From: Candidatus Gottesmanbacteria bacterium RIFCSPHIGHO2_01_FULL_40_15
Lineage (GTDB): Bacteria; Patescibacteriota; Microgenomatia; 2-02-FULL-39-11
Reading direction: 5' to 3'
DNA: 44,933 bases
Assembly (NCBI GenBank): GCA_001779115.1
Contig: MFJF01000007.1
Span: 1 to 44,933, forward strand
Positions 1-44,933 of the stretch are shown here, one piece after another (within the stretch, counting starts at the first letter, position 1; every line of letters begins with the position of its first letter). Both the position numbers and the translations under genes were made by a program. The notes under the pieces are model-generated. The model worked only from the letters and a program-made list of their open reading frames with translations, was not told where the DNA came from and made no database searches.

Positions 1-1
1 T

Positions 2-157
2 GCTCTTGGAGCAAAATTGTCCGGTGCCGGGGGAGGCGATTGTATAATCGTTTTGGTTGAAAAAAATATTAAGGAAAAACTTGCTAAAATTTTGGCGTTA
101 CACGGCGGGTATATTATTGATGTTGATTTTGAAAGTCCCGGAGTTTCACTTATATGA
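2..157 (+). CDS. GHMP kinase C-terminal end, probably phosphomevalonate kinase (5' truncated by window edge)
   Basis: Open frame from base 2 reads ALGAKLSGAGGGDCIIVLVEKNIKEKL...GVSLI*; the GAGGGD motif resembles phosphomevalonate kinase more than mevalonate kinase; stop overlaps the next ATG (ATGA). Confidence 0.6.
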   Translation, partial: ALGAKLSGAGGGDCIIVLVEKNIKEKLAKILALHGGYIIDVDFESPGVSLI

Positions 158-1128
158 AAGCAACAGCGACAGCCTACTCCAATAATGCCCTGATAAAATA
201 CTGGGGAAGATCAAATTCATCTTTACGCTTGCCGGAAAATAATAGTATTTCCGTCAATTTGAGCGGTCTGAAAACGGTTACAACTGTTGAATTTTCAAAA
301 AAAATTGAAAAAGATGATATTAATATTAATGATAGGTCTCTCCGGGCGGTTGAAAGAGTTGTAAGTCATATCAATAGAATCAGAAAACTGGCAGGAATAA
401 AACTTCCGGTAAAAGTTGTTTCCCGGAATAATTTTCCATCATCTACAGGGCTGTCGTCTTCAGCTTCTGCATTTGCTTCCTTAACATTAGCAGGCACAAG
501 TGCTCTCGGGTTGCGCCTGGAGGAAAGCCGGCTTTCGTCACTTGCCCGGTTGGCATCAGGTTCCGCCTGCCGTTCGATTCCTGGAGGATTTACCGAATGG
601 AAAAAGGGGAATAACCATAAAAATTCGTTAGCTTACACAATTTTTCCTCCTGAATATTTTCAAATCGCCGATATTGTTGCCGTTTTGAGTTACCAAAAAA
701 AGAAAATTCCCACTTCACAGGCACAAAATTATGCCCGGTCCAGCCCCTTTTTTCAAAGTCGGCTGAAAAATCTTCCCGGCAAGATAAAAAACCTTAAAAA
801 TGCTATTCAAAAAAAAGATTTCTCCCAATTTGGACGGTTAGTTGAGGCAGAAGCTCTTGAGCTGCATTCCATAATACTTACTTCAACTCCCCCAGTTATA
901 TATTTGTTACCGGAAACCGTATCATTAATTAATTTAGTGGGGCAATGGCGAAAAAAAGGTTTGGAAGTATATTTCACTCTTAATACCGGTCATAACCTTC
1001 ATCTGCTATGCCTTAAAAAAGACCTAACCCGGTTGCTAAAACAGCTCGAAAATGTTTCATTTATTAAAAAATTATTAGTAAATTTCCCCGCCGGTGCGTC
1101 TTTTATCAATAATAATCATTTGTTTTAA
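154..1128 (+). CDS. mvaD: Diphosphomevalonate decarboxylase family protein (MVD/PMD/M3K superfamily)
   Basis: IKYWGR, LPENNSISV, SSTGLSSSASAFASL, GSACRSIPGGFTEW motifs; overlaps upstream GHMP kinase. Confidence 0.85.
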   Translation: MKATATAYSNNALIKYWGRSNSSLRLPENNSISVNLSGLKTVTTVEFSKKIEKDDININDRSLRAVERVVSHINRIRKLAGIKLPVKVVSRNNFPSSTGLSSSASAFASLTLAGTSALGLRLEESRLSSLARLASGSACRSIPGGFTEWKKGNNHKNSLAYTIFPPEYFQIADIVAVLSYQKKKIPTSQAQNYARSSPFFQSRLKNLPGKIKNLKNAIQKKDFSQFGRLVEAEALELHSIILTSTPPVIYLLPETVSLINLVGQWRKKGLEVYFTLNTGHNLHLLCLKKDLTRLLKQLENVSFIKKLLVNFPAGASFINNNHLF

Positions 1129-1136
1129 TTAAAAAT

Positions 1137-1811
1137 ATGATTCCTCAGCATGTTGCCTTAATAATGGATGGAAACAGACGCTGGGCTCGTGATAGAAATC
1201 TGCCTCAATTTGAAGGTCATCGGCGGGGTGAAGAGGTTATCGAACCGTTGGTGGATTGTGCTATCAGTTTGCATATTAATTATTTGACTTTTTGGGCATT
1301 TTCTACTGAAAACTGGTATCGTGATAAAAAAGAAGTAGAGTTTTTATTAGATCTGTTCCGGATGAATTTGGATCGTAAAGTGGACAATTTCCATAAAAAA
1401 AATGTCCGCATTAATGTTATTGGAAATTTGGAAAAGTTTCCTCCTGATCTTGTTAGAAAAACCGGGCAATGGATGGAAAAAACTAGGAATAATAATATCA
1501 TTACGGTAAATATTGCCTTAAGTTACGGCGGACGGGACGAAATTGTAAGAGCGGTCAATAAATGGAAAGGAAAAAGCTCCAAAATACTCACCAAACAAAT
1601 TTTGACCAAATATTTGGACACTTATAATCAGCCGGACCCCGATCTTTTAATAAGAACCGGAGGGGAAATGCGTTTGTCAGGTTTTATGCTCTGGCAGTTG
1701 GAATATACCGAGTTATATTTTACCCGGGTATTGTGGCCGGACTTTACTCCCTTGGAATTTAAAAAAGCCCTGAATGAATATTCCGTGAGGAAACGCCGCT
1801 TCGGCCTCTGA
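1137..1811 (+). CDS. uppS: Isoprenyl (undecaprenyl) diphosphate synthase
   Basis: HVALIMDGNRRWA, FSTENW, DLLIRTGGEMRLSGFMLWQLEYTELYF motifs of cis-prenyltransferases. Confidence 0.95.
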   Translation: MIPQHVALIMDGNRRWARDRNLPQFEGHRRGEEVIEPLVDCAISLHINYLTFWAFSTENWYRDKKEVEFLLDLFRMNLDRKVDNFHKKNVRINVIGNLEKFPPDLVRKTGQWMEKTRNNNIITVNIALSYGGRDEIVRAVNKWKGKSSKILTKQILTKYLDTYNQPDPDLLIRTGGEMRLSGFMLWQLEYTELYFTRVLWPDFTPLEFKKALNEYSVRKRRFGL

Positions 1812-1868
1812 TACCCGTTTAATATTTCCCGTTTTTTGTTTAAAATAAAAGTGAAGGAGGTGATTTTT

Positions 1869-2348
1869 TTGAATAAGAAGTTATTGGTAATAGGAGTTCT
1901 GATTGTTTTAATCATTGTCTTAGCGGTTGTTACATTTAAAAAACCCTCAAATGAATCAAATATATATAATCAGGAAAGTTCAGATAGTTCTGCTGAAATT
2001 AACATTGGCGGGAATAATCGGTTGCCTGAAGAAATTGGTCAGGCCATCCAATCAGAGGGAAGATTTGCACAAGGTAAGCTCATCGAATACCGGGATAGTG
2101 GATTTTCTCCCGCTCAGATATCTGTAAAGTTAGGGGAGTCAGTTACTTGGATTAATCAAAGCGGAAAAAGTATGTGGGTTGCTTCCGCGGATCATCCCGA
2201 ACATAAACAATATCCGGGATTTGATCAGTTACAGGCAGTGGAAAACGGAGGACAATATTCCTTTAATTTTCAAAAGGAAGGAAGTTGGAACTACCATAAT
2301 CATAGTAATCCTGTGCACACCGGCATTGTTGTTGTTAGTGCAAAGTAA
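1869..2348 (+). CDS. Membrane-anchored cupredoxin-like protein
   Basis: N-terminal TM helix then a cupredoxin-type domain (FSPAQISVKLGESVTWINQS...YHNHSNPVHTGIVVV). TTG start preferred over the ORF-track start because GGAGGTGATTTTT precedes it in frame. Confidence 0.7.
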   Translation: MNKKLLVIGVLIVLIIVLAVVTFKKPSNESNIYNQESSDSSAEINIGGNNRLPEEIGQAIQSEGRFAQGKLIEYRDSGFSPAQISVKLGESVTWINQSGKSMWVASADHPEHKQYPGFDQLQAVENGGQYSFNFQKEGSWNYHNHSNPVHTGIVVVSAK

Positions 2349-2531
2349 CGCCTAATTAAAAGGCGCTAAGTCATTTCGGATCCCGATGTAATCGGCGAGG
2401 GAGAAATTTAGTCCTGATCTTAACGGGAGGTATAAACTTCATTTCAAATCGGCCTTGAAAGTTTTCTATTTCTGTGTTATTTTACAAGTTACCTCCCCCC
2501 CCGAATTAATTCCCTGAGAATAAATTAAATT

Positions 2532-3245
2532 ATGTTCACATTAAACAATCATCGTCTATTGATTATTGCTCCTCATCCCGATGATGAAGTACTTGGTTGT
2601 GCCGGCTTAATACAAAAAGTAAAACATGCCGGAGGGAAAGTTTATGTATTGTTTTTGACTGTAGCCGATACTGAAGATTTTTCTCAAAAAGGATTTTCAG
2701 GAACTCATGAAAGAAAAGAAGAAATTGATGAGGTAGCCTCCTTTTTAAAATTCGATGATTATCAGATAATTTTCGAAGGAGATCGTTTTCATCTGAAACT
2801 CGATTTGGTCGGCCAGCATGAATTGATGAATCAGATTGAAAGAAAAAGTAGGATTTCGCTTGAAAAAGTTAAACCGACTATACTCGCTTTCCCTCAAATC
2901 TCTTCTTATAATCAGGATCACAAAATGTCAGCTCTGGCCGCCTTTGCCTCTGTCCGCCCTGCACAAAAACAAACAAAGCATTTTGTCCCCTATGTTATCT
3001 CTTATGAAATGCCGGTTGATGCCTGGTCCTTGACCGGAAATCCCGTGCCCAATTTATTTGTGCCGTTAACAAAAGGTGAATTGGCAGTAAAACTTGAGGC
3101 TTGGAAAATGTATAAATCTCAACTGCGTCCCCCTCCTAATCCCAGATCTCCCCGAATAATTGAAGACTTAGCCGTTCTTAGGGGATCATTAATCGGTCAT
3201 TTCTTTGCCGAAGCTTTTCACCTGTTGCGCGGGGAGGTATTATGA
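2532..3245 (+). CDS. PIG-L family deacetylase
   Basis: LLIIAPHPDDEVLGCAGLI motif; HKM later in the protein. Confidence 0.9.
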   Translation: MFTLNNHRLLIIAPHPDDEVLGCAGLIQKVKHAGGKVYVLFLTVADTEDFSQKGFSGTHERKEEIDEVASFLKFDDYQIIFEGDRFHLKLDLVGQHELMNQIERKSRISLEKVKPTILAFPQISSYNQDHKMSALAAFASVRPAQKQTKHFVPYVISYEMPVDAWSLTGNPVPNLFVPLTKGELAVKLEAWKMYKSQLRPPPNPRSPRIIEDLAVLRGSLIGHFFAEAFHLLRGEVL

Positions 3246-4045
3246 GACTGTCAGGTTATCAACCCCAATATTTTCCCAGACTTCATTATTTAAACAGGCT
3301 TTTGAATTCCGATATTTTTGAAATCTCGGATTATATCCAGTTTGTCAAAAAACATGCCTTCCTTTTACCCGGGGGAATTCAAAAAAGAGGCAAATCATTC
3401 CAGGCGCATTCACCCGTTAAATTGGCATCCGGTTTACATTTTTTGGTAATTCCTCTGCCCGATGATTTATTGCCTATCAATAAAATAAAAATAAAAAAAG
3501 ATATCAACTGGGTAAATAAGCATCTTGGTACTTTGGAAACTGCTTATTCAAAAACACCTAATTTCAGGAAAATCTTTCCGGCAATTTCTTCCCTTTTATC
3601 GGATAATTATTCCGATTTGGCTGCTTTAAATACCGCCACGCTCCTGCTGACCGTAAAATTTTTTATAACCGAAAAACATGCAAATGAAATTACAGTTGAC
3701 TATATTAATCATCTTCTTGCTAAACAAAATATTTTCCGGTTAAAAAAAATAGTCATCGCCTCACAAACTTCTGTTGCGCCCCCCGGCAGGGGAAAGGCTA
3801 ATGAGTGGATAGTTTCACTCTGCCGGTATTTAAACGCTGATGAGTATTATTACGGTGGTAGCAGTGATGCGGCTTATATGGATCCCGCCTTTTTTAAAAA
3901 AAATAATATTACTACCTTAATCCAGAATTGGAAATGTCCTCTATACCGCCAGCAGTATCCTGAAGTTGGCTTTATTGAAAATCTGTCGGCGCTTGATCTT
4001 ATTATGAATGAACCCCTCTCGACAAGACAGAAACTTATTCAGTAA
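3242..4045 (+). CDS. WbqC-like family protein
   Basis: RLSGYQPQYFPRLHYLNRLLNSDIFEISDYIQF N-terminus and YYYGGSSDAAYMDPAFF; 4-nt ATGA overlap with PIG-L gene. Confidence 0.85.
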   Translation: MRLSGYQPQYFPRLHYLNRLLNSDIFEISDYIQFVKKHAFLLPGGIQKRGKSFQAHSPVKLASGLHFLVIPLPDDLLPINKIKIKKDINWVNKHLGTLETAYSKTPNFRKIFPAISSLLSDNYSDLAALNTATLLLTVKFFITEKHANEITVDYINHLLAKQNIFRLKKIVIASQTSVAPPGRGKANEWIVSLCRYLNADEYYYGGSSDAAYMDPAFFKKNNITTLIQNWKCPLYRQQYPEVGFIENLSALDLIMNEPLSTRQKLIQ

Positions 4046-4111
4046 ATACTTACTGTCCTGTTTTAGTATTATTAATAAATTTTAATAAATTTACGGTTAT
4101 AATTTTCCATC

Positions 4112-5230
4112 TTGCCATTTCCTAAATTCAATTTTTCTGTCAGTAAATTCATTTTTTTAATGCCTTTATCGGTTTTATTGCTGTTACTTCCGGCATACTT
4201 CCTTTTTAATTTCCGCGACAATATTAAATCCCAAAATTCAACATCACCGCCGGTACCCTTCATTCAACAGGAATTAATTCCTTTAAAAATGACCGGATGG
4301 TTTGCCTATTGGGATGAAAAAAACAGTCAAAATTCATTAAATTATGTTTTTCCCAGGTTGGAAATTTTCTCTCCTATGCTTTATCAGGTATCAGCGGACG
4401 GTCTTCTTGAGGTTTTACCGATAGTTAATCGTAATCAGGTTATGGAAGGTGCCCGGGAATATAATCTTCCTATAATTCCGGTAATCGGCGATGGCGGAGA
4501 AAGAAATAATCTTCTCAAACTGTTGGGAGACGAGAAAAAATCAAGACAATTTACCGACTCTCTTATCCATGAAGCGGAAGCTAATCAGTTTAAGGGGTGG
4601 AGTTTGGATTTTGAAGCGCTGGATTCAACCGATGGCCAGATTTTTACCGGTTTTGTCAAATATCTGAATGAAAAGTTAAAGACTCACAATTTGGTACTTC
4701 ATCTTATTCTTTATGGCAGGGTAGAGAAAGAAACTTATGATAAAGCTTTAGCCCATAATTATAAAGAATTGTCCCCTTATGCTGACCGGTTGTATTTAAT
4801 GGTTTATAACTACAATAATGAATTTACTGATCCCGGAGGACAGACTCCTCTTACCTGGTATGAAAATGTTTTAAAATATGCCGTAAAATCTGTTCCCAAA
4901 GAAAAAATTGCCGTCGGATTGTCAACACACGGTTACCGGTGGGACCAAAATGGAAGCGTCACCGGGCTTACTTATCCTCAGATATCTGAAATCATATCTG
5001 ACGATGATCCCGTAATTTATTTTGATGAAACACAATCAGCTAAAACTTTTATGTTAAATGGTAATAGTGGCACAAGTAGTGAAATCTGGTATGAGGATAA
5101 TGAAACTCTTATTCAAAAAATTAAATTGGCCCGGGAAAAATACGGTCTGGATAAATTTGCACTTTGGCGGATTGGAGCGGAGGATCCTCAAATCTGGCCG
5201 GATATGGATAAATTAATTAACCCCGTTTAA
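4112..5230 (+). CDS. Membrane-anchored glycoside hydrolase family 18-like protein
   Basis: N-terminal TM; GWSLDFEALD resembles the GH18 DxE active site; YADRLYLMVYNYNNEF...KIAVGLSTHGYRW. TTG start. Confidence 0.8.
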   Translation: MPFPKFNFSVSKFIFLMPLSVLLLLLPAYFLFNFRDNIKSQNSTSPPVPFIQQELIPLKMTGWFAYWDEKNSQNSLNYVFPRLEIFSPMLYQVSADGLLEVLPIVNRNQVMEGAREYNLPIIPVIGDGGERNNLLKLLGDEKKSRQFTDSLIHEAEANQFKGWSLDFEALDSTDGQIFTGFVKYLNEKLKTHNLVLHLILYGRVEKETYDKALAHNYKELSPYADRLYLMVYNYNNEFTDPGGQTPLTWYENVLKYAVKSVPKEKIAVGLSTHGYRWDQNGSVTGLTYPQISEIISDDDPVIYFDETQSAKTFMLNGNSGTSSEIWYEDNETLIQKIKLAREKYGLDKFALWRIGAEDPQIWPDMDKLINPV

Positions 5231-5234
5231 ACTG

Positions 5235-6494
5235 TCATAACCTTTTTCGTTTCGGACTGGTCCAAACTCCGTCCGATTTGGTGAAAATTGCCTGAAAAAG
5301 AGATGAAAGAATTATTAGTGAATCAAGAAATCTGAAAAAAATAAATCCCGGACCGTAAAATAACAATACCGGTTTTCTGATAATAATTGCCACAATCACC
5401 GTATAAATAAAATCCAGAAAAATAACTGCGGTAAAAAGTAATGCCGGAGTAATAAACTTATTTAATGATTCCGAAATTGACAACAGGCTTGCCGAAAACA
5501 TGTCAGGAAAGTATTTAATAATAAGAACAAAAGCCGTTAACGGTAACATATATAAAAACAGGGCAATAAATAATGATTCGATGACAAAAGAAACCGTTGC
5601 TAGGGAAAAAAATGAAGCCCAAATTTTATGTTTGAATAATGTTTGCCAGAATCCCAGATTCCAGCGGTTAACTTGGGCAATATAATCGTTTATTGTTGAC
5701 GGTTCATTGCCGTATGCCCAAATTTCAGGATGGTAATACACCTTGCCTAATTTTTTCTTATGAATTTGAAAAGCGGTATTGAAATCTTCAATAATCAGTC
5801 CTCCGGGGGAAAGGTCTATTTTTTTCAGAACCGAAGTACGGAATATCGTGGCAAATCCCGGAATTACCGGTGTTGCGTTAAATAATTTCCATGTTTGGCC
5901 ATATCTGATGGCATATTGCAGTACGCTGTATAGTCTTTGACGGTAGGCCAGAATAAAGGATTCGATATTTATGCTGTTTCTCTTTTTCCAGTTTATTTCA
6001 GCATGGCCGGTAACTGCCGCTACATCGGGATCGGCAAATATTTTTAAAGCTTTATCCAAAAAATCTGAATTTACCGTGATGTCCGCATCGACAATAAAAG
6101 CATATGGATATTTGTCCAATATCCTAAAATATTTCATAAGCGTAATCAGGCTTTTGGCTTTTCCCCGGCTTTTTTTCCTTTCTATAACTTGGACGCCTGA
6201 TTTCTTAATTATTGTGTGTGTATTGTCTGTCGATCCGTCAGACATGACATAAATATTTTGGGCGCCAACGATCTTTTTCATGGTTGAGATTGTTTTTTTG
6301 ATCACTTTATCTTCATTTTTAGCGGTAATAAGAACCGCTGTGGAATTTTTTTTCAGATTATTAATTAATATTTCAGAATAACTGTTTCGACTTTCCGGTT
6401 TTATTTTTTCTTTAACCGCCCGGAGTAGGGACACAATACTCCAAAAAAACACATTTATACCCGAAAATGTAATTGCATCAGGTATTATTGCCAT
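5235..6494 (-). CDS. Family 2 membrane glycosyltransferase
   Basis: LITAKNEDKVIKKTI, MSDGSTDNT, FIVDADITV, QVNRWNLGFWQT; C-terminal TM helices. Confidence 0.88.
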   Translation of the reverse strand: MAIIPDAITFSGINVFFWSIVSLLRAVKEKIKPESRNSYSEILINNLKKNSTAVLITAKNEDKVIKKTISTMKKIVGAQNIYVMSDGSTDNTHTIIKKSGVQVIERKKSRGKAKSLITLMKYFRILDKYPYAFIVDADITVNSDFLDKALKIFADPDVAAVTGHAEINWKKRNSINIESFILAYRQRLYSVLQYAIRYGQTWKLFNATPVIPGFATIFRTSVLKKIDLSPGGLIIEDFNTAFQIHKKKLGKVYYHPEIWAYGNEPSTINDYIAQVNRWNLGFWQTLFKHKIWASFFSLATVSFVIESLFIALFLYMLPLTAFVLIIKYFPDMFSASLLSISESLNKFITPALLFTAVIFLDFIYTVIVAIIIRKPVLLFYGPGFIFFRFLDSLIILSSLFQAIFTKSDGVWTSPKRKRL

Positions 6495-6500
6495 ATGGTC

Positions 6501-7445
6501 TCAGTATGAAGAATTATTTTTAATATGATTAATGGTTCTTGTAAGCCCTTCTTTTAAATTTACGCTTGGCTGCCAACCCAGATTATAAACATTTTTAAGG
6601 TCCGGCATCCGGGCTTTATGGTCATGGTCTGGCCGGTCAGTAAATTCAATAGTACTTAAACTGTTTGTCAGATACAGGATGGATTGAGCCAGTTCCAGGA
6701 TGGATATATCCTGTTCTGATCCCAAATTAAAAACCGGAATGCCGTTATCGCTGTTCATGATCAATTTAATGCCTGTTATGAGGTCATCAATATATAAAAA
6801 AGTTCTTCTCTGGAGACCTTTTCCTTCAACAGTTAAAGGAAGGTTTGCCATGGAGAAACGTAATAACTTCGGTATTACCCGGTTATCGCTTTCCGACATA
6901 TTCGGGCCGTACGTATTGAAAATCCGGACAATTTTTCCGTCAAGACCGTATTTCCTGCAGTACATTGTGACCAGACTTTCGGCAAATCTTTTCCCTTCCT
7001 CATATGGGCTTCTTATACCTCTGCAATCAACATTTCCGGAATAAGTTTCTTTTTGGGGAAAAATTTCCGGATCCCCGTATACTTCCGAAGAACTGGCCAG
7101 AAGAAATTTTGCTTTTTGCTCTTTTGCCAAATCAAGGATGTTTTTAGTGCCGATAGCGCAGGTGACAAGCATTTCCTCCGAAAGTCTTATTAAGTTATTA
7201 ACACCTGTTGGGCAGGCCAGATGATAAATTTGTTCAAATGTCTTTTCCCTGATTTCATCCGGAATTCCCAGCGTCAGATCTGCTTCAATTAAATTTAAAT
7301 TATATCTGGTTAGGATTTTAGTAATTCTGTTTTTGGATGAAGTAATAAAGTTGTCTAATATCGAAACTGTAGCTCCCTTATCTGCAAAACTTATTGCCAG
7401 ATTAATTCCTATAAATCCGGCCCCTCCGGTAATCAGTATATTCAT
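6501..7445 (-). CDS. NAD-dependent epimerase/dehydratase, UDP-glucuronate decarboxylase-like
   Basis: MNILITGGAGFIG start (ORF-track extension to 7529 unlikely); SSSEVYGDPEIFPQKETYSGNV...SPYEEGKRFAESL...RIFNTYGPNM as in UXS. Confidence 0.85.
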   Translation of the reverse strand: MNILITGGAGFIGINLAISFADKGATVSILDNFITSSKNRITKILTRYNLNLIEADLTLGIPDEIREKTFEQIYHLACPTGVNNLIRLSEEMLVTCAIGTKNILDLAKEQKAKFLLASSSEVYGDPEIFPQKETYSGNVDCRGIRSPYEEGKRFAESLVTMYCRKYGLDGKIVRIFNTYGPNMSESDNRVIPKLLRFSMANLPLTVEGKGLQRRTFLYIDDLITGIKLIMNSDNGIPVFNLGSEQDISILELAQSILYLTNSLSTIEFTDRPDHDHKARMPDLKNVYNLGWQPSVNLKEGLTRTINHIKNNSSY

Positions 7446-7473
7446 TGTTTTTTTTGTAAATATCTTATTGGTT

Positions 7474-8733
7474 TTAAATGCGGTATATAAAAGGTTTGTT
7501 ATAACTGGAAAGGTGGTTTTTAGTATCAATAAGAGGTTTTTGGGCTGATATTAAGGATTCATACTTGATTTTTTTATGTGGAGTGGCAACTATGATCATA
7601 TCCACGTTATTAAGAAAATCCGTTGTTAATTCACGTGATTCTGATCCGTTATATTTTTTTATATAAGGATCATGATATTGAACTTCAACACCTTCTTTTT
7701 CCAGTTTCTTCCAGATTATTATGGCTTTTGATTCTCTGGTATCACTTACTTCTTCCTTATAACTTATTCCGACCAATAACGCTTTAGGTTTATCTCCGTT
7801 AATAAGTTTTGCATTTCCGTTCCCGTTTATTAATTTCAGTGCTAAATCAGCCACTTTATCCGGTTGTTTTTTATTTAATTTTTCAGCCAATGTTATTAAT
7901 GGTAGTTTAACTTTATTTTTTTTAGCACTGTCCAAAAGATATACGGGTAGAACAGGAATACAATATCCGCCGGCTCCCGGACCCGGGTAATGGGCTAAAA
8001 ATCCGAATGGTTTTGTAGCTGCTGCATCAATTACTTCCCATATGTTAATGTTGACACCGCGGGCATATTCGGCAATCTCATTAACAAGAGTTATGTTAAC
8101 CAGTCTGAATACGTTTTCCATAATTTTTGTCAATTCAGCAGCTTCCATCGATGCTACCGGAACTGTTTTTTTTACGAATGTTGAATAGAAATCCGTTGTC
8201 AGCTGCCTGCTTTCCTCGTTAATTCCTGAAACGACTTTAGGTATATTTGAAACTGTAAAATTGTTATTTCCCGGATCAACTCTTTCCGGAGAATAACCCA
8301 GATAAAAATCAGTGCCTGCCGTGAAACCGCTTTTTTCCAATATCGGTTTGATGATATTTTTTGATGTTCCGGGGGCTACGGAACTTTCAGTAATGATAAG
8401 TTGACCGGGAATCAAATAATTTGCAATCTCAGCTGCTGCATTTTCAAGAAGAGTTGTGTCGGGATTGCCTTTTGCCGATAACGGGGTCGGAACGCAGATG
8501 CAGATGACATCACATTTACTGAGATATTTTTTATTATCGGTTAAGTGAAAATTTCTGGGGATTTGGTTTCTTAGGTTTTCGACCCTCGATCTGCTGATCT
8601 CAAATCCTATTGTTTTAATTCCCGCCTCACAAGTAGCTCTTCCTAACGCCTCTCCGACATACCCGACTCCCACAATTCCGACGATGAACCGTTTGCTGAT
8701 TATTTTTTTTCTTAATTTTTCAAATTTTGTCAT
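7474..8733 (-). CDS. Nucleotide-sugar (UDP-GlcNAc/ManNAc type) 6-dehydrogenase
   Basis: VGIVGVGYVGEALG, CVPTPLSAKGNPDTT, ESSVAPGTS, GYSPERVDPGN, GPGAGGYCIPVLP. Confidence 0.88.
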   Translation of the reverse strand: MTKFEKLRKKIISKRFIVGIVGVGYVGEALGRATCEAGIKTIGFEISRSRVENLRNQIPRNFHLTDNKKYLSKCDVICICVPTPLSAKGNPDTTLLENAAAEIANYLIPGQLIITESSVAPGTSKNIIKPILEKSGFTAGTDFYLGYSPERVDPGNNNFTVSNIPKVVSGINEESRQLTTDFYSTFVKKTVPVASMEAAELTKIMENVFRLVNITLVNEIAEYARGVNINIWEVIDAAATKPFGFLAHYPGPGAGGYCIPVLPVYLLDSAKKNKVKLPLITLAEKLNKKQPDKVADLALKLINGNGNAKLINGDKPKALLVGISYKEEVSDTRESKAIIIWKKLEKEGVEVQYHDPYIKKYNGSESRELTTDFLNNVDMIIVATPHKKIKYESLISAQKPLIDTKNHLSSYNKPFIYRI

Positions 8734-8743
8734 TTTAATAAAA

Positions 8744-8772
8744 AACCCTCCTTTAATAAAAAAAGGGGGGTT
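8744..8772 (-). terminator. Hairpin with U-tract on minus strand; its 3' arm contains an SD-like GGAGGG
   Basis: Minus strand: AACCCCCC-loop-GGAGGGTTTTTT, lying between the PBP gene end and the dehydrogenase ATG. Confidence 0.65.
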
Positions 8773-8867
8773 GTTGACGGGATTGTTTTTTTATGAATTT
8801 ATTCTATAAAATTTTTGACTTTTTCCGTTAAATCTGATGTGAGATGCTGTAAGAATTCAATAATAAT

Positions 8868-11138
8868 TTACTCTGAAGAAGCGGTTTCATTTTTCGGATA
8901 GTCTTTTATGCAGCTCCGGTCTGTATAAGATTCTTTAAGAAAGTATTCGGTAACTCCGTGGCATTTTACCTGAATTAAATCGTCCGGAATCTTAAATGGA
9001 ATATCTTCTTCCTCAGCCAAAATCATTTTCATGACATCTCTCCAAATTGGCGCTGCTCCTGTTACACCCGAAACCAATTGTTGGTTCATGGGTGAATTGT
9101 CATTGTTTCCCACCCAAACAGTTGTGGTTATATCATCGGTATAACCGATTGTCCAGTTATCTCGTTTGTTGTCACTTGTTCCGGTTTTAACAGCCACAGT
9201 CCGTCCCGGTATATAAAGGGCGGAGTTACTGCCGAAGGCCGGTGTTCTTGATCGGTTATCCGATAATATACTGCTGATAATAAATGCGACCCCTTCAGGA
9301 ATGGCTCTGATTTTATTGTTTCTTTTCGGTAGCGGTATATTCTTTCCTTTATAATCGGTTATTTTAATAAACGGTGTCAGTTCATATTTTTCTCCGTAAT
9401 TGGAAAGAGTCCCGTATACTTCGGCCAAATCAAGCATTGTCACCTCACCTCCGCCCAAAGTCAGTGATAATCCGAACCGGGATTTGTCATCCCAACTGTC
9501 AATCCCCATTTTTTTACCGGTTTCGATCATTTTTTCAATTCCGATGGCATTCAGGACTTTCACGGCCGGAATATTATATGAAGAAGCCAATGCTGTTCTT
9601 AAAGAAACAGATCCGTGATACTTTCCGTCATAATTTACCGGTTTATAAGGCAATTGTCCGTCTGTGCGAAAAATAACCGGAGTGTCTGCAATAATACTTG
9701 CGGCGGTAAAACCGTTTTGAAGCGCTGCCGCATAATTGACTACTTTAATCGAAGAACCCGGTTGTCTTAGTGCTAACGTAACATTTACATTCCCGTCATT
9801 AAAAGTGTCAAAATAATCTGCTGAACCTACCATTGAAAGTATTTCACCGTTTTTCGGATTTGTCACAAGTACTGCTCCGTTGTTAACGTTTAATTGTTTA
9901 AGATTGGCAATTTCTTGAGAAACGATTTCCTGAATTTTTTCATTTAATGATAAATCCAGCGTAGTAAAAACCCGGAGTCCTCCCGTTTCCGTTAATTTGG
10001 TTCCGTAAAATTTATTTAATAATTGTCTGACATACATCACAAAATGCGGAGCGGCAATGGGAGTACGGGGTTGGGTTAAATTTAGAGGAAAGTTTACCGC
10101 CTCCTGATATTCTTCTTCAGAAATTAACCCTTCCTGTTTCATTTTAATCAGAACCTCTGCTTGCCGGATTTTGTAATTTTTTCCTTCTGACAAGGGAGAA
10201 TATTTTGTTGGAGCAGCCGGCAGTCCTGCCAAAAAAGCCGCTTCAGCAAGATTCAGGTCTTTTCCGCTTTTCGAAAAATAAGTCTGCGCTGCAGCTTCAA
10301 TTCCCCACGCAGTACCGCCGTAAGGTATCTGATTCAGATACATTTCCAGGATCTCATTTTTTGTATATAACTGTTCTATCCAAATTGACAGTATTATTTC
10401 CCGTATTTTTCTTATGAATGTTTTTTCCGGAGTTAAGTAAGTGCTTCTTATTAGTTGTTGTGTTATTGTTGAACCCCCGACCAGATTATCATTTGTCAGG
10501 TTATGTATTACCGCCCGGGTAATTCCTCTTAATGAAAAACCGTAATGAAGGAAAAATTCTTTATCCTCAGTCGCAATTGTCGCTTTTATGACATGTTCGG
10601 GAATATCCTTAAGTTGAACCGGTGTCCTGTTATAACTTTCGTATATATCATATAAAAGAATTCCTTTTCGGTCGAATATTTTTGTGGTTGTCGGAAATCC
10701 GCTTTGTTTTATTTCGGAAGGATTGGGCAAATTGGAAGCAAAATAGTTTAATTGGTAAATGCTCAAAATTATAACCGCTGCCAAAATTCCTAAAAGGAAA
10801 AATTTTATTTTTAACAGGATTGAATTTAAAAAACCCTGTTTAATAATATTATTTTTATTTGATTTTCTTTTAATTTCTGATAACTTGATTGCCTTTTTTT
10901 TCTTTTTCGGTCTTTTCAGTATTACTCTAAATATTCGAAAAATAGTTTCCGCAAGGTATTCCGAAATCTTTTTAATAAAAACAAATAACAGTATAAACGG
11001 AGTCGAAAATAATCCGGTCAGGTAAAAAAATACGGAGAAAATAAGGAAACAGGTATATAAAAGAAGCTCGCCGGTTTTTTTAAAAAAAATTAAGGGAATT
11101 AAAAGTAGATCTAGATAAAAACTCTTTATCCTGCTCAT
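8868..11138 (-). CDS. Class A penicillin-binding protein (transglycosylase/transpeptidase)
   Basis: ATEDKEFFLHYG, GGSTITQQLIR, SSIK, SSYN, KTGTSDNKRDNWTIGYT. Confidence 0.95.
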   Translation of the reverse strand: MSRIKSFYLDLLLIPLIFFKKTGELLLYTCFLIFSVFFYLTGLFSTPFILLFVFIKKISEYLAETIFRIFRVILKRPKKKKKAIKLSEIKRKSNKNNIIKQGFLNSILLKIKFFLLGILAAVIILSIYQLNYFASNLPNPSEIKQSGFPTTTKIFDRKGILLYDIYESYNRTPVQLKDIPEHVIKATIATEDKEFFLHYGFSLRGITRAVIHNLTNDNLVGGSTITQQLIRSTYLTPEKTFIRKIREIILSIWIEQLYTKNEILEMYLNQIPYGGTAWGIEAAAQTYFSKSGKDLNLAEAAFLAGLPAAPTKYSPLSEGKNYKIRQAEVLIKMKQEGLISEEEYQEAVNFPLNLTQPRTPIAAPHFVMYVRQLLNKFYGTKLTETGGLRVFTTLDLSLNEKIQEIVSQEIANLKQLNVNNGAVLVTNPKNGEILSMVGSADYFDTFNDGNVNVTLALRQPGSSIKVVNYAAALQNGFTAASIIADTPVIFRTDGQLPYKPVNYDGKYHGSVSLRTALASSYNIPAVKVLNAIGIEKMIETGKKMGIDSWDDKSRFGLSLTLGGGEVTMLDLAEVYGTLSNYGEKYELTPFIKITDYKGKNIPLPKRNNKIRAIPEGVAFIISSILSDNRSRTPAFGSNSALYIPGRTVAVKTGTSDNKRDNWTIGYTDDITTTVWVGNNDNSPMNQQLVSGVTGAAPIWRDVMKMILAEEEDIPFKIPDDLIQVKCHGVTEYFLKESYTDRSCIKDYPKNETASSE

Positions 11139-11196
11139 CGGCAGGAATATAACATAGCTTTGAGTGCACTGTAAAGTGAGCGTAAGATAGCCACAT

Positions 11197-13458
11197 TTAC
11201 AATTTAACGTAGGTTACGGGATTGCCTCCTTCAGTTTCACAATCCAGGCATAAGTCTCCGAACATATCGGAAACAATCTGTTTTTCCTGCATTTCCACAT
11301 TGTCCGTCTGGTTGGGATAAGCCAGTTTATTGTTTCCTTTATCAATTGCTACGGTTTTTTTTAATACTTCCGGTGCTGTCGGAACTGTTCCCTTAATAAA
11401 GTATTCATAGCGTGTCGGACAACCCCGGTCAACTGAGTTGTTGTCTGAAACGGGCGGGGCTTTACCGGAATTTGTGCAGATGTGGGCTCCGACAATGCTT
11501 GCTGGTTGTTTCGGCCAAAGATCCGGTTGATTACCCAACAGATTTTTCATTATCAGATTCCAGATCGGGGATGCCCCTGTTATGCCTGAAGTTAAATAAG
11601 GATGCATTGGTGTATTATCATTATTCCCGACCCAAACCGCTGTCAGAAAATTCGGTGTGTAGCCGATAGTCCAGTTATCCCTTTTGTCATCTGTTGTCCC
11701 TGTTTTGACGGAAACTGCTTTTTTGGGTATCACCAGTTGGGAATTTGATCCGAACATTTGTTGTCTGGCATTATTATCCAAAAGAATATGGGAAATAAGA
11801 AATGCTGTTTCTGAAGATAATACTCTTTCACCGGGAATAAGAAGAGAAGATGGATAATTCAATTCCCGGTGTATATCGGAAGATATGTTCGGGTCTTCAA
11901 ATTTAAATAACACTTTTCCGTTGTTATCCTCAATTTTTAAAATCGGATTAAGCTCTCTTTTTATTCCCGTATTGGCAAAAACTCCAAAAGCCTTGGCCAT
12001 ATCAATCATTGTCACTTCACCTCCGCCCAAAGTCAGTGATAAACCGTATCTGGATGGATCTTTAAATGAAGATATGCCGTATGCTGAAGCTGATGCGATT
12101 ACGGTTTCCACTCCGTTAACTGCCATCATTTTTACTGCCGGAATATTAAATGAGTTCCCTAAGGAAAATCGCAGCTGTGTCGGACCGTGGAATTTTCCGT
12201 CATAATTTACCGGACAATAAGCTTTCTGTCCCGGAACCTGAAAACAGGTGGGAGTATCAAGAAATAGGGTCGCTGCGGTTACTTTCCGGGTGTCAATTCC
12301 GACCGCATAGTTTAACGGTTTAATTGCGGATCCCGGCTGGCGTAAAGATGTAGTTACGTTGAAATTGCCTGAATCAGTTGAAAAATAATCCTTTGATCCG
12401 ACCATGGCAAGAATTTCACCGGTAGGCGGTCTGATGACAATCGCCGCTCCGTTTGTAACATGTAAATCAGATAGTTTTGCTACTTCACTGGCAACTGTCT
12501 GCTCGGAAAATTCCTGCAGTTTATAATCCAAAGTTGTAGTTACTTTTAGTCCTCCCTGGCCGATCAGTTGTTCGCCGTATAATTCTGCCAGTTTTTCTCT
12601 GACAAACATGACAAAATGGGGGGCTTTTATGTCAGTTTTCGGCGGCCTGATGTTAAGTTTTTCTTTTTCTGCTTTTTCTTTATCTTCTTTTTTAATATAT
12701 CCGTCTTCAAGCATTCTGTTTAACACTGCTTTTTGCCTGTTTTTTGATCTTTCCGGATGTGCTCCATAGGGGGAATAAGTCGTTGGTGCGGCCGGAAGTC
12801 CTGCCAGAAAAGCCGCTTCAGCTAAAGACAGATCTTTTGCTTTTTTATCAAAATATGTTTCTGCCGCCGCCTCAATTCCCCAGGCGGTGCCCCCATATGG
12901 TACCTGATTAAAATACATTTCCAGTATCTGTTCTTTGCTGTAAATTGCCTCAGTCCAAAAAGCCAATATTATTTCTTTTATTTTTCTTGTTACTGTCCGT
13001 TCAGGAGTCAGTAATGCGTTTTTAACCAACTGTTGTGTAATCGTAGATCCTCCTTGCAGTTGTTTTTTTACAAAAGTATCCTTTACTGCCCGTAAAATTC
13101 CACCCACCGGATTGATACCCTTATGCTTATAAAATTCCTTATCTTCAATTGATACGGTTGCTTCGATGAGATTTTTTGGTAATTCTCCTAATTTTATAAG
13201 AGTTCTGTTCTGCTCGGCATATATTTCATAAAGAAGTACACCCTGCCGGTCCAAAATTTTGGTTGTCTGCGGAATATTATTTAAGCGTAATTTTGTCGGA
13301 CTGGGCAGATCCGCAAAAATTAAGGTATATATATAAACTGTTGCAAGGAAAGGTATTGCAAAAATAATGGGAAATTTAAGTTTACCCCGGATTAAATTAG
13401 TTATGTTTTTGTGTCTGAGAGTTTCCGGATTTTCAGTTGGCTGGTTTGCTTTCATCAT
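11197..13458 (-). CDS. Class A penicillin-binding protein (paralogue)
   Basis: SIEDKEFYKHKG, GGSTITQQLVKN, SAIK, GNSFN, KTGTTDDKRDNWTIGYT. Confidence 0.95.
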   Translation of the reverse strand: MMKANQPTENPETLRHKNITNLIRGKLKFPIIFAIPFLATVYIYTLIFADLPSPTKLRLNNIPQTTKILDRQGVLLYEIYAEQNRTLIKLGELPKNLIEATVSIEDKEFYKHKGINPVGGILRAVKDTFVKKQLQGGSTITQQLVKNALLTPERTVTRKIKEIILAFWTEAIYSKEQILEMYFNQVPYGGTAWGIEAAAETYFDKKAKDLSLAEAAFLAGLPAAPTTYSPYGAHPERSKNRQKAVLNRMLEDGYIKKEDKEKAEKEKLNIRPPKTDIKAPHFVMFVREKLAELYGEQLIGQGGLKVTTTLDYKLQEFSEQTVASEVAKLSDLHVTNGAAIVIRPPTGEILAMVGSKDYFSTDSGNFNVTTSLRQPGSAIKPLNYAVGIDTRKVTAATLFLDTPTCFQVPGQKAYCPVNYDGKFHGPTQLRFSLGNSFNIPAVKMMAVNGVETVIASASAYGISSFKDPSRYGLSLTLGGGEVTMIDMAKAFGVFANTGIKRELNPILKIEDNNGKVLFKFEDPNISSDIHRELNYPSSLLIPGERVLSSETAFLISHILLDNNARQQMFGSNSQLVIPKKAVSVKTGTTDDKRDNWTIGYTPNFLTAVWVGNNDNTPMHPYLTSGITGASPIWNLIMKNLLGNQPDLWPKQPASIVGAHICTNSGKAPPVSDNNSVDRGCPTRYEYFIKGTVPTAPEVLKKTVAIDKGNNKLAYPNQTDNVEMQEKQIVSDMFGDLCLDCETEGGNPVTYVKL

Positions 13459-13512
13459 TTAAGGAAAATTAATTCACTATTATAACATCGAAAATGATAA
13501 AATATTCTTCTT

Positions 13513-14529
13513 ATGGATTTTTCTTCTTTAAATGCTGATTGGATCGATCTGGTAATTTTGATTGTTTTCTTTTTTTATCTCCTTGGCGGTTATGGCAGGG
13601 GTTTTTTATTGGGAACAGTGGATCTTTTTGGTTTTATATTCTCATTTGTCAGTGCCGTAAAGTTTTATCAGCCGGTAGGTGATTTTTTTATTGACAATTT
13701 TTCAATAACCAGAGGTATTGCCCGGGCTCTTGGATTTTTTATAGCCGGAATATTATCCGAATTTTTTTACTCACTTTTTACTAATTTTGTTATAAAAAAA
13801 ATTTACTCAAAAATGAGAGTTTCAACTAATAATAAAAGAGTTATTGTTTTGCTTAAAAAACTGGATAATTTTTTTGGGATTTTTCCTGCCGCCGGTGAAA
13901 CAGTAATCTTTATTGCCTTTGTTTTAACTCTTCTTGTTTCGCTCCCTTTATCGGGAAAATTGAAAAACTCCATTGTGTCATCCCGTATTGGCGGTCCTAT
14001 TGTCAAAAAAACACAGGGGATAGAACGCCAATTGAATACTATTTTTGGTGATGCGGTAAACGAGACTTTAACATTTTTAACTGTTAATCCCAATCCCGGT
14101 TCTCAGGAATCGGTTGATCTTGGCTTTACCCAAAAAGAAGCAGTTGTCGATTCCCAGGCGGAAATTACCATGCTTACTTTAATAAATATTGAAAGGCAAA
14201 ATAATGATCTTCCGATTCTTCATTCGGATGGTAAACTTAAACAGTTAGCCAGAAACTATGCTCGGGAAATGTTTGCCGGGGGTTTTTTCTCCCATTACAA
14301 TCCTGAAGGTCAGTCACCTTTTGACCGCATGGAAGAGGAAAACATTTCTTTTCTGGCGGCCGGTGAAAATTTGGCTCTTGCCCCTAATGTCACAATTGCC
14401 CATCAGGGGTTGATGAATTCTCCTGGTCATCGAGCCAATATTCTGTCACCTGATTTCGGGCGGGTTGGCATTGGGGTCATTGATGGGGGGATTTACGGCT
14501 CTCTTTTTGTTCAGGAATTTATTGATTGA
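13513..14529 (+). CDS. CvpA-like membrane domain fused to CAP/SCP domain
   Basis: N-terminal CvpA-like TM region (WIDLVILIVFFFYLLGGYGRGF) and C-terminal CAP domain (FSHYNPEGQSPFDRM...MNSPGHRANIL). Confidence 0.85.
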   Translation: MDFSSLNADWIDLVILIVFFFYLLGGYGRGFLLGTVDLFGFIFSFVSAVKFYQPVGDFFIDNFSITRGIARALGFFIAGILSEFFYSLFTNFVIKKIYSKMRVSTNNKRVIVLLKKLDNFFGIFPAAGETVIFIAFVLTLLVSLPLSGKLKNSIVSSRIGGPIVKKTQGIERQLNTIFGDAVNETLTFLTVNPNPGSQESVDLGFTQKEAVVDSQAEITMLTLINIERQNNDLPILHSDGKLKQLARNYAREMFAGGFFSHYNPEGQSPFDRMEEENISFLAAGENLALAPNVTIAHQGLMNSPGHRANILSPDFGRVGIGVIDGGIYGSLFVQEFID

Positions 14530-15458
14530 ATATGGATAAATTTCCCCTTATGGTCAAAAAGTCTGTCTCTTTAGCCGGCCTCTCCACTTTTTCTATCGGC
14601 GGCAAGGTAGATAATCTGGTTGAAATTAAAAACCGGAACGGACTTCTGACTTCTTTATCATATTTTAAGAAAAATAAAATTTCTTTTAAAGTTTTTGCCG
14701 AAGGCAGCAATATTGTTTTTCCCGATAAGGGAATAAATGGTTTCCTGATCCGTTTAATAAACGGTTCGGTTTATAAAATAGGTAATGAAATAGTTTCAGA
14801 CGCCGGAGTAACCTTGACAAAATTAATTAATTTCTCAATAAAAAACGGATTGTCGGGCTTGGAAAAATTATCAGGAATTCCCGGTTCCGTAGGAGGAGCG
14901 GTTGTCGGAAATGCCGGAGCTTACGGAATTTCCGTTTCCGATATAATTCAGGAGGTTGAATGTTGGGATAATGGAAAAATATATTGGCTGACAAATGCCG
15001 ATAGCCGCTTTAGATACAGGGATAGTATTTTTAAACACAAACCGTTTGTTATAGTTAGCGTCCGCTTCAGATTGAAAAAAAGCAGTTACGACAGTCTCCG
15101 TAAAACCTCGTTGGAAATAATTAGTATCCGGGAAAAAAAATACAAACCCGGTCTGAAATGCCCGGGCAGTTTTTTTAAAAATATTATAGTTGCCGATTTA
15201 AAAAAAACTGTCATTGAACGGATTGGGTTTGAAAATATAAAATACGGAAAAATTCCGGCCGGTTTTCTGTTGGAAAAAGTCGGTGCCTGCGGTATGTCGG
15301 TAGGGGATATTGAAATCGCCTCATTTCATGGTAACCTTTTTTATAATAAAGGTAAGGGTAAATCTGAAGAAGTTAAAAAATTAGCCGGAATATTAAAAGC
15401 GAAAGTTTATAAAAAATTCGGGATCTTTCTGGAAGAAGAAATCAGGTATTTTTTATAA
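14526..15458 (+). CDS. murB: UDP-N-acetylenolpyruvoylglucosamine reductase
   Basis: FAEGSNIVFPDKGINGFLIRL, SGIPGSVGGAVVGNAGAYG; overlaps previous stop (TTG start, or ATG at 14532). Confidence 0.92.
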   Translation: MNMDKFPLMVKKSVSLAGLSTFSIGGKVDNLVEIKNRNGLLTSLSYFKKNKISFKVFAEGSNIVFPDKGINGFLIRLINGSVYKIGNEIVSDAGVTLTKLINFSIKNGLSGLEKLSGIPGSVGGAVVGNAGAYGISVSDIIQEVECWDNGKIYWLTNADSRFRYRDSIFKHKPFVIVSVRFRLKKSSYDSLRKTSLEIISIREKKYKPGLKCPGSFFKNIIVADLKKTVIERIGFENIKYGKIPAGFLLEKVGACGMSVGDIEIASFHGNLFYNKGKGKSEEVKKLAGILKAKVYKKFGIFLEEEIRYFL

Positions 15459-16322
15459 TTCTTCTAGTTTAATATTGTCGCTTACTTTATCTTTTACAAG
15501 ATCCAGGTACTTTTCCGTGGTTGACAGCCTTTTATGGCCAACCAGCTTGCTGATTACCGTTAAAGAAGTTCCTGACGCCAGATGATGGGCAATAAAAGTA
15601 TGTCTTAAATCGTTAACTTTTGCATTTTCTATTCCGGCAATTTTAAAATATCTGTCAATGGTAGTTCTTATGTTTCTGACCAAAAGCGGCTTTCCTGTTT
15701 TTGTAACAAATAAGGCATTATTTGTTGATTTTGGTCTTATGGATAACCATCTGTCAAGAGCTTCCCTGGCAGCCCTGTTCAAGGGAACGCTTCTTTGAGG
15801 ATGGCTTTCCTGGGGATCTATAATTAATTCTTTTTCCCGGATATTATCTGCTTTCAGGTTGGAAAGTTCACCGATTCTGACTCCAGTTTGGAGGAATAGT
15901 TCCACGATTGAATATGTTCTTATATCGCTTCTGCAGGCGTCTCTTAATGCCCGGTATTCCATTTTGGATAAAATTCGGGGTGGTTTTACGCTATATTTCG
16001 GATGGGCAATATCAGCGGCCGGGTTTAAAGTTACTGATTTATTATTTTTCAGGAAACGGTAAAAAGTTTTTATCGAATTGATTTTTCTGGATAGTGATTT
16101 AAGAGTGTATCCGTCTGCGGTTAATTTTTTTAGAAATGCCTCCAAATCATCTTTATCTATCTGACTGACATTTTTTTTGCCCATATCCGACAGAAAGCTC
16201 ATAAGCTGCTCAATATCTTTGCTGTATGCGATAATTGTTGCCTGAGCGCGTTGAGCTTGTTGTAGATAATTGATAAATTGTTGCTGAGCAGAGGTTAGTT
16301 GGAGATTTTCCTCTGAGTTCAT
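15453..16322 (-). CDS. Tyrosine recombinase, XerC/XerD-like
   Basis: TGVRIGELSNL, DLRHTFIAHHLASG, LVGHKRLSTTEKYL. Start at 16322 preferred to 16358 because the -10 (16330-16335) lies inside the longer ORF. Confidence 0.9.
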   Translation of the reverse strand: MNSEENLQLTSAQQQFINYLQQAQRAQATIIAYSKDIEQLMSFLSDMGKKNVSQIDKDDLEAFLKKLTADGYTLKSLSRKINSIKTFYRFLKNNKSVTLNPAADIAHPKYSVKPPRILSKMEYRALRDACRSDIRTYSIVELFLQTGVRIGELSNLKADNIREKELIIDPQESHPQRSVPLNRAAREALDRWLSIRPKSTNNALFVTKTGKPLLVRNIRTTIDRYFKIAGIENAKVNDLRHTFIAHHLASGTSLTVISKLVGHKRLSTTEKYLDLVKDKVSDNIKLEEL

Positions 16323-16358
16323 GGAGCCTATAATACAATTAAACAGGTTTCTTGTCAA
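16323..16358 (-). promoter_or_regulatory. Promoter of Xer gene, leaderless geometry
   Basis: Minus strand TTGACA (16358-16353), 17 nt, TATTAT (16335-16330), 7 nt, ATG (16322). Confidence 0.75.
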
Positions 16359-16516
16359 ATATATCTGGAAGCTTGTTGAATATCATAAAAAACCTCCTCC
16401 TGTACGTATCCTGCCTTTTCAGAACATAATATAATAATCTCTCCCGGTTATATTAGAATTTATTGTAGTATAATTTCAAATATTATCTGCCAATCCGGTA
16501 GGGTATAATAAAAAGA

Positions 16517-17053
16517 ATGAATCATAAAATTAGCCTTATTATTCTTTTTCTTATTGCTTTCTTTTTATTTTTTCAACTTGATTACCAGGTGGCGCGAGCC
16601 CAAACTACTCCAACTCCTATTGATTATCATTTGCCTTTCCCCGGTATATTGCCCGATCATCCTTTATATCCCATGAAAAGGATTAGGGATTGGCTTTTGC
16701 TTTTCTTTAATAGGAATCCGATAAAAAAGACCGAGTATCATCTTCTGTTCGCTGATAAAAAACTGGTTATGGCTCAACTTCTGTTGGATAAGCGTAAAAC
16801 AGATTTATCGGTAAATACTCTAATTGAAAGTCAAACAGAACTTCTTAAATCTGTTTCTGTCTTTAATACTCTTGCATCTTCTTCAAATCCGCCTGAAAAT
16901 TTTTCTGATAAAATTGAATTAGCGATAAAAAAACATTCTGATTTGATCAATAAAATTGATTTTTCAATAACCGATTTAAATCAGAAAAAAATAATCCGGC
17001 AGGCACTTGGGATAAACCAGCAGGCACTTAATCAAATTTCGTCATTGAAGTAA
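16517..17053 (+). CDS. DUF5667-like secreted/membrane protein
   Basis: Signal peptide/TM; LPFPGILPDHPLYPMKRIRDWLLLFF motif. Confidence 0.7.
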   Translation: MNHKISLIILFLIAFFLFFQLDYQVARAQTTPTPIDYHLPFPGILPDHPLYPMKRIRDWLLLFFNRNPIKKTEYHLLFADKKLVMAQLLLDKRKTDLSVNTLIESQTELLKSVSVFNTLASSSNPPENFSDKIELAIKKHSDLINKIDFSITDLNQKKIIRQALGINQQALNQISSLK

Positions 17054-17195
17054 CAAACGGACCAAATTGAACAAATAATTTATTCTGTCTCAATCAGTCA
17101 ATCCGGTCTGAAATTAAATTTCCGAAAATTTCCCGCAGTTTAAAACTTCTCGAGGCTGGAAAAAATACTGATATAATATGATATAATTAGTTATC

Positions 17196-17238
17196 TTGAC
17201 AGAGGTTATTTAGTGTCCTACGATTTGCAAGGACACTA
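17196..17238 (+). promoter_or_regulatory. Promoter (-35 TTGACA, -10 TACGAT) with inverted repeat around the -10
   Basis: TTGACA 17196-17201, 17-nt spacer, TACGAT 17219-17224; TAGTGTCC (17211-17218) and GGACACTA (17231-17238) are exact inverse complements. Confidence 0.65.
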
Positions 17239-17273
17239 TAGCTGGGGTAGTTAAGAATGTGACACCGATTAAT

Positions 17274-17720
17274 ATGAGGTGCCCTTTTTGTGACCATCAG
17301 GATACTGAAGTAGTTGAAACCAGAGACAGTGAAGATTTGACTACAATCAGGAGAAGGCGCGAATGCACAAAGTGCAATAAGCGTTTTACTACTTATGAAA
17401 GGGTTGAAAGAGTTCCGTTAATAGTAATTAAAAAAGACGGACGGAAAGATCAGTTCGATAGGGATAAATTAAAAAGAGGTATTTTGAAATCTTGTGAAAA
17501 GACAATTGTCGGTATTGATGATATTGACACGATTGTGGACGATGTGGAAAAAGAATTACGCGGTATGGATACCGTCGAAGTGGAAAGCAAGAAAATAGGT
17601 CAGCTGGTGGCTCAGAAGCTTAAAAAAATCGATAAAATTGCCTATATACGCTTTGCGTCAGTATTCAGAAGATTTGTCGATGTTGAAGATTTTGAAAAAG
17701 AGCTTCAGAAATTACTTTGA
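17274..17720 (+). CDS. nrdR: Transcriptional repressor NrdR
   Basis: MRCPFCDHQDTEVVETRDSEDLTTIRRRRECTKCNKRFTTYERVE zinc ribbon and ATP-cone. Confidence 0.95.
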   Translation: MRCPFCDHQDTEVVETRDSEDLTTIRRRRECTKCNKRFTTYERVERVPLIVIKKDGRKDQFDRDKLKRGILKSCEKTIVGIDDIDTIVDDVEKELRGMDTVEVESKKIGQLVAQKLKKIDKIAYIRFASVFRRFVDVEDFEKELQKLL

Positions 17721-17759
17721 ATATATTATAAACATTTTATAAAGAAAGGCTTTTTATAC

Positions 17760-20099
17760 ATGAAGTTAACCGGCATCCGCCAGCAGGTATTTCTGGATCG
17801 ATATTCTTTGAAAAATGAAAAAGGTCAGTCTGTTGAAAAAACACCAGAGAAGATGTGGCGGCGTGTTTCCAAGGCGGTTTCTTTGATTGAGAAAAAAAAG
17901 GAAAGTCTTTACTGGGAAAAAAAGTATTACTCTGCAATGGAGGATTTTAAATTTGTTCCTGGCGGCAGAATTCTTTCAGGTGCCGGTACCGGTTATAAAG
18001 TTACTTTTTATAATTGTTTTGTTATTCCTTCTCCCCAAGATTCGCGTGACGGTATATTGGAAACATTAAAGCAGATGGTGGAAATTATGGCCCGCGGTGG
18101 AGGAGTAGGTATAAATTTATCGTCTCTCCGCCCCCGGGGTGCCCGTGTCAGAAAAGTAAACGGGTTTTCTTCAGGGCCTTGCAATTGGGCTGAACTTTTT
18201 TCAGTTGCCACGAAAGATATCATCCAGCAGGGCGGCTCAAGGAGGGGAGCTTTAATGCTTATGTTATGGGACTGGCATCCTGATATTGAAGAATTTATTA
18301 CTGTCAAAAGGGATCTGACCAGAATAAACGGAGCCAATCTTTCAGTTTGCGTTTCGGATAAATTTATGGAAGCGGTTAAAAAAGATGCCGATTGGCAGCT
18401 TGTTTTTCCTGATATCAAAGACAAGGAATATGACCGGAAGTGGGAGGGTTATCTGGATGATTGGGTAAAACTGGGTAAAAAAGTAAAAATTCATAAAACG
18501 ATAAAAGCCCGTTATCTTTGGGATCTTATAAGCGAAGCAGCCTGGGGCTCCGCGGAACCCGGTGTTGTCTTTATGGAAAGGTATAATAAATGGAATAACA
18601 ATTGGTATTTCAACAAAATTAATTGTGTTAATCCGTGCGGAGAAGAAGGATTACCCTCTTATGGTGTCTGTAATCTTTGTTCAATAAATTTGGCCGCTCT
18701 GATCCGAGGAGGAAAAATAGACTATAAAGAACTGGCGGATATTGCTAAAACCGGTGTTCATTTTCAGGATAATGTTATTGATGCTGACTCATATGTCTTT
18801 CCCCAAATAGAAAAGGTGCAAAGATTAGGCGAACGGAGGATCGGTTTGGGTACTATGGGTTTGGGTGACGCATTGATAAAAATGAAAATCCGTTACGGAT
18901 CACCGGAAAGTCTTAAAGTAATTGATAAAATCTATAAAACAATCAGAGATGCCGCTTATGAAGCTTCAGCCGATATAGCGAAAGAAAAAGGTGCTTTTCC
19001 CAAGTTCGACGCTTCTAAATATCTGAAAGGATATTTTGTAAGTAAACTGCCCCAGGGTATCAAAGCAAAAATTCAAAAATACGGTATCAGAAATTCGGTT
19101 CTCCTGCAGCAGGCTCCCACCGGTTCAACTTCTCTTCTGGCCGGAGTTTCTTCAGGCATAGAACCTGTATATGAGTTTTCCTTTATAAGAAGGGACCGGC
19201 TTGGTGAACACAGGCTTTATCATCCGCTTTTTGAAACTTGGAAAAAGGAGAATCCGGGTAAACCCGTCCCTGATTATTTTGTTTCTGCCAATGATCTTTC
19301 ACCTGAAGATCATGTTCGGGTTCAGGCGGGTATTCAAAAATACGTCGATGCCTCAATATCAAAAACTGTTAACGCGCCCAATACGCATACGGTTGATGAT
19401 GTAAAGAAACTGTATAAACTGGCTTACGAGCTGGGTTGCAAAGGTATAACTTATATGCGGGAAGGCAGCCGTCCCGGTGTTTTGGAAAGAGTTGTTCCGA
19501 AAAAACAGGATGAAAAAGTTAAAAAAGCGGATTTGATCGGCAGTAATGGTCAGGAAAAACCTGAAATCACTCCCAGACCAATGATAGTCAAAGGTGCGAC
19601 ATATCAGATTGACACTCCGGTTGGTACTGCTTTTGTTACGATTAATACCGATGAGGGAAACCAGCCTCTTGAGTTGTTTATCAATGTCGGAAAAGCAGGC
19701 TCCGATGTCACTGCCATGGCTGAGGCCGTAGGTCGGCTTGCTTCTCTGGTGTTGCGCATGCAATCGCCGGTACCGGCTCAGGAACGCTCTTATCAAATTT
19801 TCAACCAGCTGATAGGAATTGGTGGCAGTAAGTCATTGGGTTTTGGGGATAAAAAAGTCCGTTCACTTCCCGATGCGGTTGCTAAAATTCTCGCTATGCA
19901 TTTCGGATATAATGTCAAAAACGGCAATGGGATTTCAAGTAAAGAAAAACTGCTTGATAAACCCATGGCTGTTTTAACTCAGGAAGTCTTGCCGGTTGAA
20001 AATTCGGAATATGATCTTTGTCCTTCATGCGGAGTAGCTGCTCTAGCTTTTGAGGAAGGTTGTAAGAAATGCTACAGTTGCGGTTACTCGGAATGTTGA
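17760..20099 (+). CDS. nrdJ: Adenosylcobalamin-dependent (class II) ribonucleoside-diphosphate reductase
   Basis: FVPGGRILSGAG, NPCGEEGLPSYGVCNLCSINLAAL, QQAPTGSTS, KGITYMREGSRPGVLE, C-terminal CPSCG...CYSCGYSEC. Confidence 0.92.
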   Translation: MKLTGIRQQVFLDRYSLKNEKGQSVEKTPEKMWRRVSKAVSLIEKKKESLYWEKKYYSAMEDFKFVPGGRILSGAGTGYKVTFYNCFVIPSPQDSRDGILETLKQMVEIMARGGGVGINLSSLRPRGARVRKVNGFSSGPCNWAELFSVATKDIIQQGGSRRGALMLMLWDWHPDIEEFITVKRDLTRINGANLSVCVSDKFMEAVKKDADWQLVFPDIKDKEYDRKWEGYLDDWVKLGKKVKIHKTIKARYLWDLISEAAWGSAEPGVVFMERYNKWNNNWYFNKINCVNPCGEEGLPSYGVCNLCSINLAALIRGGKIDYKELADIAKTGVHFQDNVIDADSYVFPQIEKVQRLGERRIGLGTMGLGDALIKMKIRYGSPESLKVIDKIYKTIRDAAYEASADIAKEKGAFPKFDASKYLKGYFVSKLPQGIKAKIQKYGIRNSVLLQQAPTGSTSLLAGVSSGIEPVYEFSFIRRDRLGEHRLYHPLFETWKKENPGKPVPDYFVSANDLSPEDHVRVQAGIQKYVDASISKTVNAPNTHTVDDVKKLYKLAYELGCKGITYMREGSRPGVLERVVPKKQDEKVKKADLIGSNGQEKPEITPRPMIVKGATYQIDTPVGTAFVTINTDEGNQPLELFINVGKAGSDVTAMAEAVGRLASLVLRMQSPVPAQERSYQIFNQLIGIGGSKSLGFGDKKVRSLPDAVAKILAMHFGYNVKNGNGISSKEKLLDKPMAVLTQEVLPVENSEYDLCPSCGVAALAFEEGCKKCYSCGYSEC

Positions 20100-20126
20100 G
20101 GAAAAAATCTCACTTCGGGAAATTAG

Positions 20127-20678
20127 TTGATGAAAGTCAAAATTTATACCAAAACCGGCGATCAGGGGTTTACTTCAACATACAAAGGTATACGCATTTT
20201 AAAATCAGACCCGCAGGTTGCGGCTTATGGTTCAATTGATGAGTTGAACTCAATACTTGGAGTCCTCATTAATTATCTCAATAACGAAAAAAAAATTAAA
20301 AACTTCATTGTTCAAGTTCAGTCAGACTTATTTGCCATCGGAGCTTTTCTGGCCGGAAATAAAATTTCACTTAAATATCTGAAAACCCGTGTAACTCTTA
20401 TGGAAAAGTTGATTGATGAACTGGAAAGCCGCCTTCCCTTACTTAAAAATTTTATTCTCCCTGGTGGAAAGTTGAGCTCCGCTTGGGCAAATTTTTCAAG
20501 AGCTGTTTGCCGCCGGGCAGAAAGGAAAGTAGTCAGGTTAAAAACCGCCGGTTTTGATATGGATGGCCGGATTCTCATATATCTCAACAGGCTGTCCGAT
20601 TTATTATTTATTATAGGCAGATATTCAAACTTCCGTCTCCGTATTCCTGAAATAATTTGGAAAAAGAAAGATCTGTGA
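20127..20678 (+). CDS. Cob(I)yrinic acid a,c-diamide adenosyltransferase (PduO type)
   Basis: KIYTKTGDQGFTSTYKGIRILKSDPQVAAYGSIDELNSILG...LPGGKLSSAWANFSRAVCRRAERKV. Confidence 0.9.
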   Translation: MMKVKIYTKTGDQGFTSTYKGIRILKSDPQVAAYGSIDELNSILGVLINYLNNEKKIKNFIVQVQSDLFAIGAFLAGNKISLKYLKTRVTLMEKLIDELESRLPLLKNFILPGGKLSSAWANFSRAVCRRAERKVVRLKTAGFDMDGRILIYLNRLSDLLFIIGRYSNFRLRIPEIIWKKKDL

Positions 20679-20766
20679 TTTAAAAAATTAAATCAATCCT
20701 GCTTTCCTCTTGTTATTAAAGGTAATTTTTGACAAAATAAGATTGTTATAAATTTAGTTTATTTCT

Positions 20767-21237
20767 ATGAAAAAATATCATCCGAAAAGAAAAATTAATT
20801 ATCTGCTGATTTCGCTTTTTATTATTATAGTTTTAGTTTTGCTGGCACAAAAAACCGTGTTAAAAACCGGTATTAATATTCCGCCAAGGAATGACAATAT
20901 CCGTTCAAACGAACAACCGGAAATTAATCCACAAGATAACAAAGTACTGCAAAATAAAATAACCATTGATTACGGCGGCGGTAGGAAAAAAAGTTTTCAG
21001 GTTGCAGCCGCTAACGCTTATGAAGCTTTAGCCATTGCGGCTGAAAAAGACGGTATCAAATTGGAAAGCAAAGAGTATAAATACGGTCTTATAGTGGAGT
21101 CGGTAAACGGGGTAAAAAATACCAATGATAAATATTGGATTTTTTCTGTTAACGGTAAACCGGGACAAATATCGGCAGATCGGACTGTAATAAGTCCCGG
21201 AGATGCGGTTATTTGGGAATACGTTCGGTCAAAATAA
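20767..21237 (+). CDS. Membrane-anchored DUF4430 (transcobalamin-like beta-grasp) protein
   Basis: N-terminal TM; AYEALAIAAEKDGIKLES...KYWIFSVNGKPGQISADRTVISPGDAVIWEY. Confidence 0.75.
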   Translation: MKKYHPKRKINYLLISLFIIIVLVLLAQKTVLKTGINIPPRNDNIRSNEQPEINPQDNKVLQNKITIDYGGGRKKSFQVAAANAYEALAIAAEKDGIKLESKEYKYGLIVESVNGVKNTNDKYWIFSVNGKPGQISADRTVISPGDAVIWEYVRSK

Positions 21238-21240
21238 GTA

Positions 21241-21800
21241 TGAAATTAAAAGTTGCTTTAATTCTTATACTGTTAGGTTTTCTATTCCGGACCGTTTTTC
21301 ATTTGGGGGAAAATATTGAATTTGTCACCTCCGCCGCGCTCCTGTCGGGGAGCTTCCTCGGTCCTTTTTGGGCTGTCACCGTTCCCCTGGTAATAATGGC
21401 CGTATCCGATTTTTTTATCGGTAACACCATGATTTATCTTTTTACTTGGAGTGCCTATTTAATTATAGGATTGATGGGTTTTCTGCTTTTACGGAAAAAA
21501 AAAGGAAAAATTTCCCACATTATAAAAGCCGGTTTTACCGGTATTGTTTCATCCTTGATCTTTTTCCTCTGGACAAATTTCGGAGTTTGGTTTTTGGACA
21601 GTTTCGGAATGTATGAAAAAAGTTTTAACGGATTATTGTCGGCATATATTTATGGTTTGCCATTTTTAAAATCAAATCTTGCCGGTAATCTTTTTTTTGT
21701 TCCTCTTTCGTTTGCCGTTTTTCACTTCATCCCCGAATTATATCTCGCTTATTCGGACTTATTATCAAAAAAGTTTTCTCTGGGAAAAACCCGAAAATAG
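21241..21800 (+). CDS. Multi-TM protein, DUF6580/ECF substrate-binding subunit-like
   Basis: Several TM helices; SGSFLGPFWAVTVPLVIMAVSDFFIGN...FLWTNFGVWFLD...LLSAYIYGLPFLKSNLAGNLFFVP. Start taken as ATG 21241 after the upstream stop. Confidence 0.65.
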
Positions 21801-21818
21801 AAAATTGAGATAAATTTT

Positions 21819-22259
21819 ATGCCTGCCGATTCAGATTCTTCTCAAATGAAACCGGTTTCTCCTTCTCCCGTGACTCCGGTATCTGCTGTCACCGGTCCGG
21901 GAAAGGAATCCGAATCAGTGACTGTAAAAAAAGACGGAATTCTCGAAGCGGTCGGCAGTGATATTGAAATTGAAAAAGAAGTTGAAAATGCCGGAGTCGA
22001 AAAATTATCGGGAAGTTATGAGTTGCCTCCCGATGTCAAAAAACTCGGGGTTTCCGTAAGTAATGCTCAAAGTCCTGTTTTTACCGCAGCTCAAGTTTCT
22101 TTACCGATCACCGATGATAAAATATTGGAGGGATTAAAAGCCCCGCTTTCTTCTGCTTTTAAATGGTTGGCTGTCTGGTGCATAAAAAAACTTCAAAAAG
22201 CACACCTTGTCCTCAAAAGCATACATGGTAAAATCATTCGGGTAAAAGTCAGAGATTAA
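21819..22259 (+). CDS. Conserved-looking hypothetical protein
   Basis: Intact 146-codon ORF in an operon-like position; low-complexity N-terminus. Confidence 0.5.
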   Translation: MPADSDSSQMKPVSPSPVTPVSAVTGPGKESESVTVKKDGILEAVGSDIEIEKEVENAGVEKLSGSYELPPDVKKLGVSVSNAQSPVFTAAQVSLPITDDKILEGLKAPLSSAFKWLAVWCIKKLQKAHLVLKSIHGKIIRVKVRD

Positions 22260-22330
22260 AAAACCCTTGCAGCCGGCTTCTTTAGCGAAGCGCTTGGTGT
22301 CACCGAGTGATTTTCAATGAAATTAACCGG

Positions 22331-22347
22331 CCCCGTAATTATCGGGG
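22331..22347 (+). terminator. GC-rich hairpin followed by short T-tract
   Basis: CCCCG-TAATTAT-CGGGG then TTT. Confidence 0.45.
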
Positions 22348-22362
22348 TTTATAATATTTGTA

Positions 22363-24708
22363 ATGGATGAAAGTACCGCTGTTATAGTTAACCAGTTAAG
22401 TGATTTTGGAATAACTTTATTAATCCTGGTCTTATTACTGTCAGGAATTTCATTATTTCTGTATTTCCTGTTTTTATGGTGGAAATATAGAAATCGGGAA
22501 AAACAAAGTCTGGAGTTTATTCTGCTTCAGGTGTCGGTACCCAAAGAAAATGAAATAAAAATCGACGCTGCCGAGCAATTTTTTACTTCGCTGTCTTCAC
22601 TCTCTCATGGAGGTTTTTTATCTTTTTTAAAGCCACAGGACCATATCGCTTTTGAAATTGTCGGTCGTTCCGGCGATATCCGTTTTTATGTTTCGGTCCA
22701 TCATCATCTCCGGGATTTGGTTGAAAAACAAATTTACGGTATGTATCCGGCAGCGGAAATAAAAGAAGTTGATGAATACAATATATATAATGAAAAATCA
22801 AAAATAGCTTTTGCATCCCTGGTATTAAAAGATTCCGATTATTTACCTATTAAAACCTATCGGGATTTGCCGGTTGATCCTCTCTCCGCCATTACCTCAA
22901 CTGTCGGCAAAATGCAGACGGGTGAAGGGGTAGCCATACAAATTTTGGTAACTCCGGCAGATGGAAAATGGAAACAAGCCGGTAAAAACCATTTATCGAA
23001 TATCAAAAAAAACGAAGCCAACCCCGATAAAGCTCAATATAATATCGATGCTAAATCTTTGGAAACAATCGAAAATAAAGTCGCCAAACCGGGATTTAAT
23101 ACCGCCATAAGGATTGTTGTTTCTTCAGATAGTCGGGAATCGGCTAAAATGCATCTTAATAATATCCAATCGGTTTTTGCCCAATTTTCATCCGATAAAA
23201 ATCATTTCGGAACTACAAAAATGCTGTTGAAGAGTTCTTTTATGTTTGATTTTATTTACCGTTATTTCCCCGTTTCCAATTGGCCTTATAAACAATCCAG
23301 TGTTTTATCCAGTGAAGAGTTAGCCACAATTTTCCACTTCCCCAATAAAAGCGTGGAAACTCCTCATATTAACTGGGTGACTTCAAAAAAATCTCCCGCG
23401 CCCTCTGATATTCCCACTTCAGGACTCTATCTTGGTAAAAGTACTTATCGGGGAATTTCCCGCCCAATTTATATGCAGCTTGACGACAGACGCCGCCATG
23501 CGTATATCATCGGAAAAACAGGTGTCGGTAAATCAGTTCTTTTAAAAGAAATGATTCTTCAGGATATTAAATCCGGTCAGGGTGTTGCTGCTATTGATCC
23601 TCATGGTGATCTGATCGAAGGTATACTTCCCTTAATACCTCCCGAACGCGCCGAAGATGTCATTTATTTTGACCCTTCTGACGGTGAGCGGCCGATGGGG
23701 TTAAATATGTTGGAAGCCTATACGGAAGAACAGAAACACTTTATTGTCACCTCAATTATCGGTCTGATGTATAAGCTTTATGATCCTCAAAAAACCGGAA
23801 TAATCGGACCCCGTTTTGAACATGCCATAAGAAATGCCATGTTGACCGTCATGGTTCAGCCCGGAGCCTCCTTTGTTGAAGTGGTCAGGGTTCTGACTGA
23901 CTCCACCTTTGTCCAGGAGCTTTTGCCCAAAGTTACCGATCCGATAGTCCGCCGCTATTGGACTGATCAGATTGCCCAGACCTCCGATTTTCATAAATCC
24001 GAAGTTCTCGATTATATTGTTTCCAAATTCGGCCGGTTCGTTACCAATAAATTGATGAGGAATATTATCGGCCAAAGTAAAAGTGCTTTTGATTTTAGAA
24101 AAGTCATGGATGAAGGAAAAATTCTTCTGGTTAATCTGGCCAAAGGGAAATTAGGCGAAGAAAACTCGTCATTTCTGGGTTTGATTTTAGTTCCGAAAAT
24201 CCTTGTAGCTGCCATGAGCCGGGTTGACACGCAGGAAGACCAGCGACGGGATTTTTACCTTTATGTTGATGAATTTCAGAATTTTGCCACCCCCGATTTC
24301 GCCCAAATTTTATCTGAAGCGCGTAAATTCCGCCTTAATCTCTGTGTCGCCAATCAGTTTATCGGGCAGATGGAGGAAGAAGTTAAAAATGCCGTTTTTG
24401 GTAATGTCGGAACTATTATTTCATTCAGAGTCGGTGTTACTGACGCAAATTATCTTCAGCATTGGTATACTCCGACATTTTCGGAAAATGATCTGATTAA
24501 TGTCGATGTCTATAATGCATATATTAATACTATTATTGATAATAAGCCGGCGCCTCCGTTTTCCGTTGACATGAGAAAAGATTTGTCTCAATTAAAAAAA
24601 ATGGAAAATAAGGAAGTTGCCAAAGCTATTGTTCAATTGTCCCGCCTTAAGTACGGCCGGCCCCGTGAACTGGTTGAAACCGAAATTTCCCAAAGAGCCA
24701 GACTCTGA
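22363..24708 (+). CDS. VirD4/TraG/DUF87-like type IV secretion ATPase with N-terminal TM
   Basis: IIGKTGVGKSVLLKEMILQDI Walker A; AIDPHGDL; FYLYVDEFQNFATPDFAQILSEARKFRLNLCVANQF. Confidence 0.88.
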   Translation: MDESTAVIVNQLSDFGITLLILVLLLSGISLFLYFLFLWWKYRNREKQSLEFILLQVSVPKENEIKIDAAEQFFTSLSSLSHGGFLSFLKPQDHIAFEIVGRSGDIRFYVSVHHHLRDLVEKQIYGMYPAAEIKEVDEYNIYNEKSKIAFASLVLKDSDYLPIKTYRDLPVDPLSAITSTVGKMQTGEGVAIQILVTPADGKWKQAGKNHLSNIKKNEANPDKAQYNIDAKSLETIENKVAKPGFNTAIRIVVSSDSRESAKMHLNNIQSVFAQFSSDKNHFGTTKMLLKSSFMFDFIYRYFPVSNWPYKQSSVLSSEELATIFHFPNKSVETPHINWVTSKKSPAPSDIPTSGLYLGKSTYRGISRPIYMQLDDRRRHAYIIGKTGVGKSVLLKEMILQDIKSGQGVAAIDPHGDLIEGILPLIPPERAEDVIYFDPSDGERPMGLNMLEAYTEEQKHFIVTSIIGLMYKLYDPQKTGIIGPRFEHAIRNAMLTVMVQPGASFVEVVRVLTDSTFVQELLPKVTDPIVRRYWTDQIAQTSDFHKSEVLDYIVSKFGRFVTNKLMRNIIGQSKSAFDFRKVMDEGKILLVNLAKGKLGEENSSFLGLILVPKILVAAMSRVDTQEDQRRDFYLYVDEFQNFATPDFAQILSEARKFRLNLCVANQFIGQMEEEVKNAVFGNVGTIISFRVGVTDANYLQHWYTPTFSENDLINVDVYNAYINTIIDNKPAPPFSVDMRKDLSQLKKMENKEVAKAIVQLSRLKYGRPRELVETEISQRARL

Positions 24709-24733
24709 AAAAATTTGGTATAATTCTTCCTGA

Positions 24734-24805
24734 GGACCTGTAGTTCAACGGTCAGAACGGTACTCTTATAAAGTATAGACGATGGTTCGACTCCATCCAG
24801 GTCCA
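24734..24805 (+). tRNA. trnI: tRNA-Ile(TAT)
   Basis: Hand-folded cloverleaf: GGACCTG/CAGGTCC acceptor, GTTC/GAAC D-stem, GTACT-CTTATAA-AGTAT anticodon arm, GATGG-TTCGACT-CCATC T-arm; CCA not encoded. Extended -10 TGGTATAAT at 24716-24724. Confidence 0.9.
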
Positions 24806-24807
24806 CA

Positions 24808-27111
24808 ATGGATCTTTATCAAGAAACTCCGGCCGATACCAAAATAAACTCAGATGTGTCCGGAACAAAACCACAGAAAATCAAATTTTTGGTTTTGTTT
24901 GGAATTTTGGGAATTTTTGTTATTGTCGCGATAACTTCTTATTTTATTACCCGGAAATCAGATCATTCGGCCATTAATCAAAAGGCCTCAAAAAAAACCC
25001 CGGAAAATATTAATAAACCTGTCGCTGTTGCGTTTGCTTCTGATTTCGCGGCATATGAAGAAGTCCCGGTAAACATAAACCCGAAAATTCCGGCTTATTC
25101 CGTCAGCCCTGATTTAAACGGCATCTCAAATGTCAATGACTTTGAACTGTCCGAAAATGCCGAAAAATTACTTGTTAAAAACGGTTTTGTTGTCCAGCCG
25201 GCTTATAATGATGAATTTTTTTCGCTTTATGAATCAAATCGGTACAGCTTTACCCCGAATTTTATTACCGTTGATTCAATGCTTCACAATTACCACCTGA
25301 TGTTTGATTTTCTGTTAAAACAGCTTGAGGAACAAAAACTTTATCAGGAATTAGGAAAACTTAATGCCGGTATGCTTTCTGATTCATTGGATCAGTTTAA
25401 TAGCTTGACTGGGACTGAATGGGAAAATGCCGCCAAAAGAAATGTTGGTTTTTTTGCCGTCGGCAGCAAACTTTTGGATTCACAAGTGGGTATTCCCTCA
25501 GTTGTCAAAAGTGAAGTAGAAAAGGAATTGGCATTAATTGACGCGCATCAGGGAATTGATAAGTCACCGGTAGCCAATATCAACCGGTCCCCGGATTCTC
25601 CTGAAACTTACAGAGAAGATTACTCACAATACATACAAAGGGGTCATTACGACAAATCTAAACAGCTAAAAGCTTATTTTAAATCCATGATGTGGTATGG
25701 CAGATTGACTTTTCGCCTGAAAAATGATGATGAAATAAAATCGGGAATATTAATAACATTAGCCTTAAATAAAGAAATAAATCAAACTGCTTGGAACAAA
25801 ATCTACCAACCGGTAAACTTCTTTGTCGGTAAAAGCGATGACATTACCTATTATCAGTTCAAAGATTTGGTTAAAACTGTTTATGGCGAAAACCCGGCAA
25901 TTCAGACTGTATCCGGTGATATAAATAAATTTTCATCTTTTGTTGCATTGACCGGTAATTTGGAACCTCCCTTAATAAATTCAATGCCTATTTTTTCATC
26001 GTCAATTCAACCGGATCGGGAAAAAGAAATAAAAGGTTTCCGTTTTATGGGACAACGGTTTACCGTCGACGCTTCAATTTTTCAGCGGCTTATTTATCGT
26101 GAAGTTGGTGATAAGACCGGATCCTGCCAAAACTTCAAGCCCGAGGAAACGGATTGTCTGTCAGGAGCAAGATGTCTTCCAAAAGGATTGGATATCCCGG
26201 CGGCCATGGGTTCAACCGAAGCCACTAATATCGTAGCCGGCCAGGGAGAAACTCAATACGCCTGCTATTCTGAGAATTTATCAAAAATGCGGTCATATAT
26301 TGCCGGATTGTCACCGGAGAATTGGACTCAAAATTTATATTGGGGTTGGCTGTATCAACTGCGTCCGCTTCTTGATGAGAAACCGGAAGGCTATCCCGCT
26401 TTTATGCGCAGTCCCGCCTGGGTTAAAAAAGATCTTAATGCCTTTTTGGGCAGTTGGAGTGAATTAAAACATGACACGATACTTTACGCCAAACAGGTTT
26501 ACGCAGAAATGGGAGCCGGAGGTATCGGGGAAAAAGACGACCGCGGTTATGTGGAACCTAACGTCTTTGTTTACGCGCGTCTGGCATCGCTCCTGAAAAT
26601 GACAAATGTTGGTTTGGAGAAACGGGGATTGCTAACCCCCGATATGAAAGATAATCTTAGTAAGATGGAACAACTGGCCATTTCGCTTAAAACCATATCG
26701 GAGAAAGAATTGAATAATGAAAAATTAACGGACGGTGATTATGAGCTGATAAGGTCCTTCGGCGGGCAGTTGGAACATTTCTGGCTTGAAGTTAACAAAG
26801 ACGAACCTCAATTTAAAGAGTCTACAAGCCCGAGAGATTACTTATATGAAAATCCGGCCGCTATTGTCGCTGATGTTGCCACTGATCCTAACGGTCGGGT
26901 CTTGGAGGAAGGCACGGGAAAAATTTTTGAGATTTTTGTCGTCGTCCCGGTAGAGGGTAAGTTAAAAATAACAAAAGGCGGAGTCTATTCTTATTATGAA
27001 TTTGAGTGGCCGATGACGGACAGGTTAACCGATAAAAAATGGCGGGAAATGCTTATTTCCGGAAAAGCACCGCCGTTACCGGAGTGGACGAATGCGTTTG
27101 TCGTAAAATAA
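24808..27111 (+). CDS. DUF3160 family membrane-anchored protein
   Basis: N-terminal TM and DUF3160-like sequence (DVATDPNGRVLEEGTGKIFEIFVVVP...YYEFEWPMTDRLTDKKWREML). Confidence 0.8.
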   Translation: MDLYQETPADTKINSDVSGTKPQKIKFLVLFGILGIFVIVAITSYFITRKSDHSAINQKASKKTPENINKPVAVAFASDFAAYEEVPVNINPKIPAYSVSPDLNGISNVNDFELSENAEKLLVKNGFVVQPAYNDEFFSLYESNRYSFTPNFITVDSMLHNYHLMFDFLLKQLEEQKLYQELGKLNAGMLSDSLDQFNSLTGTEWENAAKRNVGFFAVGSKLLDSQVGIPSVVKSEVEKELALIDAHQGIDKSPVANINRSPDSPETYREDYSQYIQRGHYDKSKQLKAYFKSMMWYGRLTFRLKNDDEIKSGILITLALNKEINQTAWNKIYQPVNFFVGKSDDITYYQFKDLVKTVYGENPAIQTVSGDINKFSSFVALTGNLEPPLINSMPIFSSSIQPDREKEIKGFRFMGQRFTVDASIFQRLIYREVGDKTGSCQNFKPEETDCLSGARCLPKGLDIPAAMGSTEATNIVAGQGETQYACYSENLSKMRSYIAGLSPENWTQNLYWGWLYQLRPLLDEKPEGYPAFMRSPAWVKKDLNAFLGSWSELKHDTILYAKQVYAEMGAGGIGEKDDRGYVEPNVFVYARLASLLKMTNVGLEKRGLLTPDMKDNLSKMEQLAISLKTISEKELNNEKLTDGDYELIRSFGGQLEHFWLEVNKDEPQFKESTSPRDYLYENPAAIVADVATDPNGRVLEEGTGKIFEIFVVVPVEGKLKITKGGVYSYYEFEWPMTDRLTDKKWREMLISGKAPPLPEWTNAFVVK

Positions 27112-27117
27112 AAATGA

Positions 27118-28851
27118 ATGGAAAGAAAAAATATTCGGATAATTTTATTTTCAATTCTAAGTCTCGCCATCGTCATTTTAGGCGCGGGTTTATTTATAAG
27201 ATATTCTGCCGGTATATTATTTTCAATCAATCAGCTTATAGGCAATAAAATCTTCCTGGATTATTCCGGTCGGAAAAAACAACTTCTTCAAACTGGCGGT
27301 GAAGCGACTTTAATTGCCGTCGGCGACATTTCCTATTCGCGGGGTGTCGAAAGAATTGTTAAAAAACATAAGGATCTAAACTATCCTTTTCTGAAAATCA
27401 GGGATTACTTAAATAGTGCCGACCTGGTTTTTGGAAATCTGGAAACACCTATCACTTATGGACAGGAAATCCCGGATTTTGAGATGATTTTCAGATCCAA
27501 TCCGGGCACACAGCTGCCGTTAAAACAAGCCGGTTTTACCGTTTTGTCGTTGGCAAACAACCATACACCGAATTTTGGAGAACTGGGATTAAAAGATACC
27601 TTCAATTATCTTGAAAAGGTCGGCATTAAATATGTTGGTGCAGGAAATAATGAAAAAGAAGCAAATAAGCCTGTATACAGTCAGGTTAATGGCATGAAAT
27701 TTGCCTTTCTGGCGTACAACGATACTGACGTGGTACCGGCTGAATATGAAGCGGGCCCCGGACATTCCGGAACAGCATTTATGCGAAGCCATAAAATGAC
27801 AGAATCGGTAAAAGAGGCGGAACAAAAAGCGGATTTCGTCGTCGTCTCAATGCATTCAGGCACTGAATATACCAACAAACCGAATGATTCTCAGATAAGT
27901 TTCGCTCATGAGGCAATTGACGCCGGAGCGGATTTAGTTATCGGACATCATCCACATGTAATTCAGACAACGGAAAAATATAAGGGGAAATACATATTTT
28001 ACAGTTTGGGAAATTTTGTTTTTGACCAAATGTGGTCCCGGGAAACAAGGGAAGGATTGTTAATCAAAGTATATTTCACCAAAAAGGAAATTTATAAAAT
28101 TTCCTTTTTGCCTGTATTTATGGAAAATTTAGCCCAACCCCGAATGGTCAAATATGACAAAGCGCAGGAAATTTTGGCAAGATTAAGATTTCCTTTAAGT
28201 AACATTGCCGTTTATTTTTGGAGCCGGGAAAATATTTTCGGAAAAACTTCAATGGCTGCAATTTATAACAAAACTCCGAATAATAGATTTTTCTCTGCAA
28301 AAAATGAAAAGTTAGATATGGACAATGATTCAATTTCTGAAAGTTTCAGATTGGAAAATGGGCGGCTGACAATTTCAAAAAATTCCAAAAAAATATGGCA
28401 GACTCCGGCTGATTGGTGGATCGATAATTTTATTCTTGCCGATTCCAATAATGACGGCGTTTTGGATATAAATTTATCTTTGTGGAAATCCGGCAGTTTT
28501 AATTCGTCCAAACCTTTTTGGATAAAACAGGACGACCTGAGCGTAAAAAATCATTTTTTCGTTTATGACCTTGTCGGTGGAAAAATGAAGTCAATTTGGG
28601 GATCTTCAAATCTTAAAGTTCCCAATTGTGAATTCAAAATAGAAGACATTGATGCTGATGGAAAAAATGATTTAATCGCGGTTGAAGGGGATTATTCACA
28701 AACGCCGCACTGCAACGGAAATTATGTTGCTGTCTGGAAGTGGGATGGTTGGGGATTTTCAAATGAATGGCGAAGTGAAAAAGGAAATTTTTCCGGTCTG
28801 GAGATCGGAAAATTTGACGGAATAAACCATATCATGGTTGACTCTCAATAA
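27118..28851 (+). CDS. CapA family (PGA biosynthesis/metallophosphatase-like) with C-terminal FG-GAP/VCBS-like repeats
   Basis: TLIAVGDISYSRGV...LVFGNLETPIT...SLANNH...GHHPHVIQTTEKYKGKYIFYSLGNFVFDQ; C-terminal DSNNDGVLD and DIDADGKNDL. Confidence 0.88.
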   Translation: MERKNIRIILFSILSLAIVILGAGLFIRYSAGILFSINQLIGNKIFLDYSGRKKQLLQTGGEATLIAVGDISYSRGVERIVKKHKDLNYPFLKIRDYLNSADLVFGNLETPITYGQEIPDFEMIFRSNPGTQLPLKQAGFTVLSLANNHTPNFGELGLKDTFNYLEKVGIKYVGAGNNEKEANKPVYSQVNGMKFAFLAYNDTDVVPAEYEAGPGHSGTAFMRSHKMTESVKEAEQKADFVVVSMHSGTEYTNKPNDSQISFAHEAIDAGADLVIGHHPHVIQTTEKYKGKYIFYSLGNFVFDQMWSRETREGLLIKVYFTKKEIYKISFLPVFMENLAQPRMVKYDKAQEILARLRFPLSNIAVYFWSRENIFGKTSMAAIYNKTPNNRFFSAKNEKLDMDNDSISESFRLENGRLTISKNSKKIWQTPADWWIDNFILADSNNDGVLDINLSLWKSGSFNSSKPFWIKQDDLSVKNHFFVYDLVGGKMKSIWGSSNLKVPNCEFKIEDIDADGKNDLIAVEGDYSQTPHCNGNYVAVWKWDGWGFSNEWRSEKGNFSGLEIGKFDGINHIMVDSQ

Positions 28852-29662
28852 ATTTTGCGCAAAGAATGCTTCCGATTGCCGACCATGAAGAGAGAATCAG
28901 GTTTTTATGCCTATCTCCGCTATAGAAAAATGACGCGCTGCCTCCGTCAAGATTTACCATTTCCTCAAATGGTAATATATTTTCTTTTTTCAGTTGTCCG
29001 AAAATAACCGGAATATCGGATAAATGCGGTCCGCCGTCCAGATTATCCTTAAGCGTTATGCTTATAAAATATAAATTACCCTGGAAATCTTTACTAAGAA
29101 GTGATCTTCTTGCCCTTTCATCTCTTAATAGTTTCAATGGTTTTTCGCCGGGAATAATATAAGGACCGGTTTGAAAGATGAAATTGGTGAACTGAAGGTT
29201 CAAGGGGGGTTCCCTGACAAACTTAATGTCTCCGGCCAGGTCCTGCCATACGAACATGTTGGCAATACTGCTTTTTGCTTCTTTTCCGAAAACTTTTCCG
29301 CTTTTTATAAAAAGTCCCAGCGGTGTCGAGTTTCCCAGGTAGAATCCGCCGTTTATTGCCGCATCGCAATTATATTTTTCCATAAGATTACTGCCCGTTG
29401 ATTTTTCCGAAAAATTGGGAATAATTTCAATTTTGGACTGTTGATTTGTAACTTTTACCGAAAAAATCAGATATTTTTTTCCGAGGTACGTTTTTTCCGT
29501 TATTGTGCCGTTTGGAAGAAACAATGGTGTCGGAGTAGGGCTGATATAAGATCCGGATGATAAAATATTACCCTTATCAGACTTTAATAAATAATTAAAA
29601 ATTTTAAAAACGGATAATATCACCGTCACCAGTAATATTATCGGTATGGTAAATCTCTGCAT
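28832..29662 (-). CDS. Phosphodiester glycosidase (NAGPA-like) family protein
   Basis: DAAINGGFYLGNSTPLGLFIKSGKV...EEMVNLDGGSASFFYSGD; convergent 20-nt overlap with CapA gene. Confidence 0.85.
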   Translation of the reverse strand: MQRFTIPIILLVTVILSVFKIFNYLLKSDKGNILSSGSYISPTPTPLFLPNGTITEKTYLGKKYLIFSVKVTNQQSKIEIIPNFSEKSTGSNLMEKYNCDAAINGGFYLGNSTPLGLFIKSGKVFGKEAKSSIANMFVWQDLAGDIKFVREPPLNLQFTNFIFQTGPYIIPGEKPLKLLRDERARRSLLSKDFQGNLYFISITLKDNLDGGPHLSDIPVIFGQLKKENILPFEEMVNLDGGSASFFYSGDRHKNLILSSWSAIGSILCAKFIESQP

Positions 29663-29683
29663 CGGTTAATTATAATAAATTAG

Positions 29684-30358
29684 ATGCTTAACCGGAAAAC
29701 CCGTTACCTGCAGATTGCCTTAAACAGCACTTTGGAAAACGCTGCCGGAATAATCAGCTCATTGCCGGCCAGTCCCAGAATTATCATCGAAGCCGGAACT
29801 CCGCTGATAAAAAGGTACGGTATGGATGCCGTAAGGAAACTCAATTACTGGTGGTCGCAAAAAGCAGTATCTGCGGCTTTCGATCCGTATATCGTTGCTG
29901 ATGTCAAAACCATGGATCGGGGAGCTACCGAAGTATTTTTGGCAAAAGATGCCGGAGCTTCAGCGGTAATAGCCCTGGGAATAGCCCCTGTTGAAACTCT
30001 CGATGTATTTATTAAAACCTGCCGTGAAAATAGCGTTGACAGCATGATCGATGTCATGAACATTGATGCTCCGATTAAAATATTACGCCGCCTGAAAACT
30101 CTTCCTGATGTTGTCATACTTCACCGCGGCGTTGATGAGGAGAAATTTAACCCCGATAAACCCATTCCTTATCTTCAAATCAATAAAATCAGATCCGGTT
30201 ATAATACCCTTATTGCCATTGCCGGCGGCGATACAATCAGGGAAGTCCAAAGGGCGATATTTAATGATGCCGACATCGTCGTCGTCTGGAAAGAATTTTT
30301 TTCCTCAGGTGATCAAACCGCCCAATTAGCCGGAGAATTTTTAAGGGTAATTAAGTGA
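29684..30358 (+). CDS. OMPDC-superfamily protein, 3-hexulose-6-phosphate synthase-like
   Basis: LQIALNSTLENA, IEAGTPLIKRYGMDAV, VADVKTMDRGATEVFLAKDAGASAVIALG. Confidence 0.75.
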   Translation: MLNRKTRYLQIALNSTLENAAGIISSLPASPRIIIEAGTPLIKRYGMDAVRKLNYWWSQKAVSAAFDPYIVADVKTMDRGATEVFLAKDAGASAVIALGIAPVETLDVFIKTCRENSVDSMIDVMNIDAPIKILRRLKTLPDVVILHRGVDEEKFNPDKPIPYLQINKIRSGYNTLIAIAGGDTIREVQRAIFNDADIVVVWKEFFSSGDQTAQLAGEFLRVIK

Positions 30359-30360
30359 AT

Positions 30361-31101
30361 TTATTTCCCGCCGAGTTTCTTTAATCCCTCGATTATTTCA
30401 ATCGGTATGGCAAAAACAACCGTATTGGCCGGATTGGCCGTCGTTGCTTCAATTGTCTGAAGCGTTCTTAATGAAATGGCTCCGGAAGATGCCATGTGGT
30501 CCATGGCTTTTTTCAAATTTTCCGAAGCCGACAGTTCACCCTGGCTTCTGATTATGGTAGCGCGTCTTTCTCTTTCCGCTTCCGCTTGTTTGGCCATCGC
30601 TCTTTTCATATCCGCCGGCAGTTCAATATCCTGGATTTTAATGGCAGTAACATCGACTCCCCATTCGGTAGTTTCCTGGTCGACCAGTTTTTTTATTTCT
30701 TCGGCAATTTTTATTCTGTCGGTCAGAAGACTGTCCAGTTCAACTCCTCCGATTATATCCCTCAGGGCTGTTTGGGCATATTGGGTTACCGCGTAAGTGT
30801 AATCCTGGATTTTCAATACCGCGTCTTCAGGTTTTGATACCTGGAAATAGACTACGGCATTAATTCCGACCGGTACATTGTCTTTTGTTATTACTTCCTG
30901 CTGGGGAATGTCGGAAGTTGTTATTCTTATATCAACTTTAATAATTCTCTGGACAATCGGGATAAGGATTTTTAAACCGGGTTCAAGAGTATAAGAATAG
31001 GAACCCAAAGTTAGAACAATTCCCCGTTCATATTGGTCAATGACAACCAGAGCTTTTAATAAAAGAATTACTGAAATAACCGATAAAATAAGAATCCACA
31101 T
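30361..31101 (-). CDS. SPFH/band 7 slipin-like protein
   Basis: DQYERGIVLTLGSYSYTLEPGLKILIPIVQRI...EWGVDVTAIKIQDIELPADMKRAMAKQAEAERERRA. Confidence 0.92.
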   Translation of the reverse strand: MWILILSVISVILLLKALVVIDQYERGIVLTLGSYSYTLEPGLKILIPIVQRIIKVDIRITTSDIPQQEVITKDNVPVGINAVVYFQVSKPEDAVLKIQDYTYAVTQYAQTALRDIIGGVELDSLLTDRIKIAEEIKKLVDQETTEWGVDVTAIKIQDIELPADMKRAMAKQAEAERERRATIIRSQGELSASENLKKAMDHMASSGAISLRTLQTIEATTANPANTVVFAIPIEIIEGLKKLGGK

Positions 31102-31151
31102 GTTATATTAATTGTACTAATACTGAAAATATTTGCAACCGATTATTTAAA

Positions 31152-31181
31152 TTGACACAAAGTGGATCTGTGTGATACTAT
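31152..31181 (+). promoter_or_regulatory. Promoter of purine operon leader
   Basis: TTGACA (31152-31157), 18 nt, TACTAT (31176-31181). Confidence 0.6.
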
Positions 31182-31186
31182 TAAAC

Positions 31187-31270
31187 ATGGTTGCTGTAAA
31201 TATCGATAATTTAATAAGTATAAAATTTATTGGAAGACCCCGATTTGTCGGGGTCATTTTTTATGCGTAA
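31187..31270 (+). CDS. Putative 27-aa leader peptide
   Basis: ATG...TAA ORF MVAVNIDNLISIKFIGRPRFVGVIFYA; stop lies inside the ATGCGTAA start of the next gene. Not in ORF track (short). Confidence 0.35.
   Translation: MVAVNIDNLISIKFIGRPRFVGVIFYA
31234..31260 (+). terminator. Intrinsic-terminator-like hairpin just upstream of the operon's first long CDS
   Basis: GACCCCGA-TTTG-TCGGGGTC followed by ATTTTTT. Confidence 0.7.
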
Positions 31271-31691
31271 AATTATTTGCTTTTGCGGCAGTTTTAAATT
31301 TTATCGTCAAATGCAAAGTCTGGCCGGCAGGCTGAAAAAAACAGGCTTTACGGTAATAGTTCCCCAACCGTCGCATGTCAGATATGGTCATATGCCGCAG
31401 CTTCTAAAAGACAAATATGATGAAAAGATACTCACCCGCTGGGAAGGAGAAGGAGCCCTTTCACATTTGGAAAATATCAGAAAAAGTGATTTTATTTATA
31501 TCTTTAATAAAAATGCCTACCTCGGACCGGCCGTTACCGTGGAAATAGGTTATGCTTTGGCCTTGAAAAAGAAAATCTTTTCCTATTCAAAAATCAAAGA
31601 TATAACCGTTATTAATTTTGTAGAAAAAGTACTGCCGCCCGGAAAATTAATTAATTATTTAAATTCTTTTTCAAAATATGGCAGACAATAA
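31263..31691 (+). CDS. Nucleoside 2-deoxyribosyltransferase-like protein
   Basis: KIICFCGSFKFYRQMQSLAGRLKKTGFTVIVPQ...ENIRKSDFIYIFNKNAYLGPAVTVEIGYALALKKKIFSYS. Confidence 0.7.
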   Translation: MRKIICFCGSFKFYRQMQSLAGRLKKTGFTVIVPQPSHVRYGHMPQLLKDKYDEKILTRWEGEGALSHLENIRKSDFIYIFNKNAYLGPAVTVEIGYALALKKKIFSYSKIKDITVINFVEKVLPPGKLINYLNSFSKYGRQ

Positions 31692-32682
31692 GAATTTAAA
31701 AAAATTTAATTTCGGTCAACTGACGGAACTTCACGTGCACATCGGATCCTCGGTTGATCCGGCTATCATGTGGGAAATAGCCCATGATCAGGGAATTAAA
31801 CTCCCGACTAAAAATTATTGGGAATTTCTCAAATTGATTACGGTTTCAGGCATTACGTCTTACCGGAAATATCTTGATCTTTTTACCTGGACGGAACTTA
31901 TCCAGTCTTCCCCTGAAGCGATTGAAAGAAGTGTTTATTCAATCGCCTCCGGTGCGTACCGGAAAAATAATATCACAACGCTGGAAATCAGATTTAATCC
32001 CATGAAAAGGAACCGGGGTGGCGAAAGGGATCTGGACCATATTATTTTATCCGCCATTCACGGTATGGAAAAAGCAATGCTGGCTTATCCTATTAAAGTC
32101 GGTCTGATTATCTGTTTTGACCGCGCTTTTACGAAGAATTTAAATTCAATATTGGCCCAAAAAGCCATAAAATATGCTAAAAGGGGAATTATTGGAGTTG
32201 ATCTGGCCGGCCAGATTGATAAATCTTTTGATATTGCCTCTTTAGTCGATCAGGTTAGCGCCTGTCGGAAAAGCGGTTTGGGAGTAACCATACATACCGG
32301 TGAGGCGACTGGCAGCAGTGAAGTCAGAAGAGTGGTGGAACTTCTCTCTCCCGATCGGATCGGTCATGGAGTTAAATCGGTTGAGGATAAAAATTTATTG
32401 AAATTATTGGGTGATAGAAAGATAGTTTTGGAAATCTGCCCGAGCAGCAATATTCACACGGGAGTTGTTTCCGGTTGGGAACAGTTCCGGAGAATTTTTT
32501 CCGAACTGAAAAAGTATCAGGTTCTGTATACTGTAAATACGGACGGACCGGAAATGCTGGCTACTAATTTAATTAATGAATATATGCTTTTGATTAATAA
32601 TAAAATTTTAACGGAAGAAGATTTGTTTAAGGCAACCGAAATTGCCCGGCGGGTAACTTTTATCAAAAATGGATCAGTCTAA
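31678..32682 (+). CDS. Adenosine deaminase family protein
   Basis: LTELHVHIGSSV, VTIHTGEATGSSEVR, DRIGHGV, LEICPSSNIHTG, VNTDGPEM. Confidence 0.88.
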   Translation: MADNKNLKKFNFGQLTELHVHIGSSVDPAIMWEIAHDQGIKLPTKNYWEFLKLITVSGITSYRKYLDLFTWTELIQSSPEAIERSVYSIASGAYRKNNITTLEIRFNPMKRNRGGERDLDHIILSAIHGMEKAMLAYPIKVGLIICFDRAFTKNLNSILAQKAIKYAKRGIIGVDLAGQIDKSFDIASLVDQVSACRKSGLGVTIHTGEATGSSEVRRVVELLSPDRIGHGVKSVEDKNLLKLLGDRKIVLEICPSSNIHTGVVSGWEQFRRIFSELKKYQVLYTVNTDGPEMLATNLINEYMLLINNKILTEEDLFKATEIARRVTFIKNGSV

Positions 32683-33763
32683 TATTTTCGGACAAAAAAT
32701 TATTGAAGGAATTGGTCTTACTTTCGATGACGTTCTTCTATTGCCGAATTTCTGTGAAGTTAAACGGCAGGAAATTGATGTTTCTACAAATTTGACCGCT
32801 AAAATCAGGTTAAAAATTCCTCTTCTATCCTCTCCCATGGACACTGTAACCGAAGAAAACATGTCTATTGGTCTAAATTCTCTCGGTGGACTTGGTGTTA
32901 TCCACCGTAATTTAACCATTGATATCCAGGCAAAAAAAGTTGCTGCAGTTAAAAAAGAATCAGATTTGTGCGCGGCCGCAGTCGGAGTCGGTCCCGATCT
33001 GGAAGAAAGAGCGGAAAAATTAATTTCATCAGGTTGTGATATTTTAATTATTGACAGCGCTCACGGACACTCCAAATGGGTAATTGAGGCGACCGGGTTT
33101 CTCTCTTCCCGGTACACCGATACGGAAATAATCTCAGGTAGTATTGCCACTGCCGCCGGAGCAAAGGCCTTAATAGAAGCCGGAGCCGATTGTTTGAGAG
33201 TCGGCATGGGTCCGGGTTCAATCTGTTCCACCAGAATTGTTGCCGGAATGGGAGTCCCGCAAATAACAGCCATCCTGGAGACCGTTTCCGTAGCCCATAA
33301 ACACTCTGTTCCCGTTATTTCAGACGGCGGTTTGCGCTCATCGGGTGATCTTGTCAAAGCCGTCGCTTGCGGTGCTTCAACGGTGATGACCGGATCTTTA
33401 CTGGCCGGTTGTCGGGAATCTCCCGGTAAACTGGTTACGGTCCATGGGGGAAAATATAAATTTTATCGGGGTATGGGTTCAGTTTCTGCCATGAAGGAAG
33501 GCAGTGCCGCCCGTTACGGTCAGATGTACCGGAAAGGTCAAAGGAATAAATTGATCGCTGAGGGCGTTGAAGGTTTGGTGCCTTTCAAGGGAAATCTTGA
33601 CGGGGTGGTTGAACAGTTAATCGGCGGATTAAGAACCGGTATGTATTATGCCGGAGTAAAAAATATTGAAGAGCTTCAGACAAAAACAAGACTAATGCGT
33701 ATTTCTCATTCTTCTCTTTTGGAAAATCATCCCCACGACATTATCATTAAAGAAATTGAATAA
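32669..33763 (+). CDS. guaB: IMP dehydrogenase lacking the CBS (Bateman) module
   Basis: LTFDDVLLLPN, PLLSSPMDTVTEENM, GLGVIHRNLTI, MGPGSICSTRIVAGMGVPQITAI, SDGGLRSSGD, KFYRGMGSVSAM; only 364 aa. Confidence 0.95.
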   Translation: MDQSNIFGQKIIEGIGLTFDDVLLLPNFCEVKRQEIDVSTNLTAKIRLKIPLLSSPMDTVTEENMSIGLNSLGGLGVIHRNLTIDIQAKKVAAVKKESDLCAAAVGVGPDLEERAEKLISSGCDILIIDSAHGHSKWVIEATGFLSSRYTDTEIISGSIATAAGAKALIEAGADCLRVGMGPGSICSTRIVAGMGVPQITAILETVSVAHKHSVPVISDGGLRSSGDLVKAVACGASTVMTGSLLAGCRESPGKLVTVHGGKYKFYRGMGSVSAMKEGSAARYGQMYRKGQRNKLIAEGVEGLVPFKGNLDGVVEQLIGGLRTGMYYAGVKNIEELQTKTRLMRISHSSLLENHPHDIIIKEIE

Positions 33764-33771
33764 CTCAATAA

Positions 33772-35289
33772 ATGATTCTAATCATTGATTTTGGATCGCA
33801 AACATGTCATTTGATCGGAAGGCGCATCAGGGATATGGGAGTTCCGGCAGAAATTATTCTTCCCGATGAGGCTCTTAAGGAAATCAAAAATCGTCAGCCT
33901 CGGGGAATAATATTATCAGGTGGTCCCTCAAGTGTTTATGCTGATAATGCCCTTTTAATCGATAATAAAATATTTAACTTAAATATCCCGGTCATGGGTA
34001 TTTGCTATGGTCTTCAGATTATGGGTCATCAGTTGGGGGGAAAAGTCAGTCCGGGAAAAAAGAAAGAATACGGCCCGACCGTTTGCAGATTAAAAACTGA
34101 TAATCGGCTTTTTAACGGATTGCCCGATACTATAAGAGTCTGGATGAGCCATTTTGACACTGTAGTTAAACCCCCCCTTGGTGCCCGTGTAATCGGGTCA
34201 ACTCCGCATGTAAAAATTGCCGCTGTTGCCGATGAAGAAAAATATTTTTACGGCGTTCAGTTCCATCCGGAAGTCCATCATACAAAATACGGTAGTATGA
34301 TTTTGGAAAATTTTGTCCTGTCTATTTGTCAGGAAACACCGGTAAAAATAGAGGTGAAACCGGATGAATTGGTTAAGGGGATAAAGGAAATAATCGGAAA
34401 AAATAAGGCTGTTTGTGCTCTTTCGGGAGGAATTGATTCAACTGTATCTGCGGTTTTAACCTATAAATCGATTGGGCAAAATCTTACCTGTTTTTATGTC
34501 GATACCGGCTTGATGCGCAGTAATGAAACGGAAGAAATTATAAAAAACTTCCGGAATAATTTTAAATTTAAATTAAAGATTATCAAAGCTGAAAATATCT
34601 TTTTGGAGAATCTTAAGGGAGTAACCGATCCTGAAGAAAAAAGAAAAATAATCGGTGAAACTTTTATTAGGGTTTTTGAAAATAATGCCCGGAGCTTAAA
34701 TGCCCGCTATCTTGTCCAGGGGACTATATACCCTGATATTATCGAGAGTAAAGGTACTCTTCATGCCGATAAGATAAAAACCCATCATAATGTCGGTGGT
34801 ATTCCCGTCAGGCACGGATTTACCATTGTTGAGCCTTTAAGGCAATTTTATAAGGATGAGGTGAGACTTTTGGCCGGACAATTGAAAATTCCCGAAACTG
34901 TTATCCATCGTCATGTATTTCCCGGTCCCGGATTGGCCGTCAGAATAATAGGGGAAGTTACCAAAGAAAAATTGGATATTTTAAGAAAAGCCGATTTAAT
35001 TGTCGTTGAAGAAATAAAAAAAGCCGGTTTGTATGAAAAAATCTGGATGGCATTTGCTGTTTTGACCGGTATTAAAACAACCGGAGTTGCCGGAGATGAA
35101 AGAAAATACGGGGAAACAATCGCCGTCAGAGTTATCGAATCCAAAGATACTATGACAGCCGATTGGGTAAAGCTTCCTTACCCCCTGCTTGCTCGGATTT
35201 CGGAAAGAATTGTCAATGAAGTTTTTGAGGTGGTTAGGGTAGTCTATGATATAACCACCAAACCCCCCGCTACCATGGAATGGGAGTGA
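33772..35289 (+). CDS. guaA: GMP synthase (glutamine-hydrolysing)
   Basis: GSQTCHLIGRRIRDMGVP, GICYGLQIMGHQLGG, ALSGGIDSTVSAVL, HVFPGPGLAVRIIGE, TTKPPATMEWE terminus. Confidence 0.97.
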   Translation: MILIIDFGSQTCHLIGRRIRDMGVPAEIILPDEALKEIKNRQPRGIILSGGPSSVYADNALLIDNKIFNLNIPVMGICYGLQIMGHQLGGKVSPGKKKEYGPTVCRLKTDNRLFNGLPDTIRVWMSHFDTVVKPPLGARVIGSTPHVKIAAVADEEKYFYGVQFHPEVHHTKYGSMILENFVLSICQETPVKIEVKPDELVKGIKEIIGKNKAVCALSGGIDSTVSAVLTYKSIGQNLTCFYVDTGLMRSNETEEIIKNFRNNFKFKLKIIKAENIFLENLKGVTDPEEKRKIIGETFIRVFENNARSLNARYLVQGTIYPDIIESKGTLHADKIKTHHNVGGIPVRHGFTIVEPLRQFYKDEVRLLAGQLKIPETVIHRHVFPGPGLAVRIIGEVTKEKLDILRKADLIVVEEIKKAGLYEKIWMAFAVLTGIKTTGVAGDERKYGETIAVRVIESKDTMTADWVKLPYPLLARISERIVNEVFEVVRVVYDITTKPPATMEWE

Positions 35290-35351
35290 AGACGTGGGTC
35301 CGAAACTCCGTATCGAACTGATTTAATCGGGACCGGTACCCCGGTCAGTTT

Positions 35352-35684
35352 CTAAGGAGATATTGCCCCTTTTAACCCGAACATAAAGGCAACCAGTTGG
35401 GCAATCCAGTAAGAAGCAAAGACAATGAAAAATCCGAATATCGCTTGCGTGATTTTCGTTTTCCCCGCTTCCGCCTTTTTCGGATCTCCCATTGATGTCA
35501 GGTAATCAAACCCGCCCCAGATAAGATAAAGTAGAAGCAGTATTCCGGCAATTGGAAAAATAATCGGCAGAAGTGCCCGGTTAACCAGAGATGCCAGATT
35601 GGTAAATCTTCCGGCCGGTAAAGGCCCCGTGATTGAACCGGTAACACCCGGCAGTTTTAAATTTTGGGCTAAAGGTGCAATCAT
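35352..35684 (-). CDS. Small T4SS pilin/VirB2-like membrane protein
   Basis: ALLPIIFPIAGILLLLYLIWGGFDYLTSMGDPKKAEAGKTKITQAIFGFFIVFASYWIAQLV: two-TM pilin-like pattern. Confidence 0.7.
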   Translation of the reverse strand: MIAPLAQNLKLPGVTGSITGPLPAGRFTNLASLVNRALLPIIFPIAGILLLLYLIWGGFDYLTSMGDPKKAEAGKTKITQAIFGFFIVFASYWIAQLVAFMFGLKGAISP

Positions 35685-35714
35685 TACAAATTTCTTAAGT
35701 ATTATTATTTTACA

Positions 35715-36995
35715 TCAATAACTGAATCCGGGTAACCGCAAAATGTCAACGCCGATGATTTTCAGCAGAAATACCGAAAATATAATAAGAAATAGTCCCA
35801 ACAATGATGACATGATTATTTCCTTTGCCATGCCGATCCTTTCCGGAGTGCCCCCCGATGTCATGAAAATGAACGCTCCGTAAATAAAGTAAAGAAAGGC
35901 AATCCCTCCGGCAAATCCGATCCCGTACTTAAACACGTATTCCGATAAAAACGCTCCCAGGTCGGTCGGCACGCACCCGATCGCCGTCCAGATCTTCCCT
36001 TTTTGGTTCAGACAATCCCAGCAGGCGCTTCGGAATCCTTCCATAGCCGGCAACTGGTCGCAAAGGGGCGCCAGTGATGGATAGGGCGGAATCGGAGTAT
36101 CATCCGGCCGGCATTGAGAGCAGTTCATACATTCATTTGCCGTGCAGGGAATCTTGCCGGCACCGCAGTCTTTGCAAACAGGTGCATCGGTCGGTGATGG
36201 CAGGGGAGTCGGTGAAACTATAATCCCGTTTGGAATGTTATAGGAAACACTACAACTTACAGGAATAGAGGATATGAAAGAATCCTTAATAATAACATTT
36301 GCGATTGCGTTATAATTTCCTTCCGGCCAATTTCTTCCTATATTAAAAGTAAATGTTTTAACGTTGGTTTGATTTTCAACAGTAGCGTTTGTAAACGATT
36401 TGTTGATTTCTCCGGCTATTTTTAAATTACAGAGTGGTCCTTTATTGCTTAGACAGATTATTTCATAATCCCCGAGTCCGGATGCGTTGGTGATTTTACC
36501 TCTGATTTTAATCTCTGATTCCGGTTTGATATTGATATTAGGTACAACCAAAAGTTCGCATTCGGCTCTCTTTTGGGGAGTCGGGGTCGGTTGGCTAAAC
36601 CAATCACCGGAAGATAAAAGATATTGGCAAATTGGATTCAAGGTTGATTTCGGATCATCAACTTTCAAAATAATATTGCTGTTAGTTTGACCGGGATTAA
36701 AATAAAATGCTCCGGATACAGAACCGTTACTGTCAGCTGTATCGGTAAAGGAAGAAAAACTTGTGCTTACATAGACTTTAAACTGGTCCCCCGGTTTCGA
36801 ATTGTTTACCTTTACAGTCACGTTTAATTTTGTTGGTTTGCCGATCTCCAGTTCAAACGGCGGACCTGTCTTTCCGCTTTTATCAGATAGAGTCCAGGTA
36901 CAACTGTCAGAAACGGTTGGATCTGCAGCTATAATTTTGTCGGGAAATAAAAAAAAGGAGTTAATTAATAATAAAATTAGTATTTTTCTCATCAA
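35715..36995 (-). CDS. Large secreted protein with Cys-rich module and C-terminal T4SS pilin-like two-TM domain
   Basis: Signal peptide; CKDCGAGKIPCTANECMNCSQC; CWDCLNQKGKIWTAIGCVPTD; FAGGIAFLYFIYGAFIFMTSGGTPERIGMAKEIIMSSLLGLFLIIFSVFLLKIIGVDILRLPGFSY. Confidence 0.7.
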   Translation of the reverse strand: MMRKILILLLINSFFLFPDKIIAADPTVSDSCTWTLSDKSGKTGPPFELEIGKPTKLNVTVKVNNSKPGDQFKVYVSTSFSSFTDTADSNGSVSGAFYFNPGQTNSNIILKVDDPKSTLNPICQYLLSSGDWFSQPTPTPQKRAECELLVVPNINIKPESEIKIRGKITNASGLGDYEIICLSNKGPLCNLKIAGEINKSFTNATVENQTNVKTFTFNIGRNWPEGNYNAIANVIIKDSFISSIPVSCSVSYNIPNGIIVSPTPLPSPTDAPVCKDCGAGKIPCTANECMNCSQCRPDDTPIPPYPSLAPLCDQLPAMEGFRSACWDCLNQKGKIWTAIGCVPTDLGAFLSEYVFKYGIGFAGGIAFLYFIYGAFIFMTSGGTPERIGMAKEIIMSSLLGLFLIIFSVFLLKIIGVDILRLPGFSY

Positions 36996-37024
36996 CCTCT
37001 TATTTGGAATAAGGTTTATAGTTT

Positions 37025-37498
37025 TTATCCGAATCCGGGAATTTTAAGTATGTCGAACCCGACCACTCTTAATATGAAAACGGCAAATACAATAATCAGT
37101 ATCCCCATAATTGAAGAGGTGATGATGTCTTTTCCGGCGTTAACTTTCTCCGGATTCCCCGAAGATGTTAAAACGGTTGCGCTTCCGTATAATATCGCCA
37201 GAAAAGCCGCCCCTCCGGCCATTCCGAAAATTATCTGAAGTATTGATTTGACAAAAGTTGCTCCCGTATATTCCGTTGACAGACATCCGAATACTGTCCA
37301 ATACCCGTGGGGTGTTTTTATGCAGGCCTGGCATTTGTCCCAATCGGCCGGTTTAGGATTGATAAGTGGATTGCACCAGCCGCATAAATCGCAGGAAGGA
37401 ACCGTAGTCGGTGAATTGGGTTGGGCAAAAATAATTGAAGGGGAAAGTTGCGTTGCGAGTATTGTCAGAATTGAAAGAAGAATAAACAATCTGGGCAT
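37025..37498 (-). CDS. Cys-rich T4SS pilin-like protein
   Basis: Signal peptide; CDLCGWC...CQACIKTPHGYWTVFGCLSTE; AGGAAFLAILYGSATVLTSSGNPEKVNAGKDIITSSIMGILIIVFAVFILRVVGFDILKIPGFG. Confidence 0.72.
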   Translation of the reverse strand: MPRLFILLSILTILATQLSPSIIFAQPNSPTTVPSCDLCGWCNPLINPKPADWDKCQACIKTPHGYWTVFGCLSTEYTGATFVKSILQIIFGMAGGAAFLAILYGSATVLTSSGNPEKVNAGKDIITSSIMGILIIVFAVFILRVVGFDILKIPGFG

Positions 37499-37591
37499 TA
37501 AACTCAGTTTAACAAAAAACTCGCTTTTATTAAAATAATTAATATATGGAAGTTAACAGGTTAAATTGCTAAACAGGGTATAATTAATCCT

Positions 37592-39334
37592 GTGCCCCTC
37601 ATGAAAAAAATAGCCGTTTTGATCTTAATTCTTTATTTTTTGCTTGTCCCCAAAAGCTTTGGCGGCCTGGGGTTGCTTCTTCCTTCTCCTGTCCGGGCGG
37701 ATGAATTTGAAGAATTGGAAAAAAAACTGTCGGACTTAAAAGACGCTCTGCAAAAATCAATAGCTGCCACTACTCCGCTTGAAAAAAATTTAAGCGTCCT
37801 GGAAGAAACACTCAATAATATCCGGGAAAAAATAACGGTTATTGAAACGGACGTTGCTCAAAAAGAAAAGGATGTTAATGAGGGAGAAGAATTACTGATG
37901 CTTGCTCAGGAACTGCTTGGCCAAAAAGTCCGCCGGATGTACATTTCCTCAACCCAGTTTAACGCGGTCAAATTTGCTCTGTTATTCGGTAAAAATCTCA
38001 ATTTAACCCTGCGCCAGTTTGGCTACCAGCGAAAAGTTATCGAAAATGATCGTGACACCATCATAAAAGTAGTTCTCTATATTAAAGACCTCGAGAATAA
38101 AAAGCAGGAGTTGGAAAATGAAAAAGTCAGGTTGAAAATAATTAAAGAAGAGACCGATAAACAGGCCGGTTTTCTGTCAGGTGAAATAGCCGGCGCCAAA
38201 AAATATCAGACAACCTTAAGTTCTCAAATTGCCCAACTGTCAGCCCGCCAGCAGCAATTGGTTGCTCAAAGGCTGGCAGGGTTAAATCTGCCTACTTCCT
38301 TGGGTGCCGGACCTTTATATTGCACAGATGACCGCAAACGTGATCCGGGATTTTCCAATGCTTTTGCCTTTTTTACTTTCGGCATACCCCACCGCGTCGG
38401 TATGAACCAGTATGGTGCCAACGGCCGGGCTGATGCGGGTCAAAATCATGAACAAATTCTTCAATCATATTTTGCCGATTTTTCATTTGAAAATAGAAAT
38501 GCCAGAATTAAAGTGCAGGGATATTCGGAAATGGATTTGGAAGAATATTTACTTGGCATTTACGAAATGCCCAACTCTTTTCACATCGAAGCACTCAAAG
38601 CTCAAGCTATTGCGGCCCGTTCTTATGCCTTAGCCTATACGCAAAACGGCGAAAAAGAAATATGCACCACACAGGCGTGCCAGGTTTATAAAGGTGGAAA
38701 TAAAGGGGGGGCGTGGGAACAGGCAGTTAAAGATACCGCCGGTAAAACCATGATTGCACAGGGTCAGCCGATTACTGCCTGGTATTCATCAACGGACGGA
38801 GGATATACCTTTCCGAATGAATCAGTCTGGGGAGGCTCGCATCGCTCTTGGACAAAAAATACCCGTGATACTTCCTCAGATGTGGGAAGTTTCGGCGAAC
38901 TGTTAGATAAAGCATATGATAAACAGTCCCCCTGTATGTATGCTGCTCAGGGATGGCGTGATCAATATGCAAAATCTGCCTGGCTGAAATCAGATGAAAT
39001 CGCCGATATCGCCAATGTCATACTTTTAGCCAGGGCATGTTCAGACTGCAAAGATCATTTTTATCAAACCGATAAGGGGCATCCTTACGGTGGCGAAATT
39101 TGGGATGAAAATCGTGTCCGTCAGGAATTATCAAACAGGCAAATTACTCCTTTTACTGCTGTCTCAAATATTTCGTTAAGCGCGGACTTCGGCGGAGGCA
39201 GAACCACCAGCGTCTCAATTTCAGGAAACAGAAGCGAATCATATTCCGGTGATGAATTTAAAAACTGGTTTAACTTGAGGGCCCCTGCCAATATCCAGAT
39301 AGTCGGTCCGTTATATAATATTGAGAGGAGATGA
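37592..39334 (+). CDS. Secreted coiled-coil protein with SpoIID/LytB-like domain
   Basis: Signal peptide, long coiled coil, then FGIPHRVGMNQYGANGRADAGQNHEQILQSYF...EYLLGIYEMPNSFHIEALKAQAIAARSYALAY...TAWYSSTDGGYT. GTG start at 37592 or ATG at 37601. Confidence 0.88.
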   Translation: MPLMKKIAVLILILYFLLVPKSFGGLGLLLPSPVRADEFEELEKKLSDLKDALQKSIAATTPLEKNLSVLEETLNNIREKITVIETDVAQKEKDVNEGEELLMLAQELLGQKVRRMYISSTQFNAVKFALLFGKNLNLTLRQFGYQRKVIENDRDTIIKVVLYIKDLENKKQELENEKVRLKIIKEETDKQAGFLSGEIAGAKKYQTTLSSQIAQLSARQQQLVAQRLAGLNLPTSLGAGPLYCTDDRKRDPGFSNAFAFFTFGIPHRVGMNQYGANGRADAGQNHEQILQSYFADFSFENRNARIKVQGYSEMDLEEYLLGIYEMPNSFHIEALKAQAIAARSYALAYTQNGEKEICTTQACQVYKGGNKGGAWEQAVKDTAGKTMIAQGQPITAWYSSTDGGYTFPNESVWGGSHRSWTKNTRDTSSDVGSFGELLDKAYDKQSPCMYAAQGWRDQYAKSAWLKSDEIADIANVILLARACSDCKDHFYQTDKGHPYGGEIWDENRVRQELSNRQITPFTAVSNISLSADFGGGRTTSVSISGNRSESYSGDEFKNWFNLRAPANIQIVGPLYNIERR

Positions 39335-39335
39335 A

Positions 39336-39968
39336 ATGCCTGATATATTCGTTTCTCCCAGGAAAAAAGGCCGGACAGACAAAAAGGCTGAAAAACTTTC
39401 TCCGGTTAAAAAATTACAGCCTAATCCTCTGGCAGCATTCATGTTTATGCCCGAGGGTGTCAGTTTTGAAACCCAGGAACCGGATGAGACAATTGTTCTT
39501 CTGTTAAGAAAACATTTCATCACCAATTTTCCCTGGATATTAACCTCGGTAATTTTGATTTTAATTCCTTTAACTATCTTCCCGGTAATTATCGCAAATA
39601 ATCTGATTCCCCAGTTCTCGCCTACATTGTTTCAAATTGTTTCGCTGGTTTGGTATTTATTCACACTTAGTTATATCCTGGTAAATTTTCTTCTCTGGTA
39701 TTTCACTATATCAATTGCCACAAACGAAAGAATATTGGATATTGATTTTATCAATCTTCTTAATAAAAAACTCGCTGAAACCAGAATTTCAAGAGTAGAG
39801 GATGTCACCCAAAGGACAGGCGGGTTTTTCGAAGCCTTTTTCGACTACGGTAATGTTATTGTCCAGACAGCCGGAACTGATCCGGTATTTCAATTCCAAT
39901 CCGTCCCTAAACCTCAGGAAGTAGTTCGGATTATAAATCAGCTGGTGGAAAGGGAGGAAGAAACCTGA
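39336..39968 (+). CDS. PH-domain (YdbS/bPH2-like) membrane protein
   Basis: Two TM helices then ISIATNERILDIDFINLLNKKLAETRISRVEDVTQRTGGFFEAFFDYGNVIVQTAG. ATG 39336 preceded by GAGAGGAGATGAA. Confidence 0.75.
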   Translation: MPDIFVSPRKKGRTDKKAEKLSPVKKLQPNPLAAFMFMPEGVSFETQEPDETIVLLLRKHFITNFPWILTSVILILIPLTIFPVIIANNLIPQFSPTLFQIVSLVWYLFTLSYILVNFLLWYFTISIATNERILDIDFINLLNKKLAETRISRVEDVTQRTGGFFEAFFDYGNVIVQTAGTDPVFQFQSVPKPQEVVRIINQLVEREEET

Positions 39969-39970
39969 AT

Positions 39971-40213
39971 ATGATAACAGATGAAGTTTTAAACGAGTTA
40001 ATAAGAGTTTTACCTATAATACTTATTAAAATATTTACCGTTGGACTTCTGGCTCTTCATCTTTTGTTTTCTCTAATAATCGTCAGACAGGCCAGAATCA
40101 TGACTAAAATAATCGAAGCCGGCATATCTCCGGTTATTGTTTCAATCTCAGTTTTTCATTTCATTATTTCATTTCTGGTACTGGTTTGGGTTATGTTATT
40201 TTTCATTTTTTAA
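39971..40213 (+). CDS. Small DUF5657-like two-TM membrane protein
   Basis: 80-aa hydrophobic ORF with IVRQARIMTKIIEA loop; tightly packed in operon. Confidence 0.6.
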   Translation: MITDEVLNELIRVLPIILIKIFTVGLLALHLLFSLIIVRQARIMTKIIEAGISPVIVSISVFHFIISFLVLVWVMLFFIF

Positions 40214-40216
40214 ATA

Positions 40217-42022
40217 ATGAATTATTACTTTCAATCTGCCAAAATTACAGCTCCGCAGGATGATCGGAGGTGGGGAAGCTGTTTTGTTGAAAATGACTTG
40301 ATGGTTCTTCTGGAAATTGAAACTGATAACTCAAAACCGGCCTCTCAATTGGGTAAATCCGTCCTGGATACCATTCTTCTGGAATTTCAGAATAAAACTG
40401 TTAAGGATAAAAATACCGTTAAATCCCTTTTAAAAGAAATATCCGGCAATCCGTATCTTAAAACCGTAATTATTGCCTTAAACTCCGGATCGGATTTATT
40501 TTTAGGCTGCTTGGGTAAAGGCCAGGCAGTACTTATTAGAAACGAAAAAAGCGGCACAATAATCTCGGGTGGTTTTATTTCACAGGGAGAAATAACATTC
40601 GGGGATCAGATTATTTTCCATTCAGACAGGCTTGCTTCCGTTTTAGACGCTGTTGATTTGGATAAGTTATATCACACCGGTAATCTCCAACAGATAGAAG
40701 AAGAGTTGGCCGCCCGTCTGTCTTCGGATGTTAATGCAACGGGGTGTGCGGTTTTGGCGGTCATTGTTACCGAAAAAAAAGTGGATGTCTCCGCTGACTT
40801 ACCGGTTCGCGGTTCGCAAATAAGCGTATTTGTTAAAAATATTCTTCAAAGCGGTTTTTTTAAAAAATTTTATAAAATTCGCAGCCTCTTTGGGTTTTAT
40901 TATTCCATAAAAGACAAAAAAAAACGCTTTTTAATATCCTTGGTGACTGTTCTTTTCATTTTCCTTTTATTGAATATCGGTATATCAATTTTAAGGTCAA
41001 AAAATTCCCAAAAAGTAAAAGAAATCAATAATTCTTTGGAAACTGTAAAGGGGCAGTATGATGAAGCTCTGGCTTTAATAGAGCTTAATCCCGTCAGAAG
41101 CCGTGAATTGCTTTCAAGTGCCAAAATGGCTGTCGGTAATCTCCTTAAAACAACGGGAAAAAAAACACGCGAATATAAACTTCTGTCGGATTGGTTTAAT
41201 AAAATCTCATCATCCGAAGTTGACGCCTACAAAATTTATAAACTAACGGCCGTACCGTTATTTTTTGATATTACCCTCATAAAGCCGGGCGGGATAGGAA
41301 ATGATATAGCTTATTATCAGGAAAAAAAGGTTATTTTGGATAAAAAAAATAAAACTGTTTATTTTCTCGATACAAAAACCAAAGAGGCCAAGATTCTGGC
41401 AGGAATTGATACTGTTAAAAATGCTGTCGCGGTTTCTGTTCACGGCAGTTATGTTTATGTTTTCAATGATGAAGGGATTTACAGGATCGATATCGTTTCA
41501 AAAGAATCAAAAAAAGTTATTGAAAGGGATAAAAATTGGACGGACATTTCCGATATGGAAGCCTATGCCGGTAATTTGTATCTTCTTGACAGGGGCAGCA
41601 ATTCCGTTTGGAAGTATATTGCCGCCGAAGAGGGTTTTTCAGATAGGATTAGCTATGTTAATAAAGGAGTTTCTGCCGATTTACGTTCAATGGCACAAAT
41701 TTCAATTGACGGATCCGTTTGGGCTGCCGGTTCAAGCGGTATTATTAAATTTACATCAGGTAATCGGGATATTTTTTCTTTTGCCGATTTTTCGGAAACA
41801 GTTACCGGAATAGATGCCATATCAACAAGCGACGAAAATAACTATCTTTATCTTCTGGATAAAACATTGGAAAGAATAATAATTTTTGATAAAGAAGGAG
41901 TTTATAATTCCCAATACCAGTGGCCTGATTTAAAAAATGCTGATGGTCTGGCCGCATCTGAAAAAGAAGGTAAAATATATATCCTCATAAAAGATAAGAT
42001 CCACGCCATTGACTTGAAGTGA
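40217..42022 (+). CDS. Membrane protein: PP2C-like N-terminal domain, TM, C-terminal beta-propeller-like repeats
   Basis: N-terminus resembles a degenerate PP2C fold (DDRRWGSCFVENDLMVLLEIETD); TM near aa 236; repeated WTDISDMEAYAGNLYLLDRGSNSVWKY-type blades. Confidence 0.55.
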   Translation: MNYYFQSAKITAPQDDRRWGSCFVENDLMVLLEIETDNSKPASQLGKSVLDTILLEFQNKTVKDKNTVKSLLKEISGNPYLKTVIIALNSGSDLFLGCLGKGQAVLIRNEKSGTIISGGFISQGEITFGDQIIFHSDRLASVLDAVDLDKLYHTGNLQQIEEELAARLSSDVNATGCAVLAVIVTEKKVDVSADLPVRGSQISVFVKNILQSGFFKKFYKIRSLFGFYYSIKDKKKRFLISLVTVLFIFLLLNIGISILRSKNSQKVKEINNSLETVKGQYDEALALIELNPVRSRELLSSAKMAVGNLLKTTGKKTREYKLLSDWFNKISSSEVDAYKIYKLTAVPLFFDITLIKPGGIGNDIAYYQEKKVILDKKNKTVYFLDTKTKEAKILAGIDTVKNAVAVSVHGSYVYVFNDEGIYRIDIVSKESKKVIERDKNWTDISDMEAYAGNLYLLDRGSNSVWKYIAAEEGFSDRISYVNKGVSADLRSMAQISIDGSVWAAGSSGIIKFTSGNRDIFSFADFSETVTGIDAISTSDENNYLYLLDKTLERIIIFDKEGVYNSQYQWPDLKNADGLAASEKEGKIYILIKDKIHAIDLK

Positions 42023-42483
42023 AAAATATGAAAGTAATTAACCGCCGCGCCCGTTATGATTACGAAATTTTGGAATCCTTCGAAACGGGAATTGTACTGA
42101 CGGGACCTGAAGTCAAATCATTAAGAGGCGGACGTATGACTCTTGACGGATCATTTGTAAAAATAATCGGCAGCGAAGTTTATCTGGTTAATGCCCAAAT
42201 ATTTCCTTATCCTTATGCCCGTCCGGAAAATTATGATCCTAAGCGCACCAGAAAACTCCTCATGCACAAAAAGGAGATTATTTCCCTCAAGATTAAATTA
42301 GCCTCAACTGATTTGACCCTGGTCCCTCTAGAATGCTATAATTCCAAAGCTTATTTCAAGGTTAAAATTGCCTTAGCCAAAGGCAAAAAGAAATATCAAA
42401 AAAAGGAAAAGTTGAAAAGAAAAGATATTCAAAGGGACGTTGAAAGAGAATTGAGAAGTAAAAAAGATCCGGGAAGAATTTAA
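42019..42483 (+). CDS. smpB: SsrA-binding protein SmpB
   Basis: NRRARYDYEILESFETGIVLTGPEVKSLRGGRMTLDGSFVKI...KRKDIQRDVERELR. Confidence 0.95.
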   Translation: MKNMKVINRRARYDYEILESFETGIVLTGPEVKSLRGGRMTLDGSFVKIIGSEVYLVNAQIFPYPYARPENYDPKRTRKLLMHKKEIISLKIKLASTDLTLVPLECYNSKAYFKVKIALAKGKKKYQKKEKLKRKDIQRDVERELRSKKDPGRI

Positions 42484-42502
42484 AATTAATATTTATTAAA
42501 CT

Positions 42503-42910
42503 GGGGATGAAACGATCGACGGGATAGTACTTTAACAACTGCAAGCCTGAGTGATTGTCTCAGTAAAACCAATCAAAAAATAACTGTCGACAATGATGAC
42601 AGAATTGAAGCGTTAAAGAGGGAACGAGATGCAATTCTTGCTCAACTCGGAGCGTTTCAACCGAATTTTGCCCGTTTATACGCGTAAAATCGGCATCTGC
42701 TGAAACTTATTCCGATGGGTTTCATCAGGTGAAAATACAGTCGGAATGCTCCCCGGTAATTGACTGTAATCGGGGAAAAGATTAAGTCTTACTTTTTCCG
42801 CCTCTTTGTCTGTTGATACCGGCGGTTAAAGGAAATTATTTCAGCAGACTAAGCTTGTAGAAGTTATTAATGTACGTCTTCGGACTCCGGATCACCTCCG
42901 GACATCTCCA
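42503..42910 (+). ncRNA. ssrA: tmRNA
   Basis: 5' GGGGATGAAACGATCGACGGGATA pairs with 3' CATCTCC; PK1 (TGAG/CTCA plus TGATTG/CAATCA) before AAAAAATAACTGTC; downstream pseudoknot (TGAAAC/GTTTCA and ATTCCGA/TCGGAAT); directly after smpB. Confidence 0.92.
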
Positions 42911-42955
42911 CAAAGTCAAACGCGGCTTCTTAATAAAGCCGTGTAAAATAAATAC

Positions 42956-43627
42956 ATGTCCCTGCTAAACCTCCTTTTCCCTCGCCGTTGTGTTTCCTGC
43001 GGAAAAATCGGCCGCTATTTCTGTTCGAATTGCTTTAAAAAAATTAAGTACATTGACAGGTCTTTCTGTCCGGTTTGCCGGAGATATTCATTTGACGGCT
43101 CGGTTCATGCTGCCTGTCTTTCTCCCTGGTCGCTAAACGGTTTAACCGTAATGGCTCACTATAAAGGTCCTGTTAAACAGGCAATAAAAATGATCAAATA
43201 CCGTTATGTTTCCCATTTGGCAGAAGAATTGTCCGGTTTATTTCTTGAAAAATACCCTTCTTTTTTAAATAAATTGGATATTCTTGTTCCGGTGCCGCTT
43301 CACCATCAAAGGGAAAAAGAACGGGGTTTCAATCAGAGTTTAATAATTGCCCGCTGTTTGGGTAAAAACCTGAATATTTCCGTCAGGGATGATTTATTAA
43401 AAAGAAAAAGACATACCCGTCCTCAATTCGGATTAAAAATAAATGACAGAAAGACTAACATCCGGGATGCTTTCCGGAGTTACCATTCCGAAGTGATTTC
43501 CGGTAAAAAAATCGGCTTGGTTGATGATGTAGCCACAACATTTTCAACATTGAGAGAATGCGCCCAAGAATTGAAAAAATCAGGAGCCAGATCCGTCTGG
43601 GCATTTGTTATCGCTCACGGTAACTGA
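42956..43627 (+). CDS. ComF family phosphoribosyltransferase-like protein
   Basis: LLFPRRCVSCGKIGRYFCSNCFKKI zinc ribbon; LVPVPLHHQREKERGFNQSLIIA; KIGLVDDVATTFSTLRECAQELKKSGA. Confidence 0.92.
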   Translation: MSLLNLLFPRRCVSCGKIGRYFCSNCFKKIKYIDRSFCPVCRRYSFDGSVHAACLSPWSLNGLTVMAHYKGPVKQAIKMIKYRYVSHLAEELSGLFLEKYPSFLNKLDILVPVPLHHQREKERGFNQSLIIARCLGKNLNISVRDDLLKRKRHTRPQFGLKINDRKTNIRDAFRSYHSEVISGKKIGLVDDVATTFSTLRECAQELKKSGARSVWAFVIAHGN

Positions 43628-43687
43628 AGAAATTTTTTAAATAAAGCTGATTTATAGGTTTAATTTTGTTATAATCAGAGCGAATTT

Positions 43688-43774
43688 GGAGGTGTCGCAT
43701 AGTTGGTCCATTGCGCGGGTTTGCTAAACCCGTGAGCTGTAAGGCTCGCGTGGGTTCGAATCCCACCGCCTCCG
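43688..43774 (+). tRNA. trnS: tRNA-Ser(GCT)
   Basis: GGAGGTG/CGCCTCC acceptor, CGGGT-TTGCTAA-ACCCG anticodon arm, long variable arm, GTGGG-TTCGAAT-CCCAC T-arm; extended -10 TGTTATAAT at 43667-43675. Confidence 0.92.
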
Positions 43775-43912
43775 CAGAAGTCCAAAAGTTCTACCCGACC
43801 CGTTTACTATCACCAAACAGCTTGATCTGGCTTGCTAAACTGTTTTGAAAGACAGATTTTCAATTTTAACAGCCCGGAGAAGGTTACAGGGAAGTGTTAT
43901 AGGATTATTTTT

Positions 43913-44308
43913 ATGTATACATTTATCGATATCAAACATAAAAAGTCAATTGAATTACTATCATCTGATTTAGTTTCCAGTTATCGGACAATGGCATCGG
44001 GTGCTACTTTGCCGATGCAAAGTGCCATGGTAAATCTTCAGGAAATAAATAGCCTTGTTGGTTTAAGAAATCAATCCAGAAATACTGCTTTAGGAATAAT
44101 TATTACGAAACCATCGGATAAATCGTTTTTTGTCGGAACCGCTTGGGAAGATTGGAGTGACAACGGCCAGCATGATGAGGACTTGGCTTTATTTACTGAA
44201 GTCTCTAATGACAGATTTGAAATTGAACGATTAAAACCTGACGATATAAGAACACGTTTTCCTCTTTGGGATGGTTATCACCACGGCGATAAAAGTTTTT
44301 TGAAGTAA
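43913..44308 (+). CDS. Hypothetical protein
   Basis: ATG after AGGATTATTTTT; MYTFIDIKHKKSIELLSSDLVSSY...WDGYHHGDKSFLK; no family recognised. Confidence 0.5.
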   Translation: MYTFIDIKHKKSIELLSSDLVSSYRTMASGATLPMQSAMVNLQEINSLVGLRNQSRNTALGIIITKPSDKSFFVGTAWEDWSDNGQHDEDLALFTEVSNDRFEIERLKPDDIRTRFPLWDGYHHGDKSFLK

Positions 44309-44309
44309 T

Positions 44310-44933
44310 TTATTGAACTTGAAGTTGTCTATTGTGGAGAATGAATTTGGTTTTAATTACAGATAGGATTTGTTGTCTATCTTCCGCGGTTCCTGCTTTC
44401 AAAACATGTTGTAAATAGTCCCTAGAAATATTCTTCCCAACAGGATTTTCTTTAGGGTAATCAAATTGATTTAAATTCCCTGCTAAATATTCCTGATGTA
44501 GAACTTTTGACCGTAAAGCATGAAATTTGTCGATATCGGCTCTTAATTTCTTGGTTATTAATTTTCCATCAATTTTTATTTGATGTATTTTGGCAATTAA
44601 CTGTTGAATCAAATCCTCCTCAGTTATATACGGTTCTTCACAGTCGTAATCTATTGATCTGGCGCAGTGATAATAAATATGTTTTGTATACCCGCCATAT
44701 TTCAGTTTTTTATATTTCTCTTCAGCTGTAACTGACGCTCCGCAGCTTCCGCATTTACATATTGTTTTAAAGGGAAACACTTTTTTATGCCATGTCTTTG
44801 GTGGAACCGTCAGCTGTTGTTGAGCTTTATCCCAAAGTTGTTTTGATATTAACGGCTGGTGTCTGCCTTTAAAGGTGTCGCCATGATATTCAAAATCCCC
44901 ATAATAAAATGGATTATTAAGAGTGGCATAAAT
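44310..44933 (-). CDS. Large serine recombinase, C-terminal part (truncated by window edge)
   Basis: Frame open to window end: IYATLNNPFYYGDFEYHGDTFKGRHQPLISKQLWDKAQQQL...FPFKTICKCGSCGASVTAEEKYKK: recombinase plus zinc beta-ribbon pattern. Confidence 0.85.
   Translation of the reverse strand: MYATLNNPFYYGDFEYHGDTFKGRHQPLISKQLWDKAQQQLTVPPKTWHKKVFPFKTICKCGSCGASVTAEEKYKKLKYGGYTKHIYYHCARSIDYDCEEPYITEEDLIQQLIAKIHQIKIDGKLITKKLRADIDKFHALRSKVLHQEYLAGNLNQFDYPKENPVGKNISRDYLQHVLKAGTAEDRQQILSVIKTKFILHNRQLQVQ

Follow-up and report, generated by a model that had tools for sequence, protein, structure and literature searches.

The window analysed here, a stretch of 44,933 bp from a Candidatus Gottesmanbacteria genome, encodes an adenosylcobalamin-dependent ribonucleotide reductase (RNR), which raises the question of how its host obtains the cofactor. 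Very probably, this host is a B12-auxotrophic member of the Microgenomates group of Patescibacteria and the locus its operon for taking up and using B12, by the mechanism proposed below. The overall reading of the original prediction, a compact corrinoid capture system beside a B12-using RNR, was supported by gene linkage, predicted folds and homology to the transporter protein CbrT.

The five named genes, predicted to lie consecutively on the + strand, were all confirmed there by profile searches of the window, each far above chance and above its cut-off. They are nrdR, the transcriptional repressor of RNR genes (17259–17720; TIGR00244, 194.6 bits, cut-off 124.65), nrdJ, a class II adenosylcobalamin-dependent RNR of 779 aa (17760–20099; TIGR02504, 566.5 bits, cut-off 399.95; PF02867, PF00317) with a TSCPD domain and, at the C-terminus, a Cys-rich tail, a pduO-type cob(I)alamin adenosyltransferase (20127–20678; TIGR00636, 164 bits, cut-off 108.45; PF01923), a DUF4430 protein (20767–21237; PF14478, 40.4 bits, cut-off 23.8), and a DUF6580 protein, a predicted corrinoid S-component (21240–21800; PF20221, 109.8 bits, cut-off 27). 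The overlap formerly described between the last two ORFs arises if translation is taken to begin upstream, at a TTG (21213). The more natural start is the ATG at 21240, 2 nt past the DUF4430 stop, and the two genes therefore probably do not overlap, being tightly coupled without it. An ORF of 146 aa follows on the same strand (21819–22259, an ORF call), the product of which had no match in either Pfam or PHROGs.

Upstream of nrdR, a promoter-like site, TTGACA-17-TACGAT, is crossed by an inverted repeat, TAGTGTCC...GGACACTA (17196–17250, + strand), and the left border drawn in the original prediction, 17196, coincides with the -35 hexamer. The site is a consensus match only, and the region contains no more sites of this kind than shuffled sequences do. 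Several family members have the same layout upstream of nrdR, and the repeat may act as an NrdR operator. No cobalamin riboswitch was detected by Rfam at gathering thresholds.

In related genomes, DUF4430 and DUF6580 were adjacent in 31 of the 31 having the pair, and in 22 of these no more than 10 kb separated the pair from nrdJ or an adenosyltransferase gene; the other nine pairs were not near nrdJ in the assembly. The co-occurrence with class II RNR and the conserved neighbourhood expected in relatives were thus both found, the linkage to RNR or adenosyltransferase genes extending over seven GTDB families with differing gene orders. In two genomes the unrelated BtuR takes the place of PduO. 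A Lactobacillus (L. plantarum) plasmid carries nrdJ-pduO-DUF4430-CbrT in an order identical to that of the window, and in other phyla the neighbours of DUF6580 include BtuR, TonB receptors, B12-dependent MetH and DUF71. The Lactobacillales ECF-CbrT cluster has been described as nrdJ-cbrS-cbrT-pduO (PMC5997447), and the window likewise brings together a class II RNR, PduO, a DUF4430 protein and an S-component.

When the PDB was searched with the DUF6580 profile, the sole match was CbrT (6fnp_A, E-value 1.2e-5, positions 6–90 of 181), a proven B12 S-component (6FNP; PMC5997447). Comparison with hhalign matched DUF6580 to CbrT-type proteins (75%, E-value 2.5e-5, 146 columns), the corresponding value for riboflavin-type S-components being 0.2%. 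The DUF6580 model (pLDDT 94.4) shows a small membrane protein of six helices that adopts the S-component fold, and its confident Foldseek matches are all S-components (probability 1.00, TM-score up to 0.65–0.67). The best TM-score, 0.65/0.67, was obtained with BtuM carrying cyanocobalamin; the Foldseek E-values are weak (best 0.03), and by E-value riboflavin and folate S-components outrank BtuM. The CbrT-type plasmid proteins belong to Pfam families PF12822 and PF07155 and the window protein to PF20221, so that DUF6580, as judged by sequence, is related to CbrT but forms a separate family. On these profile and model comparisons, the earlier ECF-S-like reading is sustained, and DUF6580 is supported as a predicted corrinoid S-component homologous to CbrT.

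How such an S-component would be energised is less evident. The rather unlikely alternative is that DUF6580 is a B12 S-component driven by an ECF module that also serves the riboflavin S-component, a sharing typical of group II ECF transporters. CbrT does share its module with other S-components and was inactive without it (PMC5997447), and the genome of the window encodes one EcfT with ATPase, on another contig. This module is placed in its own operon together with an S-component and riboflavin kinase, an arrangement of riboflavin type, for which reason the CbiQ of the genome was also rejected as a cobalt transporter. The search for EcfT, which could have missed a divergent form, recovered it from seven of the 31 pair-bearing genomes; the 17 that lie outside the family of the window yielded none, and the S-component there is probably ECF-free. 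The ECF subunits sought with the original prediction were accordingly recovered in part, one module being present in the genome, but within a riboflavin-type operon, and none being found in most pair-bearing genomes. In most relatives, DUF6580 is probably a solitary S-component, or works with an unknown partner, and most pair-bearing Patescibacteria would differ in this from the Lactobacillus CbrT system with its required module. BtuM, when expressed in E. coli, has been reported to support B12 uptake without an ECF module (PMC6072759). The two proteins have the S-component fold in common; BtuM binds cobalt via a cysteine (PMC6072759), whereas the DUF6580 protein of the window has no cysteine. 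Its H21 is nearly invariant and might, speculatively, serve as a cobalt ligand; R17, N25, N113 and W117 of DUF6580 are conserved as well.

Among 110 sampled genomes, 98 matched the NrdJ profile and none matched CobS, which is needed to finish cobalamin from cobinamide. Neither CobS, nor any other B12-binding domain, nor a FecCD permease was found in the genome of the window, in agreement with the suggestion that the organism is unable to make B12. A BtuC-type permease was rejected as an uptake route, with FecCD unmatched in this genome and giving weak matches elsewhere. Most NrdJ-bearing relatives do not have the pair, and B12 must therefore reach them by other means; 20 pair-less neighbourhoods of nrdJ revealed no evident B12 transporter of another kind.

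That the pair takes up something other than complete cobalamin, be it a corrinoid precursor (cobinamide, for instance), a different vitamin or a metal complex, is improbable. Cobinamide is also transported by CbrT (PMC5997447), DUF71, for which a role in corrinoid salvage has been predicted (PMC3541065), adjoins DUF6580 in three loci, and NCBIfam gave a weak folate S-component match for DUF6580 (E-value 7e-4, below the cut-off). The absence of CobS matches from all 110 genomes argues against a precursor, as the lack of a match to riboflavin-type S-components in the profile comparison argues against another vitamin. MetH, NrdJ, BtuR and PduO are users or handlers of B12, and it is these that recur as neighbours of DUF6580; an association with another vitamin pathway, which would have spoken against B12, was not seen.

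The DUF4430 protein consists of an N-terminal membrane helix (residues 12–31), a flexible linker and a beta-grasp domain. Its model (pLDDT 88) matches the folds of transcobalamin, intrinsic factor and haptocorrin, and the profile also matches the transcobalamin/intrinsic-factor domain by sequence, so that the proposed likeness to their C-terminal beta-grasp domain holds at both levels. Unlike these carriers, the DUF4430 protein of the window is membrane-anchored, and the search of its genome for a toroid, the fold seen in the remaining half of transcobalamin, gave no match, so that a toroid partner was rejected there. A toroid protein does occur near DUF6580 in 11 Patescibacterial or unlabelled loci, and some relatives have one, separate or fused, beside the pair. 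It would complete the two-part transcobalamin plan, but by sequence these toroids match squalene cyclases, and their profile did not extend to the alpha domain of transcobalamin.

We give little credence to DUF4430 being a surface or structural domain, with B12 handled by DUF6580 alone, even though the structure it matches best, 3u7z, bears the label of a putative metal-binding protein and DUF6580 occurs without DUF4430 beside TonB receptors in other phyla. The invariable adjacency to DUF6580 and the nearby toroids weigh against it, as does 5np4, another of the fold matches, in which the isolated transcobalamin beta domain holds cyanocobalamin.

The backbone of the locus, DUF5667, nrdR, nrdJ, pduO, the 146-aa family and VirD4, is also conserved where genomes lack the pair. 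The 146-aa protein had been listed after the ECF-S-like protein; its family and a VirD4-like gene follow nrdJ and pduO in pair-less genomes as well, and it therefore belongs to the surrounding locus and was rejected as a B12 component. Any gene inserted into such a backbone would become an RNR neighbour, yet it is very improbable that the pair stands beside RNR genes by chance or shared locus ancestry, unrelated to B12, given linkage in seven families with differing gene orders, the matching cluster in lactobacilli, other B12 genes adjoining DUF6580 in Omnitrophota and Ignavibacteria, and the homology of DUF6580 to CbrT.

In the mechanism proposed, the membrane-anchored DUF4430 protein would bind cobalamin outside the cell via its transcobalamin-like beta-grasp domain, and DUF6580, the CbrT-related S-component, would carry the corrinoid across the membrane, probably as a solitary S-component in most relatives, as reported for BtuM, or with an unknown partner. 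PduO would adenosylate the imported corrinoid, NrdJ would use the resulting cofactor to produce deoxynucleotides, and control of the operon probably falls to NrdR. B12 binding by either protein, the hand-over from DUF4430 to DUF6580, and the energetics are what we infer from homology, folds and linkage.

The SLBB-domain proteins predicted to scavenge B12 by Burroughs et al. 2007 (PMC1796856) are comparable, being transcobalamin-like domains outside the cell in bacteria that do not synthesise B12; they are linked to CbiO/CbiQ, whereas the partner of DUF4430 is an S-component of the DUF6580 family, mostly with no CbiQ found. As in Bacteroides BtuG/BtuB (PMC6143338), a surface binding protein would feed a transporter, but BtuG/BtuB is an outer-membrane system. 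Lactobacilli were already known to have the nrdJ-DUF4430-S-component cluster; what is new is the assignment of DUF6580, a state that is probably ECF-free, and the kit of DUF4430 and toroid. In the open-access literature searched (subscription journals lay outside its scope), DUF6580 is named nowhere, and DUF4430 appears in no title or abstract of the six articles mentioning it.

Two protein families of unknown function are hereby tied to B12 uptake. A concrete uptake pair is proposed for genome-reduced Patescibacteria, and a likely function is assigned to DUF6580 and this DUF4430 branch across several phyla, the pair offering a bacterial counterpart of the transcobalamin/intrinsic-factor system. 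A wider proposal, which we hold tentatively and with a slight leaning to doubt, is that Patescibacteria run an ECF-independent B12 importer, in which surface DUF4430, with a toroid completing the transcobalamin plan in some lineages, feeds solitary DUF6580, and that DUF6580 serves several phyla as a general carrier of B12 at the inner membrane, its suppliers being TonB receptors where bacteria have two membranes and transcobalamin-like proteins where they have one. A TonB receptor was next to DUF6580 in 22 loci, a count that excludes locus L184, because one query labelled TonB_R5 proved to be an RCC1-repeat protein. In Ignavibacteria, both a TonB receptor gene and a lipoprotein gene adjoin DUF6580, any resemblance of this lipoprotein to BtuG resting on a DUF5074 match below the cut-off.

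The genes nrdR (17259-17720), nrdJ (17760-20099), pduO (20127-20678), a DUF4430 gene (20767-21237), a DUF6580 gene (21240-21800) and a 146-aa ORF (21819-22259) lie consecutively on the + strand of the window, whose assembly comprises 1.33 Mb in 32 contigs, and are separated by intergenic gaps of 39, 27, 88, 2 and 18 nt, respectively. The first three were above the NCBIfam equivalog cut-offs and the two DUF genes above the Pfam cut-offs, which confirms the genes named for 17196-22259 in the original prediction. The DUF5667 protein gene upstream of nrdR (16517-17053) has the same position in many relatives, as does the VirD4/TraG-like ATPase gene (22363-24708) directly following the 146-aa ORF. 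An inverted repeat runs across a promoter-like site at 17196-17224, a candidate NrdR operator, and several members of the window's family have this layout 5′ of nrdR. No riboswitch was found with Rfam at gathering thresholds.

DUF6580 was clearly present in 31 of the 110 related genomes, all of which also contained DUF4430, and the two genes were adjacent (≤3 kb) in every case; one further genome (G058) had DUF4430 next to PduO and NrdJ without DUF6580. Because 98 of the 110 genomes matched the NrdJ profile, mere presence of this class II B12-dependent RNR is uninformative, and the information is carried by linkage and rearrangements. In 22 of the 31 genomes, drawn from seven GTDB families, at least one of nrdJ, PduO and BtuR lay no more than 10 kb from the pair; three of the nine remaining pairs (G004, G008, G028) were at or close to contig ends. 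PduO was either upstream or downstream of the pair, and in G032 and G099 a BtuR/CobA-type adenosyltransferase, unrelated to PduO, sits between nrdJ and DUF4430. Most of the window's family, though not the window, carried an extra gene between pduO and DUF4430 encoding a 700-880 aa protein (loci L071:920-3061, L073:4658-7168, L075:9577-12063, L076:7618-10041, L077:6285-8585, L082:6553-9186), with no significant Pfam match in the two scanned. A DUF5667-DUF4430 fusion adjoins DUF6580 in G076 (L091:7983-8912), hinting that DUF5667 may be functionally connected. Several relatives had NrdJ frames of 1100-1600 aa (L076:3477-6908; G009, G010, G033, G036, G053, G054, G091, G100, G103), in which the profile match was split near positions 280-282, possibly by inteins.

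The DUF6580 profile (31 members) gave a single match (E≤10) among all PDB sequences, 6fnp_A (E 1.2e-5), which is ECF-CbrT; cobalamin and cobinamide transport has been shown for its S-component CbrT (PMC5997447). When the DUF6580 profile was compared with two plasmid-encoded CbrT-type proteins, the result was 75% (E 2.5e-5); a control comparison, with riboflavin-type S-components of the same genome group, gave 0.2%. The AlphaFold model (pLDDT 94.4) matched S-components with modest E-values (0.03 at best), the top TM-score (0.65/0.67) being to BtuM with cyanocobalamin. The DUF4430 profile (29 members) matched 3u7z (9e-5), transcobalamin-2 (3e-4) and transcobalamin-1 (6e-4). In the fold comparison, 19 matches reached E≤0.001, every one of them to 3u7z or to intrinsic factor, transcobalamin or haptocorrin. 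One of these, 5np4, shows that such a domain can hold B12 on its own: it is the beta domain of human transcobalamin in isolation, bound to cyanocobalamin. Bacterial proteins of the class have been predicted as B12 scavengers by Burroughs et al. (PMC1796856).

Annotated plasmid genes of L. plantarum have the window's order, nrdJ-pduO-DUF4430-S-component, and those of L. intestinalis the order nrdJ-DUF4430-S-component-pduO, in agreement with the published lactobacillus cluster nrdJ-cbrS-cbrT-pduO (PMC5997447), in which we read cbrS as the DUF4430 protein from the matching gene positions. From 80 GTDB DUF6580 loci, 54 were Patescibacterial or unlabelled, with DUF4430 in 43 and NrdJ, PduO or BtuR in 36; 11 of the 54, plus L122 (labelled Actinomycetes), contained a prenyltransferase/squalene-cyclase-type toroid protein. 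The order BtuR-DUF6580-TonB receptor recurred in Omnitrophota, and in Ignavibacteria DUF6580 was preceded by a lipoprotein and a TonB receptor and followed by B12-dependent MetH. DUF71, with a predicted role in B12 salvage (PMC3541065), adjoined DUF6580 in three loci, and no recurrent genes of any other vitamin pathway were present among the identified DUF6580 neighbours. In a deltaproteobacterial contig (L184:1170-3041) an RCC1-repeat protein was directly upstream of DUF6580, in the place of the TonB receptor or lipoprotein of other phyla.

NrdJ was the sole B12 user found in the window's genome, where searches returned no further B12-binding domain, class III RNR, FecCD permease or toroid; CobS was found in none of the 110 genomes, with controls positive in 10 of 14. 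The original prediction had placed the 146-aa protein at the end of the candidate B12 operon, but several of 20 nrdJ neighbourhoods from genomes lacking the pair (L188-L207) keep the order DUF5667, nrdR, nrdJ, pduO, 146-aa family, VirD4, which makes this protein part of the locus backbone. Many Patescibacteria, as in these neighbourhoods, have NrdJ and an adenosyltransferase but lack the pair, CobS and a strong BtuC match; a CobB/CobQ-like glutamine amidotransferase (L207) and a DUF71-family protein (L188) were observed near nrdJ.

Seven of the 31 pair-bearing genomes, all belonging to the window's family, yielded an EcfT (CbiQ family) match; the 17 outside this family yielded none. CbrT without its module was non-functional in E. 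coli (PMC5997447), and the solitary BtuM was functional there (PMC6072759). We favour a solitary mode for the DUF6580 family. The B12 interpretation of the original prediction is supported, with two corrections, one on the ECF module and one on the 146-aa protein. The nrdJ/DUF4430/S-component cluster is already known from lactobacilli; what appears to be new is that DUF6580 is assigned to B12 and is likely to be ECF-independent, both conclusions being drawn from homology and gene context. In the window's species, use of a riboflavin ECF module by DUF6580 is possible: EcfT of this genome neighbours an S-component, one ATPase and riboflavin kinase in an operon on another contig (G000:C2, L104:8962-11230, - strand; EcfT short), which is probably its riboflavin uptake system. 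Comparable ECF operons were observed in loci L066-L069.
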